From: an uncultured Draconibacterium sp.
Lineage (GTDB): Bacteria; Bacteroidota; Bacteroidia; Bacteroidales; Prolixibacteraceae
Direction of reading: 5' to 3'
Length of the DNA: 64,000 nucleotides
NCBI RefSeq assembly: GCF_963677155.1
Contig: NZ_OY781884.1
Coordinates: 4,336,501-4,400,500 of the forward strand
In this document: one piece after another, positions 1-64,000 of the stretch
Layout: every line of letters starts with the position of its first letter
Numbering within the stretch: position 1 is the stretch's first letter
Notes under the pieces: generated by a model
What the model was told of the DNA's origin: nothing
Database searches by the model: none
The model's input: only the letters and a program-made list of their open reading frames with translations
Made by a program: the position numbers and the translations under genes

Positions 1-419
1 GTAAAATTATGGGGTTTACTTGTTTCTAAGCCAGGTTCTTTCAAAAACAATTTTACCAGAAGTAAAATTTATATAAATCCATCCTAAAGAACATAAAACC
101 AAAGAAAAGAAAAATCAAGCTTTTCTACAGCCATTCTTTCTTCTTTTTACTCGCTATTCCCGGCCACAAATCCAACCGGGGTAAATTCTTCAAGAACTTT
201 CCGCTAAATCATGAAGAAGATTTTCGAAAAAGAACAAGAAGATCTTCAGAAAAGAACATGAAGATTTTCGGAAAAGATCTTGATGAATTCCGGGGAACAA
301 AAGCAACCTCCCAACAAACTGTCAGGAGGCACGAGAGGAGGCCCAATAAAACAGGTTGTTTTAAAAGAAAAATTATGGGCTTTTATTTGGGTTTAAGCTC
401 AGTTATTTGTTAACGGTTG
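1..419. other. Non-coding region with a degenerate tandem repeat
   Basis: No convincing gene is visible. A purine-rich stretch around 212-285 contains two diverged copies of GAAGATTTTCG followed by AAAAGA (starting near 216 and 260), i.e. a short degenerate tandem repeat. Nothing else in the stretch could be assigned. Confidence 0.4.
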
Positions 420-1499
420 TTATTTAATTTTTTTCATCATGTATCCATAAAGCTTATTTATTTTGGAAGTATGACTCTCATATTGTAATGGCCTATATGC
501 AATTGCTTTGTTTATATCGTCATCAGCAAGTCCAAGATGTTTTAATACCTCATCATAGTTCGATGGTTTTTCTTCAATTTTGTCTGCATCATACAATTTT
601 ATTGCTTGCTCTCTCGTAATTTCATCTCGTCTAACCATATTGCTATATTGGCATTTTCTTCGTTCGTAACCATATATCTTATTACGAATGTAATTTGTTA
701 ATGGTTCAGCAATACAATCTAAGTGTTTAGAATATTCTCGATCTGTTTCGTCTTGCCAACCTAATTCTTTTTTTATGATTTCTCCCATCTCCTTGTCTGT
801 TGGATTGTCGATAAAAAACAAAGGTCTAACTTCTCTACTAAATCTTCCTGTCTTTTTGTATATAGAATGTTGAAACATATTTAGTTTTGGAAAGATAAGA
901 AACTCGTTTATTTGTTTCTTTGTGAGGTTGTTTGCGACTTTCATTATGTATTTGAACCTTGTTATATCTTGAATTGAATCAGGAACAAAAGAGTCTTCTT
1001 CTAAAGGAGAAGTCCCATATAGAATGATTGGAACTGAAAAGTCTTTGGCAACTTTTAAAACATTTGCCTTAGTTGCAATATCACATGCCCCACAAATATC
1101 TCCTGAGTGTTTGAGCATATTTTGATAGACTTTTTTTTGAATTTCAAAATCCGGTTTGCAGAATATCTGTTTAACTCCTGTAATTTTTATTGCCCTATCA
1201 ATATTGTCTAAAGCAAGTTGGCTAAATAGACCATTGTCATAGGTCATTGCCAATACTTTAAGATTATAAACATTAACCGCTAGGTGTAAGATATATGTAC
1301 TATCTTTTCCTCCACTCAAAGGGACAAGTGCATCGTATTCTCGATTTTTATTTTTGGCTGACTGAAAAATCTCAATAAGAGCTTTTTCTCCAATCGGTCT
1401 AAAACTTTTATTTGAAGAACATAAAGAACATTCGTTTTTATCATTGAATGTTAATTGTGGATAGTTTTCGTCAAGAAGACAATTTTTGCATATTTTCAT
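420..1499 (-). CDS. PP-loop ATP pyrophosphatase, N-acetyl sugar amidotransferase-like (WbpG/PseA family)
   Basis: The 359-residue protein has an N-terminal pair of CxxC motifs (C4/C7 and C24/C27, likely a zinc ribbon), then a PP-loop SGGKDST at residues 62-68 that adenylates a substrate, and a later GDICGACD motif with C136 and C139. This arrangement fits the WbpG/PseA/WbuX amidotransferase group, which uses ammonia from a HisH-like partner to modify surface sugars. No glutaminase or O-antigen gene lies nearby, so the substrate is open. The gene sits alone on the minus strand in a cassette-like unit bounded by short core sites rather than in a polysaccharide operon, which suggests horizontal acquisition. 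Family membership is inferred from motifs; another PP-loop enzyme is possible. Confidence 0.6.
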   Translation of the reverse strand: MKICKNCLLDENYPQLTFNDKNECSLCSSNKSFRPIGEKALIEIFQSAKNKNREYDALVPLSGGKDSTYILHLAVNVYNLKVLAMTYDNGLFSQLALDNIDRAIKITGVKQIFCKPDFEIQKKVYQNMLKHSGDICGACDIATKANVLKVAKDFSVPIILYGTSPLEEDSFVPDSIQDITRFKYIMKVANNLTKKQINEFLIFPKLNMFQHSIYKKTGRFSREVRPLFFIDNPTDKEMGEIIKKELGWQDETDREYSKHLDCIAEPLTNYIRNKIYGYERRKCQYSNMVRRDEITREQAIKLYDADKIEEKPSNYDEVLKHLGLADDDINKAIAYRPLQYESHTSKINKLYGYMMKKIK

Positions 1500-1544
1500 T
1501 TAAATATCAATTTGTTATGTAGCAGGAATTTTATGTGCTACAAC

Positions 1545-1671
1545 GGCTCGAATATGCGTAGTGCGCGATTTCAAGGCACTTCACTATCAAACCGCTACGC
1601 TGTTTATTAATTGCTTTAAAGTTCAAATTTACCAAATCGCCCCTCATTACGTATATTTATTGTTACAGGGC
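1545..1671 (-). repeat. attC-like spacer hairpin following the 1673-2425 gene
   Basis: Read on the minus strand, the spacer begins with CCCTGTAACAA directly after the gene and ends with GCCGTTGTAGCAC before the next gene. Its two halves pair imperfectly: ATACGTAATG with CACTACGCATAT, and GCGATTT with AAATCGC. A TAACAA start, a CGTTR-type end and a long imperfect hairpin between them are the layout of integron attC sites. No integron integrase is in the window. Confidence 0.45.
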
Positions 1672-1672
1672 G

Positions 1673-2425
1673 TTATTCTTCCCTTTTCCAGTATCTTGGA
1701 TTAATCAGTATAGTATCTGTATCCACCATATTTCCAAAATATTTTCTTATCTGCTCTATTTCCTTTTTCTTTTCAGTATCATACGAATCTATACTAACCA
1801 AAACCATATCCTTTTTCAGTTCGATAATTGTTGCCTTCAGATTCACAGATTTCTTTTTAATCAGTCCGGGCGGAAAATGAGAAAAATCAAAACTTAATTT
1901 GTCACCAATTTTGTAAGAGTCAAATTTTAAAATATTGTTTTCTTTCAAGATTCCGTTCTCAAAAACCAATTGAACATTATTCTTGTTCTTTGTCCATTCA
2001 TATTCCTCCACAAGATATAATCCAGCGTATCTATAATAATTCGGTGCTGAATAAATCAAGAGTTTTGAGTTAAACCAATCTGCATATACGTATCCATTTA
2101 CAAATTTTGGAGAATAATCATTTTGCTTAAAGAAGTCAATGATGTTCAATTTCTGATGTGTCGAATCAACTTTTTCAACTTCTATCAGTGCAAGTTTATT
2201 ATCAATAATTTTCCATGTAGCACAATATCCTCTCCAACATCCAGTGTGGGGGAAATTAAATTCTCCGTATGAGAATGGAGATTTCTCAAATTCGAGCTTC
2301 TCAATAGGAAATGTTTTCAAATAGAAAGTGTCGTTTTCAATAACTAGCAAATCAGATATTTGCTCTGTCGGAAAGCAGTTTAATGTTGAAATCAACAATA
2401 TTAATATCGTAAGAATTTTATTCAT
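1673..2425 (-). CDS. Hypothetical exported protein in cassette-like unit
   Basis: The 250-residue protein begins with a hydrophobic signal sequence ending in a lipobox-like LISTLNC at about residues 11-17, so it is probably exported or a lipoprotein. The remainder is soluble and beta-rich in appearance with no motif I recognise. It is a single gene bounded by inverted core sites (GTTACAGGGC at 1662-1671 and GCCCAGTAAC at 2445-2454, 9 of 10 bases complementary), so the whole gene looks like one mobile unit. Function unknown. Confidence 0.6.
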   Translation of the reverse strand: MNKILTILILLISTLNCFPTEQISDLLVIENDTFYLKTFPIEKLEFEKSPFSYGEFNFPHTGCWRGYCATWKIIDNKLALIEVEKVDSTHQKLNIIDFFKQNDYSPKFVNGYVYADWFNSKLLIYSAPNYYRYAGLYLVEEYEWTKNKNNVQLVFENGILKENNILKFDSYKIGDKLSFDFSHFPPGLIKKKSVNLKATIIELKKDMVLVSIDSYDTEKKKEIEQIRKYFGNMVDTDTILINPRYWKREE

Positions 2426-2453
2426 ATGCAGTGTCTATGTTAATGCCCAGTAA

Positions 2454-2574
2454 CCGTCACTTGTATGTGGTCGGGCGGGATTTCTGAAAGAAATCGTGTC
2501 AGACCCGCAGGAAAGTGGGTACGAGGTCTGACTTGTCAGGCCGCTGAAACCCCCGCCTGCTATATTACAAATTG
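2454..2574 (-). repeat. attC-like spacer hairpin following the 2565-3197 gene
   Basis: On the minus strand the spacer starts at the AGCTAACAA overlapping the end of the 2565-3197 gene and ends at GACGGTTACTGGGC. The outer arms GGCGGGGGTTTC and GAAATCCCGCC pair with one bulge, and the inner arms GTCAGACC and GGTCTGAC pair perfectly over 8 bp. This produces a long bulged hairpin of about 120 nt, typical in size for attC sites. The spacer is visibly richer in GC than the flanking genes. Confidence 0.5.
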
Positions 2575-3197
2575 TTAGCTGCTGGGCTTTTCTTTGATTT
2601 ATAATTGTCAATCTGTTGAACTAAAATTAATAGAATGAAGAATGCCCAAATAACTCCAGATATTAATTTTAATTCTTTACTGTCATATGTAAGTCTCAGA
2701 AGAATTGTCCCCAAAACGACAAATAGTCCAAGTATAAAAAAAATCTGATATGTTTTTTGCCGATAAACAAACTTAGCCCTACGTAATTCTAAGATGATTT
2801 CTTCATCTTTTGGGAACATTTCATTTATTGTTTTTAATGATTGAATCGCTGTTTTTAGGTTTTTCCTACTGTCAGTTTGTGTAGTGGCAAACACATATTC
2901 AATATCATAAAGAAGCTTTTCAAATTTTGATGACTTTCCCTTTAATTGGTTTATAAAGTCAATTATTGGTTTTCTTTTTAGTGCAATTTGTGTCCAATGG
3001 TTACAAATACCCAGAGTTCCGTAATAGTCATTGAAAATCGATGCTATGTCTTCAATTATTTCAATGTCATCTGTTTTGAAATTAATGAATAAGTCAAAAT
3101 GTTTTTCTACAAAGTCGATGAGTGCGATATTATCTTCGTCATCGATTTTATTAAATTCTTCAAATAGTTTGTCAATATTAATATTGGAATCTTTCAT
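2565..3197 (-). CDS. Hypothetical protein with two C-terminal membrane helices
   Basis: The 210-residue protein has an acidic, helical N-terminal domain of about 145 residues and two hydrophobic segments near residues 149-168 and 178-195. It is therefore likely membrane-anchored with a cytosolic head. I recognise no family. The last codons (PAANNL, stop) lie inside the putative core site, as happens when cassette open reading frames run into their recombination site. Core sites GTTAGCTGC (2574-2582) and GCAGCTAAC (3233-3241) bound the unit as a perfect 9-bp inverted pair. Confidence 0.6.
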   Translation of the reverse strand: MKDSNINIDKLFEEFNKIDDEDNIALIDFVEKHFDLFINFKTDDIEIIEDIASIFNDYYGTLGICNHWTQIALKRKPIIDFINQLKGKSSKFEKLLYDIEYVFATTQTDSRKNLKTAIQSLKTINEMFPKDEEIILELRRAKFVYRQKTYQIFFILGLFVVLGTILLRLTYDSKELKLISGVIWAFFILLILVQQIDNYKSKKSPAANNL

Positions 3198-3230
3198 TTT
3201 GCAATTAGTTTCATTTGACTTTCCTCAGCC

Positions 3231-3300
3231 TTGCAGCTAACGGTGGTGGAACCCAAGACCTTGGGTTATTTCCCTATTGTCACTTTGTGTTATAACACCA
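3231..3300 (-). repeat. Partial attC-like site at the outer edge of the cassette-like block
   Basis: On the minus strand this stretch ends in CACCGTTAGCTGC, the core site of the 2565-3197 unit. It contains a perfect 8-bp hairpin AACCCAAG/CTTGGGTT. No gene precedes it, so it would be the remnant of the neighbouring unit or the array boundary. Confidence 0.35.
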
Positions 3301-3623
3301 ATTTGGGTGTATAAACCAAGTTTTTGTTTAAAGTAATTCATCTAATGGATTTTTAAAGTTCTTAAAATTTTGCTCAGAAACATGGGTATATATTTGAGGT
3401 TTACTGATTACAGTAACAAGATTTTACCGAAAAATAGTTATATTTTTCAATATTATCGATAAATATTCGGTGAAAAACGAGACTAATTCATTGGTGATGA
3501 ATAAGGTGTAATTTGTAAACCAACCAATTGTAAGCAATCGGAGTTAATCATTACTTGATAAAAGATAGTGGGGAAGTAAAGGTTGAAGTATAGGATCAAG
3601 AAAAAAAGCTGAGAAAGTGAAAA
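3301..3623. other. Intergenic region without a visible gene
   Basis: This AT-rich stretch lies between the cassette-like block and the XRE regulator. I see no open reading frame with a plausible start, no clear terminator and no RNA gene. Confidence 0.5.
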
Positions 3624-4025
3624 CTATTTTTTCGTAATTAATTTCTCCAATCTGTCCATCATTTCATCTTTCTCTTTCAGCATACGTTCGTAGAGCGCAA
3701 TTTTTTCTTCGTGAAGCTTCATTATTTGCTCTATTGGATGGTTGTTTGTAGTGTAACTCAATGCTATTGAACCATTATCAAATGTATTCGAAATAATATT
3801 TATCGCTTGTTCTTCATCAAAATTCTGAAAAGCTTCCACCGGGATTTTCAACGTATTGGCAATCTCGTGCAATAAAGGCAATTCAATGGTTTCTTTTTGT
3901 TCCAACTGTGAAATCTTTTTCTGAGTCCAGCCTTCACCCAGTTCATAGGCAAGAGCATCCTGTTTAATTCCCAGCATTTCGCGAAACCTTTTCACATTGC
4001 GGCCTTCATGTACTTTTGCTTCCAT
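3624..4025 (-). CDS. XRE-family transcriptional regulator
   Basis: This 133-residue protein has an N-terminal Cro/C1-type helix-turn-helix (about residues 8-65, containing IKQDALAYELGEGWTQKKISQLEQ) followed by a linker and a charged C-terminal coiled coil (EEKIALYERMLKEKDEMMDRLEKL). Such proteins usually act as dimeric repressors. It is the leftmost gene of the mobilisation block and reads away from the two plus-strand genes at 4.2-6.5 kb. Its target is unknown. Confidence 0.75.
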   Translation of the reverse strand: MEAKVHEGRNVKRFREMLGIKQDALAYELGEGWTQKKISQLEQKETIELPLLHEIANTLKIPVEAFQNFDEEQAINIISNTFDNGSIALSYTTNNHPIEQIMKLHEEKIALYERMLKEKDEMMDRLEKLITKK

Positions 4026-4203
4026 AGTTTCTTTTCGTTTTTGAGTTAATCAAAGATAAAAACAATTTTGGTTAACAAAAAGAAATGGAGGTATTAAGCT
4101 GATCCGGTAAAATATCCCCTCAATCAGTATATTTAATTGAGTAATGGATTGGATTATGTCACCCTAAGTGAATTACTTTATACTAACCTTAAAACGTTTT
4201 GTT

Positions 4204-4731
4204 ATGAAGCAAATAATACTCCCGCTGGATGCCAGTCCGTGGGCAGGCCGCGAAATCCGGTGCCCGTTCTCATTAATAGATGCCGTGTTTGATTTTGCAC
4301 AACCCGAATATTATAAGAATACCCTTACTGAACTGGTAACTTTTATGTTCAAACCAAAAATCTATCATAAAAAGTCTCCCGATCATACATTTATTTTCTT
4401 TGCGGTATTACAATCTTTACTCCGGGCAGCTTATCTGATACACTGCAAATCGGGGCAATACAAAATAAATGCTCCTAAAAAAGAATCAACAAAACTTTGC
4501 TATGGCTTCTTGAGCAGCAAAGAATTTCAAAACCCGCTGATTGTTTTTAAAAACGCCTATGCCTGCAAAAGCTTGGAAGGGATGAACCGTGCCTTGTTTG
4601 AAATGGTCAGTTACGCTTTAAATCCGTTCTCCGATTATCCTACGTGGGATTTAATAAGCCCATACATTCATATCAGTAAAATCCTCGATGCTTCCTGGCA
4701 GATTCACCAGCGAAGGGTTGAAGGAAGCTGA
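4204..4731 (+). CDS. Hypothetical protein of the mobilisation block
   Basis: The protein is about 175 residues counted from the ATG at 4204; an upstream in-frame start at 4168 is possible but gives an unlikely N-terminus. It is soluble, rich in aromatic residues, and has no motif I recognise. It precedes the long gene at 4.8-6.5 kb on the same strand by about 100 bp, so the two may be co-expressed. Nothing in the sequence identifies a function. Confidence 0.55.
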   Translation: MKQIILPLDASPWAGREIRCPFSLIDAVFDFAQPEYYKNTLTELVTFMFKPKIYHKKSPDHTFIFFAVLQSLLRAAYLIHCKSGQYKINAPKKESTKLCYGFLSSKEFQNPLIVFKNAYACKSLEGMNRALFEMVSYALNPFSDYPTWDLISPYIHISKILDASWQIHQRRVEGS

Positions 4732-4836
4732 GTCCCGGTAAATTATTCTCTTTTTAGGGATATTTTATTCCATGCCGGAATTCAATATGCCACAAACCTT
4801 TAAGAAATTGTGGACAGAACCGAAAAACCACAAGAT

Positions 4837-6477
4837 ATGAAAACGATTACTGAATCAGGTCTCTCAAAGGTGGAGAATGAAGCGTTAAGAGAAAACCTAT
4901 ACCAGTTAACCTGCGAATTCCCGATCAATTACATCTTCTATCATCCCGGAAAAACAATAGAACCGGCGCATATTACTATTATTACTTCCGGCCCCGGACA
5001 AGTTGAAAGTATAGAATCCCGGAAATGGATTCGCAACAGCAGGGATAAGAGCAATGCCTTGTTCCATGTTATTTTCCAGGAAAAGATGGATTTTGAATAC
5101 CGTACAGGTAACCCCTTTATGGCCTGCTATTGCCGGAGGTCAGCTATTATCTATCAAAAACCAGAGGAAAAAGAATGCCCTGATACAGACTGGCGCTCCT
5201 TTAAAAAGAAATTCAAAAGATACAGGGAAAACTATTACCACGACCATGATATCCTGTTATCCGAAGCCAATCGTTTTCAAAAGCTTGGTTCGCTTACCGG
5301 AATGTTTCTTTCCTTCCTGAACATTTATCAATACAATATCCGTTTCCTTGAAATACTCTGTATCGGGCATTCATTTGATTCCATGGATTTACACCAGCGA
5401 ATCAAACAACTGGCTCATTTTGTTCTCCGTATTGAAGGAGTATTTGTTAAAAAGAACGGGAAGGAATATTCCCTTGTTGCAGAACTGGAAGAAGCTAAGG
5501 AGGTAGCAAAGGGCGGGGATGAAATACGGCTCAATGATAGTTTATATGAAAGTATTGCTGAAGCGGAACTAAAATTACATAAATTAATTTCAACCCGATT
5601 TTCAGAACTCAAAAGGCAAATTAAATCCAATGCCCAGGTACAAACCAACGTTATTGAGCCCGACCCTTCATCAGTGGATAAAGAGTTGTCTCAAATAATC
5701 GAACAGATATTGAAAATACACCCGGTTGAAGAAATCTATTTGTTTCACCAAACCCAAAGTTATCACACGACCACCTATTTTCTGTTGCTAATTGGTGAAA
5801 GGTTGGGAACAGAGACCCTAAGCCGGATTCAGCAATCTGTAAGTGCAAAATCTGAAAATAAACTTACAGTTGTACTGTTAGGGCATCGCAGGTTTGGGAT
5901 TCAAAGCAACCTGTTCTATCAGCAGACTTTCTTCAAAAAAATAATGGTACCGGAAAATCTAAAGTTTCAATCGACTCAGAACCATCCTTCCATTCACTGG
6001 GAAGAGCCATATATCTCTGAGTATCCTGACCTGGATTATTATTGTAATTCAACAATTAACCTCTCTGCGCAGTATTTTGTTTTAAGGAATCATTCGGAGA
6101 AAGGCAATACCGAGGGCATGTTTGATTTGTTTAGCAAATCGGTACTTAGAATATTCAGGACATTTGTGTTTTCAAAACTAAGTTACCTGCCCAATTATTT
6201 ACCGGCATTTAGTCTTTGGAAGTTGTGCGTGTTTGCAGAACCGGAACTTGAGAAAGTAGAATTTTTGTTTGAAAAATGTAGTGGAGAAAACTTTTTCAGA
6301 GAACTGGATAATCACAATCAGTTTTCCCATGGAATCTCTCTGCTATCAGGAGAAAAGCTACTCATCATGGATGAAATTCTCAGATTGTTATTGAAAGAAC
6401 TCGAAGTTACTTGCACCAAAATAAAGGATATGAATACAGGTCAAATATTGACAGGATTGGAGGCTGGTGAAGATTGA
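4837..6477 (+). CDS. Hypothetical protein with two similar halves
   Basis: The protein is about 546 residues from the ATG at 4837; a GTG at 4810 would add nine residues. Two regions resemble each other: one near residues 30-110 (YIFYHPGKT..HITIITSG..LFHVIFQ..) and one near 290-370 (EIYLFHQTQS..YFLLLIGE..LTVVLLGHRR..). Both carry the pattern of a small alpha/beta domain with a strand, a His-containing turn and a second strand. This suggests an internal duplication, perhaps of a nucleotidyltransferase-like fold, but I cannot confirm catalytic residues. No homologue recognised. Confidence 0.55.
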   Translation: MKTITESGLSKVENEALRENLYQLTCEFPINYIFYHPGKTIEPAHITIITSGPGQVESIESRKWIRNSRDKSNALFHVIFQEKMDFEYRTGNPFMACYCRRSAIIYQKPEEKECPDTDWRSFKKKFKRYRENYYHDHDILLSEANRFQKLGSLTGMFLSFLNIYQYNIRFLEILCIGHSFDSMDLHQRIKQLAHFVLRIEGVFVKKNGKEYSLVAELEEAKEVAKGGDEIRLNDSLYESIAEAELKLHKLISTRFSELKRQIKSNAQVQTNVIEPDPSSVDKELSQIIEQILKIHPVEEIYLFHQTQSYHTTTYFLLLIGERLGTETLSRIQQSVSAKSENKLTVVLLGHRRFGIQSNLFYQQTFFKKIMVPENLKFQSTQNHPSIHWEEPYISEYPDLDYYCNSTINLSAQYFVLRNHSEKGNTEGMFDLFSKSVLRIFRTFVFSKLSYLPNYLPAFSLWKLCVFAEPELEKVEFLFEKCSGENFFRELDNHNQFSHGISLLSGEKLLIMDEILRLLLKELEVTCTKIKDMNTGQILTGLEAGED

Positions 6478-6506
6478 AATTAAGAAATTAAATAATATGG
6501 GGTAAT

Positions 6507-6791
6507 TTAAATAAACCAATTAACAACAGACCCCAATAAAACGCTCACAATCACCCATAAAAACCACTTTGGAATACCTACACTTTTCTTTAGTACTTGT
6601 TTATGATCCACAAGAAGTTGCTCCAACTTGTCAGTGTTCAGATCAAACTTAATTTTAGCAGTTTTTAAATGATGCAATTGCCTGGCGATTTCGGGAGCAA
6701 CTTCCTTGATGTCTTTAGTTGTTTGCTCCAGCAGTTCAATTTCGGCAGTTAGGATTTCCAGTAGTTTTTGTTGTGACAAATTTTTTCTCAT
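6507..6791 (-). CDS. Small membrane protein adjoining the relaxase
   Basis: This 94-residue protein has a helical, charged N-terminal portion and a single C-terminal transmembrane segment (about residues 75-93). It begins 4 bp after the relaxase stop codon, so it is translated in the same mob operon. Small C-terminally anchored proteins often follow relaxases in Bacteroidota mobilisable elements; a role in relaxosome docking is inference only. Confidence 0.65.
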   Translation of the reverse strand: MRKNLSQQKLLEILTAEIELLEQTTKDIKEVAPEIARQLHHLKTAKIKFDLNTDKLEQLLVDHKQVLKKSVGIPKWFLWVIVSVLLGSVVNWFI

Positions 6792-6795
6792 GGCA

Positions 6796-7584
6796 CTAAA
6801 GTCTGAATCGTGGTTTTTTTGTTGATTTTATTCTGGGGCGTTTTTGCCTTTCCTGCGCGGTGTAGCTTAAAGCATCAAAACTTTTCTGAATAAGTTTTTG
6901 CAGGTTGCCTGCACTAAACGAACGATGAACAGAACTTGCTTTAATGGATTCATTTCCAATTTGGAATCTAACACCTACTACTTTTTCATCGGAAGCCTGT
7001 TTCAGATGCATTTGAATACCGAATGAATTCATGTGTTCAGCATATTCAAAAATATTCGCTGGCTTCTGCCCTAAAACTTCATTATGCGCATTTATGATCT
7101 GACGGCTCAACCGTTCTTCTTTTGCCTGCTGAATTTCCTTTGCAGTGGTAAATCCCCAATCTTTGGCAATGCTTTCAGCAATACGCTGGACCTTTTTGCT
7201 GATGAAATGGTCTTTGTAGGCTTTCCCTTCAGAATTAATCCGGTTCACAAAAATATGCAGGTGTCTGTGGTCTTTATCTGAGTGCAGAAAAGAGATGTAT
7301 TGATGCTCTTTCAGTTTCATCCGTTCCAGAAAATCATCGGCAAGTTTTGCATAATCATCGTTTAAAAGTTTAATCCCATCCGGGATTGAAGGGCTTAAAA
7401 CCACAGAAAAAGAATTGCGTTCACACCTTGCATTCAGGTTTTGAAATACCCGGAACTCCTGTGCAATTTCTTTTCCGGTTTTACCTGCAACATTATGTCG
7501 GCTGATTTCGATTGCCTCTTTCTTGTTTTTTGCATAGTTGATGGCATTGGAAACATGCGATATACTTTTAGCCTTCCCTATCAT
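6796..7584 (-). CDS. mobB: MobB-type relaxase/mobilisation nuclease
   Basis: The 262-residue protein matches the relaxase fold. An early Tyr lies in INYAKNK (about residue 18), the likely nicking residue. A metal-binding cluster HSDKDHRHLHIFVNRI lies around residues 99-114, containing the HxH and NR signatures. It would cut the transfer origin and lead the strand into a recipient, using a conjugation apparatus supplied in trans. Its start ATG overlaps the end of the upstream RHH gene by 4 bp (7581-7584), a translational-coupling arrangement. The length is typical of short Bacteroidota Mob relaxases, with no helicase domain. Confidence 0.85.
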   Translation of the reverse strand: MIGKAKSISHVSNAINYAKNKKEAIEISRHNVAGKTGKEIAQEFRVFQNLNARCERNSFSVVLSPSIPDGIKLLNDDYAKLADDFLERMKLKEHQYISFLHSDKDHRHLHIFVNRINSEGKAYKDHFISKKVQRIAESIAKDWGFTTAKEIQQAKEERLSRQIINAHNEVLGQKPANIFEYAEHMNSFGIQMHLKQASDEKVVGVRFQIGNESIKASSVHRSFSAGNLQKLIQKSFDALSYTAQERQKRPRIKSTKKPRFRL

Positions 7585-7895
7585 TGTTCAAATTTTTTAA
7601 GGTGCGCTTTTATCAGCTTAATCACTTCTTCCAGTTCAAGGAGAATGGTATCATTCTTCCTGAAATAATCACTTTTAACAAGGTTACTGATGACTGTAAA
7701 ATTCCGGTGAAAAATGTGCAGGTTGTTATAAACTTCCAGTTCTTCGGATGAAAATCGCAGGGTAACTTTCATGTTCAGTGATGCACGCCGTGCAAACTCA
7801 CTGGTACTTAACCCACAATCCTTGGCAGCCATGGCGATGGCTTTCTTTTCAATATTATTTACCCTGAATGATATATACCTTGTACGTGTATTCAT
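7581..7895 (-). CDS. mobA: MobA/MobC-type relaxosome accessory protein
   Basis: This 104-residue protein starts with a ribbon-helix-helix-like segment (RTRYISFRVNNIEKKAIAMA..GLSTSEFARRASL) found in plasmid mobilisation proteins that bind oriT and help the relaxase open the nic region. It is the first gene of the minus-strand mob operon, immediately downstream of a candidate oriT at 7937-7987, and overlaps the relaxase start by 4 bp. Confidence 0.8.
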   Translation of the reverse strand: MNTRTRYISFRVNNIEKKAIAMAAKDCGLSTSEFARRASLNMKVTLRFSSEELEVYNNLHIFHRNFTVISNLVKSDYFRKNDTILLELEEVIKLIKAHLKKFEQ

Positions 7896-7936
7896 ACCCC
7901 TGTTTTAAGCATTAAACATTACCTGCGATTTTCTTC

Positions 7937-7987
7937 CTTTGCGAGTTTAGGAGCAAAGCAAGAGTGCCAAAAGTGCAACGTTGGCAC
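7937..7987. other. Candidate oriT of the mobilisation module
   Basis: Two adjacent inverted repeats lie in the only real gap between the mob operon and the primase: CTTTGC (7937-7942)/GCAAAG (7953-7958), and GTGCCAA (7964-7970)/TTGGCAC (7981-7987). Hairpins just upstream of mobA are the usual setting of a relaxase origin. The nic position itself is not identifiable by eye. Confidence 0.4.
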
Positions 7988-8000
7988 CTCTTGAAATAGC

Positions 8001-8885
8001 TTACCACACAGACCTTCGCTGACGTTGGATCGGAGCGGTCAATAGCCCATTTAAATCCTTTTTACCTTCATAAAGCGCAGACATATCGACACTGTTCGAT
8101 AAGTCGGACAATAACTGCTTTGTCGCCCTTTTTCCAGCTAAATCATTATCGAGATAAAGACCAACTTTTGGATAATTTTGGGCAATATTATGGATGCGGT
8201 TGATAAACGAAACAGAATTCAATACCAAAAAATCTGATTGGTGTGGTAAGCCAGGATAAAGCATTAACAAACTAAAAAAATCAAACATGCCTTCGGTAAC
8301 ACTCAACAATTGTTTACCTGTAGTGAAATAGGAAAAGTCTTTTGGTGCTGCAGCATTTTTATAATACGGATTTCGAAGTTCCCAGCCTCCCGAAACATTC
8401 ACCAAACCTAAAGCGAAGTATCGTTTTTGATTCATCGAATAATGAACCTGACTGGCAAATCGTGCTGCTGTTTTTATATCTATTTTTCTTTCCGATAAAT
8501 ATTTGATCAAAGCCGGGTGCCGAATGGGGAGGATCTTATCGATCTGGATTTTCGGTTCAGGTGCTAATGCAACCAAATTATTCTGCTGTTGAAAATAGAA
8601 AGATGGAATGTTTTTAGCCAGAATCCTCAGAGCATCACTAACACTGCAGTTGTTATTCATTTCAATAACCAGGTCGATAATGTTTCCACCTTTGCCAATT
8701 CCATGATCGTACCAGCGGTTAAGAACTTTGGACACCTTAAATGATGCGTCATTTTCCTTTCTAATCGGACTAAGGTACCAGGCTGAATGTTGGTTTTCTT
8801 TTACCGGTGAGTATCCGGATCTTTTCAGAAATTCTGTTGTCGGAATTTCTCTGGCTTTATCACATTGTACAATAGAAAATCCCAT
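8001..8885 (-). CDS. DNA primase-like protein (CHC2-type N-terminus, Toprim domain)
   Basis: The 294-residue protein has an N-terminal region resembling the primase zinc-binding domain (about residues 15-90, including WYDHGIGKGGNIIDLV) but with poorly conserved cysteines. A Toprim domain follows, with VTEGMFDFFSLL near residue 195 and LYLDNDLAGKRA near residue 245, which supply the acidic metal-binding residues. Such proteins prime lagging-strand synthesis on transferred single-stranded element DNA. It lies 3 bp after the excisionase-like gene and before the mob operon, the standard order in Bacteroidota mobilisable elements. Confidence 0.8.
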   Translation of the reverse strand: MGFSIVQCDKAREIPTTEFLKRSGYSPVKENQHSAWYLSPIRKENDASFKVSKVLNRWYDHGIGKGGNIIDLVIEMNNNCSVSDALRILAKNIPSFYFQQQNNLVALAPEPKIQIDKILPIRHPALIKYLSERKIDIKTAARFASQVHYSMNQKRYFALGLVNVSGGWELRNPYYKNAAAPKDFSYFTTGKQLLSVTEGMFDFFSLLMLYPGLPHQSDFLVLNSVSFINRIHNIAQNYPKVGLYLDNDLAGKRATKQLLSDLSNSVDMSALYEGKKDLNGLLTAPIQRQRRSVW

Positions 8886-8888
8886 AAC

Positions 8889-9191
8889 TTATTTCTTCCT
8901 GTTTTCTGATAGCATTCTGTTGAACTCATTTTCCAATTCCAGTTCTTCTTTAGATATTCCCATCAACCAGAGGTCGATGTCCTTTTTGTAAAAGAATTTT
9001 TGTCGGATATTGGCATTGTTCCCGGTAGGGATCAGTTTTTTACTGAGCAGCTTGTAAATTTTGCTTTTTGATAGCCCGGTGTACTGAGCCAGTTCTTCAA
9101 CATTGAAAACGGTTTTGTTTTCTGCCAGTAGGGTTTTGATTTGTTTTAATTCGTTTAGAACTTGTTTGGAAATAAATGCTTGATTTTCCAT
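8889..9191 (-). CDS. Excisionase-like helix-turn-helix protein
   Basis: The protein is about 100 residues from the ATG at 9191; in-frame ATGs at 9200 and 9230 are alternatives. A MerR/excisionase-type HTH covers about residues 28-80 (NVEELAQYTGLSKSKIYKLLSKKLIP..FYKKDIDLWLMG). These proteins bind the ends of integrated elements or regulate the primase/mob genes. It is directly upstream of the primase on the same strand. Confidence 0.75.
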   Translation of the reverse strand: MENQAFISKQVLNELKQIKTLLAENKTVFNVEELAQYTGLSKSKIYKLLSKKLIPTGNNANIRQKFFYKKDIDLWLMGISKEELELENEFNRMLSENRKK

Positions 9192-9319
9192 AGGTGACAT
9201 ATTTTTAATGATTAATGACGCTTGATGCATGAAAACTTCATCAGCAAATATGTAACTGTATGTAGCAATAAATCAAGAGGGTAATTTGAGTTACGGGGGA
9301 ATTACGGGAGAAATACCGT

Positions 9320-9988
9320 CTATCGAAAAAGTATTTTCTGAAAGGCCTTTATGTTTTCAGAAAATTCCGTTTCACTTTCATTCACAAACTCTGAGAACCG
9401 CGAGTTCAAACTCGTCCTTTTAACTTCTGAGCCGTTCAATGTGAAGGTTGATTCAATGAATTTAAAGAGTTGCTCTTTACGCTCTTTTTTGAAATCTCTA
9501 ATTCCACCATCAATAAGCAGGTGAAGAATGCGAAGCAGCTTTTTATAATCAGCTGCAGCCCGATTGTCTGAAACCAAACAAAAATTGATTTTGCTTTTTG
9601 TTTCAAGTCCATTTAATACCAGATTTATATTTTCCCGATCGTGTTCTGAGAAGCCCAGGCTTGGTAGAACGATCCCGTTTAAATTACTTCTGGTAAACTG
9701 CAAACGACTTGAAGGTACTTGTTTGGATAATTTTCGTGCTTCATGCAGCGATCCGATGAAAAGTAAAATCAAAAACAATCCAGTTATGCTTATGGCAGAG
9801 TAGAGGATAACATGGTGGACTGAAAAGCCCATACCCCAGAATCCAAAAAGTAGGATCGTAAAACAAAAAAGAAGGATAAAAAAGACTGTAGTATTGTGGT
9901 TGCGTAATATACGAATATTGAAGATCCACCGGAGTTTTCGGTTGAATCGGAAAAAAAGTAGTCCTGATTTCTTGATTATTGTTTCCAT
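9320..9988 (-). CDS. Hypothetical two-helix membrane protein
   Basis: The protein is about 222 residues from the ATG at 9988; the 10015 start would add an improbable N-terminal tail. Two hydrophobic segments lie near residues 33-52 and 58-80, followed by a soluble C-terminal domain of about 140 residues with no recognised motif. It reads in the same direction as the excisionase/primase/mob genes but is separated from them by about 130 bp. Function unknown. Confidence 0.6.
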   Translation of the reverse strand: METIIKKSGLLFFRFNRKLRWIFNIRILRNHNTTVFFILLFCFTILLFGFWGMGFSVHHVILYSAISITGLFLILLFIGSLHEARKLSKQVPSSRLQFTRSNLNGIVLPSLGFSEHDRENINLVLNGLETKSKINFCLVSDNRAAADYKKLLRILHLLIDGGIRDFKKERKEQLFKFIESTFTLNGSEVKRTSLNSRFSEFVNESETEFSENIKAFQKILFR

Positions 9989-10219
9989 AGCAGCCGCTCT
10001 AAGTATAAATTCCATGCAACATCAATACTATCTTCTTGTTTTCAACAGCATTGATAATTAGCTGATTAAAAGTAAAGAATCTGATAAATGCAATCAAATG
10101 AAAATCCGCGTTGGCGTATGTTTTGGGCTTATTTGGCTGTATTTGGCTTTCGAAATGTTGAAGAACATAGAATGACTCTGTGTATCTGGTAGTTTTTGGT
10201 GGTTTTTATTGGGTGATTT

Positions 10220-10239
10220 TGTTGTACCTATGTTGTACC
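10220..10239. repeat. Paired TGTTGTACC repeats outside the left att site
   Basis: TGTTGTACC occurs at 10220-10228 and 10231-10239, an 11-bp repeat spacing. The pair lies about 50 bp from the att core, matching the position and spacing of the paired CTTGCAAATA repeats at the other end of element B. It may be an arm-type integrase site belonging to a different, neighbouring element. Confidence 0.45.
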
Positions 10240-10252
10240 CGTACAAATAAAA

Positions 10253-10280
10253 AAGGAGTTAAACTTTCGTCTAACTCCTT
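10253..10280 (-). terminator. Rho-independent terminator beside the left att core
   Basis: AAGGAGTTA (10253-10261) pairs with TAACTCCTT (10272-10280). On the minus strand the stem is followed by a run of six T. It sits where a terminator for a minus-strand tRNA-Pro ending at 10292 would be expected. Confidence 0.7.
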
Positions 10281-10291
10281 GATTTTTAGTG

Positions 10292-10339
10292 GTCGGGATA
10301 CCAGGATTCGAACCTGGGACCCCCTGCTCCCAAAGCAGG
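10292..10339. repeat. attL of element B (tRNA-Pro 3' fragment)
   Basis: This is a 48-bp exact copy of 49862-49909, covering tRNA-Pro from the anticodon stem to the 3' end. Left of it the sequence returns to the outer mobilisation block; right of it (from 10340) it no longer matches a tRNA. Confidence 0.9.
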
Positions 10340-10440
10340 GTGAATACTGGTTTTATATGAATTGATATGATGTTAATATGCCAGTTTTTCAGTGTTTTAC
10401 GATTTTTGCAATTTCATATTCTTACAGAAAAAACCGATAT

Positions 10441-10465
10441 TTACTTGCAAATAACTTGCAAATTT
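10441..10465. repeat. Integrase arm-type repeats, left end of element B
   Basis: Two CTTGCAAAT units spaced 11 bp apart lie immediately before the integrase start. An almost identical pair, in the same orientation, lies at 49797-49817 near the other end. Matching short repeats near both ends are expected for integrase arm-binding sites and could also let the integrase repress its own promoter. Confidence 0.6.
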
Positions 10466-10473
10466 TTTCACAT

Positions 10474-11703
10474 ATGGGATTAACGGTAAAACTCCTTCTA
10501 GACAAGCGAAGACAGCGCAAAGACAAAAGCTACCCTCTGGTTATGCGCGTTGTGATTAACTCTAAAAGTGTGCAAATTCCTTCCGGCTATACCTTGCCGG
10601 AAAATGACTGGGATAATAAAAACCAGAAAATCAAATCGTCATGTAACCAGTTTGACAATTTAACACGGGTCAACAACCTTTTATCCAAGAAGAAATCCAA
10701 GGCGTTTGATGTGCTTACGAAACTGGATGAAGAAGGGGAGTTGGACTTCATGCCTATGAGCGAGGTCAAGGCCGCCATCCTTGGCGAAAAAGCCAAAGGG
10801 AAATCCTCCGTGTTTGATTTTATCAATCAGCTTACCGAAGAAATGACAACGGCAGGAAAACAGGGTAATGCCCGTGTTTATAAAATGCTGTCAAACCGAC
10901 TGGAAGCGTTGACGGGCGGTAAGGCAATCAAATTCGACAACATAAATTACGCATTCTTACAACGCTTTGAGAATGCCCATTTTGCCAATGGCGGCACCAA
11001 AGGCGGCTTGAGTGTTTATATGCGAACGCTACGGGCGATTTACAACAAAGCCATAAAAATGGGTGTTGCCAACCAATCCCGTTATCCGTTTAAGGATTAC
11101 AAAATAAAGAACGGTACGCCTGAACGTAAATCCCTAAGCGAGGAAGAGTTTCAAAAGCTATTAGAGGCAGACCTAAAGCCGAACTCGCCTTTGGAGCGAT
11201 CCAGAGAGTATTTTCTGGCCTCATTCTATCTGCGTGGTATGAACTGGATGGATATGGCCTTGCTCCGTCTTGGTGATATTGAAGGCGATTTAGAGCGCAT
11301 CCGCTATACCAGACAGAAAACAGGGAAGGGGTTTAATGTGAAAATCAATCCACGGCTAAAACCGATACTGGAAAGATTTATTGACGGGCGCACGGATAAA
11401 GAAGAGTTTGTATTCCCGATACTGAATTTGTCCTACTCGCCCGAACACTATCCCACGGCGATTTTGAACAAGCGCAAGAAACTCAATGGCTACCTTAAAA
11501 CCATTGCAAAAAATATCGGAATTTCTCCATTTACGATATACACGGCACGGCATACCTATGCGACCATGGGAAAACGCAAAGGCGTACCCACTGCTATCAT
11601 TCAGGAAAGTCTGGGGCATACGACCGAAGCCGTCACCCAGAACTATCTGGATTCTTTCGGCAATGACATTATCGATAAATACGATGACTTGATTATGGAT
11701 TGA
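10474..11703 (+). CDS. int: Tyrosine recombinase (integrase) of element B
   Basis: I start the protein at the ATG 10474 (MGLTVKLLLDKRRQRKD..), because the upstream extension would run through the arm-type repeats. It is about 409 residues, normal for Bacteroidota phage-type integrases: an N-terminal arm-binding beta domain, a SAM-like core-binding domain (about 105-200), and a catalytic domain. Visible catalytic elements are the first Arg in YLRGMNWMDM (about 252), the KTGK beta-turn, the box ARHTYATM (about 358), LGHTT, and the nucleophile in QNYLDSF (about 389). Position next to attL shows it drives integration into tRNA-Pro. Confidence 0.92.
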   Translation: MGLTVKLLLDKRRQRKDKSYPLVMRVVINSKSVQIPSGYTLPENDWDNKNQKIKSSCNQFDNLTRVNNLLSKKKSKAFDVLTKLDEEGELDFMPMSEVKAAILGEKAKGKSSVFDFINQLTEEMTTAGKQGNARVYKMLSNRLEALTGGKAIKFDNINYAFLQRFENAHFANGGTKGGLSVYMRTLRAIYNKAIKMGVANQSRYPFKDYKIKNGTPERKSLSEEEFQKLLEADLKPNSPLERSREYFLASFYLRGMNWMDMALLRLGDIEGDLERIRYTRQKTGKGFNVKINPRLKPILERFIDGRTDKEEFVFPILNLSYSPEHYPTAILNKRKKLNGYLKTIAKNIGISPFTIYTARHTYATMGKRKGVPTAIIQESLGHTTEAVTQNYLDSFGNDIIDKYDDLIMD

Positions 11704-11715
11704 ATTTAACAGGGA

Positions 11716-11742
11716 AGAGCGGCTAATGCTGCTCTTTTATTT
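11716..11742 (+). terminator. Integrase terminator
   Basis: AGAGCGGC, loop TAAT and GCTGCTCT form a hairpin followed by a T-rich tail, 12 bp after the integrase stop codon. Confidence 0.7.
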
Positions 11743-11938
11743 TGGAATTGTATCAACTGTGGCTTGTTTTTTAAGTAAGAATACAACATAATCTCATGTA
11801 AAGTAGTATTTTTATACAGTCTTTTATCGAAAAATTTATCAATGAATGGAAGAATTTCACAATTGACTAGTTTAAAGGTAAGAGAAACAAAAGCCCTAAT
11901 TCTACATAACTAAATCTGATTTTCAGGTTCTTAAAAGC

Positions 11939-14734
11939 ATGAAGAACGAAAAACTAACCAGAAAAGAAATAATTGACAATCGCCTGAAATTGGCTGGTTG
12001 GAATGTTAGTGATCGTTCTCAGGTAATTGAAGAATTCGATATAATTGTTGATGGTAATTTAGCCAGCGAAGCTCCAACCCCCTATGCAGGTCATCAATAC
12101 AGTGATTATGTGTTACTTGGAAAGGATGGGAAGCCTTTGGCTGTTGTTGAGGCTAAAAAAACGTCGGTAGATGCTGCAATTGGTAGAGAACAAGCCAAGC
12201 AATATTGTCACAATATTCAGAATTCGCATGGTGGAGACCTTCCTTTTTGTTTTTATACAAACGGCTATGACATTTATTTTTGGGATTTAGACAACTATCC
12301 ACCAAGAAAAATATTTGGGTTTCCAACGCGTGAGGATTTAGAGCGATATGCTTATATCCGAAAAGCCAGAAAACCGCTTGCAGGAGAGCTTATTAATACC
12401 CGAATAGTCGGACGAGATTATCAAATTCGAGCTATCCGAGCCGCGATGGAAGGCATTGAAAAGCGGAAGCGCAAATTTTTGTTGGTAATGGCAACCGGCA
12501 CTGGGAAGACACGGACTTGTATCGCTTTTGCAGATGCTTTGATGCGAGCTGGGTGGGCAGAGCGAGTATTATTTCTTGTTGATAGGATTGCGTTACGAGA
12601 CCAGGCACTCGAAGCATTTAAGGAACATTTGCCAAATGAACCACGTTGGCCTAAAAAAGGCGAAAAGGAAATTGCAAGTGCCCGGCGAATCTACGTTTCT
12701 ACTTATCCGACCATGTTGAATATTATTAGAAATGAGAAGAACAGTCTTTCTCCACATTTTTTTGATTTGATTGTCGTTGATGAAAGCCATCGGAGTATTT
12801 ACAACACCTATCAGGAAATTTTAGATTATTTTAATACAATAACTCTCGGCTTAACGGCAACGCCAACGGATGTTATCGACCACAATACGTTTGAATTGTT
12901 TGAATGTGAGGATGGAGTTCCAACCTTTGCCTATTCTTATGATGAAGCCGTATCCCATATACCGCCGTACTTGTGCAATTTTCAGGTAATGAAAATAAAA
13001 TCAAAGTTTCAGGATGAAGGTATAAATAAGCGCACAATCTCACTTGAAGACCAGAAGAAACTGATTTTTGAAGGTAAGGAAATTGAAGAAATTAACTATG
13101 AAGGCACCGATCTTGAGAAAAAGGTTATCAACAGGGGAACAAATGCCCTGATAGTGCGGGAATTCATGGAAGAGTGTATAAAAGATGCGAATGGTGTTTT
13201 GCCGGGAAAGACAATATTCTTTTGTATAAGCAAAGCTCATGCAAGACGAATTGAGGAAATTTTTGATTCACTTTATCCTGAGTACAAAGGGGAACTTGCA
13301 AAAGTTTTAGTCAGTGAAGACCCAAGAGTTTACGGCAAGGGCGGATTACTTGACCAATTTAAGCATAATGATATGCCTCGTGTAGCTATCAGCGTCGATA
13401 TGTTGGATACTGGAATTGATGTACAAGAGCTGGTCAATCTTGTCTTCGCAAAACCCGTCTATAGTTATACAAAATTCTGGCAGATGATTGGACGAGGAAC
13501 ACGCTTGCTTGACCCGGAGAAGATAAAACCTTGGTGTACGAGTAAAGGTGTGTTTCTTATCCTTGATTGTTGGGATAACTTTGAATTTTTCAAACTCAAT
13601 CCTAGAGGCAAAGAGCTTAAACAGCAGGTTCCGTTACCTGTTAGACTGTTTGGTGCAAGGCTAACTAAGATTGAAGAAGCGCAAAATCAGAATGAATTGG
13701 ATATTGCGGAAAAGGAAATCAAAAAACTAAAGAAACAGGTTGTAACATTACCTAAAAATTCGGTTGTCATCATTGATGCTTTCAATGATATGCAACGGAT
13801 GGAGGACAAAAATTTCTGGAATAATTTGACTTCGGACAAAATTGAGTATTTAGACGCAGTTATTAAGCCATTATTTCGAACAGTTTCTAATGCAGATTTT
13901 AAAGCCATGCGTTTTGAAAAAGATATTGTAGAAGTATCTTTGGCGCGATTGCAAAAGGAAGAAGAAAAATACGAAACCATCAAAGAGAGTATCATCGAAG
14001 AAATTGGCGAATTGCCGTTAAGTGTCAATATTGTGGCCAAACAAGAAGCACTGATTAAGAAGGCCCAGACTAATCATTTCTGGGCTACAGCTGACGAGGA
14101 TGGATTTGATGAGTTGATTGAAAGAATTTCTCCGTTGATGAAATTCAGGGAAGCTGTAATAACTCTTCCACCGGCAAAATATAATTTGAAGGACATTGTT
14201 TCTGAAAAAGAGTTTGTGGAGTTCGGGCCTCAACACGAAGCGTTGAGTGTCGCCAAATATCGAGAGCTAGTTGAGCAAAAAATAAATGAATTGGTCTTAT
14301 TAAGTCCAGCTTTGCAAAAGTTAAAACAGGGACTGGAACTGACACCGCAGGAGATTGATGAACTGGCAGAAGATTTGCACAACGAACATCCACATATAAC
14401 AATCGACTTGCTCCGTAAGGTATATAGTCACCGCAAAGCGCAATATGTACAATTCATAAAACACGTTTTGGGTATAGAGCTGTTGGAAAGCTTTGAAGAA
14501 ACTGTCACGAAGGCTTTTGACGAGTTCTTAAAGCGACATAGTTATTTAACCAGTCGTCAATTACAGTTCCTGGACTTATTGAAAAATTATGTAATAGAGA
14601 AGGGTGAATTAACCAAACGTAATTTGATTGAATCACCGTTTACTATGATTCACCCAGAGGGCGTAAGAGGTATTTTTAGCCCTAAAGAGATAGATGAAAT
14701 TCTAGATTTAACTAAAAAAGTACTGGCGGCATAA
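11939..14734 (+). CDS. hsdR: Type I restriction enzyme HsdR subunit
   Basis: This 931-residue motor/nuclease subunit has an N-terminal PD-(D/E)xK nuclease (D56, E71-x-K73 in AVVEAK), then SF2 helicase domains with Walker A ATGTGKT at 184-191, a VVDESH box near 280, the helicase motif LGLTATP near 300 and the Arg-finger motif IGRGTRL near 520. The C-terminus resembles the EcoEI-type HsdR tail. It translocates DNA and cuts unmethylated targets as part of the R2M2S complex. It is the first gene of an hsdR - GIY-YIG-like - hsdM - hsdS operon; the stop and the next start share one base. Confidence 0.93.
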   Translation: MKNEKLTRKEIIDNRLKLAGWNVSDRSQVIEEFDIIVDGNLASEAPTPYAGHQYSDYVLLGKDGKPLAVVEAKKTSVDAAIGREQAKQYCHNIQNSHGGDLPFCFYTNGYDIYFWDLDNYPPRKIFGFPTREDLERYAYIRKARKPLAGELINTRIVGRDYQIRAIRAAMEGIEKRKRKFLLVMATGTGKTRTCIAFADALMRAGWAERVLFLVDRIALRDQALEAFKEHLPNEPRWPKKGEKEIASARRIYVSTYPTMLNIIRNEKNSLSPHFFDLIVVDESHRSIYNTYQEILDYFNTITLGLTATPTDVIDHNTFELFECEDGVPTFAYSYDEAVSHIPPYLCNFQVMKIKSKFQDEGINKRTISLEDQKKLIFEGKEIEEINYEGTDLEKKVINRGTNALIVREFMEECIKDANGVLPGKTIFFCISKAHARRIEEIFDSLYPEYKGELAKVLVSEDPRVYGKGGLLDQFKHNDMPRVAISVDMLDTGIDVQELVNLVFAKPVYSYTKFWQMIGRGTRLLDPEKIKPWCTSKGVFLILDCWDNFEFFKLNPRGKELKQQVPLPVRLFGARLTKIEEAQNQNELDIAEKEIKKLKKQVVTLPKNSVVIIDAFNDMQRMEDKNFWNNLTSDKIEYLDAVIKPLFRTVSNADFKAMRFEKDIVEVSLARLQKEEEKYETIKESIIEEIGELPLSVNIVAKQEALIKKAQTNHFWATADEDGFDELIERISPLMKFREAVITLPPAKYNLKDIVSEKEFVEFGPQHEALSVAKYRELVEQKINELVLLSPALQKLKQGLELTPQEIDELAEDLHNEHPHITIDLLRKVYSHRKAQYVQFIKHVLGIELLESFEETVTKAFDEFLKRHSYLTSRQLQFLDLLKNYVIEKGELTKRNLIESPFTMIHPEGVRGIFSPKEIDEILDLTKKVLAA

Positions 14735-15078
14735 TGAAGATGGATGAACTGAAATGGACTAAATGGAAGCCAATGCCTACGCCTGAGAACTGTAGAACTA
14801 TTGTAGGCCCTGTTGGTCCTGGTGTTTATCAGATTAGAAACAAGAAAACAAATGAATATATTCAATTTGGGGAAAGCGTTACTTGTCAAAAAAGGATGAA
14901 ATCTTTCTTTCCAAAACCGTATGGAATTGGAGCCAGAAACAATGAAGATAAAAGAATTTATATACTTATGAATTGGCAAGATTTAGAATACCGAACCCTT
15001 CAGACTGATTCAAAGGAGGAAGCTGTATCAATTGACAGGTATTTGAAGTCGCTCAATATTCACAAGTTTAATACATAA
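14734..15078 (+). CDS. GIY-YIG-like protein inside the type I restriction operon
   Basis: The 114-residue protein contains a pattern close to the GIY-YIG nuclease core: GPGVYQIRNKKT, then YIQFGES, then a CQKRMKSF segment where the family's Arg-containing helix lies, and a late Glu/Ser-rich helix (SKEEAVSIDRYL). The canonical GIY and YIG are altered to GVY and YIQFG. The ATG overlaps the hsdR stop codon (TAATG), so it is translationally coupled. Type I operons do not normally carry a second nuclease-like gene; it could be a restriction accessory or an inactive DNA-binding form. Confidence 0.6.
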   Translation: MKMDELKWTKWKPMPTPENCRTIVGPVGPGVYQIRNKKTNEYIQFGESVTCQKRMKSFFPKPYGIGARNNEDKRIYILMNWQDLEYRTLQTDSKEEAVSIDRYLKSLNIHKFNT

Positions 15079-15093
15079 AGAAAGAAAAATATA

Positions 15094-16662
15094 ATGCTGC
15101 AAAATAACAGCACATTAAAATCATTAATAGAAAAGCTCTGGAATAATTTCTGGAGCGGCGGCATTGCCAATCCACTTACGGCAATAGAGCAGATAACATA
15201 TTTGCTTTTCATGAAGCGTTTGGACGATTTAGAAGCCAAGCGTGAACGCGATGCTGAGTTCACTGGGGAGCGTTATAATTCCCGTTTTAAAGGAACGTTT
15301 GTTATTCCCGGGACAGAAGAGAAAGTGGATAAAAATGAATTACGATTAAGCGTATTCAAACACTATCCGGCTGAACAAATGTTAATGCACGTTCAAACAA
15401 AAGTTTTTCCGTTTCTGAAAGTATTAAATGGTGAGACCTCGGCTTTTACCAAACATATGAAGAATGCCGTCTTTATTATGCCCAAGGCGAGTTTACTGGT
15501 CGAAGCTATTAATATCATTGAACAGATTTTTACAGAAATAGAACGAGATGCAACAGAAGGCGGCCAAGCTTTTCAAGATATTCAAGGCGATGTTTATGAA
15601 ATGCTACTTTCTGAAATCGCAACGGCTGGGAAAAATGGACAATTTCGTACCCCCCGCCATATTATCAAACTGATGGCTGAATTGGTTGCGCCACAGCTTG
15701 GGCAACGTATTGCTGACCCAGCATGTGGTACAAGCGGATTTTTGCTTGGAGCCTATCAATACATCCTGAGCGATTTGGTAAGAAAGAAAGACCCGAAAAA
15801 ACTTGTAAAGGATGAAGATGGATTTGAAAGGGCGGCTATCAGTGCCGTTCTCACCAAAAAAGTAAAGGAAATTCTTGACCAAAGTTTTTCCGGTTACGAC
15901 ATTGATACGACCATGGTGCGTTTAGGAATGATGAACCTGATGATGCACGGTATTGACGAGCCTTTGATTGATTATAAGGACACTCTTAGTAAGAGCTATA
16001 ATGAAACAGGACAGTACGACGTCATCTTGGCAAATCCGCCTTTTACCGGAAATATTGATAAAGGCGATATAAATGAAACGCTTCAATTGCCGACAACTAA
16101 GACCGAATTGCTGTTTGTTGAGCGTATTTTTCACATGCTTAAAATAGGCGGTACGGCGGCGGTGATTGTTCCTCAAGGGGTATTATTTGGTAGTGGCAAA
16201 GCATTTAAAACATTACGTCAGACCCTTATAGAAAAAGCTGAGCTAAAAGCAGTAATAGCCATGCCAAGCGGTGTGTTTAAACCCTATGCCGGAGTGGCTA
16301 CCGCTATTTTACTCTTTACCAAAGGTGGTGAAACCAACAATGTCTGGTTTTACGGTATGGAGAACGACGGTTACAGCTTGGATGATAAACGCAATAAGAT
16401 TGCAGGTAGCGATTTGTTGGATATAGTAAAATGCTACAAAGCCCGCAAACCAGGAAAAGACAATGACCGAAAAAGTAAACACTTTTTTGTTCCTAAGGCT
16501 GAAATCGAAGAAAACGGCTATGACCTGAGTTTTAGTAAGTACAAAGAAGAAGTGTATGAAGAAGTGATATATGAAAAGCCGGATATAATTATAGGTAAAC
16601 TGGAAAGTATCGAAAATGAGATTAGTAAAGGTTTGACTGAACTTAAAGGCTTGATGCAATGA
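15094..16662 (+). CDS. hsdM: Type I restriction system DNA methyltransferase HsdM
   Basis: This 522-residue N6-adenine methyltransferase has an N-terminal helical HsdM domain, AdoMet-binding ADPACGTSGF near residue 209 and the catalytic NPPF near residue 314. It methylates the site chosen by HsdS and is the core of the restriction complex. It follows the GIY-YIG-like gene by 15 bp and overlaps hsdS by 4 bp (16659-16662), indicating co-translation. Confidence 0.94.
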   Translation: MLQNNSTLKSLIEKLWNNFWSGGIANPLTAIEQITYLLFMKRLDDLEAKRERDAEFTGERYNSRFKGTFVIPGTEEKVDKNELRLSVFKHYPAEQMLMHVQTKVFPFLKVLNGETSAFTKHMKNAVFIMPKASLLVEAINIIEQIFTEIERDATEGGQAFQDIQGDVYEMLLSEIATAGKNGQFRTPRHIIKLMAELVAPQLGQRIADPACGTSGFLLGAYQYILSDLVRKKDPKKLVKDEDGFERAAISAVLTKKVKEILDQSFSGYDIDTTMVRLGMMNLMMHGIDEPLIDYKDTLSKSYNETGQYDVILANPPFTGNIDKGDINETLQLPTTKTELLFVERIFHMLKIGGTAAVIVPQGVLFGSGKAFKTLRQTLIEKAELKAVIAMPSGVFKPYAGVATAILLFTKGGETNNVWFYGMENDGYSLDDKRNKIAGSDLLDIVKCYKARKPGKDNDRKSKHFFVPKAEIEENGYDLSFSKYKEEVYEEVIYEKPDIIIGKLESIENEISKGLTELKGLMQ

Positions 16663-18491
16663 AATTTGAAAAGTTGGAAAATATCGCCGATGTAATAGCA
16701 GGTCAGTCACCACCTTCCTCAACATATAATAAAGAAGGTAATGGAATACCTTTTTTTCAAGGTAAGGCTGACTACGGTAAAAAATATCCAATCGTTAGGA
16801 ATTGGTGTACGTCACCTACAAAAATTTCCAAGCCAGATGACATTTTAATCTCGGTACGTGCACCTGTAGGCCCAGTAAATATAAATAATGTTGAATCCTG
16901 TATTGGTCGTGGTTTAAGTGCAATTAGAGTTAAAGAGAACTATAGTATGCCATATGTGTTTAGTTTTTTAAAAGCTAATGAAATTAAAATTGCAAATCTT
17001 GGTGTTGGGTCAACGTTTACTGCCATTACACAAAAAGATTTAAGAAACTTAATTATTCCGACACCAGATTATAAAACACAACTTTATATTGCCCATATTC
17101 TTTCTAAGATCGAAGATTTGATAACCCAACGAAAAGAAAGTATTTTCCTACTTGATGAATATTTAAAATCAGTGTTTTGGGAGATGTTTGGGAATAATAC
17201 AGACAATGACAAAGACTGGAATAAAATTTCACTGATTGATGGTTGTGTAAATAAAAAGGATGTGAAATGCGGCCCCTTCGGTACACAGTTGAACAAAAGT
17301 GAATATCAAGAAAATGGTATTCCGGTTTGGGGAATTCCTCAAATAAATTCTGAGTTTAAAATACTTCCAAAAGAATTTTTAACGGACAGGAAAGCATTTG
17401 AGTTAGATGATTATTCTGTTATTCCCTACGACATTGTAATGTCAAGAAAGGGTAATGTTGGAAAATGTTCTTTGTTTCCAAAAGGATTTCCAAAAGGCAT
17501 TATTCATTCGGATGTTTTAAGAATCAGAACAGACGAGAAAAAGGTTCATCCTGTCTTTTTATTGTTTCAATTGAAATACAGCAAGAAAATTGAAGTGCAA
17601 ATTAAAGGAGTAACTAAAGGCGCAATAATGTCTGGAATCAATGTTGGGCTACTAAAACACATCATTATTGACAAGCCACCTCTTGAACTTCAAATCCAAT
17701 TCGCTCAAATCGTAGAAAAAACTGAAGCCATTAAAGCCCAATACGAACAAAGCTTACAGGAGTTGGAAAGCCTATATGGTAGTTTAAGTCAAAAGGCATT
17801 CAGAGGAGAATTAGTGTTTGACAAAGAGCAAACACATGCCGCCATTAAGAAGTCAAATAGAGTGGTGAAATTTGGTGCAAAAGAATTATCAGCGATATCG
17901 GATAACAAAAAAGGATTTGCCAAACAGGTTTTGGGTGGAAAAATTGTATCGCTTTTCAGGGAAGACCAAAATTTTACACGTATCAAATTTCAGAAGCTAC
18001 AATATTTAGCGGAGCATATTGCCGAAGAAGATTTGGATTGGAACTATTACAGGCAAGCGGCAGGCCCATATGATAACAAGTTTATGCATGTGATTACTCG
18101 AAAGCTGAAACAGAATAAGTGGTTCGAAGAAAAGAGCTATAAATTCTATCCGCTTCCCAAGGCTAACGACATTGATAGATATTATCAGAATTACTTTGGG
18201 AACAAGAATGACAAGCTGGATGAGCTTTTTTCATTGCTCAAAAATGCTACTGAGAAATTCTGTGAAGCCATTGCCACCATTTACGCCGTATGGAATAACC
18301 ACATTATTCTCCAGATAGCCTATGATGAATCCCGGCTGAAGAAGGAATTTTTCGAATGGAGTAATCGGAAAGAGATGGTCTTTACGGAAGATGAATTTGA
18401 AAAAGCACTTGCTTGGATGCAAAAGCATAACATTACACCGACAGGCTTTGGCTATTTGATTAAAGAAAGAAGCAAGAAAAAGAAACGATAG
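16659..18491 (+). CDS. hsdS: Type I specificity subunit HsdS with C-terminal extension
   Basis: The protein is 610 residues, against about 400-450 for usual HsdS. Two target-recognition domains (about 1-160 and 190-355), each followed by a helical spacer (LSKIEDLITQRKESI.. and VEKTEAIKAQYEQSLQELE..), account for the first 390 residues. The remaining 190 or so form an extra domain with RIKFQKLQYLAEHI and YRQAAGPYDNKFMHVI, a pattern reminiscent of Panacea/DUF4065-type domains. The recognition sequence cannot be read from the protein. The extension may couple the complex to another partner, which is inference. Confidence 0.88.
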   Translation: MKFEKLENIADVIAGQSPPSSTYNKEGNGIPFFQGKADYGKKYPIVRNWCTSPTKISKPDDILISVRAPVGPVNINNVESCIGRGLSAIRVKENYSMPYVFSFLKANEIKIANLGVGSTFTAITQKDLRNLIIPTPDYKTQLYIAHILSKIEDLITQRKESIFLLDEYLKSVFWEMFGNNTDNDKDWNKISLIDGCVNKKDVKCGPFGTQLNKSEYQENGIPVWGIPQINSEFKILPKEFLTDRKAFELDDYSVIPYDIVMSRKGNVGKCSLFPKGFPKGIIHSDVLRIRTDEKKVHPVFLLFQLKYSKKIEVQIKGVTKGAIMSGINVGLLKHIIIDKPPLELQIQFAQIVEKTEAIKAQYEQSLQELESLYGSLSQKAFRGELVFDKEQTHAAIKKSNRVVKFGAKELSAISDNKKGFAKQVLGGKIVSLFREDQNFTRIKFQKLQYLAEHIAEEDLDWNYYRQAAGPYDNKFMHVITRKLKQNKWFEEKSYKFYPLPKANDIDRYYQNYFGNKNDKLDELFSLLKNATEKFCEAIATIYAVWNNHIILQIAYDESRLKKEFFEWSNRKEMVFTEDEFEKALAWMQKHNITPTGFGYLIKERSKKKKR

Positions 18492-18532
18492 ATTCTTACA
18501 CCCATGAACTCTAAAAACTAAAGTGTGATGAA

Positions 18533-19027
18533 ATGACTAACCATTGGAATCAACAAGGAATACCACACAAAGGATGGATTCTAGACGATGTTGAGGATAT
18601 TAGGGAAGATGGGCAGTCAGTAGAAGAAACATCCTATGAAACCTGTATGATGTGCGGGAATGAACGTATTCGCTACGTCCATATTTTGAGTCATAATGAA
18701 GTCGACCAATCATTTAGGGTTGGATGCATATGTGCTTCGAAAATGACGGATGACTACGTTAACCCAGAACAGAGAGAAAAAGAGCTTCGCAATAAAGCTT
18801 CTCGGCGAAATAATTGGGCAAAAAAGAAATGGAGGCTAAGTAAAGGAGGTAATCATTATCTCAACTTTCAGGAACATTATTTATTAATCTATCAAGATAA
18901 AAAGACGAAAAAATTTAAAGTAAAAATCGATGATACATTTGGTCGAAAGACGTTTGATGATTTGCGCAGAGCTAAAATTGCTGTTTTTAATGGAATAGAA
19001 TATCTTAAAGATAAAGGCCAATGGTAG
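18533..19027 (+). CDS. Hypothetical Cys-rich (zinc-finger-like) protein
   Basis: The 164-residue protein has CMMCGNERIRYVH and, about 30 residues later, VGCICASKM, giving four cysteines that could bind zinc. A basic middle (KASRRNNWAKKKWRLSKGG) and a beta-rich C-terminus follow. I do not recognise a family. It lies 41 bp after hsdS and overlaps the next gene by 7 bp, so it probably belongs to the restriction operon or its accessory tail. Confidence 0.6.
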   Translation: MTNHWNQQGIPHKGWILDDVEDIREDGQSVEETSYETCMMCGNERIRYVHILSHNEVDQSFRVGCICASKMTDDYVNPEQREKELRNKASRRNNWAKKKWRLSKGGNHYLNFQEHYLLIYQDKKTKKFKVKIDDTFGRKTFDDLRRAKIAVFNGIEYLKDKGQW

Positions 19028-19566
19028 AAAAGAAATTGCGTTTAATTAAAGGTGATGAAGCCAAAAGATATGTTGATTTTTTGAAAATTCTCCGTGAGTT
19101 TGATAAGCTTTTTACTTATGACCAAGGGGACGACCGTAATATTGGAATAATGGGCGGTACTTTTTTAGAGCTTGCTCTTGAACATGTTTTGAGAGCATTT
19201 CTCCCGAAAAGTAATTCCGAAGTTGAAAAGCTGTTCGAAGTCAATGGAGCTCTGAGTACATTTAGCAATAGAATTTCAATGACGTTTTCTTTAGGTCTGG
19301 TCGATAAGATGGTTAAAGATGATTTGCACGTAATCCGAAAAATTCGAAATGAATTTGCTCATAATCTATTGGTTTCTTTTCAAGACGATAAAATTGCAAG
19401 TTTGTGTAAGGCTTTAAAATGGCACAAAGAAGCTATGTTAAGAGAGCCGCCGGAGGATGCTACTATCAGAGATTTATTTCAAGTAGGCGTACATCAAGTT
19501 ATCTCACATTTACATGGTTGTATTTCGATAGCCAGAGCAGAAAAGCGAAAGATTCTTAATAGTTAA
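19021..19566 (+). CDS. MltR-like protein
   Basis: The 181-residue protein resembles the mannitol-repressor-like MltR fold: GIMGGTFLELALEHVLRAFL, LSTFSNRISMTFSLGL and the characteristic IRNEFAHN helix. Members outside the mannitol operon are often found with mobile or defence genes and lack a DNA-binding domain; the IRNEFAHN motif recalls HEPN-type helices. It overlaps the preceding gene by 7 bp. A role with the restriction system is inferred from position only. Confidence 0.65.
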   Translation: MVEKKLRLIKGDEAKRYVDFLKILREFDKLFTYDQGDDRNIGIMGGTFLELALEHVLRAFLPKSNSEVEKLFEVNGALSTFSNRISMTFSLGLVDKMVKDDLHVIRKIRNEFAHNLLVSFQDDKIASLCKALKWHKEAMLREPPEDATIRDLFQVGVHQVISHLHGCISIARAEKRKILNS

Positions 19567-19596
19567 AACTCACTCTTGGAGTTTTTCAGATTTTCT

Positions 19597-19755
19597 CCTC
19601 TCTTTCCCGATTATTGGTTTAATTTCGGCATAGGCTCTTACGCCGGAGTGTCAATGGACTGCCCGCGCCGGTTCCCGTGTTGTCCATGACAGTCCGTCTT
19701 TTGCAAGAGCCTGTTGGTCTGCCTCAACCAATAACCTTGTGAAAGAGAGGCAATC
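19597..19755 (+). promoter_or_regulatory. Long structured leader that pairs with the ribosome-binding site
   Basis: Nested perfect stems close the whole leader: CCTCTCTTTC (19597-19606) with GAAAGAGAGG (19741-19750), TTATTGGTT (19611-19619) with AACCAATAA (19726-19734), and AGGCTCTT (19632-19639) with AAGAGCCT (19705-19712). At the apex, ATGGAC/GTCCAT and GGACTG/CAGTCC are alternatives. The outermost stem contains the Shine-Dalgarno AGAGAGG of the gene starting at 19756. Confidence 0.7.
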
Positions 19756-20109
19756 ATGTTATCTGAAAATCAAATTCGTACCAAACTTGAAAAATTTCAG
19801 GAAGTTCATTTCCGTTCGATTAAAGCGTGCGTCATTAAAGAAGCGTTGGATTATCACAGTGCCAAAGACTTTTTCACCGACCTGATGACTCACGGCTGTC
19901 GTTCCGGTATGATTTCATCACTAATCTATTATCACCAGACTCATAAGTTTTTCGATGAATACTATAACGAGATTGAGGATATTCGCGACGAAGTCGAATT
20001 TGAAACTGGTTGTCCCGTCCATATTGACGGTGACCTTAAAAACGAATTGGCATGGATGGCTTTTGAACATGAGGCCTATTTTATTGCCGATTTTCTGGGG
20101 CTGACATGA
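19756..20109 (+). CDS. Small acidic hypothetical protein with structured leader
   Basis: This 117-residue acidic protein (many Asp/Glu, e.g. EYYNEIEDIRDEVEFE) is predicted to be soluble and helical. Proteins of this type are common as small genes on proteobacterial plasmids and islands, but I cannot give a function. Its ribosome-binding site is paired in a 159-nt leader. A hairpin (20098-20117) overlaps the stop codon and a strong terminator follows at 20126. It marks the start of the part of element B that looks proteobacterial. Confidence 0.65.
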   Translation: MLSENQIRTKLEKFQEVHFRSIKACVIKEALDYHSAKDFFTDLMTHGCRSGMISSLIYYHQTHKFFDEYYNEIEDIRDEVEFETGCPVHIDGDLKNELAWMAFEHEAYFIADFLGLT

Positions 20110-20125
20110 TTGTCAGCCTTTAAAA

Positions 20126-20154
20126 AAGAACCGCTGGAATTTCCAGCGGTTCTT
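20126..20154. terminator. Strong bidirectional terminator
   Basis: AAGAACCGCTGGAA and TTCCAGCGGTTCTT form a perfect 14-bp stem with a minimal loop. On the minus strand it is followed by six T. It lies between the convergent genes 19756-20109 and 20161-20472. Confidence 0.85.
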
Positions 20155-20160
20155 AGGGTG

Positions 20161-20472
20161 TTAATTGACAATACCGAAGCGGTTATCATTGGCGGCTCGG
20201 CCTTTATGTTCTGGCCTACCGTAGGGCGGAATAGTTTTATCCGCCGTAACAGTCAGTTTCATTCCCAAAGCATATGCCCAGCAATACAGATTGAAAGAGG
20301 TGGGGGAACGCATACCGCATTCCCATTTACTCACAAGTCTGTCGGAAACCCCCAGGCGAGCATTCAGTTCTTCTTGTGAAATCCCTACTTTGTGACGTTG
20401 GCTCACAAGGACTGAGACCACATCTTTCAGGTAATCGCTGCGTAACTTTATTGTATTCATCGTATGTTTCAT
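20161..20472 (-). CDS. XRE-family transcriptional regulator
   Basis: The 103-residue protein has a helix-turn-helix at about residues 15-70 (VSQRHKVGISQEELNARLGVSDRLVSKWECG). A strong Shine-Dalgarno AAAGGAG lies 8 bases before the ATG at 20472, unusual for Bacteroidota, whose mRNAs seldom use such sites. The gene carries the shared upstream element TGTGCGTATTC (20527-20540), so it may autoregulate or belong to an element-wide regulon. It is a candidate repressor for that element. Confidence 0.8.
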   Translation of the reverse strand: MKHTMNTIKLRSDYLKDVVSVLVSQRHKVGISQEELNARLGVSDRLVSKWECGMRSPTSFNLYCWAYALGMKLTVTADKTIPPYGRPEHKGRAANDNRFGIVN

Positions 20473-20526
20473 TAGATGCTCCTTTTTTTATTAACGATGT
20501 TATATATTGCATGATTAATTTTGCGC

Positions 20527-20540
20527 GAATACGCACAATA
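20527..20540 (-). promoter_or_regulatory. Shared upstream element TGTGCGTATTC (xre copy)
   Basis: Minus-strand TATTGTGCGTATTC lies 54 bp before the xre start. Seventeen bases after GTATTC comes CAATAT, a plausible -10. The same element precedes alpA, the radC-like gene, traI and the traI remnant, always in the gene's orientation. Confidence 0.6.
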
Positions 20541-20800
20541 GTCGGGAAGTTTATGTAAACCTTAGTTGTGAAATTGTCAACGATAAAACCTATAGTTTTG
20601 TTAGAAACATACAAATGCATGAAACATTTTACTTGCGAAGTTTACAGGCGAGAGAATGCATAATTCTTCACTTACTATTTTACGACGATTCCATAGTGTG
20701 ATATTCTGTAGGTGACATTGATTTTCATCGGAGCGTAGATTATTTTTTATGAAATGGTATTTGCCATAGTTTCTTTAATTGTCCTATAGGGCAGAACGTT

Positions 20801-21053
20801 TGGGGGTATCGGGAAAATCCATTAAGTCTTTTTCCCAATGTTTCAAACTAGTTAAAAGCAGGTTCAATCCCACTCGGCAGCACCATTTACATAATCCTAA
20901 AATGTCTTATATGTTCCAAGAAAGTCCATAAAACCTAGGTTTTTCGGCTCTTTCTTGTGCGTTTTTGTTCCGAGGGAATCCTGTCAAATTTGTTGAAATC
21001 CAACCCAGATACCCTGACTCATTGGGGGTATCGCAACTACCCTGGGGGTATCG
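20801..21053 (+). repeat. Three TGGGGGTATCG direct repeats around the P4-type integrase promoter
   Basis: Exact copies lie at 20801-20811, 21023-21033 and 21043-21053, the last two spaced 20 bp apart and ending 3 bp before the integrase start. They bracket the tRNA-like fragment at 20861-20885. They could be arm-type integrase sites and an autoregulatory operator. Confidence 0.5.
20861..20885 (+). other. tRNA 3'-end fragment including CCA (foreign attachment half-site)
   Basis: GGTTCAATCC, CACTCGGCAG and CACCA read as a T-loop, T-stem 3' strand, acceptor 3' strand, discriminator A and CCA of a tRNA, but the 5' half is missing and the preceding bases do not complete the T-stem. P4-type integrases use tRNA 3' ends. 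Both host tRNA genes in this window lack an encoded CCA, so the fragment probably came from another lineage. No second copy was found in the window. Confidence 0.5.
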
Positions 21054-21055
21054 TA

Positions 21056-22252
21056 ATGAAATTGAGCAATGCTTTATGTAAAAACGCAAAACCAAAGGAC
21101 AAATCATACAAACTTGCGGACGAAGGTGGATTATATCTTTTTGTGAAACCCAACGGCTCCAAACTCTGGCGTATGAAATACCGATTCATGGGAAAAGAGA
21201 AGATAATGTCAATAGGCCCTTATCCAGTTATCAGTCTTGCGGATGCACGGCAGGAGTTTTTAAAAGCTAAAAGACTATTGTTTTTAAATCCGCCACAAGA
21301 CCCGATGGGCAAGCGGGAAGAAATCAAAAAGGAAACAATTCGCAAGGCCAGTAATACTTTCAAAAGTGTGGCCTTACAATGGTTCGACTATAAAGAGGAC
21401 GAATGGAGTAAAGGCTATGCTTTCAAGATGAAGCGGACTTTGGAGCTTCATGTGTTTCCTTATATCGGCAAACGGGCAATTACCGATATTTCAACGCCTG
21501 ATTTGTTGAATGACTGTCTTTTGAAAGTTCAGGATAAGGGGGCTTTGGATGTAGCCGGACGAACCCGATACGTCTGCGGCCAGATATTCCGTTTTGCCAT
21601 TCAGCGCGGTTTTTGTATGTATAATCCCGCCGATAATCTAAGGGGCGCATTGAAGCCCCGTCCTTTGGGACATTTTAGGACGATAGATAACGACCAGCTA
21701 CCCGCCTTTATTTCGGCTTTGGAACGTAACGAAGCCCGCATTTTTGAGCGGACACGCCGGGCTGTCTGGTTATCGCTCTATACGTTCTGCCGTCCGGTCG
21801 AAATTAGAAAGGCACAATGGAGCCATATCGATTTTGAAGAAAAGAAATGGCTTATTCCCGCTGAGTTGATGAAGATGAAGCGTGACCATATCGTTCCGCT
21901 GAGTAATCAGGTCATTGAATTGTTGCTGAAACAGAAGGAAGAAGTTGCAAGAATCAATACAGATTGGGTGTTTCCGTCACAACCCAAGCCTCGCAATCCC
22001 ATGAGTGACGGGACGGTTAACAAGGCCATTAAACGACTTGGCTTCGGGGACAAGATGGTGGCGCATGGATTTCGGGCATTGGCACGAACCACCATACGGG
22101 AAAAACTGAAATACGATAGCGAAGTGATTGAAAAACAACTGGCGCATAAAACGCCCAATCCGTTGGGTGAGGCATACGACAGAACCCAGTTTATCGATGA
22201 ACGCATTTTAATGATGCAGGATTGGGCGGATTATGTGGATTCTTTCAAATAA
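21056..22252 (+). CDS. P4-type tyrosine integrase (DUF4102 N-terminus)
   Basis: I start at the ATG 21056 (MKLSNALCKNAKP), giving about 398 residues, the family norm. The N-terminal DUF4102 arm-binding domain (LADEGGLYLFVKPNGSKLWRMKYR..GPYPVISLADARQ) is diagnostic of P4-like integrases, which are common in Proteobacteria. Catalytic residues are visible: Arg in FCRPVEIRKA, the HGFRALART box, HKTPN and the Tyr in EAYDRTQF. It lies beside a CCA-containing tRNA fragment and is followed by AlpA. It shows that a second integrative element was absorbed into element B. Confidence 0.93.
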   Translation: MKLSNALCKNAKPKDKSYKLADEGGLYLFVKPNGSKLWRMKYRFMGKEKIMSIGPYPVISLADARQEFLKAKRLLFLNPPQDPMGKREEIKKETIRKASNTFKSVALQWFDYKEDEWSKGYAFKMKRTLELHVFPYIGKRAITDISTPDLLNDCLLKVQDKGALDVAGRTRYVCGQIFRFAIQRGFCMYNPADNLRGALKPRPLGHFRTIDNDQLPAFISALERNEARIFERTRRAVWLSLYTFCRPVEIRKAQWSHIDFEEKKWLIPAELMKMKRDHIVPLSNQVIELLLKQKEEVARINTDWVFPSQPKPRNPMSDGTVNKAIKRLGFGDKMVAHGFRALARTTIREKLKYDSEVIEKQLAHKTPNPLGEAYDRTQFIDERILMMQDWADYVDSFK

Positions 22253-22259
22253 AAAAAGA

Positions 22260-22288
22260 GAGGGGAAAGCCTAAACAGGCTTTCCCTC
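22260..22288. terminator. Terminator between integrase and alpA
   Basis: A stem of GAGGGGAAAGCCT and AGGCTTTCCCTC (one bulge) with loop AAAC lies after the integrase stop and overlaps the last codons of the convergent alpA gene. Confidence 0.6.
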
Positions 22289-22474
22289 GTTCCTTTGGAT
22301 GATTTTTTGTTTGAGCCAGTCATTGACTTCTGATTGAAGCCAGCCGGAACAGCGTAGCCCCAGATTAACGGGTTTGGGGAAGGTTTGTTCTTTGACCATC
22401 TTGTACATGGTGCTTCGGGATAGCCCTGTCTTTGCCAATAGTTCGGGAAGTCTCAAAATCTTTTCGTCTGTCAT
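22271..22474 (-). CDS. alpA: AlpA-family DNA-binding regulator
   Basis: The true protein is 67 residues from the ATG at 22474; the longer reading upstream crosses the hipBA operators and is not credible. The AlpA/excisionase HTH is clear: LRLPELLAKTGLSRSTMYKMVKEQTFPKPVNLGLRCSGW. AlpA proteins activate integrase or excision genes of P4-type islands. The gene is convergent with the integrase, is preceded by AGAAAGGAC as ribosome-binding site, and carries the shared upstream element at 22526-22537. Confidence 0.88.
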   Translation of the reverse strand: MTDEKILRLPELLAKTGLSRSTMYKMVKEQTFPKPVNLGLRCSGWLQSEVNDWLKQKIIQRNEGKPV

Positions 22475-22525
22475 ATTTTGTCCTTTCTGTTGAGAAAAGA
22501 GATAATGACGAAAATTAATTAATAT

Positions 22526-22537
22526 GAATACGCACAC
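22526..22537 (-). promoter_or_regulatory. Shared upstream element (alpA copy)
   Basis: Minus-strand GTGTGCGTATTC lies 51 bp before the alpA start, with CATTAT 18 bases further as a plausible -10. It sits only 7 bp from the first hipBA operator, so alpA and hipBA control may interact. Confidence 0.6.
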
Positions 22538-22544
22538 TGTTTTT

Positions 22545-22660
22545 GATACCGCTCGGTAACAAAATGGGTAATTTTTTGAAATTTTGGTGTTTTTGATACC
22601 GCTCGGTAACATTTCTTGCATTTTGCCCCATATCATGTTAAAATGATACCGCTCGGTAAC
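22545..22660. promoter_or_regulatory. Triple HipB operator array at exact 50-bp spacing
   Basis: GATACCGCTCGGTAAC occurs perfectly three times, at 22545-22560, 22595-22610 and 22645-22660. The core TACCG-CT-CGGTA is an inverted repeat, as expected for a dimeric HTH repressor. The third copy directly follows the -10 box of the hipB promoter and the first approaches the alpA promoter. Confidence 0.85.
22616..22644 (+). promoter_or_regulatory. hipBA promoter, sigma70-like
   Basis: TTGCAT (22616-22621), a 17-bp spacer and TAAAAT (22639-22644) form a proteobacterial-style promoter rather than the Bacteroidota TTTG/TAnnTTTG type. Operator copy 3 begins at the next base. Confidence 0.65.
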
Positions 22661-22679
22661 AAAACAGGGGTGTCTGACA

Positions 22680-22904
22680 ATGGACAATAAACCATTTGAC
22701 AACAAGGAACTCGGAAAGATGATACATGAAGCCCGTGTAAGGCAAGGGTTGACGCAAGAAGATTTGGCGGGAATGAGCGGTGTTGGTCGTCGGGTTGTCT
22801 CGGAAGTCGAAAGAGGTAAGGAAACGGCGCAAATAGGCAAGGTTCTTCTTATCCTGGCGGCTTTGGGGATTGGCTTATATGCCTTTAGCAAGTGGAAGAA
22901 ATAA
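22680..22904 (+). CDS. hipB: HipB-like antitoxin/repressor
   Basis: The 74-residue XRE-type HTH protein (IHEARVRQGLTQEDLAGMSGVGRRVVSEVERGKETAQIGKVLLILAALG) has the HipB profile and ends in a basic tail. It would bind the three TACCGCTCGGTA operators, repress the operon and neutralise HipA. It is 3 bp before hipA and follows a sigma70-like promoter. Confidence 0.88.
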   Translation: MDNKPFDNKELGKMIHEARVRQGLTQEDLAGMSGVGRRVVSEVERGKETAQIGKVLLILAALGIGLYAFSKWKK

Positions 22905-22907
22905 ACC

Positions 22908-24182
22908 ATGGCCGTTCATTATCTGGATGTTTTTCTACACGGTGTTTTTGTTGGAAAGCTGTTCTCGGATAGTGGAGAGCTGGGGTTTTCCTATGACAGC
23001 GACTATTTGAAATCCGAAAATCCGCAAAAACTGTCCGCTTCCCTTCCGCTGAACGAAGATGTGTTTGCTCCCGAACTTGTCAAACCTTATTTTTCAGGGC
23101 TTTTACCGGATGAAAGATTGCGCGTGCAACTTTCCAAAGTCCTTCATGTCTCGGAAAACAACATATTTGGCTTGCTTAAAGCAATCGGCGGCGAATGCGC
23201 CGGAGCGGTTTCTGTTTACCCGGAAGGTCATTCGCCCAAAAACTATGTATCAGAGCCGGATTACGTGGTTTTTGATGAAAAACGGGCACATGATGTTTTG
23301 ACTTCGTTAAGCAGACGTCCCTTTATGGCCGGAGACGGTGACATTCGCTTATCGGGTGCCGGTGCGCAGGATAAATTACCCATCGCGTTTGTTGATGGCA
23401 AAATCGCCGTACCACGAAACGGAACACCTTCAACCCATATCATTAAATCCGCTATTGATGGCTATCCCGATTCAGTTTTTAATGAATTTTTTTGCATGAA
23501 ACTGGCAAAGATTGTCAGACTTCCCGTTCCTCAGGTGCAAATTCTTTGGGTAAAAGATAATCCCTATTATGTGGTTGAACGTTATGACCGCTATATTGAC
23601 GGGAAAGGCATTGTCAAGCGGTTGCATCAGGAAGATTTTTGCCAAGCGCTTCGTATTCCCCCGGAACAGAAATACGAAAATGAAGGCGGCCCGAAAATAC
23701 AAGATTGTTTCAATCTCATTGAAGACCGCACGAAATCCGGTATCATGGCAGGGAAAAACAAAATCACCTTGTTGGAAGGTATCCTATTCAATTTTCTTAT
23801 CGGCAACGGGGATGCCCATGGGAAAAATTTCTCAATTCTTTTTGAAGAGAATGGGGCGGAGACCCTTTCGCCATTTTACGATATTCTATGTACTCAGGTC
23901 TATTCCGGCTATCACAAAGGGAAAATGGCGATGAAGCTTGGCGGCAAATACCGGTTTAAGGATGTAGGAATCCGCCATTTTGATAAATTGGCGCAAGAAA
24001 ACGGTTTCAGGGAAGATTATGTGCGCGGTGTGCTTGTTCGAATGATGAACCGGACGGCGCACGGTGTAACGGATTTGTGGTCAGAATATAAGAAAGACCC
24101 GAAAACTGCATCGCCCGTCTATAAAAAAATCGTTGGGCAAATTGCGCGTATCCATCAACAAATGGACAGGGAACAGCATTGA
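22908..24182 (+). CDS. hipA: HipA serine/threonine kinase toxin
   Basis: The 424-residue HipA has the N-terminal subdomain (SASLPLNEDVF..YFSGLLPDE), the regulatory loop RLSGAGAQDK near residue 145 with the Ser equivalent to E. coli Ser150, the ATP-site segment STHIIK, the catalytic loop NGDAHGKN near residue 302 and SPFYDIL with the metal-binding Asp. All catalytic positions are intact. By family knowledge it phosphorylates GltX or another tRNA synthetase, halting growth. In an integrated element it would act as a maintenance module. Confidence 0.92.
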   Translation: MAVHYLDVFLHGVFVGKLFSDSGELGFSYDSDYLKSENPQKLSASLPLNEDVFAPELVKPYFSGLLPDERLRVQLSKVLHVSENNIFGLLKAIGGECAGAVSVYPEGHSPKNYVSEPDYVVFDEKRAHDVLTSLSRRPFMAGDGDIRLSGAGAQDKLPIAFVDGKIAVPRNGTPSTHIIKSAIDGYPDSVFNEFFCMKLAKIVRLPVPQVQILWVKDNPYYVVERYDRYIDGKGIVKRLHQEDFCQALRIPPEQKYENEGGPKIQDCFNLIEDRTKSGIMAGKNKITLLEGILFNFLIGNGDAHGKNFSILFEENGAETLSPFYDILCTQVYSGYHKGKMAMKLGGKYRFKDVGIRHFDKLAQENGFREDYVRGVLVRMMNRTAHGVTDLWSEYKKDPKTASPVYKKIVGQIARIHQQMDREQH

Positions 24183-24265
24183 TACCGTGTTGGTATGACG
24201 TTTACCTGGCAAGGAAATTGTTCTTTATTCTTCTGTATTTAAAAGCGAGGCAGAAAGAGAATCTT

Positions 24266-24493
24266 TCATGTATGTTTAAAAGGAATATTGGCTATCGCGA
24301 GTGCTTTGGCAAGTAATCGTTCCTGCTCTTTCTTGATTGCTATTTCACGTTCAAGACGCTCAAAAATAGGTAGTAGTTTTACCCTGCTTACTTTATCTTC
24401 TGACATGAAATAAGTACAATAATATCGTGCTTTATAGAGTCTTTCTAAGGTAATGGTTGAGTCTTCGTTTGATGTGCTGGTGGATGGTGCCAT
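24266..24493 (-). CDS. Small hypothetical protein
   Basis: The 75-residue, charged, helical protein (KLLPIFERLEREIAIKKEQERLLAKALAIA) has no recognised motif. A ribosome-binding site GAAAGGA lies a few bases before the ATG at 24493. It is encoded convergently with hipA. A TACACTATTCA stretch upstream weakly recalls the shared upstream element but is not counted as a copy. Confidence 0.5.
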   Translation of the reverse strand: MAPSTSTSNEDSTITLERLYKARYYCTYFMSEDKVSRVKLLPIFERLEREIAIKKEQERLLAKALAIANIPFKHT

Positions 24494-24619
24494 GCTATTA
24501 TCCTTTCTCTTATCTGCTGCAAATCAATGAATAGTGTACCGCTTCTTTTCATTTTTCTCACCCCAATATTTTCTGAAAAAATTGTGGCTTTATTTTATTG
24601 ATTATCCGTATTTTTGCAA

Positions 24620-24702
24620 AATAAGCTAAATATTGCTCGACAGAATAAGCTAAATGTGATACAACAGAATAGGCTAAATATTGTACGGCGATATAAGCTA
24701 AA
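24620..24702 (+). repeat. Four 24-bp-period repeats upstream of fic
   Basis: Units start at 24620, 24644, 24668 and 24692, exactly 24 bp apart, each with the core AATAAGCTAAATATTG or a close variant. The array ends 34 bp before the fic start. The regular spacing indicates a multi-site operator, or iterons. Confidence 0.75.
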
Positions 24703-24736
24703 ATAAATACAGATTTTAAATTAAGGTAAGATAACT

Positions 24737-26269
24737 ATGGCAACACCATCTGAAAAACTGGCACAATCACTTGAAGTTTTACAAAAACTACAAAATGAAA
24801 ATGGCCTTGCCGTTATCAAGGCTGATGCGCTATCTCGAACCCATAAAGAAAGGCTTCTTGCAAATGGATTTATCGAAGAGGTGATGAAAGGATGGTTTAT
24901 TGCCACAAGGCCGGATGCTCCAAACGGTGATACGACATCTTGGTACACGTCTTTTTGGAATTTCGTACAGGTTTATCTTACATCCAGATTTGAGGGGAAT
25001 TGGTGTCTTTCTCCAGACCAGTCATTACTACTTTCTGTTGGAAACAGAACCGTCCCGTCACAGCTTTTGGTTCGTTCGCCTAAGGCGAGGAATAAAGTCA
25101 CACAGCTTATTCACAATACATCCATTCTTGATATGCGGTTGTCATTACCGCCCAAAGACGACATTGCAGTACTGGATGGATTAAATGTATTTTCTTTGGA
25201 AAGTGGATTGATTGCCGTTAATGCCGATTTCTTTACACGTAATTCAATTGACGCAAGAGCCTGTCTTGCTATGGTCAAGGATGCTTCGGTACTCTTGGCA
25301 AAGCTGTTGGAAGGTGGACATAGCGTGATTGCCGGACGTTTGGCTGGGGCTTTTCGGAATATCGGCAATGAACGCATTGCGGACACCATTGTTAAAACCA
25401 TGAAATCGGCCGGATACACCATTCGGGAGGAAGACCCGTTTGCTGAAAAACTGCCGGAAAACATTATCGGAATTCGGGAAACCTCGCCCTATGTCAGCCG
25501 GATAAAGCTGATGTGGCACCAGATGCGCGGTGCGGTCATTGAAAATTTCCCAGAATCTAAGGCATTACCTACGGATATTGAATCCTATATGAAAGAAGTC
25601 GAGGAACAATATGCCGAAGATGCTTATCATTCCTTGTCCATCGAAGGCTACCGCGTCACGCCTGAACTGATTGAACGGGTGAGGGATGGAAACTGGAATC
25701 CCGATGGCAATGACGCGGATAGGGAAACCCGTAATGCCATGGCCGCACGGGGGTATTATCAGGCATTTCAGGCCGTAAAAGAAAGTATCAAGAAAATCCT
25801 TGCCGGAGAAAACCCGGGAGAGGTTGCCGATATGGAACATGGCGACTGGTATCGTGAATTGTTTGCCCCAAGTGTTGTTGCTGGATTATTAAAACCTGCC
25901 GACCTTGCCGGATATCGGAATAATCAGGTTTATATCAAAGGCTCAAAACATACGCCGCTTAGCCCCGAGGCCGTGCGCGATGCCATTCCCGCACTGTTTG
26001 AATTGTTACGTAGTGAAGATAACGCAGGTGTTCGGGCAGTTTTAGGACACTTCGTTTTTGTCTATATCCACCCCTATATGGATGGTAACGGACGTATCGG
26101 ACGGTTCCTTTTCAATACCATGTTGGCCTCTGGCGGGTATTCGTGGACTGTTATTCCGGTTGAGCAAAGGGACAGCTACATGGCGGCACTGGAACGCGCC
26201 AGCGTTGACGGGGACATTCGTGATTTTGCAAGGTTCTTGGGGGATTTGGCCAGTGTGCAAGCTAAATAG
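24737..26269 (+). CDS. fic: Fic-domain protein with N-terminal regulator-like region
   Basis: In this 510-residue protein the Fic motif HPYMDGNGRIGR lies near residue 444 and is complete, so AMP transfer (or another nucleotidyl/phosphoryl transfer) is plausible. An inhibitory motif SLSIEG near residue 298 fits the (S/T)xxxE(G/N) autoinhibition rule, placing it with class II Fic proteins. The first 230 or so residues look like a winged-helix/AbiEi-type antitoxin region (LAVIKADALSRTHKERLLANGFIEEV..WFIATRPD). The four 24-bp repeats before the gene may be its own binding sites. Confidence 0.85.
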   Translation: MATPSEKLAQSLEVLQKLQNENGLAVIKADALSRTHKERLLANGFIEEVMKGWFIATRPDAPNGDTTSWYTSFWNFVQVYLTSRFEGNWCLSPDQSLLLSVGNRTVPSQLLVRSPKARNKVTQLIHNTSILDMRLSLPPKDDIAVLDGLNVFSLESGLIAVNADFFTRNSIDARACLAMVKDASVLLAKLLEGGHSVIAGRLAGAFRNIGNERIADTIVKTMKSAGYTIREEDPFAEKLPENIIGIRETSPYVSRIKLMWHQMRGAVIENFPESKALPTDIESYMKEVEEQYAEDAYHSLSIEGYRVTPELIERVRDGNWNPDGNDADRETRNAMAARGYYQAFQAVKESIKKILAGENPGEVADMEHGDWYRELFAPSVVAGLLKPADLAGYRNNQVYIKGSKHTPLSPEAVRDAIPALFELLRSEDNAGVRAVLGHFVFVYIHPYMDGNGRIGRFLFNTMLASGGYSWTVIPVEQRDSYMAALERASVDGDIRDFARFLGDLASVQAK

Positions 26270-26300
26270 ATTGCCGTTACTTTAAAAATATTGCGATTTA

Positions 26301-26315
26301 GGTACTCAGAGTACC
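26301..26315. repeat. Perfect short palindrome after fic
   Basis: GGTACTCAGAGTACC is a 7-bp perfect inverted repeat around one base, 30 bp after the fic stop. It lacks a T-run and could be an operator half of unknown owner. Confidence 0.3.
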
Positions 26316-26429
26316 GAGTTTGGTTTCAAATTGAAAAACCATACTAAGATACCGCACAGAAGTTTTTACAAATCACTTTCGGACAAGCTCAATCATTGTC
26401 CTCTTTTTTGGCAAAGGGAAAAATATAAG

Positions 26430-26651
26430 TTATGGTGCAGTACATTCCAAGTTATAATAATTACTCAAAACCTTGGTAACCTCTTTTTGACGGCTTTCTG
26501 AAACTAAAACATCACCTGTTCCCATTATCTCATAGATTGCATCAGCCATTTCTCTTGCTGTTTCTTCCAATCCTTTTTGGGTATCCGGCTTTTTATTATT
26601 CATTCGTTGGGAATGTTTTTTGTGTTTAGACTTTCTCTTGTTTATACCCAT
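26430..26651 (-). CDS. Small hypothetical protein
   Basis: The 73-residue protein has a very basic N-terminus (MGINKRKSKHKKHSQRMNNKK) and a helical C-terminal half. A clear ribosome-binding site AAGGAGA precedes the ATG at 26651. No family recognised. Its upstream region runs directly into the broken mmpB fragment, so this gene marks the right edge of the proteobacterial-style block. Confidence 0.5.
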   Translation of the reverse strand: MGINKRKSKHKKHSQRMNNKKPDTQKGLEETAREMADAIYEIMGTGDVLVSESRQKEVTKVLSNYYNLECTAP

Positions 26652-26689
26652 TTTAATTTTATCTCCTTATTGTACTTCTCTTCAATAGC

Positions 26690-26998
26690 ATTGCAAACTT
26701 ACGCTATTTACTTGATGATGTACAGTTCTGGGTAGACAACAATACCTATGAGCCGGATGAAATTGCTACACGGTTTCATCATCGCATGGTTTTTATCCAT
26801 CCGTTTCCCAATGGTAATGGTCGGCATGCACGGTTGATTGCTGACACTTTATTGACGGATGTTATGGGATTGGAGCCATTCACCTGGGGAAATGGCGATT
26901 TGCTGCATACAGGCGATGTACGGCACGAATATATTGAAGCATTACGGGCTGCTGACAATCACGATTACGAGCCACTGAAAGCTTTTGTAAGAAGTTGA
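26690..26998 (+). pseudogene. 5'-truncated mobile mystery protein B (Fic) remnant
   Basis: The frame reads RYLLDDVQFWVDNNTYEPDE, then TRFHHRMVFIHPFPNGNGRHAR and continues to a stop at 26998. This is the C-terminal half of mobile mystery protein B, a Fic family member usually of about 195 residues. The N-terminal half is missing and no start precedes it, so an insertion or deletion near 26690 cut the gene. Confidence 0.75.
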
Positions 26999-27163
26999 TA
27001 AGATATAACTGTTTTAAAAAAGAACAATGGAAATAAACAAAAAAGTGCTATATTGTAAAAGCGACTTAACCCTTTAAACGGTAGTTTTATAAAGACTTGG
27101 TGGCTATTAAGTTTTTATTTGCAAAGGAAATTTAAAATAAATAAAGCATGTCTAGAATATGTT

Positions 27164-27194
27164 TTAGCATTTAGCGAGAAATCTTTTACCTTTG
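27164..27194 (+). promoter_or_regulatory. Bacteroidota-type promoter of the ietAS pair
   Basis: TACCTTTG (27187-27194) matches the Bacteroidota -7 consensus TAnnTTTG, with a weak -33 region (TTAG) at the right distance. It lies 33 bp before the ietA start, and AGGAG precedes the ATG. Confidence 0.5.
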
Positions 27195-27227
27195 TAGTAG
27201 GTGCTAAAACTATATCAGGAGCAATTT

Positions 27228-28244
27228 ATGACAACATCAGAATTAGTAAAACAACTTTTTCTATCATTTAGTAGTAAAGATGATAATGCTTTCGAATCTG
27301 TTGCTCGTGAGTACATTGACAGAGAAAAGCGAAAGAAGCATACTATTGTTGCCAAAGAACTTGAACAGGCACTTTTTAACAGAACGGCCAGAAAATCGGA
27401 GTCTGCTAAACGCTATAAAGATTCAGTTCCAATTCCTCGTGATTCCGAAAAAGGGTTTCCATTATTAGAGATACAATATTGTGACGAAGAAATTGATAAC
27501 CTTATTGTGTCAGATAATGTTAAAGAGCAGCTTGAACAGGTTATCAGAGAGTTTAAAGACGCAGATGTATTAGCTACATACAATCTCATAAATAAGAGAA
27601 AGGTTTTATTTTGTGGAAAGCCAGGAACAGGCAAGACATATTCAGCAAAAATTTTAAGTTCGATTTTAAATATTCCTCTAGTTTATATAAGATTTGATGC
27701 AATTATATCTTCATATCTTGGGGAAACCGCAGGTAATCTTAGAAAGGTTTTCGATTTTATTGAGAGTGGAACTTGGGTGGTTTTATTTGATGAGTTTGAT
27801 ATCATTGGGAAGAATAGAGATGATAGTCATGAGCATGGAGAAATAAAAAGGGTTGTTAATAATTTCCTGCAAATGATTGATAATGCAAAAGGAGATAGTA
27901 TTTTGCTAGCGGCTACAAACCATCAAAATATGTTAGACCCGGCAATCTGGAGGCGTTTTGATGATGTTATATATTTTGATTTGCCAAAGGAAGAGTCCCG
28001 TAGAAAATTGATTGAAATTTATTTAAAAGCAATAAAGCGAGAAAGTAATATTGACCTTTCGTTGTTATCTTCAAAAATGGACGGTTTTTCTCCTGCTGAT
28101 ATTAAAATGGCAACTGAAAGTGCAATGAAAAATGCAATAATAAACTCACGGAACTCTCTAACCATGAATGATTTAGATAAAGCTATTGTGGCTTTTATTC
28201 AGAGAGAAAAGGTAAAAAATAATAAACTAGGTGACAACAAATAA
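27228..28244 (+). CDS. ietA: AAA+ ATPase, IetA-like
   Basis: I start at the ATG 27228, which follows AGGAG. The protein is 338 residues. A helical N-terminal part (1-110) is followed by an AAA module with Walker A CGKPGTGKT, Walker B VVLFDEFD, sensor 1 LAATNHQ and the arginine-finger region WRRFDD. AAA ATPase plus adjacent subtilase is the composition of the IetAS system, known from Agrobacterium plasmid exclusion and reported as anti-phage. The stop codon shares a base with the protease start (TAATG), so the pair is coupled. Confidence 0.82.
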   Translation: MTTSELVKQLFLSFSSKDDNAFESVAREYIDREKRKKHTIVAKELEQALFNRTARKSESAKRYKDSVPIPRDSEKGFPLLEIQYCDEEIDNLIVSDNVKEQLEQVIREFKDADVLATYNLINKRKVLFCGKPGTGKTYSAKILSSILNIPLVYIRFDAIISSYLGETAGNLRKVFDFIESGTWVVLFDEFDIIGKNRDDSHEHGEIKRVVNNFLQMIDNAKGDSILLAATNHQNMLDPAIWRRFDDVIYFDLPKEESRRKLIEIYLKAIKRESNIDLSLLSSKMDGFSPADIKMATESAMKNAIINSRNSLTMNDLDKAIVAFIQREKVKNNKLGDNK

Positions 28245-28387
28245 TGACAAATCTTAATCACCTTAACCTACCATCATTTAGCGGAAATATAGATAGATAG
28301 ACAAATGGTCGTGGAGGTGGTTATAAATTCCCTGCTGGACGTAATAAATCATCTTTTCGAAATAATGCTATTCAAAAAGCTGATGAG

Positions 28388-30664
28388 TTGAGCTCATCTT
28401 TCTCAGCATTAAAAAGAAAGTTTCCGATTAGTCTAAATCCGTCATTGATATATGAAATATCTATCAATCAGGGGGTCTACGTAGACGGATTTGAAAAGAT
28501 ATTAGCGTCGATGGATATTCATGTATTGTCTGTTGCCGAAGGGAAACAAGGGTATTGGGTTGCATTTAGTGATGATGAAAATCTAAGAGCATTTAGGTCA
28601 AAGCTTGAAACATATGCTTCTGAATTAGGGCCAAGGTATGATTTCTTTGATGCAATTGATGTCCTGCAAGATATTCCAATTGAGAAGAAAATTGGCAAGG
28701 GATTGCGAGACAATCCGCTTGGTGACGTGTCCGATTTTATCGATATTGAGCTTTGGCGGATGAATGACGTTCAAAAAAACGAAGCATTCATAAACGAATT
28801 ACAAAACGCATATTCAGATAGAACTAAATTAAATATCCATGATAGGTTAATAACAAAATCTTTTGTTCTAATTAGAGTTAAACTAACAAAGGAAACATTT
28901 GATGACATTATTCAATTAAAAGAAATTGCAAGAGCGGACAGACCATCAATAACAAAATTTAATCCTTTTGAATACTTCCGTCCAGATGTATCGGATATCG
29001 AATTTGAAGAACCTGCTGAAAATGCTGTAGGCGTTTTAGTAGTAGATTCTGGAATTATCTCAAACCACCCAATGCTTGAAAAATGTATTGGTGGAGAAGA
29101 GAATTTTCAAAATGGCGAAGAAGCAACACATGACACAGTAGGTCATGGTACCGCGGTTTCAGGGCTTGTTGCATATGGAGATATTGAAAAGTCTTTAGTT
29201 GAAAAGAAATTTAAGCCCGAAAATTGGATTTTTTCAGCAAAAGTTATGTATGCCGAACAAATATTCGGAGGTCAACTAAATGCTTGTTATGACCCAAATA
29301 AATTGGTGGAACATCAGTTTAAAGATGCTGTTGACCAGTTTTTATCCAATACGGAATTTAATATTAAAGTCGTTAATATTTCTCTTGGCAATGTAAATGA
29401 AATTTGGAATAAAAATTTCCAAAGGCAACTACCATTAGCGGCATTGATTGATGAACTTGCAATTGAGTACCCCGGTGTAGTCTTTATTATTTCCACAGGG
29501 AATGTTAATCCATCTGATTTTTATGATGAGATTGGCGACATTAAAGACAACTACCCATCCTTTTTGACTGAAAATGATAACTTTAAAATAATTAATCCGG
29601 CTACATCTGCACTTGCCTTATCCGTTGGTTCATTAGCGCACAGGCAAAGGATTGAGAATCCTAGATATGGTGATGAACAAATTTTGACACCAATTGCAGA
29701 AGAACACTATCCTTCTCCCTTTACCCGTACTGGCTTTGGTGTGAATGGCATGGTAAAGCCGGAACTGATGGAGTATGGTGGAAATTTGATACTGTTTAAA
29801 AATCAAGCTGGTTGGATTAAGGAAGATAAAGGCGGGAAGATTGCTGTATTAAACAATAGTACTGTAAATAATATTGTTAAGTTTGATGTTGGTACTAGCT
29901 TTTCTGCTCCCAAAGTTGCTCATTTGGCGAGTAAGATAACTTCACAGTTCCCTACCAAATCTGCAAACTATATTAAGAATCTGATGTTAATAGGTGCTGA
30001 TTACCCATTTAATCCTTCAAAAGAGTTCTACTCTGAAAATGACAAGAAAAAAGCTGAGGTCAAAAATCTTAGAGTCAGTGGATATGGTCATTCAAGATTT
30101 GAAAGAGCAATTTATTCTCAAAAAAACAGAGTTGTACTGTTAGACGAAGACAATATTGGTCTCAATAAAGTAAAAATATACTCATTACAACTCCCAGAAG
30201 TTTTCTTCTCCACAAGTGGAAAAAAGCGTGTCACCGTAACCCTTACTTTTAACCCCGAAACAAGGTCAACGCGTGGGGATAGTTATTTAGGAAATAGAAT
30301 GGAATTTCATTTGTTTCATTCCATCGAACCACAAGTCTTATTGGATAAATATGGTGTATTGCCAGATGGTGCTGAAACCGTTGAATTGCCTGATGACATT
30401 AAAAAAAAGGAAATAGAACTTTTTCCAGGCGCAAACATAAGGAAAGCAGGGTGTCACCAAAAAGCTTGGAAAGATTATATACGACAGCCAAAGAATGTCC
30501 CAACGTCTCCTATTTCATTAGTGCTTTTAAACTTTAAAAAATGGATTGTTGATGACACATATCTACAAGATTATTGTATTTCTGTTGTTTTTGAGCATGA
30601 GCAGGAGATAGAATTATACAATGCAATTAGAGCAAATGTTCAAACAAGAGCACGTGTTAGGTAG
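28388..30664 (+). CDS. ietS: Subtilisin-like serine protease (S8), IetS-like; early amber codon upstream
   Basis: The catalytic triad is intact: Asp in VLVVDSGI, His in VGHGTAVSG and Ser in GTSFSAPK, within a 758-residue reading that opens with a TTG. Homology-like sequence (TNGRGGGYKFPAGRN..) continues in frame upstream to an ATG at 28244, but a TAG at 28298-28300 (codon 19) interrupts it. A single CAG-to-TAG change would explain this. Either the gene is disabled, reads through, or restarts downstream. The protease would be released or activated by the adjacent ATPase. Confidence 0.78.
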   Translation: MSSSFSALKRKFPISLNPSLIYEISINQGVYVDGFEKILASMDIHVLSVAEGKQGYWVAFSDDENLRAFRSKLETYASELGPRYDFFDAIDVLQDIPIEKKIGKGLRDNPLGDVSDFIDIELWRMNDVQKNEAFINELQNAYSDRTKLNIHDRLITKSFVLIRVKLTKETFDDIIQLKEIARADRPSITKFNPFEYFRPDVSDIEFEEPAENAVGVLVVDSGIISNHPMLEKCIGGEENFQNGEEATHDTVGHGTAVSGLVAYGDIEKSLVEKKFKPENWIFSAKVMYAEQIFGGQLNACYDPNKLVEHQFKDAVDQFLSNTEFNIKVVNISLGNVNEIWNKNFQRQLPLAALIDELAIEYPGVVFIISTGNVNPSDFYDEIGDIKDNYPSFLTENDNFKIINPATSALALSVGSLAHRQRIENPRYGDEQILTPIAEEHYPSPFTRTGFGVNGMVKPELMEYGGNLILFKNQAGWIKEDKGGKIAVLNNSTVNNIVKFDVGTSFSAPKVAHLASKITSQFPTKSANYIKNLMLIGADYPFNPSKEFYSENDKKKAEVKNLRVSGYGHSRFERAIYSQKNRVVLLDEDNIGLNKVKIYSLQLPEVFFSTSGKKRVTVTLTFNPETRSTRGDSYLGNRMEFHLFHSIEPQVLLDKYGVLPDGAETVELPDDIKKKEIELFPGANIRKAGCHQKAWKDYIRQPKNVPTSPISLVLLNFKKWIVDDTYLQDYCISVVFEHEQEIELYNAIRANVQTRARVR

Positions 30665-30688
30665 TAGGGCTTTCTTTGTTCAATTATC

Positions 30689-30701
30689 TGTGCGTATTGT
30701 T
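30689..30701 (+). promoter_or_regulatory. Shared upstream element (radC-like copy)
   Basis: CTGTGCGTATTG lies 60 bp before the radC-like start, with CATTGT 18 bases further. A TATAAT also lies in the spacer, so two -10 choices exist here. Confidence 0.5.
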
Positions 30702-30760
30702 TTGATATAATACTTGTCATTGTCCTTTCATCACAACAAGCATGAAAGGACAAACTGCAA

Positions 30761-31255
30761 ATGACAGATACAAAATTCACCTTCAATGAAATCGATATTG
30801 TTTACAAGCCCATGAGGGATATGGATAAACGCCCGAAAATAACCTGTTCCGGCGATGCCTATGCGGTTTTTCGGGAAAACTGGGACGAAATGAAGATTGG
30901 TATTGTCGAACATTTCAAGGTGATGTTCCTCAATCGGGCAAACAAGGTTCTGGGGGTTCATACCCATTCAACGGGTGGGCAGTCCGGGACAGTGGTTGAC
31001 CGCAAGCTCATTTTTGCAACGGCGTTAAAGAGTGGAGCGTGTTCTGTAATTTTTGCCCATAACCACCCATCGGGGAACTTGCAACCATCCGAACAGGACA
31101 AAAACCTTCAATGCAAATTGGAAGAATGCGGTAAAATTTTAGATATATCCGTTCTTGACCATATTATCCTCAGTGGGACGGACGGCGGATATTATTCCTT
31201 TGCGGATGGCACAGCGCATGAGGAAAGGGCAGTAGTGTCGCAATTAACTCTTTAA
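30761..31255 (+). CDS. RadC-like JAB-domain protein
   Basis: This 164-residue JAB/MPN domain protein of the RadC (DUF2466) family shows AHNHPSGN with the metal-binding His pair and a late HIILSG segment. The N-terminal helix-hairpin-helix of chromosomal RadC is absent, as in plasmid-borne versions. These proteins are frequent on mobile elements, with unproven roles in DNA processing or anti-defence. It has the element-wide upstream motif and a terminator after it. Confidence 0.85.
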   Translation: MTDTKFTFNEIDIVYKPMRDMDKRPKITCSGDAYAVFRENWDEMKIGIVEHFKVMFLNRANKVLGVHTHSTGGQSGTVVDRKLIFATALKSGACSVIFAHNHPSGNLQPSEQDKNLQCKLEECGKILDISVLDHIILSGTDGGYYSFADGTAHEERAVVSQLTL

Positions 31256-31262
31256 GATAATA

Positions 31263-31298
31263 ATCAAGCCGATAGCATCTGCTGTCGGCTTGATATTA
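31263..31298. terminator. Bidirectional terminator between radC-like and 31310-31705
   Basis: ATCAAGCCGA pairs with TCGGCTTGAT, extended inward by TAGCA/TGCTG. The hairpin separates two convergent genes and has AT-rich tails on both sides. Confidence 0.7.
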
Positions 31299-31309
31299 TA
31301 ATTTGAATC

Positions 31310-31705
31310 TTACCCCTCAAAATAATCCTTCACCTCGACCTCTGTCACGTATGGTTCTTCGTTTTCAGATGAGAGCTGTGTATAGCGTTCATCTTTGACC
31401 ACGATTTGGTTGACCGTGTGATTGATAAGGTCAAGATAAAGCTGATGGAGTCTGTATCCTTTGATGGTGAGTTGTTCCTTGGTAAAGGCGGCTTCGATGA
31501 TGTTGACATCATCGGTCAGGGAAAACGTAACTTTGCTTAAATGCGCATAGGCAAAAGCCTGCTCGTTGCCATCCGGCCACACGAACCGTACGAACGGGTA
31601 GATACTTTTCCCTTTTGTTTTTCCAATCTCGTAAATGGTTTCAACTTTCTTGCGTTTGTCGATTTCTTCTTCGATACGTGTTTTAGATTTCGAGGTCTCT
31701 GTCAT
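31310..31705 (-). CDS. Hypothetical protein co-translated with traI
   Basis: The 131-residue protein has a basic coiled N-terminus (SKTRIEEEIDKRKKVETIYE) and a beta-rich C-terminal part. No family recognised. Its start lies inside the 3' end of traI (23-bp overlap at 31683-31705), so it is translationally coupled and probably works with the relaxase. Confidence 0.6.
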   Translation of the reverse strand: MTETSKSKTRIEEEIDKRKKVETIYEIGKTKGKSIYPFVRFVWPDGNEQAFAYAHLSKVTFSLTDDVNIIEAAFTKEQLTIKGYRLHQLYLDLINHTVNQIVVKDERYTQLSSENEEPYVTEVEVKDYFEG

Positions 31706-34400
31706 TATTCTTTGGTTTTATAAATTCATCTTTTTCTTTGCTAAACTGCTCACGGGCGCGTGTGGTATTGATACGCTGTTCAAATTCGTGCGTGTGGCGT
31801 TTGCTCAATTCCGTAGCCGATAGCCTGTCGCCACTGATGGCGATATGGTCAAGTAGATCGTCCTTGGAATCCGTGTAGATTTTAACTTCCTCACGGCCAC
31901 GCGATACCGAGACATAAAACTGCTTGGCGTTGCTGGCCGGAAACGTGGCCGAGGGCTGGGCGATAAACACCCTGTCAACCGTCTTGCCTTGCGAGGCATG
32001 GGAAGTCATCACATAACCGTGATTGATATTGCCGTAATTTTTATCCAGCAGGATTTCTTTCCCTGCGACATTGCCTACCGATACCGCCTTGATATTGCCC
32101 CCACGGTCAAAGCCTTTGACCATTAACACCTTGCCGTTATCCAGACGGGTTCTGTTTTTATCAAACCCGTTCTTGGTAATGCGGATGGTATCTCCTTTGG
32201 AAACGTTCAGCTCGTGGGCTGTGTACACATCAAACACCTCAGGCCTGGCAACGGGCAGGGACAGTGTTGTATCGTCATCGTTTTTAAGCTCAACCCCACT
32301 TTGGGTTATACCGCACACTTCAAGTTTTGCACCTTTCTTTACGCCTTTGACATTCTGGTGGAACTGTACAACATCTCCCACGTTAAATTTACGCACATCC
32401 CGCTTTTCCGCATTCGTCAGATTTTTGTTTTTCAGGCGTGTATAGGGACGCTCTTTTTTGTCCAGCGTTCCGCGCTCTTTCAGCCCTTGACGGATTTTGT
32501 CCGAAACTTCTTCGCCTTGCGCATGGGTTGGGGCGATAATCAGGGCGGATTTGCCCATATCGCGGCATTCCAGATAGTCCTTGACCAGCTCGTCCGTCAC
32601 CTCATACGGGGCTTTTTCTTTTATCGAGCCGAGCTTGTTCAGCCGCTCGAACCCTTGCTCGATTTTCCCTTGGGAAATATCTGCCACAGCGTCTTTGTAT
32701 TCTTGTGTCTTTTGACGGTAGATACGGCTCACTCCTGCTACCTTGATATCGCCGACATCGCGCAAGATACGAAGCGCATCGCCGCGCCGTACTGAGCTGT
32801 GTTGTCTTGTGTCACCGGAAAGCACCAAACGGGCATTGTTATTTTTGGCAAGCTCCAATACCGACACCATGTCTTTGCTTGAAAGCAATCCGGCTTCGTC
32901 AATCCAGATGACCTGACCTTTGGTCTGTTCCTGTGTGGTTTTATCCAGCAGTAGCTTGGCAACCGTATCGGCATTGTCAAACCCTTCACTGCGCAACACA
33001 TCACGCGCCGCTTCGGAAGAGGGGGCAAAGGCATAAACATTCAGCCCTTTGTCCTCAATCGCTTCAAAGGCCTGTTTCATCAAAGTGGTTTTTCCCGTAC
33101 CGGCACCGCCACGAATAATCGTTATACCGTCAACGCTTTTAAGCACGTGACGCACTGCGCGCGATTGCTCAGGATTAAGGCTCTCAAAGGATTTATTATC
33201 CGCATGACGGTCTACAGGTATGAACTTGCCCTTGGTTTGACGGGCAAGCTCAATCATCCGCTTTTCTTCGGCATGCACAGTTAAGGTCGTGCATTGAATG
33301 CGGGTTCTATCCTTGACCTTGATAATCCGGCTATCATTCGCAAAACTCTTGCGGATGGCATCGGGGGAAAGGGAGGGGTCTTGCATCGCGTAAGAAATGG
33401 CCGTGCTTAAAAGAACACGGTCTTGAACCACACTATGGCGTTCAAAACAATGCTCCAGCGCATGGTTTACGCACTGCTCGGGAGTTAAGGATTTACCCTT
33501 GTTATCTGTGTTCCCTCCATTTTTATCCTGTGCAATATGCTCGACCTGGCTATGCCAAAGGGAACGCAATTCTTGCATCGTGTAGCCTTTTTCTTTTTTG
33601 GCGCGGGTACGTGCGCCCAGAGAGTCCAGCTCGGCCTTGTTCGTGATGTTCTTTTCTTTGGCAAACCGCCCGATGGCATCGGTACGTTTGGAAAAAACTT
33701 CGATTGCCTTTTCTGGGATAACGTCCAGTTCAAAAGCCTTGTCGGTTACACGGGTGGTATAGCCAATGGCATTGAGCTTATCCGAGAGCGTTTTTTGAAA
33801 GCAGGCCTGATAATAGGGCATATCCCGCTTGATATCCCGAAACTGTCCGGCCTTGAATTTTTCCTCTTGATTGTCCCATGTGGTGTTAATCACAAAACAG
33901 TGTGCATGCAAATGCGGGTCGGGCGCTGAATTATCCACCGGACGTGCCGTCTGGTGGACAAACTCACCCCAGATAAGCTCGCCCGTGTCGCGCTCTTCCA
34001 TCTTGCCGTTTTTTCGAACACGGGTTTTGGCATCCGCCTCAATGAGCTGCATGGTGTCATGAACGGAGGAGCGGAACGCATCCATCACGCGTTTGTCATC
34101 GCCCAACGCGTTTAAAACGGAAACGGATTTAGGGCAGTGGAAATTTATATCATAACCAACGGTGCGATTTGTTTTATTGCGCGGTGTGAGTTTCTCTCCC
34201 GTCTTGGGATTGATATTCTCACACAAGCGGTAAAAGTCGTTTTTTTCGATTGCCCCGGTTAAGCCAAGCCTGTCTGCGACTTTGCCGTGGAATTGGCCGC
34301 CCAGTTCCTGGTCGTCCATATAGTAATCGCCCTTGGAAAGGGCATCGTTGAAGTAGGATTTGGCGTGTCCGCCGTTGGTGCTTTGTATCATCCGTATCAT
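31683..34400 (-). CDS. traI: MobF-family conjugative relaxase/helicase TraI
   Basis: Counted from the ATG at 34400 (MIRMIQSTNGG) the protein has about 905 residues; the longer reading would run into the upstream element. The TrwC-type relaxase domain has twin tyrosines Y26-Y27 (GDYYMDD) and the histidine triad HLHAH (H163, H165, H167). A RecD-like helicase follows with Walker A GGAGTGKTT and IWIDEAGLL. It nicks and unwinds the transferred strand. MobF relaxases are typical of Proteobacteria and Actinobacteria and uncommon in Bacteroidota, so it points to transfer. The only partner seen is the coupling ATPase at 43.3-44.7 kb. Confidence 0.93.
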   Translation of the reverse strand: MIRMIQSTNGGHAKSYFNDALSKGDYYMDDQELGGQFHGKVADRLGLTGAIEKNDFYRLCENINPKTGEKLTPRNKTNRTVGYDINFHCPKSVSVLNALGDDKRVMDAFRSSVHDTMQLIEADAKTRVRKNGKMEERDTGELIWGEFVHQTARPVDNSAPDPHLHAHCFVINTTWDNQEEKFKAGQFRDIKRDMPYYQACFQKTLSDKLNAIGYTTRVTDKAFELDVIPEKAIEVFSKRTDAIGRFAKEKNITNKAELDSLGARTRAKKEKGYTMQELRSLWHSQVEHIAQDKNGGNTDNKGKSLTPEQCVNHALEHCFERHSVVQDRVLLSTAISYAMQDPSLSPDAIRKSFANDSRIIKVKDRTRIQCTTLTVHAEEKRMIELARQTKGKFIPVDRHADNKSFESLNPEQSRAVRHVLKSVDGITIIRGGAGTGKTTLMKQAFEAIEDKGLNVYAFAPSSEAARDVLRSEGFDNADTVAKLLLDKTTQEQTKGQVIWIDEAGLLSSKDMVSVLELAKNNNARLVLSGDTRQHSSVRRGDALRILRDVGDIKVAGVSRIYRQKTQEYKDAVADISQGKIEQGFERLNKLGSIKEKAPYEVTDELVKDYLECRDMGKSALIIAPTHAQGEEVSDKIRQGLKERGTLDKKERPYTRLKNKNLTNAEKRDVRKFNVGDVVQFHQNVKGVKKGAKLEVCGITQSGVELKNDDDTTLSLPVARPEVFDVYTAHELNVSKGDTIRITKNGFDKNRTRLDNGKVLMVKGFDRGGNIKAVSVGNVAGKEILLDKNYGNINHGYVMTSHASQGKTVDRVFIAQPSATFPASNAKQFYVSVSRGREEVKIYTDSKDDLLDHIAISGDRLSATELSKRHTHEFEQRINTTRAREQFSKEKDEFIKPKNNDRDLEI

Positions 34401-34466
34401 GGACAGGGGGCTTTTTCCGGTTTTATTGCTCTTAAAGATACGGATTATGAGCAATAATTCAGGGAT

Positions 34467-34480
34467 GAATACGCACAATA
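34467..34480 (-). promoter_or_regulatory. Shared upstream element (traI copy)
   Basis: TATTGTGCGTATTC lies 66 bp before the traI start on the minus strand, followed after 17 bases by CATAAT, a good -10 candidate. Confidence 0.6.
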
Positions 34481-34888
34481 TTCAATATATGAACTAGATT
34501 TTTGCAAGGAGAAATCTTCAAAGTCTCCTCTTTAATAATATATAGGTCTGGTAATTCCCTTAGCAATAAGACTGATTTAAACCTCGGTCAACACAAGTAG
34601 CTAAAATACTAAATATTGACCCAACAACACTTACTAGAGTTGAAAGTGGGAAACGAGAAGAATATGTATATAATATACAGTTGTGAATAAATGACATTAG
34701 ACATGTTTAAGGATGGGGTATATTTGTTCATTGTGTTGATTTAGAAGTAGTTTATATGTGTGGCAGAGGGGGGGGAGATTTTCACTCTTGATTGTGCTGA
34801 CCCCTACGATTAAGTATGAAACCTTCTTCTACAGGACAAAGTCCGGGGGGATATTCCCTTTTTATACCGTGTTACGCATAGATTGCTT
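34481..34888. other. Gap between traI promoter and cargo
   Basis: Apart from the XRE fragment at 34582-34686, this AT-rich stretch shows no gene. A run of nine G occurs near 34769. Confidence 0.4.
34582..34686 (+). pseudogene. Fragment of an XRE-type HTH gene
   Basis: The frame reads STQVAKILNIDP, TTLTRVESGKREEYV and then stops at 34684-34686. This is the recognition-helix half of a Cro/C1-type domain. A stop codon precedes it, there is no start, and no other frame continues it. Confidence 0.5.
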
Positions 34889-35764
34889 TTATTTGAAAAT
34901 TAGGTCATAAAATGTTTTTGCAGTTGAAAACAAACTTGCACCTTTAAATAGTCTATCACTTGGTGTTTTATACGAATAAGCATTAAAATTTCCATTTGCA
35001 TCTGTTGTTAATTTAAAATTCGTTTCGGAGCCACTTTTTATTTGCTCAAAATAACTAAGTTGGCTATTGGTAATTCCTTGACCTAATCGATACTGTCCAT
35101 ATTTATCTACAAACATTTGGTGCAGTTCATTTTCTCCACATCGAAGTCGATACTTTTGATTATTATTGTTGAATAATTCAAAAAATGACGAATTTGAATC
35201 ATTGTCATATCCACCTGTGAAAACAATTTTTTTTCTATTATAAAATGCTATTTGTGGATTTAAGTTTACTGTTCCAAAAAGAGATTGTATTTCTTCATTT
35301 TCTTTAAATGTTGCGGTAACGAAAAACGGTTTTTCAATATTTTTTTTAGTTACTGTTGTTACCCACCTTGGATTACCTAATTCATCGTACAGTCTAATTT
35401 TATTACTTCCATCAGATGTTATTCCGATAGCTATTCTCATTTTTTTTTCATTATCAAAAAATTGTTGCCACAATTCATTCTCTTTAATAAGAAACTTCAT
35501 TCGAGAAGATTTTGTATGATCAACAATTTCAAAGTTTTGACATTTCAATTTAGGTATAAATAGGCTATCCTTATCAAACAGCCTATTCAGTGCTAATTGA
35601 TTTGATAAATCAACTTCATTTATTTTTTCAACTAATGCTTGATTTTGATTTTTTAGCAGTTGTATTTCGTCGTAAAATGAGTAGATAATTACTCCAGAAA
35701 TGACCACAAATCCAAGAATTGTTATTATAAGTGAATTTCGTAAATTCTTTAATTGCTTTTCCAT
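34889..35764 (-). CDS. Hypothetical membrane-anchored protein
   Basis: Starting from the ATG at 35764 (MEKQLKNLRNSL) the protein has about 291 residues: one N-terminal transmembrane helix (about 12-32), a short coiled coil (EIQLLKNQNQALVEKINEVD) and a beta-rich exported domain. There the pattern RIAIGI..KIRLYDELGNPRW..is echoed by YRLRCGENELHQMFVDKYGQYRLGQGI, suggesting repeats. Codon use is AT-rich and Bacteroidota-like, unlike traI. It lies between traI and the traI ghost fragment, so it is inserted cargo. Function unknown. Confidence 0.55.
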   Translation of the reverse strand: MEKQLKNLRNSLIITILGFVVISGVIIYSFYDEIQLLKNQNQALVEKINEVDLSNQLALNRLFDKDSLFIPKLKCQNFEIVDHTKSSRMKFLIKENELWQQFFDNEKKMRIAIGITSDGSNKIRLYDELGNPRWVTTVTKKNIEKPFFVTATFKENEEIQSLFGTVNLNPQIAFYNRKKIVFTGGYDNDSNSSFFELFNNNNQKYRLRCGENELHQMFVDKYGQYRLGQGITNSQLSYFEQIKSGSETNFKLTTDANGNFNAYSYKTPSDRLFKGASLFSTAKTFYDLIFK

Positions 35765-35944
35765 GCTTGTTGATTTTAATTTATGTTGGAGTAAGTGCTT
35801 GTAAGCATTAATAATCAAGTACTAATTTACAAAAAATCAAACTTTGTTCAAAATAATTTTTCTTAGATTTTTTTTATTTAATAAAAAGAAGTGAAATTTT
35901 TAGTTAGTATAGTGAGAAACTAATCCAGATTTAGGTTGTTGGCA

Positions 35945-36019
35945 TCATTCCGTTCTCAGGGCATCCTTGAAATAGGATTTAGCTTGGCTGTTATTAGCAC
36001 TTTGTATCATCCGTATCAT
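35945..36019 (-). pseudogene. Ghost copy of the traI 5' end
   Basis: The minus-strand frame MIRMIQSANNSQAKSYFKDAL matches the first 21 residues of traI at most positions before a stop codon. The upstream sequence, including the shared promoter element, is also preserved. The many silent and non-silent differences mean it came from a related but distinct relaxase gene rather than from a recent duplication. Confidence 0.75.
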
Positions 36020-36080
36020 CGCTCGGGAGTATGAGATTCGTTATTGCGAAAATGCGAATTATGATTAATAAATCAGGGAT

Positions 36081-36094
36081 GGATACGCACAATT
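36081..36094 (-). promoter_or_regulatory. Shared upstream element (traI ghost copy)
   Basis: AATTGTGCGTATCC lies 61 bp before the remnant ATG at 36019, with CATAAT 17 bases further downstream on the minus strand. Confidence 0.55.
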
Positions 36095-36124
36095 ATTAAC
36101 AAGCTCAATCAAATATGAATTTTT

Positions 36125-36634
36125 TTGCTGTCAAGTTTATGCATATTTCGTATGTTTATATTATTTTTACAGTACCAGTTCATTATTATCCCTATTTTTG
36201 AATTCATGAACATACATTTTTCATTTGGTCGAGCATTCTCATTTGTTAGTATAATGCTTTTCTTTGGATTATTAAATCTATGGATACTTGGGCTCATTTC
36301 TTTCCTGAAATATAATACGGTGGACTGGTCTTTACTTGTAGCTGATGGCGGCCTTTATTTTTTCTCCGTTTCGTTGGTCATTACAAGTGCTTTGAGTTTG
36401 TTTGACGAGAAGCACCCAAAAATAGGGACATTAAACTTTATCATTACTTTATTGTGCGCACCACCAGTCATCCTTTTATCAGTTGTCACTTATGTATATA
36501 TTTTGACCGAGAATGGCGTGGACTCTTCCGGTAGTTTTGTAGATTTATGGTTCACTCAATTACTCTGTGCTTTCACCGCTATTATTTACTGGATTTTCTC
36601 TTGTTTTCAAACAGGTGTATTTTTTGACAAATGA
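36125..36634 (+). CDS. Hypothetical four-helix membrane protein
   Basis: The protein is up to 169 residues and has four hydrophobic segments (about 8-27, 38-60, 74-92, 103-127, and a further one near 140-160). The true start is uncertain: the first ATG follows within 30 bp of the traI ghost promoter. The last bases overlap the next gene by 4 bp (ATGA). First gene of a three-gene operon ending in a YhhQ-type transporter. No family recognised. Confidence 0.5.
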   Translation: MLSSLCIFRMFILFLQYQFIIIPIFEFMNIHFSFGRAFSFVSIMLFFGLLNLWILGLISFLKYNTVDWSLLVADGGLYFFSVSLVITSALSLFDEKHPKIGTLNFIITLLCAPPVILLSVVTYVYILTENGVDSSGSFVDLWFTQLLCAFTAIIYWIFSCFQTGVFFDK

Positions 36635-37482
36635 TTACTTTAATATATACATTATCAGTAATTACCATGTTAAGCGGTGTTGGTACTTTGCTTTTGATCA
36701 TTATTAAAAGAAAATCTCACAGAGTTTATTTTCCTAAGAATAACTTTTTATCAAAATCGAACATAAAATACAATGAGATATTCTTAAAATCAGTTGATAA
36801 CGAAGCAAGAAGGTCTTCCGATATAAAGTTCGATATAAACTCAAAATCAATACTTTTTAATGTTGAGTCTTTTTGCAATACCGTCATTGATTGTTCAGAA
36901 CAGGTCAGGGCTATTCTTAATGTGATTGATAATCCTATTGAATTTGAAAATCAGTCATTTAAGGAATATCTTGCTTCTTTGGTAGTTAATCAAGTCCATG
37001 TAACCTATATTCTTCGTCCCCATTACGGTAAAAAAAGATTTCCTGAGTTAATTAGAAATGAAATATATGACCTTGTAAAAAGGAGGAATGAGAAATCGAA
37101 AAAGATAGACCACAGACCATTTAATGATTACTTTAGAATTCTGACAATTAATAATAAAGTAATTTTCAATGAATCGGTCGGATTTATGATAATGGAAAAT
37201 AACTATGATATACTTGGATTTTCATCAATGAAAAATACAGAACAAAAAACCTCTACAATTTTTTCATTGTCTAGACAAGAAACACACTCTAAAATAATTG
37301 GAATTACAGAGCATTTATGTGATGAGTTTGTCGAAATGAGCAGTATTGAGGATGCAATAGCAAATCTAAACTGGCTTATGGAATCAAAGTTTATTGAAGA
37401 AAAAGAATATAATAGGCAAATAAAAAGAGCTAAGGAATATAGTAAGAGAATCAAGATAATAAATATCAAGAAAAATGCGTGA
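36631..37482 (+). CDS. Hypothetical membrane-anchored protein
   Basis: This 283-residue protein has a single N-terminal membrane helix (about 3-24) and a soluble domain rich in Lys/Asn/Ile. A His/Tyr-containing stretch VTYILRPHYGKKRFPELIRNEIYDLVKRR could be functional but matches nothing I know. It overlaps both neighbours (4 bp and 8 bp), so the three genes are a tight operon. Confidence 0.6.
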   Translation: MITLIYTLSVITMLSGVGTLLLIIIKRKSHRVYFPKNNFLSKSNIKYNEIFLKSVDNEARRSSDIKFDINSKSILFNVESFCNTVIDCSEQVRAILNVIDNPIEFENQSFKEYLASLVVNQVHVTYILRPHYGKKRFPELIRNEIYDLVKRRNEKSKKIDHRPFNDYFRILTINNKVIFNESVGFMIMENNYDILGFSSMKNTEQKTSTIFSLSRQETHSKIIGITEHLCDEFVEMSSIEDAIANLNWLMESKFIEEKEYNRQIKRAKEYSKRIKIINIKKNA

Positions 37483-38101
37483 TAATAAGAACAATCTACT
37501 CCCGTTAATACTGTTGTCCTCAATTCTTGGAGGGGCATTAGTTGGTGCATTAGCTGTAGCATCAAAATTAATTGTTGCTTATGGTTTGACAGCCTCAGTT
37601 ACTTTTTTAGCCTATGCTTTCTCATTTACAATTACGGATATTGCTGGCGAGATTTATGGCAAGAAAGTAGCAAATCAGGTTGCTTTTGGTGGATTCATTG
37701 CCGTTATTATAGGAATGATCATATTTCAGATTGCAATATTCATTCCTGGTGCTCCATTTTGGAATAATGAGGAGGGATTTAATAATGTTTTTGGCTTAAC
37801 AGCTAGAGTTACTTTAGCTGGCGTTCTATCGTATGGTGCATCTCAATTTCTGGATGTATACTTATTTCATAAAATAAAAGAAATAACGCATGATAAATTT
37901 TTATGGCTTAGAAATAACTTATCAACAGCTATTTCTCAATTTATTGATACATTAATTTTTATTACAATTGGTTTTGGCTTTTCACTAAATATGGTAGCCG
38001 GCCAGTATATTTTAAAAATTGGGGTCGCCGCTTTTGATACAATAATCGTATATGCTGTTGTTTGGCTATTAAGAAAATATCGTAATACCACAATTTCTTA
38101 G
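37475..38101 (+). CDS. VUT/YhhQ-family queuosine-precursor transporter
   Basis: The 208-residue, six-helix membrane protein has the family hallmarks near the N-terminus (VASKLIVAYGLTASVTFLAYAFSFTITDIAGEIYGKKVANQVAF) and later SYGASQFLDVYLFHKIKE. E. coli YhhQ imports preQ0/preQ1 for queuosine. Here it is the last gene of an operon with two unknown membrane proteins on a mobile element, so it may serve tRNA or DNA 7-deazaguanine chemistry, though no such enzyme gene is in the window. Confidence 0.82.
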   Translation: MRDNKNNLLPLILLSSILGGALVGALAVASKLIVAYGLTASVTFLAYAFSFTITDIAGEIYGKKVANQVAFGGFIAVIIGMIIFQIAIFIPGAPFWNNEEGFNNVFGLTARVTLAGVLSYGASQFLDVYLFHKIKEITHDKFLWLRNNLSTAISQFIDTLIFITIGFGFSLNMVAGQYILKIGVAAFDTIIVYAVVWLLRKYRNTTIS

Positions 38102-38152
38102 GGCAATTGTCAATGTTCTGACATATGCCTAATTTGTGCATTTTCATCTCAA

Positions 38153-38355
38153 TCTTTTCTTTCGTTTCATAAAGTTACGGTTACGCTAACCGCACGGGCA
38201 GGGCTGCGCTAATCCCAACCCTTTCAGGGTTTCGCTGACTCATGCACAAAAAATGGCTGCGCACTCATTTTTTGTTGCATTCGGGGAGCTTGCCCTTTGC
38301 CGCTTATGCGGTCTTTCGCTTTGCCGTCTTTAATTTGAAACGAAAGGAAAGAGCG
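38153..38355 (+). promoter_or_regulatory. Second long structured leader burying a ribosome-binding site
   Basis: The stretch 38153-38169 pairs with 38336-38352 over 16 of 17 bases (TCTTTTCTTTCG.. with ..CGAAAGGAAAGA), and the 3' strand includes the Shine-Dalgarno GGAAAGAG of the gene at 38356. Between the arms are several smaller hairpins, e.g. GGTTACGCTAACC, AACCCTTTCAGGGTT, and AAAAAATG paired with CATTTTTT. Confidence 0.7.
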
Positions 38356-38568
38356 ATGAAAGACAAATCACAAAATCAACAATCCAAAAATTCCAATAAA
38401 CCGACCCATACAGTCTATGTTGTCAAAGAACTGGGCGATAAAACCCGTTGGGTACGTGTTGGCGCAGCATGGGAGCATTCCGACCATGAGGGCATGAACC
38501 AGATTATTTCTCTTTTGGATATGGACGTGACATTGACTGTGCGTCGTAACAAAGAAAAAGAACAGTAA
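38356..38568 (+). CDS. Small hypothetical protein with structured leader
   Basis: The 70-residue protein starts at the ATG 38356 after GGAAAGAG. Its core (HTVYVVKELGDKTRWVRVGAAWEHSDHEGMNQIISLLDMDVTLTVR) resembles small proteins frequent on alphaproteobacterial plasmids, with a beta-rich fold and a conserved GAAW patch. No function is assigned. The leader, a terminator right after the stop, and a DUF3768 neighbour suggest an early-expressed or anti-defence gene, which is inference. Confidence 0.65.
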   Translation: MKDKSQNQQSKNSNKPTHTVYVVKELGDKTRWVRVGAAWEHSDHEGMNQIISLLDMDVTLTVRRNKEKEQ

Positions 38569-38574
38569 TTCTTG

Positions 38575-38600
38575 ATGGCCGGATTATTCCGGCCATTTTT
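38575..38600 (+). terminator. Rho-independent terminator
   Basis: ATGGCCGGA, loop TTAT and TCCGGCCAT, followed by TTTTT, seven bases after the preceding stop codon. Confidence 0.88.
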
Positions 38601-38627
38601 CATTTATCAGATATTGGAGAATTTAGA

Positions 38628-38978
38628 ATGACTACACAGTTTACACAATCTCAAAAGATTGCCCAAATCAATGACACGTTTCGTGAAAACCTGCCCATGT
38701 TCATGATGATTGGACAAGCCGTCATTACTCGTGGTGTTGCGAACCTGCCCGAAGCCGACCGGATGGAAATCCTGTCCATGGTTCAGGCATTTGATAACTT
38801 TACCGAAGATAATGATCCTTACGGGGAACATGACTTTGGTTCATTCAAACTCAATGGACAAACCATATTCTGGAAGTTCGATTACTATGATAGCTCGATG
38901 GAATATGGCAGTGAAGACCCTGCTGATGCTGAAAATACCAAACGTATACTTACGATTATGCTGGCAAATGAGTACTAG
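38628..38978 (+). CDS. DUF3768 family protein
   Basis: This 116-residue protein closely follows the DUF3768 pattern: IAQINDTFREN, VITRGVANLP, QAFDNFTEDNDPYGEHDFGSF, IFWKFDYYD, YGSEDPADAENTKRILTIMLANEY. The family is widespread on alphaproteobacterial plasmids and islands and its function is unknown. Its presence in a Bacteroidota chromosome is one of the best pointers to the origin of this part of element B. Confidence 0.85.
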   Translation: MTTQFTQSQKIAQINDTFRENLPMFMMIGQAVITRGVANLPEADRMEILSMVQAFDNFTEDNDPYGEHDFGSFKLNGQTIFWKFDYYDSSMEYGSEDPADAENTKRILTIMLANEY

Positions 38979-38985
38979 AGTCGTG

Positions 38986-39012
38986 AGAGCCTCTTAATTG
39001 GGGCTCTTTTTT
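38986..39012 (+). terminator. Terminator after DUF3768
   Basis: GAGCC and GGCTC arms around TCTTAATTG, followed by six T. Confidence 0.7.
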
Positions 39013-39080
39013 CTAAAAAACTATTTGAATATGGAATGATTAAGTGCAGTTCACATATTGCCCTCACATGATACTCAATT

Positions 39081-39620
39081 TTATTGATGAACAGTCTCGC
39101 CTTTATAGAAATAGGGGACGAAGAAAGTCCATGCCGCCATCATTAACGTACCTATCCAAGGCACATAAATTACAAACGGCGCAAACGCGTCACCGATGAC
39201 GTATAACCATATGAGGAATGAGACTGTCGTAATCACCACTGTTCCCCACTGTATGCTGTTGTCTTCGTCTGATTGTGTTCCGTAAATACGGCTTACCAAT
39301 ACTCCAATTGTACAAATAATCGCCCATACGATTATCCCTGTCTTTTCTTCGGGGGGAATAACGCCTTTCCCGATAAGATACAGGCTGATTACTTCTGCCG
39401 GAATCAATTTGACAAGTCGTTCAAGATAATTGGCACTTAAAGATTGAGTATCAGGATTTGCTGATATTTCCTCTGATGGAGGCCTTGCTATTCGTAGCCT
39501 GATGTTATTATCTTCAACGGATTCTGGTTCACTTCTGAAAACGTCTTCTTCCATAATATGCTCTGGCATAACACGTTCTTGTTCCGGCTTTTTTGTAGTA
39601 ATTCGATATAGTCCTTTCAT
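39081..39620 (-). CDS. Hypothetical membrane protein
   Basis: The 179-residue protein has a polar N-terminal 80 residues and then three to four membrane segments after a conserved-looking SANYLERLVKLIPAEVISLYLIGKGVI. That motif recurs in small membrane proteins of unknown function on mobile elements. An in-frame ATG at residue 18 is an alternative start. It lies on the minus strand, in the same direction as 39740-40213 but separated from it by 120 bp. Confidence 0.55.
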   Translation of the reverse strand: MKGLYRITTKKPEQERVMPEHIMEEDVFRSEPESVEDNNIRLRIARPPSEEISANPDTQSLSANYLERLVKLIPAEVISLYLIGKGVIPPEEKTGIIVWAIICTIGVLVSRIYGTQSDEDNSIQWGTVVITTVSFLIWLYVIGDAFAPFVIYVPWIGTLMMAAWTFFVPYFYKGETVHQ

Positions 39621-39739
39621 AATTTATAAGTTTGGATAGATTAAAAATACGAACATATTTTCAAAACTGCCAAATAAAGTTAAGTCGAATTTATGGATAT
39701 GTGAATAATAAAGTAGTGAGATTTTTCAGGGGGGGGATT

Positions 39740-40213
39740 TTACTTTTTCCTATGTTTCATTATTTCAGCCTGAACTCTAGACATATCAACACCATTGGTT
39801 TCTGAGAATATTATTAAATCGTCTTCTATTAAAGTTTGAAGTCTTAGTGCCTGATTGGTGACCGCTTTTATTCTATCAAAGAGTTTGTCTCTTGAAACAT
39901 TCATGTCCCATTCATCTCTGTTATGGGCAATACTCTTGTGGACAAGCCAGTTTCTTTCCGACAAAAATTCTTTGAGTTCTTGCTGTAGCTGATGGGTATA
40001 TAGTTGTTTTTTCTTTGCAATACCAATAGCTTTGCCAAGAGTATAAGAACGGTATTTATTTAAAAAGAAGTCGGCGTTTGTCTTTGGTATACCATTAGGA
40101 CGCTTTACTTCTTTCTTCAAAACAATTGCATGACTGAGTGCATCTTCCAAATGCTGTATCATGCATAAAGCTTCGCCCGTAAGCACATATAGTGTTAATT
40201 CATCTTGATGCAT
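39740..40213 (-). CDS. Hypothetical protein with HEPN-like RX4H motif
   Basis: This 157-residue all-helical protein contains LSERNWLVHKS near residue 96, fitting the RX4-6H signature of HEPN-domain RNases and their relatives. Charged helices flank it. HEPN proteins occur in toxin-antitoxin pairs and defence. No nucleotidyltransferase (MNT) antitoxin is next to it, so a toxin role is uncertain; the fold could also serve only for binding. Confidence 0.5.
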   Translation of the reverse strand: MHQDELTLYVLTGEALCMIQHLEDALSHAIVLKKEVKRPNGIPKTNADFFLNKYRSYTLGKAIGIAKKKQLYTHQLQQELKEFLSERNWLVHKSIAHNRDEWDMNVSRDKLFDRIKAVTNQALRLQTLIEDDLIIFSETNGVDMSRVQAEIMKHRKK

Positions 40214-40327
40214 GGTTTGTGTTTTTTCTTTTTAGAAAACTGTCTTAGAATATATAATGTTGAAATTTAATAAAAAAACACATGCAAAGATAGGCGGCTT
40301 GCCATGTCTCGGTAAAGGTCACGCCCT

Positions 40328-40350
40328 ATCGGGTTTTGCCCGATTTTTTT
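40328..40350 (+). terminator. Orphan intrinsic terminator
   Basis: ATCGGG, loop TTTTG and CCCGAT, followed by seven T, on the plus strand, where no plus-strand gene lies upstream. It abuts the left copy of the M23-flanking repeat. Confidence 0.55.
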
Positions 40351-40650
40351 GATAAGGGTGTTTGACTTTTTAATGGAATAAAAAAATAGAGACAAAAACC
40401 TTGACCAAGCCCTGCCAAACCACCTTGAAAAGCGGCATTCTTTTTTTCTTTTTTCCGGTTTTTCTTTTTTTCTTTGGGTTAGGGGTTATGTGTGAAAAGA
40501 AATTGAATACGTCCACGGCTTTTGTTACACTTTCAGCAGGTCTCAATATGAAAGGTAAACAAGAAATGAGAAATATTCTTTTCGGTGGTGGTAACGGCTA
40601 ATAAAAAGAGGTGTGCAGTGCGTAAAAATACACCGTTGCACAGCACCTTG
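40344..40650. repeat. Left copy of direct repeat flanking the M23 gene
   Basis: The segment beginning GATAAGGGTGTTTGAC matches 42209 onward at nearly every base for about 110 bp. After a diverged middle, a second block GGTGTGCAGTGCG.. (from about 40609) matches again. No gene is credible inside. Confidence 0.8.
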
Positions 40651-40718
40651 TTTTTACGATTATGTGGGCGTTTGAATTATAGCGTAGAGAAAGGCGTTCG
40701 AATGGGGGCTTTTTTGTT

Positions 40719-42101
40719 TCAAATGCCCTCAATATAATCGTTGTCTTTGAAAAAAGAACGGAATGGAACGGATTTCTCTAACTGTTGAGGGATAACAATA
40801 ATAAGACTCATACTTTCTCCCTGCTCCAATTCAGTAGACAATACATTACTCCCATTCGTAAATAAAATGCCATTATTCAAGATGATTTCCAGAGTGCCAA
40901 CATTGTCAGGGGCAATAGTGCAAACAACTTTCAATGTCATTTCTCCCGGCATCAGGCTTGATAATGCGATGCTGTTTGAGTCGCCAATAGTAGTTTTCCC
41001 TATAAAATGTCCATTTAGATATGCGTCAAAAGCATCATCAGCAAGAGTTCCATTATCTCGAATATTAATTCCACCTTCTAGAGATGCCGTAATACAAGGC
41101 ATAGGGTCAATTCTGCTTTTAGAGAGGCTTATATTTCCATTGGGGGCATATTCAAAATGGAGGTGAGGACCGGTTGATGTTCCTGCATTCGGATCACCTT
41201 TTGCTCCTCCAGATAAGGCAATTGCTTGTCCTTGAGTGACATTCGTCCCTGTCGCAACGAGTACTTTGGATAAGTGGCAATATCTACTTACTGAGCCATT
41301 GTCGTGTCTTAATATAATATTTAATCCGTATCCATTTTTGTCAACGCTGACTCTTTCAACTTTTCCATATGTAACCGCCTTAACATTCGTTCCCTGTGCT
41401 ACGGCGAAATCTACTCCCCAATGAGGTTTAACTTTTCCTGATATTGGGTGTTTTCTTTGCTTGTTGAAAGCACTCGATACAGCACAATTTCCTGTTGGAC
41501 AGATTATTCCAAAAGCTTCACATTTTGAATTATTGTAACTTTTATTCAAGTCGCTTCCTTTGTTCTTCCCGGGTGTAGCCGCTACTTTGAGCACTGTTTC
41601 AAACACATTATCATTTTTGTGATTTGAGAAAATATAAGCAGGAAGAAAAGCCGATAATGTTTTGTTATCTTTATCATAACTTGATTCAATAAGTTCAAAA
41701 TCATCAATGGTTTCCATTCCCCCATCAGCGTAGATTCGCGCAAATATTTCTACCCCGTAATTTTTAGGAATACTTGAGATATAAGTTTCTGAAAGTAGAA
41801 TTTTGACTTCAATAAGCCTATCTTGAGGTTGTTCTTCTAACGCAATATGTACCCCATAGTTAGCTTCGGATTTGATATCATAAAAACTCGAAATCTCATT
41901 CATGTCCAGCCGTTCATCAGATGAAGAAAGAATACTAACATCAACATTTTGCGGTCGTGATAGTGCGTTTTCAGAAAATATGATTTGAACTTCCTTATTG
42001 GGCTCAAGTGAACCCTGCTCAAATAATTTGGGATCATTTTCTTTGTTGCATCCTATGGTTAGGAGTATCAAAAGGAAAGAGAGTAAATGGGTTTTTTTCA
42101 T
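40719..42101 (-). CDS. M23-family metallopeptidase lipoprotein
   Basis: The 460-residue protein has a lipoprotein signal with lipobox LTIGC (Cys18). The peptidase domain shows the zinc ligands HWGVDFAV and GPHLHFEY (HxH), plus the YCHLSK loop. A beta-sandwich-like C-terminal region follows. Such enzymes cut peptidoglycan cross-bridges; the M23 fold also occurs in conjugation and bacteriocin-like proteins. The gene is surrounded by two direct repeats and reads like the mobile backbone's strand, but its style is Bacteroidota. It could aid cell-wall passage during transfer or be unrelated cargo. Confidence 0.82.
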   Translation of the reverse strand: MKKTHLLSFLLILLTIGCNKENDPKLFEQGSLEPNKEVQIIFSENALSRPQNVDVSILSSSDERLDMNEISSFYDIKSEANYGVHIALEEQPQDRLIEVKILLSETYISSIPKNYGVEIFARIYADGGMETIDDFELIESSYDKDNKTLSAFLPAYIFSNHKNDNVFETVLKVAATPGKNKGSDLNKSYNNSKCEAFGIICPTGNCAVSSAFNKQRKHPISGKVKPHWGVDFAVAQGTNVKAVTYGKVERVSVDKNGYGLNIILRHDNGSVSRYCHLSKVLVATGTNVTQGQAIALSGGAKGDPNAGTSTGPHLHFEYAPNGNISLSKSRIDPMPCITASLEGGINIRDNGTLADDAFDAYLNGHFIGKTTIGDSNSIALSSLMPGEMTLKVVCTIAPDNVGTLEIILNNGILFTNGSNVLSTELEQGESMSLIIVIPQQLEKSVPFRSFFKDNDYIEGI

Positions 42102-42208
42102 TTTTTGCTGTATGACGTGGGTTAATATTTTTCATTTAAAGCTAGTTATAATATTTTGAAATGTCAATATTTTAGATGTGTAAGAATATAGATTTAATAA
42201 TACTTTAA

Positions 42209-42431
42209 TTTTTTTGATAAGGGTGTTTGACTTTTTAATGGAATAAAAAAATAGAGACAAAAACCTTGACCAAGCCCGGTCAACCCACCTTGAAAAAGCG
42301 GCATTCTTTTTTTCTTTTTTGTCGGTTTTTCTTTTTTTCTTTTGAATATGGGTTATGAGAAAATAATGGTAATTTTGTGTCCGTGGAAAATAGGTGTGCA
42401 GTGCGTAAAAATACACCTCTGCACAGCCCTT
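42209..42431. repeat. Right copy of direct repeat flanking the M23 gene
   Basis: This copy matches 40344 onward in two blocks: GATAAGGGTGTTTGAC.. and GGTGTGCAGTGCGTAAAAAT... The middle is shorter than in the left copy, so the copies differ by an indel of about 80 bp. Confidence 0.8.
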
Positions 42432-42485
42432 TATTTTTCTTTCAAATTATATCAGACATCTTCCCTAAGCACGGCTTATGAGATT

Positions 42486-43265
42486 TTATTCGATTAGCAC
42501 GGTGTCCTCCGTATCACTGCCGTAAATTCGGTTGATAATGGCTTGGCTGACTTGTTTTTCAGGTCGTCCACCGGGGATTCTAAAACCTTGTGTTTCGGAG
42601 GCTGGCTTATTATCCAGAATGGTTTCTTTTAAATTTTTACTGATAATTAGCTTGTCCACTTCATCCATTAAAAAATCTTTGCCCTGGGCATATAAAACTG
42701 CCACGCGCAGATAATGAAAAAAAGCAAGAAGGATAAGGAAAAGGCCTACAAAAACGGCGAAATAGGTAAAAATCAAAACAACACCGACCAGAAACACCAG
42801 TAAAGGCTCATAATAGCGTTCGACCTTGGTTGCATCATTCTTGATAAATTTGGTTTTTCGTTCAACCCAATCCCATAAGGGGTTTAATGTTTCCCCTTCA
42901 AAATAGCTGTATATATCGCCCCGTATGATTTTTGAACTTCGCTTAAACTCTAAACGGCGAAAAATAGATTGCATGAGGAATAGCAAGATAAAAATGACCC
43001 AGGTAAAATTCAGGTAATCAAAAATCTCGCTGATATGGCGCAAGTCTCTGCGGTATTGATACGGGGTGTATAAGATTACGGCAAAGGTAACGCTGGCCGC
43101 CATTGTAAAATAGCGTTCTCCCAGCTTTCGCCTTAGAAACACTGCGACAATCAGGTTCGGGAACTTGGTCAGGGCAAGGATGGCCTGACGGTAAAACATA
43201 CGAAGATAGCTTCGGTACAAAAATTTGGTGGCGTAATTCGACTCAATTTTTTCTTGTGGTTTCAT
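42486..43265 (-). CDS. Membrane protein of the transfer operon
   Basis: The 259-residue protein has four hydrophobic segments, two near residues 55-110 and two near 150-195. The rest is charged, ending in a cytosolic tail (FRIPGGRPEKQVSQAIINRIYG). It follows the coupling ATPase by 26 bp on the same strand, so it may be a membrane partner of the coupling complex. No family recognised. Confidence 0.6.
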   Translation of the reverse strand: MKPQEKIESNYATKFLYRSYLRMFYRQAILALTKFPNLIVAVFLRRKLGERYFTMAASVTFAVILYTPYQYRRDLRHISEIFDYLNFTWVIFILLFLMQSIFRRLEFKRSSKIIRGDIYSYFEGETLNPLWDWVERKTKFIKNDATKVERYYEPLLVFLVGVVLIFTYFAVFVGLFLILLAFFHYLRVAVLYAQGKDFLMDEVDKLIISKNLKETILDNKPASETQGFRIPGGRPEKQVSQAIINRIYGSDTEDTVLIE

Positions 43266-43291
43266 TATGATTTTTTTTAGTGTGTGATTGT

Positions 43292-44740
43292 TTATTGCAT
43301 TTGTTTGAATTTTACAAAAAGCTGGGGCGTGTAATGAATGTTCCTGTTTTTTTGTCGACGATGAAGGTGAACAAACGATTCCACGATAAAGTCGTTTTCT
43401 TCTGCGCCGGTTTTAAGCAGTATGAATTCTTCCGGGGCGACGTAGGGACTGTCTTTTACATTTTCCGTTTCGGAAATCGTCAGGTCTTTCCCGTAACTGC
43501 TTCCTTCCGTGTAAAAACTTACAAAGACTTTCCCAAATAGCTTGCTGGCATATTCGTTCGTTACCGTATCCGAATTGGAATGAAATATCTTTGTCCCTAA
43601 TGTTCCCAGAAAAGAGTCAACATAGGCGCGGTTGCCTTCACCGCCCATATTGGCAATATAGTTCGGTAAATTCTGTGTGATATAAACCGTACACACACGG
43701 GCGGATCGTGCCGTGGACTGAAAGGCCATATCATGATGATGGATAAAATTCTGGGCTTCATCCGCCCATAAGAAAACAGGCTTGGGGTGTAAGTCGGTAT
43801 TGCGTCGTTCCATTGCCGTTTGCCAGATATATTTGAACATGATTTGAATGTCACGCCCGACCTTGTCATAGATTTTAACAGGCAGGTTCAGCAGAATAAT
43901 TTTATTTTTGGTAAAACAGTCTTCGGGCGAGAATGTACTTTCGCCGTTGCAAAACAGCGAATAAAACGGCTCTCGGGTAAGGGGGAAAAGAAAACTGTCT
44001 AAGGAATATTCGATAATGGAACGGGTTTTCTCGCTTAGCTCCATGTGGCGGTCAAGGAAGTATTTTTCCAAACGGGAATAGAGTTCTTTCTTTTGTGAGG
44101 ACATTTTATGATACTTGCCACGTATCGTGCGAGTCATGATATCGGCGAACAGGCTTTTATCATAAGCCTTTTCTTCAAACAGCCCGTCCATGTTTTTAGG
44201 AATGGAGGTCGCTACATCATGGATTTTATCAATGGAGATATCCTTGCCATAGGCCAGAATACATAAATCAATAACGCTGTTCAGATAAATATCCATCGCA
44301 TCATCCCAAAAGCGTTCGCGGTTCCGCTCTCCCGATGAAATCGTTCTTTCCGCATCGATAACCGTTCGAAACAGCTGGACGATATTGGCCGTTAATCCTT
44401 TGCCCCGGTCTTTACGGCTCATTTCATAATCAAGAAAATTAAAACGGTGCTTTCCTTGCGGCTCGACAATAATCAGATCGTTGGTGCGCCCTGCATTTTT
44501 ACAATAGGTCTTCCACGTTTCCACCTCGTCATCTTTGACGGTTAGAACGAGGCCGCCAAACCCTTTTTCAAGGTATTTTTTGGCTATCTGGTAACCCGAC
44601 CCGGAAGATTTGCCCGAGCCAATACCGCCGAATACCTGAACACCTTCAACACCATGGCGAACCGTCCAATCGACATTTTGTGGGAACTTGAATAAAATAG
44701 TATCCAGAATATCTGTCTTTTTTATGCTTAAGTAGGTCAT
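43292..44740 (-). CDS. Type IV coupling ATPase (VirD4/TraD-like)
   Basis: This 482-residue protein has Walker A GGIGSGKSSG at 38-47 and Walker B VFLWADEAQNF near residue 322, followed by the TraG/VirD4 C-terminal region (STARSARVCTVYITQNLPNY). It lacks the N-terminal membrane helices of classic TraD, and the membrane protein encoded next to it may supply anchorage. It would deliver the TraI-bound strand to a mating pore. The pore genes are absent, so a helper element is needed. Confidence 0.88.
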   Translation of the reverse strand: MTYLSIKKTDILDTILFKFPQNVDWTVRHGVEGVQVFGGIGSGKSSGSGYQIAKKYLEKGFGGLVLTVKDDEVETWKTYCKNAGRTNDLIIVEPQGKHRFNFLDYEMSRKDRGKGLTANIVQLFRTVIDAERTISSGERNRERFWDDAMDIYLNSVIDLCILAYGKDISIDKIHDVATSIPKNMDGLFEEKAYDKSLFADIMTRTIRGKYHKMSSQKKELYSRLEKYFLDRHMELSEKTRSIIEYSLDSFLFPLTREPFYSLFCNGESTFSPEDCFTKNKIILLNLPVKIYDKVGRDIQIMFKYIWQTAMERRNTDLHPKPVFLWADEAQNFIHHHDMAFQSTARSARVCTVYITQNLPNYIANMGGEGNRAYVDSFLGTLGTKIFHSNSDTVTNEYASKLFGKVFVSFYTEGSSYGKDLTISETENVKDSPYVAPEEFILLKTGAEENDFIVESFVHLHRRQKNRNIHYTPQLFVKFKQMQ

Positions 44741-44768
44741 AAGGGGATCGTTTAGTAAAACATAAGGG

Positions 44769-45344
44769 TTAGTCTTTATCTTTGTCGGTATTCCTTTCCC
44801 GGCTTTTATCCATATTCTTGTCCAGGGAACGGTTTCCCAGATTATCCATCTCCTGTGTCACTTTCTCACGCATCAAATCGTCAGAGCATTTTTGAAAGCC
44901 TTCGGCTCGGGACAGTTCTTTATCCTCAAAGCTTTTATCAAGCGACTGAGCCAACTGGGCGTTTTCTTGAAACAGAATGTACGCTTCGTTATAGCCTTTT
45001 TGAAATTCAGCCATGCTTTTGTCTGCCTCGTGTTCCGGCTCTAAATCCGTGTCCTGTGGGTGGTAGGTATCATAAACCGTTTCGGCCTGATCAATATAAT
45101 GGTCATAAAGTAGAATTTGCGCATGCTCGCGATTGGCCGCATAAGACTTTGCACCGTTTTCATTATGCAACCCGATAAGTTTTCCCATATAAAAATTGCC
45201 GTCCTGGACTTGCTGGATGTTATCCAGTTCCTGCCTTTTGCTTTGATACTCAAAATCGATTTGCCTTAGTTTTTCAATGGCTTCATCCGAGGTTGATTTT
45301 TCCAGCAACTCACGGGTTATTGTTGGTGATTTTTCAGTGTTCAT
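44769..45344 (-). CDS. Hypothetical hydrophilic protein of the transfer operon
   Basis: The 191-residue, acidic, coiled protein ends in a repetitive charged tail (SLDKNMDKSRERNTDKDKD). It precedes the coupling ATPase by 28 bp on the same strand, the first gene of a three-gene minus-strand operon (this, ATPase, membrane protein). No motif recognised; a relaxosome adaptor is one possibility. Confidence 0.6.
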   Translation of the reverse strand: MNTEKSPTITRELLEKSTSDEAIEKLRQIDFEYQSKRQELDNIQQVQDGNFYMGKLIGLHNENGAKSYAANREHAQILLYDHYIDQAETVYDTYHPQDTDLEPEHEADKSMAEFQKGYNEAYILFQENAQLAQSLDKSFEDKELSRAEGFQKCSDDLMREKVTQEMDNLGNRSLDKNMDKSRERNTDKDKD

Positions 45345-45411
45345 ATTGAAATTTTGAGGTTAATGGGATAAAATAACGTTTCGGAGAAACAAAGAGGAAA
45401 GGGCGTAGCCC

Positions 45412-45654
45412 ATGGCGTTTGATTATAAAAATCCCAAAGTCAATGATTGGCTGTCCCAGCCTGACCAATTGCCGGAATATGAAGACAAGGCGAATGAGCT
45501 TATCATCAAGGCTTGCGGGAAGTTTCCCTATGAGAGTGTCGGACTGGTCAGCGGTGTTTTTACCGTTCGCGCCATGATTAAGGCCAATGAAAAGGGCGGC
45601 GGTACGGTTATCAGTGAAGAAGAGTTTCTTGAGCGTATTCCAGGAATGTTCTAA
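45412..45654 (+). CDS. Small hypothetical protein
   Basis: The 80-residue soluble protein (ANELIIKACGKFPYESVGLVSGVFTVRAMI) has a reasonable ribosome-binding site (GAGGAAAGG) about 12 bases before the ATG. It is divergent from the transfer operon, with a gap of 67 bp. Unknown function. Confidence 0.5.
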   Translation: MAFDYKNPKVNDWLSQPDQLPEYEDKANELIIKACGKFPYESVGLVSGVFTVRAMIKANEKGGGTVISEEEFLERIPGMF

Positions 45655-45678
45655 CTGTTTCATTGTCGTGCAGATTAT

Positions 45679-45948
45679 TTAGAATGTGTCCTGGGCTTTG
45701 CTATCCAGAAATTCCATGATGGAATCACGGTCATAGAGGATAATTTTCTTTTTCGGTTGGGTGAAACGGATTTTACCCGTATCGCGCATATGTTGGAGCG
45801 TGGTTTTGGATTTAATCCCTAACAGTTTCATGGCGGTGTCGCCATCTATCCATTTATCGTGGGTGATGTTGTTTTTTTCTTTGATGCGCTCGACAACCTG
45901 TTCAACCAGAGAGAAGAGCGCTTCACTTTCAAGGCAGATGACTTCCAT
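45679..45948 (-). CDS. Helix-turn-helix (excisionase-type) protein
   Basis: The 89-residue protein combines a short N-terminal helix (CLESEALFSLVEQVVERIKEK) with a MerR/HTH_17-type domain (WIDGDTAMKLLGIKSKTTLQHMRDTGKIRFTQ..LYDRDSIMEFL). This N-terminal opening is characteristic of Bacteroidota transposon-type excisionase-like proteins, so the gene is likely from the Bacteroidota parent of the composite. It may regulate transfer or excision. Confidence 0.75.
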   Translation of the reverse strand: MEVICLESEALFSLVEQVVERIKEKNNITHDKWIDGDTAMKLLGIKSKTTLQHMRDTGKIRFTQPKKKIILYDRDSIMEFLDSKAQDTF

Positions 45949-45989
45949 TCGGGTGCATTTTGGTTCGTACTAAAAGTATGGAAAAACAA

Positions 45990-46025
45990 ATGCCGCCTTG
46001 CGTAAAAACGACAAGGGCGGCATTC
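45990..46025 (-). terminator. Terminator of the minus-strand cargo operon
   Basis: TGCCGCC with CTTG and CAAG with GCGGCA form a strong stem. On the minus strand it is followed by TTTGTTTTT. Confidence 0.75.
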
Positions 46026-46087
46026 AATTTAACATTATAATAAAATAGGTTATTGTCGGTTTTGATACACCTGACGTTTAACCCGTC

Positions 46088-46380
46088 TTAGCGGTTTATT
46101 GTTTCCATTAATGCATAAGAGCGATCATACATAACTCTCATGAACCAGCATTGATCAACCCACTGGCTTTTATCTTTTGTCCAGAAATAGGCGATTTCTC
46201 CTTTATAGTCGGCATCGCCATATATTCTTCTTCCGGCTGGTAGAGCAGTAAAATCCGTGCTGTTCGTTGCCGTCGTGTTCGGATATAGCCAGTGGTTTGT
46301 TCCGATTTCTTTCAACTGGCCGCCAGACAAACTGGAAAATCCGTCTCCTCCTAGATAATTGATGAGTGTTTCATAAATTG
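46088..46380 (-). pseudogene. Truncated Fibrobacter-succinogenes-major-paralogous domain
   Basis: The frame reads YETLINYLGGDGFSSLSGG, then LKEIGTNHWLYPNTTATN, FTALPAGRR and AYFWTKDKS, which is the repeat unit of this secreted lipoprotein-type domain. The frame is closed upstream by a stop near 46382, there is no start or signal peptide, and the domain lacks its N-terminal partners. It is the 3' remnant of a larger gene. Confidence 0.6.
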
Positions 46381-46467
46381 TTTTTTACTTGGTTATTCAG
46401 ATATAAATTTTCCTTTTGAAGAATTCTTTTCAAATTCCTGTCATGGGGTACTCTGATGGGGTTTTTA

Positions 46468-46884
46468 TTACAAATCATATTCAATATTATCCAGTGATCT
46501 TCTTACCAGATTACAGGTTCTTCGATGGTATAGATACACGATAACAAAATATGCTGGAATTAAGGCCGGGCCTATAATAATGATAAGAAGCATAATAGAA
46601 AGTATGACCAACCCGATTAAAATCGCTTTTCCGCCCTTTGTCTTGACAGAGATTTCTATGTCAACATCGTTTCCATTTTGCTTGATAAATCCTTCAATAA
46701 CGACCGAGGAAACATAGGCGTTCTGGGTCTTTTGTTTTATGTCAAAATCATTTACGGATATCCTGCCTTTGGGGGAGATATTGGTGTTACCCACTTTGAC
46801 ATTCAGTTCGTTTCGAACGATAGAGATAATTTTATCAAAAGTCTGATTGCTCTTATACGATTTTGAGATTCTGGTTTTATACAT
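46468..46884 (-). CDS. Hypothetical membrane protein
   Basis: I start at the ATG 46884 (MYKTRISKSYKS), giving 138 residues; the upstream reading to 47043 overlaps the preceding gene and has no plausible signal. A soluble N-terminal domain (about 85 residues) is followed by a long hydrophobic stretch near 90-120 and a basic tail. Last gene of a minus-strand group with two lipoproteins and a beta-barrel protein. Function unknown. Confidence 0.5.
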   Translation of the reverse strand: MYKTRISKSYKSNQTFDKIISIVRNELNVKVGNTNISPKGRISVNDFDIKQKTQNAYVSSVVIEGFIKQNGNDVDIEISVKTKGGKAILIGLVILSIMLLIIIIGPALIPAYFVIVYLYHRRTCNLVRRSLDNIEYDL

Positions 46885-47035
46885 GATTATTCGTTTGAAA
46901 GGATGTTTAATGGACACAATCATCCGTTTGTGCCTTTTTACTTGAATTTTTCCTCCATTGCTGCACTTTCCCTTTTGGTTTGTTGTGATAAACAGCCCAA
47001 AAGAATTCGTGCAACAATGAAGGAGAATAGGGGAC

Positions 47036-47518
47036 TTACTCAATCTTTTTTAGATAGTAATGACCTTCTTCAAGATTCTCTCTCAGCTTGGTTTCAAAGC
47101 CCTGGATAAGCGTATCAACCTTTGCTTTGTCTGCTTCGGAAAAGTTTCCCCCGACATAAGAGCTGATACGTAACGTTTGTTTGTTTTCATCGTCGTTCCA
47201 TGTAATCGATGCGGACAGCCCCGAGAAAGAATATTTTCCAAAGTATTCCTGTAATTTATTACTTTCTCCGGTTTCCCACGAAATCATTTCCGGTGTTTGA
47301 CTTTCTACCGTGTAGCCCAACTGTGCACCAACAGCCGCAAATGCGCTTATCAGTTCACTTTTTGAGGTCAAATTAGTTTCGTAATCATAGGAAAAACTTT
47401 TTGACTCGATATCCCCATTGACCGTATGTCCGACTAATGATGCCGTGTTCAACATACCGCAACGGGTGAGGGAAAACGCCATGATGGCGATAATCGTTAT
47501 TTTAAAGAGTGTTTTCAT
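47036..47518 (-). CDS. Hypothetical lipoprotein
   Basis: The 160-residue protein has a signal peptide and lipobox SLTRC at about residues 16-20. The mature part is a compact alpha/beta domain (SYDYETNLTSKSELISAFAAVGAQLGYTV). It lies 11 bp after the next lipoprotein gene, so it is in the same operon. No family recognised. Confidence 0.6.
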   Translation of the reverse strand: MKTLFKITIIAIMAFSLTRCGMLNTASLVGHTVNGDIESKSFSYDYETNLTSKSELISAFAAVGAQLGYTVESQTPEMISWETGESNKLQEYFGKYSFSGLSASITWNDDENKQTLRISSYVGGNFSEADKAKVDTLIQGFETKLRENLEEGHYYLKKIE

Positions 47519-47529
47519 TATGAGATGAT

Positions 47530-48093
47530 TTAGAATTGATGTTCAATTGTGATATTTTTAACAAGGCCTTCACAGCCTGAGACAACAACAGAGTGAACAT
47601 TGTCAAGCTGTGTATCAAAGATGAGGGTTTCCATGGTGGCGACATCCGTATTCTCTTTAAAGGCAATTTGATTGCTTTCGCTATCATAAAGGGCAACCCG
47701 ATTATGCCCCCAGTCACCCAGTGTTACACTGATTTTTTCTATTGTTCCAAGCTGGGTTAAATCGACAACCAGTCGCCCCGTGCAAATCCACAAAGAGCCT
47801 CGTTCAATATTAAAGTCTTCCACAGGTTCAATTTCGTTCAAGAAACAGCACGCTTGAGACGAACTTCCACACTCGCCTTCGTGGCCGTAGGACGACTCCA
47901 GTGTTAACGCCATGTTGTCACGGGTAAAATGTTGTCCACACTCTGCTTCTTTGATATCTAAATCTTCAAAAGTTAGTGCAGTTACTTGTGTTTTTGTTTC
48001 TTCTTCATCGTCGCTGCAACCATTGAACACGAACATCAAGCCGCTGATTAGGCACATTGCCAACAGTGTTTTTCGTAAGATATGTGTATTCAT
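47530..48093 (-). CDS. Hypothetical lipoprotein
   Basis: The 187-residue protein has lipobox VFNGC near residue 26, then an acidic linker SDDEEE typical of surface-exposed Bacteroidota lipoproteins. The mature domain is beta-rich with several cysteines (CGSSSQACC). It sits between the beta-barrel gene and the second lipoprotein in one operon. Confidence 0.65.
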   Translation of the reverse strand: MNTHILRKTLLAMCLISGLMFVFNGCSDDEEETKTQVTALTFEDLDIKEAECGQHFTRDNMALTLESSYGHEGECGSSSQACCFLNEIEPVEDFNIERGSLWICTGRLVVDLTQLGTIEKISVTLGDWGHNRVALYDSESNQIAFKENTDVATMETLIFDTQLDNVHSVVVSGCEGLVKNITIEHQF

Positions 48094-48114
48094 AATAAAT
48101 GTGATTTTAGGTGA

Positions 48115-48654
48115 TTAATTAAGCGCGATCATTACGCCGAAGCTTAGAACAAAGGGGTCATAATCTCCGAACATATCCTGAACCTCGAAAAACAATTTTC
48201 CGAATTTGACTTGATAATCCATACCAACACCAAGGCTCAATGACATATCATTGGCGGTTTCTGTTACGGATTGCCCCATCCCCGAAGCCTCTACTTTGGC
48301 GTGGTTATAACTCAATCCGCCCAAAGCATAAGTCTTTAATCCGGGATGATTGAGAAAATCAAAAAGATAATGTACCTGGGCGTTATAGGTTGTTACGTTT
48401 GCTTTTGCCTCTATGCCGCTGTCGGTTTTTTTGTATGGGAAATTGATATTGATATTCGGTGCTAGACGAAAATTGTCGTTCAGGTAATAATAAAACCGTC
48501 CGTTGATGCCGGTAAAATCATACTCGCCATTACTGCTGCCGGTATTAATATCGAACTTGATAGCACCACCGGCTTCCATTTTGTTTTGGGAATAAGAAAT
48601 AGACGATGCAACAACGAGCATCATTAAAGCGATAAAAAATATTCTTGAATTCAT
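48115..48654 (-). CDS. Outer-membrane beta-barrel protein
   Basis: The 179-residue protein has a cleavable signal (ASSISYSQ) and alternating hydrophobic beta strands of an OmpW/OmpA-type eight-stranded barrel (FYYYLNDNFRLAPNININF, LSLGVGMDYQVKFGKLFFEVQ), ending in an aliphatic C-terminal strand. First gene of the lipoprotein operon, 21 bp before the next gene. Surface role, perhaps entry exclusion or adhesion, is inference. Confidence 0.7.
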   Translation of the reverse strand: MNSRIFFIALMMLVVASSISYSQNKMEAGGAIKFDINTGSSNGEYDFTGINGRFYYYLNDNFRLAPNININFPYKKTDSGIEAKANVTTYNAQVHYLFDFLNHPGLKTYALGGLSYNHAKVEASGMGQSVTETANDMSLSLGVGMDYQVKFGKLFFEVQDMFGDYDPFVLSFGVMIALN

Positions 48655-48840
48655 AAAAGTAATTTAAATTGTATGTTTTGTGATTTTTCTCGTGTCCTTG
48701 AAAAGATTGAAAGGTGAGGGCATACGGACACTGGTACGCCAACTATGCATGAATAGAAAAAAATCATGGGGGACGGTTACAATACAGGGGCGATATGGAT
48801 ACTCGATATTCAGGCATAAAAAAAGCGTGGTACTTAATCC

Positions 48841-49000
48841 TGTCAGCTTCAAGGTATCGCCAAACACCTGTCCTACAAACAGAAACTAAGCCCACGCCAT
48901 ATCGTATAATATGCCGCGAGCATTAGTTAATGCTGCTTTCTGTGTAGGACTGTAAAAAATTGGCGATTTTTGAAGCCGCAGAAAGTCGTTTTAACTAATG
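48841..49000. repeat. Large palindromic structure with two competing hairpins
   Basis: The left arm 48841-48902 and right arm 48909-48981 are inverted copies of one module (TTTCTGT, GTAGGAC, TTGGCGAT, TTGAAGC in order). An alternative hairpin pairs CATTAGTTAA (48921-48930) with TTAACTAATG (48991-49000) and CTTTCTG (48936-48942) with CAGAAAG (48979-48985). The two folds share bases and exclude each other. It lies at the right edge of the proteobacterial-style block. Confidence 0.65.
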
Positions 49001-49230
49001 TCTTTTATTTTATATGTTCTCTATATTTTTACTCTAAATTCGTTTTTTGTTCGGGTGTAAAAATAGGAGTTTAATTAATGATTCAAAACAGAAATTAAAT
49101 ATTTTTTGCTGTAAATGATTCTTATTCAGTGTGTTTAAGTGCCAATGTTGTTGGAAATGAACTTGTTGTCTATTCTTATACTGATATTGGGCTTTGGTTT
49201 ATAATATAATACAATAATTCTGATTGCCGG

Positions 49231-49692
49231 ATGAATGATAAACGGATTAATAATATGATAGAAAAATATAAGGACAGCCATAAAGAACAGGTTTTAACAA
49301 TTTGGGAGAAATCCGTTCGTGCAACACACGATTTTCTAAGCCCAGCCGACTTTCTCGAAATCCGCGCGCTTTTAGGCAATATAGATTGGAGAAAGCTTCA
49401 TGTATTTTGCTTGACAGAGGAGGATATAGTGATGGGGTTTGTGTGTGTTGAGGGCAGGAAAATAGACATGCTTTTTTTAGACCCATACTATTTTGGACAG
49501 GGATTTGGACGGAAATTATTGAATTTCGCCGTTAAAGAACTCAATGCGGACAGTCTTGATGTCAACGAGCAGAATACGAAAGCTCTAAAGTTTTATCAGA
49601 AATTCGGATTTGAAATAATGGACAGGTCGGAGAAAGACGACCAGGGACGAAGCTATCCATTGTTAAGGATGAAACTCGTCGAAAAGAATTGA
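49231..49692 (+). CDS. GNAT-family acetyltransferase
   Basis: The 153-residue protein (or 145 from the ATG at 49255) has the GNAT fold: a first strand/helix (YKDSHKEQVLTIWEKSVRATHDF), acetyl-CoA-binding motif DPYYFGQGFGRKLLNFA and the motif-B strand NTKALKFYQKFGFEI. Substrate unknown; related proteins acetylate small molecules or protein N-termini. It is the last gene inside element B, ahead of the right arm repeats. Confidence 0.82.
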   Translation: MNDKRINNMIEKYKDSHKEQVLTIWEKSVRATHDFLSPADFLEIRALLGNIDWRKLHVFCLTEEDIVMGFVCVEGRKIDMLFLDPYYFGQGFGRKLLNFAVKELNADSLDVNEQNTKALKFYQKFGFEIMDRSEKDDQGRSYPLLRMKLVEKN

Positions 49693-49796
49693 GGGGGTGT
49701 TATACTGCCACAATGTTAAGCGAATGTAATGCCGTCAAAAAAAGAATAATTTTTTTTCAAAGGGAATAAAAGGGTAGTAATCGGAAAGGTGATTTA

Positions 49797-49817
49797 CTTG
49801 CAAATAGCTTGCAAATA
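49797..49817. repeat. Integrase arm-type repeats, right end of element B
   Basis: Two CTTGCAAATA units at 11-bp spacing, in the same orientation and nearly identical to the pair at 10441-10465, lie about 45 bp from the att core. Confidence 0.6.
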
Positions 49818-49821
49818 AAAA

Positions 49822-49852
49822 AAGAGCTACAAAAATAATTTTGTAACTCTTT
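49822..49852 (-). terminator. tRNA operon terminator
   Basis: AAGAGTTACAAAA and TTTTGTAGCTCTT pair on the minus strand and are followed by a T-run. It ends transcripts of the tRNA-Ser/tRNA-Pro pair. Confidence 0.75.
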
Positions 49853-49861
49853 GATTTTCAA

Positions 49862-49909
49862 GTCGGGATACCAGGATTCGAACCTGGGACCCCCTGCTCC
49901 CAAAGCAGG
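49862..49909. repeat. attR of element B
   Basis: This is a 48-bp exact copy of 10292-10339, inside the intact tRNA-Pro gene, covering the anticodon arm to the 3' end. Confidence 0.9.
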
Positions 49910-49937
49910 TGCGCTAACCGGACTGCGCTACATCCCG
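49863..49937 (-). tRNA. tRNA-Pro(UGG)
   Basis: The cloverleaf is complete: acceptor CGGGATG with TATCCCG and discriminator A, anticodon loop TTTGGGA with anticodon TGG, and T-loop TTCGAAT. No CCA is encoded. It serves as the integration site of element B, which rebuilt the 3' end on insertion. Confidence 0.95.
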
Positions 49938-49948
49938 AATTTATTTAT

Positions 49949-50038
<90 letters not shown>

Positions 50039-50140
50039 AAAAGATGATTAAAGTTGCTAAATCTCCCTCGCCTCTCAGCGTTGGTATTTAAAACTTAATC
50101 AGTTTTTAAAAAGAACGTCGTTGCTTTGTTAAAGCGTGTG

Positions 50141-50171
50141 CAAAAGTAGAAATTGTTTTTACACTGGCAAA
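50141..50171 (-). promoter_or_regulatory. Bacteroidota promoter of the tRNA-Ser/tRNA-Pro operon
   Basis: On the minus strand TTTG (50168-50171), a 19-bp spacer and TACTTTTG (50141-50148) match the Bacteroidota -33/-7 consensus exactly in spacing. It lies about 100 bp before the tRNA-Ser 5' end. Confidence 0.75.
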
Positions 50172-50435
50172 GAAAAATGAAAAAAAATAGCAAAAAAAAA
50201 TGAATTCGTGTTTTGTCGTGTAAACGAATGGCGGTAGGGGATTGAGCCGTTTAAACATGATTTTTTCGAGCATCTTTTTATGTGGTTAAAAACCAGATAG
50301 TTTCATTGTCTGGTTTTGATGAGTTGATAGGAGTCTTACGAAAAGGAAGCAGTTTGTTTAATATTTAGTTTTTAGAGATTAAACAAAATAGTTTTTGGTA
50401 TGTTTATTATCTCGTAGAAACCAGAAACGGAAGTT
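50172..50435. other. Intergenic region before folE
   Basis: This stretch shows no open reading frame with a plausible start. A short inverted repeat AACCAGATA/TGTCTGGTT occurs near 50290-50315, possibly a regulatory or terminator element. The folE promoter should lie here, but no clear TAnnTTTG box is evident. Confidence 0.4.
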
Positions 50436-51149
50436 ATGAGTTACAGGGAAGAAATAATATTTACCAGTGCCGGCAATGGAAGGAACGGTAAAACAAACGG
50501 ACATGAGAACCATGAGATAATAGGAGATAATCACATTGCCACTTCAATTGATACTCCAATGCGCGATGATGCTTTTGAACTGAGCGATGAACGAAAAATG
50601 GAAATTATTGAAGAGAAGTTTCGTGATATAATGGAAACAATGGGGCTCGATTTGAACGATGACAGTTTGAGCGGAACGCCACATCGTGTTGCCAAAATGT
50701 TTGTGAAGGAAATATTTAATGGACTAAATCCGGCCAATAAACCTAAAGTCTCTGTTTTTGAAAATAAATTCAGATACGGCGAAATGTTGGTGGAAAAGAA
50801 TATCAACATGAATTCCACATGCGAGCATCATTTTTTGCCGATAGTAGGAAAAGCACACGTAGCTTACATTTCATCGGGCGAAGTAATTGGATTGAGCAAA
50901 ATTAACCGTATTGTTGACTATTTTGCCCGCCGTCCGCAAGTGCAGGAGCGTTTAACAGTGCAAATTGCCAATGAGCTAAAAACAATACTTAAAACCGATG
51001 ATGTGGCAGTTGTAATCGATGCCAAACACATGTGTGTATCCTCGCGCGGAATTCAGGATGAAAGCAGCAGTACTGTTACTGCCGAATATTCCGGTAAGTT
51101 TAAAGACAAAAGTGTTCGCGAAGAGTTCCTCAAATATGTAGAACTTTAA
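50436..51149 (+). CDS. folE: GTP cyclohydrolase I
   Basis: The 237-residue enzyme makes dihydroneopterin triphosphate from GTP, the first step of folate synthesis. The zinc and catalytic residues are seen in STCEHHFLPIVGKAHVAYI, with GLSKINRIV and MCVSSRGIQDESS further on. An N-terminal extension of about 50 residues precedes the conserved core. It is the first chromosomal gene to the right of the tRNA pair and its stop meets the convergent lipoprotein gene by a 4-bp overlap. Confidence 0.95.
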   Translation: MSYREEIIFTSAGNGRNGKTNGHENHEIIGDNHIATSIDTPMRDDAFELSDERKMEIIEEKFRDIMETMGLDLNDDSLSGTPHRVAKMFVKEIFNGLNPANKPKVSVFENKFRYGEMLVEKNINMNSTCEHHFLPIVGKAHVAYISSGEVIGLSKINRIVDYFARRPQVQERLTVQIANELKTILKTDDVAVVIDAKHMCVSSRGIQDESSSTVTAEYSGKFKDKSVREEFLKYVEL

Positions 51150-52393
51150 GCTTTTTCCTTTATGTCGAAAGCCATTAGCACTTGCCCATGGCGTTGGTAC
51201 AAAACTCCGTTTTTAATTACCGGGTGCGAGAAATGCTCTTTTGAACCTCGTGTAATTTTAAAATCACTGATCGGATTCATTTTTCCGGCTTCATCAAAAC
51301 CGACTAGTGACAATTTTCCATTTTGTCCATAATAGTAAAGCAGGTTGTCGGCTGCAATAACAGCGCCCCAGCCCAATTTTAACGAGTCGCTTAGTTCGCC
51401 ACTTGTTGCATCAATACTTCTGAAAAACTTTTTCGAGGTGGCACTTCCGTATAAATGGTTGTCAATTTTCACAATGCCGCCCATATAACTGTCGAAACCT
51501 TTATTGCGCCATACTTCTTTAATGGCTTTTCCATCTTCCGAGAGTTGAAGTTTTACCCCGCAATTCCCGTCTCCGGCAGCATAGTAAATATTTCCGTCCT
51601 CGTAAATAACACAGTTGCTATGTGTATCGCCCATGCCCGGTTGACGTTGCTCGATTGGAACATTATCTTGTGCATGTGTCCATAACAGTTCTCCGGTTTC
51701 GGTATCAAAGCCCATCATATTATAAGCAGAGAATGTAACGAAGATGTGGCGTGTTGGTAGCTTTATCAAAGTTCCCGGATTATACGCCGATCGTTCGCTG
51801 TGCCCCTGATTACTCCACAGTAACTCGCCTGTAAAACGGTTTAATGCAACCACATTATATTCTTTTCCCCCGGGAGTCCAGAATACTTTTTCGCCATCAA
51901 TTACAGGCGCTTCCGAGTGCCCAAATCGCGGGTAAATACCTTGAAAATCTTCCACAAAACGTTTTTCCCAAACCAACTCTCCATTCGAGCGTTTCAGGCA
52001 AAATAAATTTCCCATTCCCGAACCAACATAAATTAAATCGTCAACAACAGTTGGTTGCGATCGCGATCCCGGATAACTTTTTACCCATTCTTTCCCAAAT
52101 GGAACTTGCCACTTTATCTCACCATTTAAATCAATGCAAAAAAGTGTTGCTGTGCTGTCGATAGCTCCGCTTACAAAAATCTCATTGTCGGTTATAGTCG
52201 GGGTGCCATATCCATCTCCAATACCTTCAACATACCAAAGTTCGGCAGGGCCCTTTTCCGGCCATTGTTTTAAAAGATTTGGCTCGTTAAAAATCCCTTT
52301 GCGGTCTTCGCCACGCCACTGGTAAATTTCGGTTTTGTTTGAATTGCAGGAAAAAAGTAAGAGGATTACAGGTAATAGTAAAAGGTTTTTCAT
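51146..52393 (-). CDS. PQQ-like beta-propeller lipoprotein
   Basis: The 415-residue lipoprotein (lipobox LLFSC) carries repeated beta-propeller blades with the PQQ-repeat look (LFCIDLNGEIKWQ, LFCLKRSNGELVWEK, VVALNRFTGELLWS, MGFDTETGELLWT). It resembles BamB-like or quinoprotein-like scaffolds without proof of PQQ binding. Single gene; its upstream space to the dus gene is 140 bp. Confidence 0.8.
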   Translation of the reverse strand: MKNLLLLPVILLLFSCNSNKTEIYQWRGEDRKGIFNEPNLLKQWPEKGPAELWYVEGIGDGYGTPTITDNEIFVSGAIDSTATLFCIDLNGEIKWQVPFGKEWVKSYPGSRSQPTVVDDLIYVGSGMGNLFCLKRSNGELVWEKRFVEDFQGIYPRFGHSEAPVIDGEKVFWTPGGKEYNVVALNRFTGELLWSNQGHSERSAYNPGTLIKLPTRHIFVTFSAYNMMGFDTETGELLWTHAQDNVPIEQRQPGMGDTHSNCVIYEDGNIYYAAGDGNCGVKLQLSEDGKAIKEVWRNKGFDSYMGGIVKIDNHLYGSATSKKFFRSIDATSGELSDSLKLGWGAVIAADNLLYYYGQNGKLSLVGFDEAGKMNPISDFKITRGSKEHFSHPVIKNGVLYQRHGQVLMAFDIKEKA

Positions 52394-52534
52394 TTGGCTA
52401 ATTGTTTATAAGAATGGTATTTCTTTCGGTTGATTAATTACAACTCGCCAGAAATTTTTGTTGAATATAGCATTAAGTTGATAAAATGTTTCATTTATCA
52501 GGTGTTTAGTAAAGAGAAAAACAAAAGAAAGTGC

Positions 52535-53512
52535 TTATGAATTGAAGTATCGATATACTTCGTCGTAGTTTTTTACTTCCATCAGATCGGCACGCATTTT
52601 TGCAGCGCCCGGAAATGAATTGAGGTATATTTTGTAGAAGCGTTTCAAGATATTGAAATTTTTGTTGGGACTCCAGGTTTGCTCGAAAAGGCGGGTGTGT
52701 TCAAGCAATCTGGCAATCCGGTCATCCATCGATATTTCTTCCTTTTCAGGATTGAAAAACCAGGGATTATGGAAAATACCGCGGCCTATCATTACTCCAT
52801 TCACGCCGGTTTGGTTTACGCGGTCAAGTCCCTGTTGGTACGACATAACATCGCCGTTACCATGAATGAGAATGTGTGGTTTTAAACTGTTTTTTAGCTG
52901 AACGGCTTTGGCAATTTCCTCCCAGCTGGCATCGCCGTCCGATTGCATGCGTTGCGTACGGCCGTGTAAAATAATAGCTGCCGGATCAACCTCCAGTAAG
53001 TTGGCAATCCAGTTTTCGGTAATATGTTCTTTTATTCCGGTGCGGGTTTTTACACTCACGGGTAGGTGAGTGGCTTCTTTTGTGGCCAGGATAATTTCTT
53101 TAGCACGTTCCGGTTCGCCGATTAAAGCGCTGCAAGCTCCAATTTTAAACACTTTTTTTACCGGACACCCCATGTTTATATCGATGCCGTCGAAATCGTA
53201 ATTTTCGGTAATGTGTTTGGCAATGTTGTGGTAAATTTCCGGATTGCGCCCCCAGATTTGTGCCACAATCTTAATGTTGAGTTTTTTGAGCAAAGCACGT
53301 TCCGAGTCATTCACGATCAATCGTTCCGAAACACGTTCACGACCAACCGGATGATTCATCCCTTCAACAGAGGTAAATTCGGTAAAAACAATGTGCAGTT
53401 TCCCCGGAGCTGCCATTCCCATTGCGATTTCGCGAAAAACCGTATCGGTAACATCTTCCATGGGGGCCAGTGAAAAAGCAGGGCCATTAAATTTTTGCCA
53501 GAAACTATTCAT
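52535..53512 (-). CDS. tRNA-dihydrouridine synthase
   Basis: The 325-residue flavoprotein reduces uridines in tRNA. The signature NMGCPVKKVFK gives the catalytic Cys; FSLAPMEDVTD at the N-terminus binds FMN, and VKTRTG and ILHGRTQ are further family motifs. The length is typical for DusB/DusC-type Bacteroidota enzymes. It is followed (in the gene direction) by the PQQ-like lipoprotein gene. Confidence 0.93.
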   Translation of the reverse strand: MNSFWQKFNGPAFSLAPMEDVTDTVFREIAMGMAAPGKLHIVFTEFTSVEGMNHPVGRERVSERLIVNDSERALLKKLNIKIVAQIWGRNPEIYHNIAKHITENYDFDGIDINMGCPVKKVFKIGACSALIGEPERAKEIILATKEATHLPVSVKTRTGIKEHITENWIANLLEVDPAAIILHGRTQRMQSDGDASWEEIAKAVQLKNSLKPHILIHGNGDVMSYQQGLDRVNQTGVNGVMIGRGIFHNPWFFNPEKEEISMDDRIARLLEHTRLFEQTWSPNKNFNILKRFYKIYLNSFPGAAKMRADLMEVKNYDEVYRYFNS

Positions 53513-53552
53513 GCCGCAAAATTATCAAAACATATAAAAGCGCACAATCAAA

Positions 53553-54581
53553 CTATTTCTGTTGCTCGAGTTGCATTAATGAAAGGCTTTTTCGAAACTT
53601 ACGGCTGTTGCCAAAACCAATGCGTAAATCAGAAGGACGGCCGATGCCTTGCATTTTTTCATCGGCACATTCAGGCGTGCAGCAACCATGGTATTTCTCG
53701 GCACATTCGGGGCACTGGATAAACAAAATGTGGCAGCCGTGATTATCACAGTTGGTATGCGAATCGCAAGGCTTTCCACACTGGTGGCATTTTGAAATGA
53801 TTTCGCCATTTACACTTTCGCCCAAACGTTCGTCGAACACAAAGTTTTTACCAATAAATTTTGAGTCGAGCTTAGCCGTTTGAATTTGTCGGGCATACTC
53901 CAGAATCCCGCCGTGCAGCTGGTTCACATCACTAAATCCCTGATGTTTCAGGTATGCACTTGCTTTCTCGCAGCGAATTCCGCCGGTACAGTACAAGAGC
54001 ACTTTTTTATCTTTTTTGTCTTCCAGCAGATCGGTAACAATCTCCAGTTCTTCACGAAAAGTATCTGCCTCGGGGCAAATAGCGCCTTCAAAATGACCGA
54101 TCTCGCTTTCGTAGTAGTTGCGCATATCAACAACAACCGTATCTTCTTGTCCAATGTATTTATGGAATTCAACTCCCGATAGGTGTTTTCCTACGTTGGT
54201 AACATCGTAGGCATCGTCGGCTAAACCATCGGCAACCAGTTTTGGACGCACTTTAATGGTTAATTTGTAAAACGATTTTCCGTCGTCTTCAATGGCATAT
54301 TTTATCGGAATGTCTTGCAGAATTTTATGCTTTTTCAAAGTCTCCACAAAAGCTTCCCAATTGTGTTCGGGGACACTCATTTGTGCGTTAATTCCTTCGC
54401 GGGCTACATAAATACGGCCGAAACAATCCAACGGAAACCAGTCGCGAAAAAGCTCATCGCGAAACGTCTGGGGATCTTCCAAAATATGATAGCGATAAAA
54501 TGAAATTGTTTTACGCTGAAAAGTCTCTTCAGCCAGCCTTTTTTTTAGTTCTTCCTTATTTACCCGGTTGTATAAAAACAT
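53553..54581 (-). CDS. trhO: tRNA uridine(34) hydroxylase TrhO (rhodanese family)
   Basis: I start at the ATG 54581 (MFLYNRVNKEEL), about 342 residues; the longer reading adds a hydrophobic tail with no family parallel. A ferredoxin-like N-terminal domain precedes a rhodanese domain with active-site loop YCTGGIRCEKAS. A Cys-rich C-terminal region (CHQCGKPC..CPECAEKYHGCC) could bind metal. TrhO hydroxylates wobble U34 using oxygen. It lies 40 bp upstream of dus, so two tRNA-modification genes are adjacent. Confidence 0.9.
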   Translation of the reverse strand: MFLYNRVNKEELKKRLAEETFQRKTISFYRYHILEDPQTFRDELFRDWFPLDCFGRIYVAREGINAQMSVPEHNWEAFVETLKKHKILQDIPIKYAIEDDGKSFYKLTIKVRPKLVADGLADDAYDVTNVGKHLSGVEFHKYIGQEDTVVVDMRNYYESEIGHFEGAICPEADTFREELEIVTDLLEDKKDKKVLLYCTGGIRCEKASAYLKHQGFSDVNQLHGGILEYARQIQTAKLDSKFIGKNFVFDERLGESVNGEIISKCHQCGKPCDSHTNCDNHGCHILFIQCPECAEKYHGCCTPECADEKMQGIGRPSDLRIGFGNSRKFRKSLSLMQLEQQK

Positions 54582-54761
54582 GTTGCCTATGTTTAAAATG
54601 CGCGGCAAAAATACACAAATTGGCAAAAAGAGCAAAAAAGAGCTTAAAATCTTAAATGATAGCTTGTAAAACAGTGTGTATTGTTTGATTATGTTACATC
54701 AGTTACAAAAAAGCTGCTTGAAAAATCCAAAAACAGCTCTTTCAATCATTTTTTGTAAATT

Positions 54762-55268
54762 CTATTTTAACAGTTTATGCACTTTTTCAATGATCTTGTT
54801 GAATTCGTCTTCTTTAAAGCCAATAGAAGCAACTGCAATTTTTCCGTCTTTATCGATAATAAAATTACGCGGAATGTTTTGTTTTGCGTATTTCGAAAAG
54901 ATATCGCGCTCAGCATCGGGGTAGAAGGGGAGTGTGTAATTGTTGTCGGCTTTAAATTTGTTTACTGTTGCCCAATCATGTTCACGACCAATTACCAGTA
55001 CCTCGAAGTTTTTGTTTTCCTTTAGTTTTTGGTACACTTCCTTTTCCAGATGAGGCAACTCTTTGCGGCATGGCGGGCACCAGTTGGCAAAAAAGTTAAT
55101 CCATACTACTTTGCCTTTTAAATCTGAGAGTTTTTTTATCGATCCATCCTTCATTGTTATGGAAAAGTCGGGTGCAGTGTCACCTTCTTTTACCAGGGTG
55201 AATTCGTCTTGAGCAAAAGTATTCACAGCGAAGAATACCAGAAAAATAAATATCGTTAGTTTTTTCAT
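54762..55268 (-). CDS. TlpA-like thiol-disulfide oxidoreductase
   Basis: The 168-residue protein has a signal peptide (to about residue 20) and a thioredoxin fold with active site WCPPC at 63-67. Exported TlpA/ResA-like proteins reduce disulfides in the periplasm, for example for cytochrome maturation. It is a single gene after the purC terminator. Confidence 0.88.
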   Translation of the reverse strand: MKKLTIFIFLVFFAVNTFAQDEFTLVKEGDTAPDFSITMKDGSIKKLSDLKGKVVWINFFANWCPPCRKELPHLEKEVYQKLKENKNFEVLVIGREHDWATVNKFKADNNYTLPFYPDAERDIFSKYAKQNIPRNFIIDKDGKIAVASIGFKEDEFNKIIEKVHKLLK

Positions 55269-55322
55269 GTTGTTATTCTTTTCAAATTGGCACTAATGTA
55301 GCCATATGGATTGAAAACAAAA

Positions 55323-55348
55323 ACACCCGCTTAAATTTAAGCAGGTGT
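55323..55348 (-). terminator. purC terminator
   Basis: ACACC/GGTGT and GCTTAAA/TTTAAGC form one hairpin with an A/C mismatch. On the minus strand a T-run follows. Confidence 0.75.
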
Positions 55349-55372
55349 CTTCAGTTTATGATCGTTTCTTAT

Positions 55373-56326
55373 TTAAGCTTGTTGTTTCAAAAAATCAGTA
55401 ACGGCAGTTTCAATTCGTTCTTCAATTTTTGAAGTGTCTGATTTTACGAATTTATCGCCGGTGATATTTTCATACAATTCAATGTATCTTTCTGATACTT
55501 CGTTAACAAACGATTCCGGGATTTCAGGAAGTACATCGCTGTCGCGGCCCTGGAAGTTGTTTTCCATCAACCACTCGCGAACAAATTCTTTCGAAAGCTG
55601 CTTTTGGTTTTCGCCTTTATCAAAGCGCTCCTGGTAACCATCGGCGTAGAAATAACGCGATGAATCGGGTGTATGAATTTCGTCGATGAGGTAAATCTGT
55701 CCATCTTTTTTACCAAACTCGTATTTGGTATCCACCAAAATCAATCCCATTTCTTTGGCAATTTCGCTACCGCGTTTAAAAAGAGCCAGCGAAATGCGTT
55801 CCAGTTCTTTGTAATCTTCTTCCGAAACCAATCCTTGTTTGATGATTTCTTCGCGCGAAATGTTTTCGTCGTGAGCACCTTGTTCCGCTTTTGTTGTTGG
55901 CGTTAACAGTGGCTCAGGAAAAGCCTGGTGTTCTTTCAAGCCTTCAGGAAGCGGAACGCCGCAAATATCGCGACCGCCGTTTTTATACAATCTCCACGAA
56001 CTTCCGGTTAAATAACCACGAACGATCATTTCTACCGGGAAAGTTTCGCAAAAATGCCCCACTGTTACGTTCGGATCGGGTGTTGCTATTTTCCAGTTCG
56101 GAACAATATCGGCGGTAGCGTCCAGAAATTTCTCTGCAATCTGGTTCAGTACCTGGCCTTTAAAAGGAATTCCTTTTGGCAATACCACATCGAATGCTGA
56201 AATACGATCGGAAACAACCATCACCAAAAAATCATCGTTGATGTTGTATACGTCGCGAACTTTACCTTTGTAGTGGCTTTTTTGTCCCGGAAAATTGAAA
56301 CTTGTTTTTGTAAGTGCGTTACCCAT
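55373..56326 (-). CDS. purC: SAICAR synthetase
   Basis: The 317-residue ATP-dependent enzyme joins CAIR and aspartate in purine synthesis. Motifs seen: GKVRDVYNI near the N-terminus, [22 protein letters not shown] and [15 protein letters not shown]. The length is that of the longer eukaryote-like/Bacteroidota form. It has its own terminator and is not part of a pur cluster here. Confidence 0.95.
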
Positions 56327-56452
56327 TTTATTGAATATTTATATTGTATGTAATCTATTTGTTTGCGTTAAAATACGTTGTCGATTTTATTACAAATTTA
56401 GCTGGTTTTTGTTTAACTTGTTAAATTGTTGGTTTGTTTACCGGAACACAAG

Positions 56453-57442
56453 TTACTGGTCACTGTTTTCTTTTGATTCAGTTTTAATTACTGTTTTTTC
56501 TTCAGCATGTTTATCGTATGCTTCAACAATATCGCGCACCAGCTTGTGGCGTACAATATCTTTCTTGTCGAAATATATGGTTGAAATATTTTTTATGCCT
56601 TTTAAAATGCGCAAGGCCTGTATCAATCCCGAATTACTTTTTCTCGGAAGGTCGATTTGCGTAACATCTCCGGTAATAATAAACTTGGCGTTTAGTCCCA
56701 TCCGGGTTAAAAACATTTTTAGCTGGTTAACGGTGGTGTTTTGTGCTTCATCAAGAATAACATAAGCATTGCTCAATGTTCGTCCGCGCATAAAAGCCAG
56801 TGGAGCAATTTGTATCACGCCGTCTTTTAAAAATTCCTCTAGTTTTTTCGGCGGAATCATATCCTGCAAAGCATCGTAAAGCGGTTGCAAATACGGATCG
56901 ATCTTATCTTTTAAATCACCGGGAAGAAATCCCAGATTTTCACCTGCTTCAACAGCCGGGCGGCTAAGAATGATTTTTTTGATCTCCTTGTTTTTTAATG
57001 CCCGAACAGCCAATGCGATAGCGGTGTAGGTTTTTCCTGTACCGGCAGGCCCGATGGCAAAAATGAGATCGCTTTTACTGTTGCTCTCCACCAGTCGTCG
57101 CTGATTAGGCGTGCGTGCACGAACAGGTTTTCCACTGTTGCCAAAAACAATAATATCAGGTTCGCTGCTTCCGTTTTCTTCAAGCGATGAAACACCCGAA
57201 TTCAGTAGCTCGTGAATAATTTCTTCCGAGAGCATATTGTACTGATAATAATGATCGAGAATGAGGGCGAACTTTTTCTCGAAAGCTTTGATTTCTTTTG
57301 GTTCTCCCTGAACGAACAAGGCATGGCCCCGTGCAGTGATTTTAATTTTTGGGAAAAGCCTTTTTATCAGTTCGATTTTCGAATTGTTAACTCCAAAAAA
57401 TTCAAGGAGATCAATTCCTTCCAGTAAAATTTGTTTATCCAA
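56453..57442 (-). CDS. phoH: PhoH-family ATPase
   Basis: The 329-residue protein has an N-terminal KH-like region and a P-loop ATPase core with Walker A AIGPAGTGKTYTA near residue 133 and DEAQNTT as Walker B. PhoH/YbeZ works with YbeY in 16S rRNA maturation and ribosome quality control. The gene stands alone. Confidence 0.93.
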   Translation of the reverse strand: MDKQILLEGIDLLEFFGVNNSKIELIKRLFPKIKITARGHALFVQGEPKEIKAFEKKFALILDHYYQYNMLSEEIIHELLNSGVSSLEENGSSEPDIIVFGNSGKPVRARTPNQRRLVESNSKSDLIFAIGPAGTGKTYTAIALAVRALKNKEIKKIILSRPAVEAGENLGFLPGDLKDKIDPYLQPLYDALQDMIPPKKLEEFLKDGVIQIAPLAFMRGRTLSNAYVILDEAQNTTVNQLKMFLTRMGLNAKFIITGDVTQIDLPRKSNSGLIQALRILKGIKNISTIYFDKKDIVRHKLVRDIVEAYDKHAEEKTVIKTESKENSDQ

Positions 57443-57555
57443 TGTATCTTCTTAAGAATTTAAGCACGGCAAATTTACTAAAATAAATTGCCACTATCGA
57501 ATGTTGGAAGGCTTTGCTATTCAATTTCTGACCGATGCGAAAATTGTCAGCTTTT

Positions 57556-57705
57556 TTATTTCGAGAACATTTTAACGATCCAAAGAATAAGATAAAGCCC
57601 CAAACCAACGCCGGCGAATAGAACACCAACAACAAATGCAATTCGAATCAATTTTACATCCCAGCCTAATTTGCCGCTGAGCCATTCTGATACTCCTAAA
57701 ATCAT
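57556..57705 (-). CDS. PspC-domain small membrane protein
   Basis: A 49-residue open reading frame (MILGVSEWLSGKLGWDV.. ending ..LWIVKMFSK) with one membrane helix near residues 22-45 fits the PspC domain found in Bacteroidota. It lies between phoH and the DUF2723 gene on the minus strand. Confidence 0.75.
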   Translation of the reverse strand: MILGVSEWLSGKLGWDVKLIRIAFVVGVLFAGVGLGLYLILWIVKMFSK

Positions 57706-57830
57706 AATATTGTTTTTATTTATTAATAGCTGCAATATATTAAATTCTTTTTTCGAAAGGGTATGAAAATCTATAGGGGCTTTAAAAATTGAACTTTTAA
57801 TTAAATGCGTGTATTAACACCAAAAAATAT

Positions 57831-60824
57831 ATGCGCACAAAATCAATCGTAAAAATTACAGGCCTGTCGGTTTTTCTAGTTTCTTTACTTCTCTATGCAT
57901 TAACTTTGGAGCCCACAACCAGCTTTTGGGATTGTAGCGAGTTTATTCTTTCAGCTTCAAAACTGGAGGTGAACCACCCGGCGGGGGCACCGCTTTTTAT
58001 GTTGATGGGGCGATTATTTTCTTTATTGTCATTCGGGAATCCTCAAAAAATAGCCTGGACGATCAATTTTATGTCAGGCATGTTCAGTGCCTTAACCATC
58101 TTTTTTCTTTATCACGTAATTATAAAATTGGTTGCAAAAATGTCGGAGTCAGCAATAGTAATAATTGGAAGTTCGGTTATTGGAGCATTAACTTTTGCTG
58201 TCAGCGATTCGTTTTGGTTTTCGGCTGTTGAAGGCGAAGTTTATGCGCTTTCCATGTTTTTCCTTATCCTGTCGTTTTGGGCGGCATTAAAATGGGACGA
58301 ACAATTCGGGCAGCCTGGTAATGAAAAATGGATTCTCTTTTTAGCACTGATCACAGGTCTTGGAATTGGCGTGCATTTGTTGAATTTGCTGGTTCTTCCA
58401 TCGGTAGTAATGATTATGGGATTCAGAAAATGTGGTTACTCCGTAAAGCACCTTATTCTGTTCTTTGGATTGGGGCTGGTTGTTTTATTAGGAGTATTAT
58501 ATGTTTTAACACCGCTGGTTTTGTTTCTGTTTTCAAGGTTCGATCTGTTCTTTGTTAACGAGCTAAGTTTTCCACTACATTCAGGAACACTCTTTGGAAT
58601 ATTCTTTATTCTCGCTTTGCTGGCATCACTTATCTTTTATTTTAAAAAGAAACAGAAACCGCTGCCCGAATTTGCCACATTATCAGTGTTGTTTTTATTG
58701 CTTGGGTTTTCAGTTTATTCCGTTAATGTCATTCGTTCTTCGGCAAATCCCCCGGTGAATTTTGGTGAGCCGAATAACATTTTCTCGCTGATTAATTACC
58801 TAAATCGTGAACAATACCCCAAACGACCATTGCTTTACGGACAAAACTACAATTCACCTTTGTTAGACGTGAATGAGCGTTCTTCTTATGATTTTATCGA
58901 TGGCAGATATATGCCAATCGATTTAGCTCCCGATTACGAATACGATGAACAAACGTGTACATGGTTTCCACGTATGTCGAGCAGCGATGAAAACCATATA
59001 AAAGCCTACAACAGTTGGATTTCGATTTCGGGAAAGCGGGTTGCTGTTAAACAACGGAATGGTGAACGTAAAACGATTGTTGTTCCGCGCTTTTCAGATC
59101 AGTTAAAGTTTTTTGTGCGCTACCAGTTTGGTTTTATGTTTGGACGTTATTTTATGTGGAATTTTGTGGGCCGTCAAAACGACCGGCAGGGAAGGGGAAC
59201 CATCCTAAACGGTAACTGGCTTTCGGGAATTGATTTTATAGATAATGTCCGGCTTGGCCCGCAGGATAAGGTACCTTCCTGGCTAAAAAGTAATAAGGGA
59301 CGAAATACCTACTATTTTCTTCCGCTGTTGCTAGGATTTCTGGGGGCTTTCTATCAATACAAAACAAACCGCGAAACCTTTTTTATTGTGCTGGCATTGT
59401 TTGTTATGGGCGGACTTGGACTTACGGTTTATATCAACGAAATTCCTATCACGCCACGTGAGCGCGATTATGTTTTTGTGGGGGCATTTTTGGCCTTTTC
59501 CATTTGGATAGGTTTTAGTTTGGTGGCAGCGGTGAATCTTATTCAACCAAAAATAAAACATGCGAAAGTTGGAGTACCCGCTTTGCTTGTGCTGCTTTTA
59601 GCGGGGCCGGTATTAATGGCCTCTCAGAATTTCGATGACCATAATCGATCGGGGCGGTATGCTGCACGCGATTTTGCTGAGAATATATTAAAATCGTGTC
59701 CTCCAAATGCCATTCTGTTTACCAGTGGCGATAACGATACATATCCGTTGCTTTATTGTCAGGAGGTGGAGGAACTGCGCACCGATGTGCGAATTGTAAT
59801 CATGCCATTTTTAGCAGCCAACTGGTTTATTAATGGATTGAGAAATCCGAAATATGACGATGCCGGTTTAAAAATGATGCTGCCCAAGGATAAATATGAC
59901 CATGGCGAGTTGGCTTATGTGCCGGTGTTGAAGAAGTTTAACAGGGATACCTCGTGGCAGGAGGCACTTAATTTTTTAAGTCTAAAAAACAATAATGCAA
60001 AAGTGACATTGAACTCCGGCGATCGTGTAAATTTTATTCCAATAACCCGGCTGAATCTGATGGTTGAAGCCAATGATAAAAAAGGGAAGATACCTGTTTC
60101 GCTTGAGGGAAAGAAAGTGCTGTATAAAAACGAGCTGGCGTTTTGGGACATCATTAGTTCAAACGCTGATGAGCGGCCAATATGTTTTGTATCGAAAGGT
60201 GAAGCTGCAAAACATGGCTTGGGAACCTATCTGGAATGTGAAGGTTTTGTTCATCGCCTCATTCCTGAAAAGACCAATTCAAATAGTACATTTTCAATTG
60301 GGAAATGCAATCCTGAAGTTATCGCAGACAAATTGTTAAATACGTTCAATTGGGGAAATATCTCCGATCCGTCGGTGTATGCCGATTGGAATACAAACGT
60401 AAATCTGACTGTTTTTCAGGCCCGCAATACTTTTAACGAGGTAGCAGCATTGCTTCTTCAAAAGGGGGAGAAAGAGAAAGCTTTTCAGTTGCTTCATAGG
60501 TGCGCTATTGAAATTCCGCTATCACAAATTCCTTATGATATTTTTGCGATCAAACAAGCTGAGTTAATGCTTGCAACCGGACATGAAAAGGAAAGTAAGG
60601 TACTATTTGAAGAGTTGGAAAGGGATGTTACTGAAACACTCGAATTTTATGACAGCCTGAATAAGAGTCAGCAACTTAGACTAAAAGAGGAGATTCAGCG
60701 GGAATTGTATTATTTGAACCAGTTGATTGCCGTTTCCTCAAAATTCGAAGATCAGACAAAACGAAACGATCTGGAGCAGCAAATGCAGCATTTTTATCAG
60801 CGTTTGATGAAAGTTGCATCGTAA
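57831..60824 (+). CDS. DUF2723 protein, likely protein O-mannosyltransferase-type
   Basis: The 997-residue protein has about ten N-terminal membrane helices with the family signature TTSFWDCSEFILSASKL and NHPAGAPLFMLMGR, then a large soluble domain with DNDTYPLLYCQEVE and tetratricopeptide-like helices at the end. In Bacteroidota this family transfers sugar (typically a mannose-like residue) from lipid carrier to exported proteins. It is a single gene; its 3' end overlaps the convergent 60676-61263 frame. Confidence 0.85.
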   Translation: MRTKSIVKITGLSVFLVSLLLYALTLEPTTSFWDCSEFILSASKLEVNHPAGAPLFMLMGRLFSLLSFGNPQKIAWTINFMSGMFSALTIFFLYHVIIKLVAKMSESAIVIIGSSVIGALTFAVSDSFWFSAVEGEVYALSMFFLILSFWAALKWDEQFGQPGNEKWILFLALITGLGIGVHLLNLLVLPSVVMIMGFRKCGYSVKHLILFFGLGLVVLLGVLYVLTPLVLFLFSRFDLFFVNELSFPLHSGTLFGIFFILALLASLIFYFKKKQKPLPEFATLSVLFLLLGFSVYSVNVIRSSANPPVNFGEPNNIFSLINYLNREQYPKRPLLYGQNYNSPLLDVNERSSYDFIDGRYMPIDLAPDYEYDEQTCTWFPRMSSSDENHIKAYNSWISISGKRVAVKQRNGERKTIVVPRFSDQLKFFVRYQFGFMFGRYFMWNFVGRQNDRQGRGTILNGNWLSGIDFIDNVRLGPQDKVPSWLKSNKGRNTYYFLPLLLGFLGAFYQYKTNRETFFIVLALFVMGGLGLTVYINEIPITPRERDYVFVGAFLAFSIWIGFSLVAAVNLIQPKIKHAKVGVPALLVLLLAGPVLMASQNFDDHNRSGRYAARDFAENILKSCPPNAILFTSGDNDTYPLLYCQEVEELRTDVRIVIMPFLAANWFINGLRNPKYDDAGLKMMLPKDKYDHGELAYVPVLKKFNRDTSWQEALNFLSLKNNNAKVTLNSGDRVNFIPITRLNLMVEANDKKGKIPVSLEGKKVLYKNELAFWDIISSNADERPICFVSKGEAAKHGLGTYLECEGFVHRLIPEKTNSNSTFSIGKCNPEVIADKLLNTFNWGNISDPSVYADWNTNVNLTVFQARNTFNEVAALLLQKGEKEKAFQLLHRCAIEIPLSQIPYDIFAIKQAELMLATGHEKESKVLFEELERDVTETLEFYDSLNKSQQLRLKEEIQRELYYLNQLIAVSSKFEDQTKRNDLEQQMQHFYQRLMKVAS

Positions 60825-61263
60825 GAGAAGCGGAATTTGGATGAATAGAAATTCCTTCTTCTGTTTGTTCGGTCTCTTTTTCGCTGTGACTTTTAATTAA
60901 TTTGGAAATGGAGCAAGTGTCTACAAAATAAGGTGATGTTTGTGATGAATCGATATGAAAAGGCATGGTATTCAAAGTGGTATCCTGCATTTGTAGAAGT
61001 ATTGGTGTTTCTACATTTTTAATGTTCACCAGCGAAAAAAGTAATACAACCGAAACCATTGCTGCTTTTAAGGGTAGATTAGACCATGAAAACAGCCAGG
61101 CGAATAATCCAAGAAAAGAATTTTGGGAGGTTTTGTAGCCTCTGCTTTTTACCATAAAAGCATATTCCAGCCGTTCGCGAACTGCTTCGTCGGGGAAATG
61201 ATTGGCAGCATCCTGGTTAAAAATGGAGCTTAATTCTTTATCGTTTATCATATTGTTTTTCAT
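60676..61263 (-). CDS. Membrane protein next to the ECF sigma gene (possible anti-sigma)
   Basis: The 195-residue protein has a cytosolic N-terminal helical part (ELSSIFNQDAANHFPDEAVRERLEYA), a membrane helix near 65-84 and a soluble C-terminal region. The topology and the 11-bp gap to the sigma gene suggest an anti-sigma partner, but no known anti-sigma motif is visible. The last 49 residues are read antisense to the DUF2723 C-terminus over 149 bp. The stop may have been lost, or the overlap is real. Confidence 0.55.
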   Translation of the reverse strand: MKNNMINDKELSSIFNQDAANHFPDEAVRERLEYAFMVKSRGYKTSQNSFLGLFAWLFSWSNLPLKAAMVSVVLLFSLVNIKNVETPILLQMQDTTLNTMPFHIDSSQTSPYFVDTCSISKLIKSHSEKETEQTEEGISIHPNSASLTMQLSSNADKNAAFAAPDRFVLSDLRILRKRQSTGSNNTIPAESPLLV

Positions 61264-61274
61264 CCGTATTCTTT

Positions 61275-61853
61275 TTAAAGTAACGATTTGTTTGCCAGCT
61301 TTTTTGTTAACTCAACACGTGCATAATACAACCTCGATTTAATGGTCCCAAGCGGCAGTTCCAATATTTCAGAGATCTCTTTCAAACTAAAATTCTCCTT
61401 GTATTTTAGCAGTAATATTGCCCTTTGATCTTCTTCCATGTATTCAATTTCTGTAAATAATTGGGTGATAAGCTGCTCTTTTTTCAGCGTCTCTTCATAC
61501 GAATTTTCATCCGTTATAAATTGATCAGGATTCTCATCGTTATTAATTATTTTGCGCACTTCGCGGTGGCGGTATTCGTTTTTACACATGTTGTGCGCCA
61601 CCGTAAAAATCCAGCTTGTAAATTTGTATCCGGGTTTAAAAAGTTCCGGCTTGTTGATGATCTTCAGAAAAATGTCTTGTAAAAAATCGTTGGCCACTTC
61701 TTTATCGTTGCCCAGCATACGAAAAAAGTAGTAGTACAAACGCTGATTAAATCGTTCGTACAATTCGGAGAATGCCGATTGGTTGCCATTTTTTATGGCT
61801 GTCATCAGCTCTTCGTTCGTTAACCGGGAGATATTTCTCTTTTTAAAAATCAC
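61275..61853 (-). CDS. ECF-type RNA polymerase sigma factor
   Basis: The 192-residue sigma-70-related factor has region 2 (FNQRLYYYFFRMLGNDKEVANDFLQDIFLKIIN, KFTSWIFTVAHNMCKNEYR) and region 4 (ILLLKYKENFSLKEISEILELPLGTIKSRLYYAR). It directs RNA polymerase to a small regulon, likely regulated by the membrane protein encoded just downstream. It overlaps the upstream DUF3098 gene by 4 bp. Confidence 0.92.
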   Translation of the reverse strand: MIFKKRNISRLTNEELMTAIKNGNQSAFSELYERFNQRLYYYFFRMLGNDKEVANDFLQDIFLKIINKPELFKPGYKFTSWIFTVAHNMCKNEYRHREVRKIINNDENPDQFITDENSYEETLKKEQLITQLFTEIEYMEEDQRAILLLKYKENFSLKEISEILELPLGTIKSRLYYARVELTKKLANKSLL

Positions 61854-62056
61854 TTGCGTTTAAAAATAAGAAAAATCATTGATCCGTAGGCTACAAGAAT
61901 TAGTACCGGAGCGAGCGTTATTCTTCGGAAATTAAAAATGGCCCCATTAAATTCTCCATCTACAGCTTTGGAACCCGCCATTAATCCGAAGCCAAATATT
62001 AATAAGATTATAAGTAATCCGAGTAGAATATATTTTTTGCGGTCAAAAACTTTCAT
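61850..62056 (-). CDS. DUF3098 membrane protein
   Basis: The 68-residue protein has two membrane helices and the GSKAVDGEFNGAIFNFRRITLAPVLILVAYGSMIF pattern of DUF3098, a short Bacteroidota family of unknown function. It overlaps the sigma gene by 4 bp and is the first gene of that operon. Confidence 0.8.
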   Translation of the reverse strand: MKVFDRKKYILLGLLIILLIFGFGLMAGSKAVDGEFNGAIFNFRRITLAPVLILVAYGSMIFLIFKRK

Positions 62057-62119
62057 CTTTATTCTTAATTATACCTTTACCCAAGGATATACACCCGAAA
62101 AATAAAAGGTTCAAAGTTT

Positions 62120-62896
62120 ATGCAAAAAAAAGTTGAAGAGTTTAAACGCTTACTGGATATAATGGACGAATTGCGCGAGAAATGTCCGTGGGATAAAAAA
62201 CAAACGCTGGAATCGTTACGGAAACTAACGATAGAGGAAACTTACGAATTGGGCGATGCCATTTTGAAAAACGATTTACAAGAGATAAAAAAAGAACTGG
62301 GCGACATACTGTTGCATATTGTTTTTTACGCCAAAATCGGTGATGAGAAAGGAGCTTTCGATATTGGCGATGTGCTGGAAGGTATCAATGAAAAACTGGT
62401 TTACCGTCATCCGCATATTTTTGGCGATGTTGATGTTGATGGTTCGGCCGATAAAGTTGCTGAAAACTGGGAAGCCTTAAAATTGAAAGAAAAAGGTGGC
62501 AACAAACGTGTTCTGGAAGGTGTGCCTGCTGCCATGCCGGCGCTGGTTAAAGCCAACCGTATCCAGGAAAAAGTGCGGGGCGTGGGTTTCGACTGGGAAT
62601 ACAAAGAGCAGGTTTGGGATAAAGTGAAGGAAGAGGTTGATGAGTTAAGCGTGGAGATCAATAAAGCCGACAAAGATAAAATGGAGGCAGAATTTGGTGA
62701 TTTGCTTTTTGCCGTTGTAAATGCTGCGCGTTTGTACGACATCGATCCGGAAGCTGCGCTGGAACGCACCAATATGAAATTTATAAAACGCTTTAATTAC
62801 CTCGAAAGCAAAACACTTTTACAGGGAAAAAGCCTGCATGATATGAGTCTTGCCGAAATGGACGAGATTTGGGAGGAAGCTAAGAAGGAAGAGTAA
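62120..62896 (+). CDS. mazG: Nucleoside triphosphate pyrophosphohydrolase MazG
   Basis: The 258-residue protein has two tandem MazG domains (about 1-120 and 130-258). The first shows the metal-binding pattern KLTIEETYELGDAI..ELGDILLHIVFYAKIG; the second shows VKEEVDELSVEI..EFGDLLFAVVNAAR. It hydrolyses (d)NTPs to monophosphates and clears oxidised nucleotides. It is single, divergent from the DUF3098/sigma operon. Confidence 0.93.
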   Translation: MQKKVEEFKRLLDIMDELREKCPWDKKQTLESLRKLTIEETYELGDAILKNDLQEIKKELGDILLHIVFYAKIGDEKGAFDIGDVLEGINEKLVYRHPHIFGDVDVDGSADKVAENWEALKLKEKGGNKRVLEGVPAAMPALVKANRIQEKVRGVGFDWEYKEQVWDKVKEEVDELSVEINKADKDKMEAEFGDLLFAVVNAARLYDIDPEAALERTNMKFIKRFNYLESKTLLQGKSLHDMSLAEMDEIWEEAKKEE

Positions 62897-63029
62897 CAGT
62901 TAGGGGAAAAGTAAAAAAGGAAAAGGGCAAAAGGAGAGCAAAGACATGATGACAGTTGGTATCCGGTAATTTTGGAATGTAAGGCAAAAGAGAGAGGCAC
63001 AAAGACAAAAATTAAAATATGAGTTTAAA

Positions 63030-63662
63030 ATGTTAGGAATAGAAAATTACTTAGGATTTATTGCGGCTGGGATTGTATTGAACTTAACTCCGGGAGCAGA
63101 TACGATGTATATTTTAACTCGTAGTATATCACAAGGTCGAAAAGCTGGAATTTATTCTGTACTTGGGATAACCACAGGTGGATTGGTTCATACTATTTTT
63201 GCGTCATTTGGATTATCAATCATTTTAGCTAAATCAGCTACAGCTTTTGCAATTGTAAAATATGTAGGCGTAGCTTATCTTGTATATTTAGGTGTAAAAA
63301 TGATAGTTGACAAGAAAAACTCATTTGCGGATAATTCTGCAAAAACGGAGCAGATTGATCTGAGAAAAATCTATCGGCAAGGAGTATTTACAAATGTGTT
63401 AAATCCTAAAGTTGCTTTATTCTTTTTGGCATTTCTACCTCAATTTATAAATACTGATAACGCCGCCGGGACTTTGCCATTTCTTATTCTTGGAGTTACG
63501 TTTATGATGACAGGAACTTTATGGTGTTTATTTTTAGCTTACGCAGCTTCATTGATTACAAAAACATTAAGGGAAAATGATAAGATTGGGATAATTCTGC
63601 AAAAAGTAAGTGGATTTATTTTTATCGGATTAGGATTTAGACTATTGACGCAGAAACAATAA
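63030..63662 (+). CDS. LysE/RhtB-family amino-acid exporter
   Basis: The 210-residue six-helix membrane protein has the family N-terminus (NLTPGADTMYILTRSISQGRKAGIYSVLGITTGGLVHT) and the middle motif FTNVLNPKVALFFLAFLPQFI. It exports amino acids such as threonine or homoserine; the substrate is not evident. It is a lone gene followed by a hairpin structure at 63675-63772. Confidence 0.88.
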   Translation: MLGIENYLGFIAAGIVLNLTPGADTMYILTRSISQGRKAGIYSVLGITTGGLVHTIFASFGLSIILAKSATAFAIVKYVGVAYLVYLGVKMIVDKKNSFADNSAKTEQIDLRKIYRQGVFTNVLNPKVALFFLAFLPQFINTDNAAGTLPFLILGVTFMMTGTLWCLFLAYAASLITKTLRENDKIGIILQKVSGFIFIGLGFRLLTQKQ

Positions 63663-63674
63663 AAATGTTCTGTT

Positions 63675-63772
63675 GCACTGTGTAGTAGGCTAATTCGATA
63701 ATTATTCAGGTTTCTAATCTTCTCAAACGGCGAGTGGTTTGCCAGCAAATTACTACACAATGTGTTAGTGCT
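63675..63772. repeat. Long-range hairpin between LysE and DUF3781 genes
   Basis: TGTGTAGTA (63679-63687) pairs perfectly with TACTACACA (63751-63759), and flanking GCAC/GTGC add pairs. The layout resembles the spacers of the cassette-like block at 0.4-3.3 kb, but the core ends are less clear. Confidence 0.35.
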
Positions 63773-63784
63773 AATACAATTCGT

Positions 63785-64000
63785 TTAATTTAGTTTATCT
63801 GCGGTAATAATTCTAAAAGTGTGGCTATTAATTGTAAGCCTAACCTCACGTGTTTTATTGGTAATGTAAATATTTTTACCTTTTTGGTGAAAGCCGGATT
63901 CTTCGGTTTCATTTATAATGGAGCGAACCATTTCTTCGATTTTGTCGTTGGAAAGCTCAATATTTAGTTTCTTATTTATTCTACCATAAACAAGATCAGT
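63785..64000 (-). CDS. DUF3781 family protein (partial)
   Basis: The 71 visible C-terminal residues (TDLVYGRINKKLN.. ending ..TFRIITADKLN) match the DUF3781 pattern with GFHQKGKNIYITN and VRLTINSHTFRIIT. The start lies beyond the window. Function unknown. Confidence 0.7.
   Translation of the reverse strand, partial: TDLVYGRINKKLNIELSNDKIEEMVRSIINETEESGFHQKGKNIYITNKTREVRLTINSHTFRIITADKLN

Follow-up and report, generated by a model that had tools for sequence, protein, structure and literature searches.

Results

The array in the window

At one end of a 64,000-nucleotide stretch of a Draconibacterium chromosome (the window), three single genes separated by hairpin-like spacers had been taken, in a reading made from the sequence only, for an integron-like cassette array in a phylum considered no classic integron host, with no integrase in view. 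The features identified are the following, R1 being the covariance model for attC-like sites described below.

3331..3408, minus: relic of an integrase gene, its last 26 codons, ending in QIYTHVSEQNFKNFKNPLDELL and a stop codon (tblastn E 5e-8, small local database)
3241..3330, minus: attI-like site adjoining the relic (alignment with the attI of five relatives and general attI alignment)
2574..3241, minus: cassette A, start GTTAGCTGC, end GCAGCTAAC (from the sequence)
2446..2582, minus: attC-like site of cassette A (R1 108 bits; fold z -2.3; in the alignment behind R1)
1662..2454, minus: cassette B, start GTTACTGGGC, end GCCCTGTAAC (from the sequence)
1536..1670, minus: attC-like site of cassette B (R1 84.8 bits; single-sequence fold similar to shuffles)
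420..1544, minus: cassette C, start GTTGTAGCA, 3' core and attC missing or disrupted
1..415, minus: sequence 3' of an AACAAA core (342-415 resembles an IS110-type element end)
3230..6528, minus: module comprising attI and its upstream region (two copies in the genome, 93-94% identity)

The three genes do lie on the minus strand, as originally proposed, and window 420-3408 on this strand forms the start of a cassette array, in which an integrase relic and an attI-like site precede three cassettes, two of them with an intact attC-like site. The statement that no integrase is in view had to be corrected, as the 26-codon relic and attI are both present, and an intact integrase is found elsewhere in the genome. 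The relic shares 73-77% identity with integrases from five relatives; its profile match is at C1:4339822-4339899, corresponding to window 3322-3399 (E 5.4e-5). Cassettes start at G^TT of the attI-like site, position 3241 being the G of GTT. The gene of cassette A (2565-3197, minus, 210 aa), the stop codon of which falls within attC, and that of cassette B (1673-2425, minus, 250 aa) have no Pfam match at E 0.001; the gene of cassette C (420-1499, minus, 359 aa) corresponds to a WbuX-type N-acetyl sugar amidotransferase (NCBIfam TIGR03573, 203.9 bits, cut-off 203.2).

All three genes had been described as bounded by inverted cores. Two of the pairs were confirmed: GTTAGCTGC (3233-3241) and GCAGCTAAC (2574-2582) are complementary at every position, GTTACTGGGC (2445-2454) and GCCCTGTAAC (1662-1671) at every position except one. 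Since the genes of cassettes A and B are each enclosed by their own core pair, they carry the signature of cassettes. The third pair, GTTGTTA/TACAAC, was not retained: cassette C starts with GTTGTAGCA, and window 1-1244 of the minus strand contains no 9-mer end complementary to this start, even when one mismatch is allowed. On the 3' side of this cassette, 342-415 (minus) aligns over 75 nt, with 91% identity, to the terminal part of an IS110-type element, and the matching element in genome G034 is inserted within an attC-like site. Window 1-411 (minus) is also 89.5% identical to C1:5127160-5127547, which likewise lies 3' of an AACAAA core.

The second copy of the attI module, with relic and attI, is located at C1:5121193-5124553, and at C1:5124384 the integrase is reduced to the same 26-codon stretch as in the window. 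Homology between the two copies stops about the insertion point, and different cassettes are carried behind them. Rfam, at gathering scores, recognized only two tRNAs in the window and nothing in loci L047, L010 and L179.

Arrays in the Draconibacterium genome

The cluster of the window extends leftward beyond it, past a second attI, for a total of 22 sites over 34 kb. At least 117 attC-like sites are found in the genome, with 15 clusters of two or more sites in one chromosome, and 85 of 88 adjacent sites within clusters share one strand; a simple CGTTA pattern is not above chance (85 occurrences versus 105 expected). An intact integrase gene (C1:1149812-1150945) is followed by attI and 12 sites. 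Transposases of the IS110 and IS91 types, and with rve cores, are also found within arrays, as are two pairs of repeated cassettes, of 486 and 492 nt, devoid of any ORF of 60 aa. Ten proteins of this genome were scanned per library, with two libraries; they include a nuclease hit by candidate defence models, an AAA ATPase showing matches of defence type and the product of a T6SS-immunity-like gene.

Secondary structure of the sites

Model R1 was built from 15 sites, both window sites included; independent support therefore comes from the wider site set, and 108 of the 112 R1 matches in integrase loci belong to genomes outside the model. In the alignment of R1 sites, 95.1% of the cells are paired, versus 72.4% upon shuffling, double changes are observed in 13 of 19 base pairs, and sliding the alignment by 1-3 columns drops the paired fraction to 31-39%. 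Covariation reaches 0.564, versus 0.178 in shuffled alignments, none out of 500 being as high. Comparison of single-sequence folds (minus strand, DNA) with shuffles, proposed in the sequence-only reading as a check, gave a mixed outcome: site 2446-2582 folds better than most shuffles (z -2.3, equalled by 5 of 200), site 1536-1670 does not (z +0.17, equalled by 106 of 200). The structural claim rests, therefore, on covariation, by which the attC-like spacers are imperfect hairpins whose R and L stems are maintained in structure.

Core complementarity within cassettes

The integron 7-nt core has the consensus GTTRRRY, which is fitted by just 3 of 91 cassette starts. The form observed is GTTRNNNNN with 9-nt complementarity: in the 91 cassettes, the nine bases at the start read as the reverse complement of those at the end, the match at positions 4-9 being 0.96, 0.92, 0.91, 0.90, 0.92 and 0.95, and 0.44 at position 10. 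Agreement between the cores of a single site is limited to GTT(R), with values of 0.23-0.38 at positions 5-9 (118 same-site pairs). Over positions 5-10 the own-cassette match has a mean of 5.04, versus a permuted mean of 1.89 and a maximum of 2.35 in 2000 permutations. Chains of 9-nt cores, searched without any model and counting both strands, amount to 176 links in 19 genus loci and to 98 in 14 named Bacteroidia loci, versus 9.0 and 6.4, respectively, after shuffling. No links were found in six loci of archaeal relatives of the integrase, nor in eight canonical-IntI loci, which, at about 3 kb, are too short to inform. The longest ORF runs in the direction of the array in 81 of the 91 cassettes.

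Linkage of integrase, attI and array

Of the 21 genus loci, 20 show integrase, attI and array in co-linear arrangement, with all the 112 sites downstream of the integrase and on the same strand; the only locus without sites, L053, is a short contig. The attI sequence could be aligned in the 21 loci and in the second Draconibacterium copy, and is conserved up to GTTR; this second copy and L047 share a related first cassette, so that the break after attI is incomplete there.

In a survey of 247 Bacteroidia genomes, scoring at most 7 and 13 candidates per genome, sites were found in 129, the integrase in 130 and both in 95 (table 95/34/35/83; Fisher p 3e-12, an overstated value, because species within a class are not independent). 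Thus, the integrase is missing at E<=1e-55 from 34 of the 129 site-bearing genomes, and sites are missing at E<=1e-4 from 35 of the 130 integrase-bearing ones; at the latter threshold, sites occur in 87 of the 136 sampled genera. Among the matches listed, 149 for the integrase and 137 for the sites, leaving out those of the Draconibacterium genome, 32 pairs of an integrase and a site lie within 20 kb, and 28 of them have the site downstream on the same strand. The other four come from G384, G390 and G555, and in G051 integrase and sites are likewise divergent. Sites were found in none of 25 genomes of other phyla carrying related recombinases, and no R1 sites lie near related recombinases of other phyla, archaeal ones included.

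The integrase family

The columns of R230, K258, H320, R323, H346 and Y355, which we take to be the catalytic residues, are invariant in 20 of 20 integrases. None of the 20 rows of alignment A2 contains the IntI-specific insert of about 40 residues (the additional domain, or I2 region). The spacing between KGxKDR and HxLRH is 58-60 in the Bacteroidia set (52 of 59 rows) and 100 in canonical IntI (8 of 11), counting the measurable ones in either case; relative to PDB 2a3v, the insert region has 18 versus 60 residues. With TIGR02249 (cut-off 265 bits) the Draconibacterium and D. orientale integrases score 211.1 and 198.3, both below the cut-off; with NF040815 (XerA type, cut-off 220 bits) they score 222.2 and 217.

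The integrase also features an extra N-terminal domain of about 95 residues, the likeness of which to HARP/XPB is weak and partly discordant; whole-integrase VIA-align barely probes this domain. The only integrase with an internal stop is that of L103 (Eudoraea), in which a stop codon replaces the catalytic tyrosine. The fragments IntI_L160 and IntI_L164, the over-long matches L112-L116, the near copies L051 and L088 and the partial L110 were left out of the tree before counting.

Duplicated and shared cassettes

Within one array, a 940-nt cassette unrelated to ISs is found twice together with its attC, 100% identical over 1065 nt and with borders CC^GTT; identical duplicates stand at distant places of one array. 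Another cassette is shared by the Draconibacterium genome and G034, with 98.5% identity over 1008 nt and other neighbours. The cassette-sharing pairs c53/c82 and c6/c41 contain IS91-type and rve-type transposases and were for this reason not accepted as proving exchange; homology in the 53/82 pair does stop at the cassette borders. As to the window, a search of 61 genomes detected gene 3 (E<=1e-10) in one, its own, and gene 1 (E<=1e-30) in two, its own and one with a 30% homologue. The suggestion that the same genes would recur with different neighbours was thus not borne out for genes 1 and 3, no relocated copy being found; by the same counts, gene order is not conserved, and its conservation had been named as an argument against an array of cassettes.

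Discussion

The view of an integron-like array with attC-type hairpins in Bacteroidota is upheld by core complementarity, covariation, attI alignment and repeated linkage to one integrase family; its anatomy, precise borders, and duplicate and shared cassettes are likewise read from sequence comparison. We propose that the array in the window starts a chromosomal integron-like platform, in which a tyrosine recombinase, belonging to a family widespread among Bacteroidia, would recombine attC-like sites with the attI located just downstream of its gene. The linked integrase would be the recombining enzyme. A cassette consists of a gene and one site of about 120-137 nt. A cut between G and TT of GTTR would leave TTRNNNNN at the start of the cassette and its complement at the end, so that the two ends could pair in the free circle as a 9-bp R stem, adjoining an internal loop and accompanied by a bulged L stem of 6 bp and by a loop of variable sequence or size. 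The recombined form would probably be the folded single strand, and the N-terminal domain may replace the missing IntI insert in hairpin recognition. As the integrase of the window array is truncated, the intact copy would act, if at all, in trans from C1:1149812. The array system is very probably a new variant of integron, which would work like one, yet fails two defining tests, because its integrase has no I2 insert and its cores do not fit GTTRRRY.

Hairpins of mobile elements (REP, MITE, transposon ends), separating genes by chance and without any exchange of cassettes, could account for sites occurring in many clusters, at least 117 in the genome, for the IS110-type, IS91-type and rve-core transposases within arrays, and for the two repeated-cassette pairs (486 and 492 nt) without an ORF. 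Transposon ends, however, would share sequence, while the 9-nt cores vary between cassettes and match within one; this explanation, also contradicted by the common strand of adjacent clustered sites (85 of 88) and by the directional linkage to attI and integrase, is hardly credible. It is very improbable, too, that a canonical IntI, endowed with the additional domain, builds or built the arrays in trans, the linked recombinase being a bystander, such as a Xer-like resolvase. Of 296 genomes from the GTDB phylum, 84 do contain a canonical IntI over cut-off, and 6 of the 21 examined among these have R1 sites, one to eight each; but the Draconibacterium genome has no TIGR02249 match over cut-off, G097, the only genome of the same class among the 84, has no R1 match at E<=0.01, and it is the non-canonical integrase that, in the genus loci, is the neighbour of attI and array (20 of 21).

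The arrays might also be dead, remnants of an ancient integron now fixed and without present activity, as the 26-codon integrases of the window and of C1:5124384 and the stop codon at the catalytic tyrosine in Eudoraea could suggest. This is unlikely, given the intact integrase with attI and 12 sites in the same genome, the two attI modules, 93-94% alike, with different cassettes, the cassette 98.5% alike between two species with differing neighbours, and the 100% identical duplicates lying far apart in one array.

The preferred reading, a variant integron, shares with sedentary chromosomal integrons the integrase gene, a single attI insertion point at G^TT, long unidirectional arrays of one-gene cassettes, palindromic sites comprising R and L stems, an unpaired spacer and bulges, and cores complementary within a cassette. 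It differs in that the Bacteroidia integrase has no IntI insert, is read towards the array and features the extra N-terminal domain of about 95 residues, in the R core, which is 9 nt long and mostly not GTTRRRY (3 of 91 fit), and in the 15 clusters of two or more sites within the Draconibacterium chromosome. The window array alone would be filed as a CALIN (a cluster of attC without an integron integrase), from which it is distinguished by its own attI and integrase relic, and by the intact integrase of the same family elsewhere in the genome. Unlike XerA and archaeal Xer proteins (NF040815, PDB 4a8e, 5hxy), the Bacteroidia integrase is linked to attI and arrays and has a further N-terminal domain. 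The DEDD/IS110-type transposases (PF01548, PF02371) recall the IS1111-attC group of insertion sequences (IS110 family), but here the host sites are of the Bacteroidia type.

The remark that the phylum is no classic host needs qualification. Integrons from Bacteroidota are reported in PMC8618304, PMC9668308 and PMC2426708, and PMC9024848 gives In0 only, in its earlier survey, and one complete Salinibacter integron; the remark still suits the class of the window, for which G097 is the only genome labelled Bacteroidia with a canonical IntI. Our survey of the literature, covering titles and abstract openings, with few subscription papers and no bioRxiv preprints, retrieved no Bacteroidia cassette arrays and no integrases without the additional domain. 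This domain is described in PMC7790495 as necessary for cassette capture and present in no other protein; according to the same source, its having made single-strand recombination possible cannot be proved directly, since IntI1 no longer functions once the domain is deleted. In PMC2426708, PMC8352920 and PMC9668308, integrases were chosen or checked by this domain.

We tentatively suggest, as a possibility somewhat short of even, that Bacteroidia have their own integron lineage, capturing folded single-stranded cassettes without I2, in which the hairpin is recognized by an N-terminal HARP/XPB-like fork-binding domain, and that surveys, by choosing integrases on the additional domain, have missed a large share of Bacteroidia cassettes. 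If the proposal is true, recombination of hairpin cassettes either arose twice or predates I2. As the linked integrase of a natural cassette system has no additional domain, the necessity of this domain becomes directly testable; such a system would also greatly enlarge the known pool of mobile genes, its sites being present in 87 of the 136 Bacteroidia genera sampled.

Sites across the genome and the window array

A covariance model of the attC-like site (R1), built on 15 sites of the Draconibacterium genome (5.27 Mb, one contig, C1, the window being C1:4336501-4400500), gives at least 117 matches in that genome at E<=0.1, a lower bound because 150 of the 931 candidates seen were scored. Of these matches, 103 are grouped in 15 clusters of at least two (gaps up to 8 kb), and neighbouring pairs inside clusters share a strand in 85 of 88 cases. 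One cluster, of 12 sites (C1:1151755-1167514), follows an intact tyrosine recombinase of 378 residues (C1:1149812-1150945), and is here called the own integron. Another, of 22 sites, all on the minus strand, runs from C1:4338946 leftwards to 4305207, and takes in the array of the window:

window 3408 down to 420, minus strand: integrase relic (26 codons), then an attI-like site, then three cassettes

A second attI (about 19590-19700 of locus L010, minus strand), of the type adjoining the intact integrase according to the attI alignment, separates the third window cassette from the remaining sites.

Beside the array, window 6507-11703 contains relaxase-like and mobilisation-like genes (labels read off translations) and, at 10378-11703, an unrelated tyrosine recombinase with Phage_int_SAM_5 and Arm-DNA-bind_5 domains; this gene content suggests a putative integrative mobilisable element.

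Hairpin structure and cassette cores

The sequence-only reading had the window spacers fold into hairpins: single-sequence folding bore this out for one of the two window sites (z -2.3), not for the other (z +0.17). By RNAalifold, 15 aligned sites share a 4-bp R stem, an internal loop and a 6-bp bulged L stem running into a longer stem, with double changes in 13 of 19 pairs. Hairpin cells are paired in 95.1% of cases, against 72.4% in shuffles, and pairing falls to 31-39% once the partners slide by 1-3 columns; covariation is 0.564, against 0.178 in shuffled alignments, none of 500 shuffles reaching the observed value.

In integrons, the R box at the start of a cassette pairs with the cassette's own end, rather than the two halves of an array site with each other. 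This was evaluated on consecutive R1 matches separated by less than 3.5 kb for which both cores could be located, which yielded 91 cassettes and 118 sites from 23 sources, 22 of them with matches. Start and reverse-complemented end of the same cassette agree at 90-96% over positions 4-9, while the two halves of the same site agree at 23-38% over positions 5-9, positions left free in the test, since core location fixed AAC and GTT only. Over positions 5-10, 5.04 of 6 match, against 1.89 with ends shuffled among cassettes (permutation maximum 2.35, n=2000). The core has the form GTTRNNNNN; GTTRRRY fits 3 of the 91 cassettes.

A second, model-free search compared chains of 9-nt cores with block-shuffled sequence, every link being counted on both strands. 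Nineteen genus loci (L049, L052 and L053 excluded) gave 176 links, where shuffled sequence gave 9.0; 14 of the 38 named Bacteroidota loci gave 98 (shuffled 6.4), the entire window 8 (shuffled 2.0), a further 20 loci 6 (shuffled 1.6), and six archaeal loci none (shuffled 0.8).

attI and array direction

In the 21 genus loci, roughly 90-130 nt 3' of the integrase stop are similar within subgroups and end in ACGTT or AGTAGTT. The similarity breaks off directly past GTTR, except for a related first cassette common to locus L047 and the second own copy. All 112 sites, found in 20 of the 21 loci, lie downstream of the integrase on the same strand, and the integrase thus reads towards the array; exceptions to this arrangement are found in four genomes, G390, G555, G384 and G051.

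Duplication, exchange and content of cassettes

A module with integrase relic and attI occurs twice in the own genome (window 3230-6528 and C1:5121193-5124553, 93-94% identical). Homology stops about the insertion point, beyond which only one site and an IS-like stretch match. Both relics (window 3322-3399 and C1:5124384-5124461) keep the same stretch, the last 26 codons, before attI, so that the module amounts to an attI without a working integrase.

Between the own integron and genome G034, integrase and attI are 88% alike over 1291 nt; past attI, matches above 200 nt are limited to a 1.3-kb IS110-type element and a single cassette, whose identity is 98.5% over 1008 nt and whose neighbours differ. 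One array of locus L061 has two copies of a 940-nt cassette, site included (100% identity over 1065 nt, borders CC^GTT); the protein encoded by this cassette matches no Pfam family. Identical 486- and 492-nt cassettes, two copies per array, are found in L048 (8179, 14868) and L055 (9195, 15836), and contain no ORF of 60 residues.

The longest ORF follows the array direction in 81 of the 91 cassettes and opposes it in 3; 7 have no ORF of 60 residues. Among the array proteins scanned in the own genome are an AAA_15 ATPase whose matches are of defence type, a PDDEXK protein that fits the PDC-S26 candidate defence models, one Tdi1-type immunity domain and a protein resembling esterases.

Transposons are also found in the arrays:

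L047 8455-9731; C1:1169526-1170825; window 342-415 and 1-411; L182 7160-7547: IS110-type element or its end
L057 15225-16889; L064 6337-11116 (reversed strand of L064): IS91-type (Y2) cassettes, with tandem repeats in L064

The IS110-type element, whose copies in L047 and at C1:1169526 encode a 324-aa DEDD transposase, is inserted just within attC-like sites, following the R'' core and AAA; its end sequence follows differing cores at four places. IS91-type transposases, in two genomes, fill whole cassettes, whose cores form their borders.

Distribution and relation to known integrons

Among 61 relatives, 50 have sites (E<=1e-5) and 40 have an integrase homologue (E<=1e-40); among 247 genomes of the class Bacteroidia, 129 have sites and 130 the integrase, with 95 having both and 83 neither. 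Among the named genera in which the integrase occurs are Draconibacterium, Marinilabilia, Marinifilum, Winogradskyella, Aquimarina, Zunongwangia, Psychroflexus and Eudoraea. The Eudoraea gene (L103 8001-9062), adjoining an array of at least 4 sites, has a stop codon in place of the catalytic tyrosine. In records of Anaerophaga, Alkalitalea and further Bacteroidota (L112-L116), integrase matches extend over 1.4-1.6 kb and may represent genes that are interrupted or in tandem.

The 80 named loci comprise 38 labelled Bacteroidota, 18 of which have sites, and 42 labelled otherwise, none of which does; the sites are always on the integrase strand and, save for L099:2589, downstream. Scans of 25 whole genomes from other phyla gave no R1 sites. 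Of the genomes with canonical IntI, 21 were tested, and 6 of these contain between one and eight sites. In the GTDB phylum, 84 of 296 genomes have a canonical integron integrase scoring above the cut-off; a single one of the 84 is labelled as belonging to the window's class.

Residues 1-95 of the integrase (e.g. L088:8001-8285) form an N-terminal domain that weakly resembles the SMARCAL1 HARP domain and XPB.

The Bacteroidia system shows most defining features of integrons; its linked integrase falls outside IntI by the field's own definition. We infer that these arrays work like an integron, in which the integrase would carry out recombination on the folded strand.
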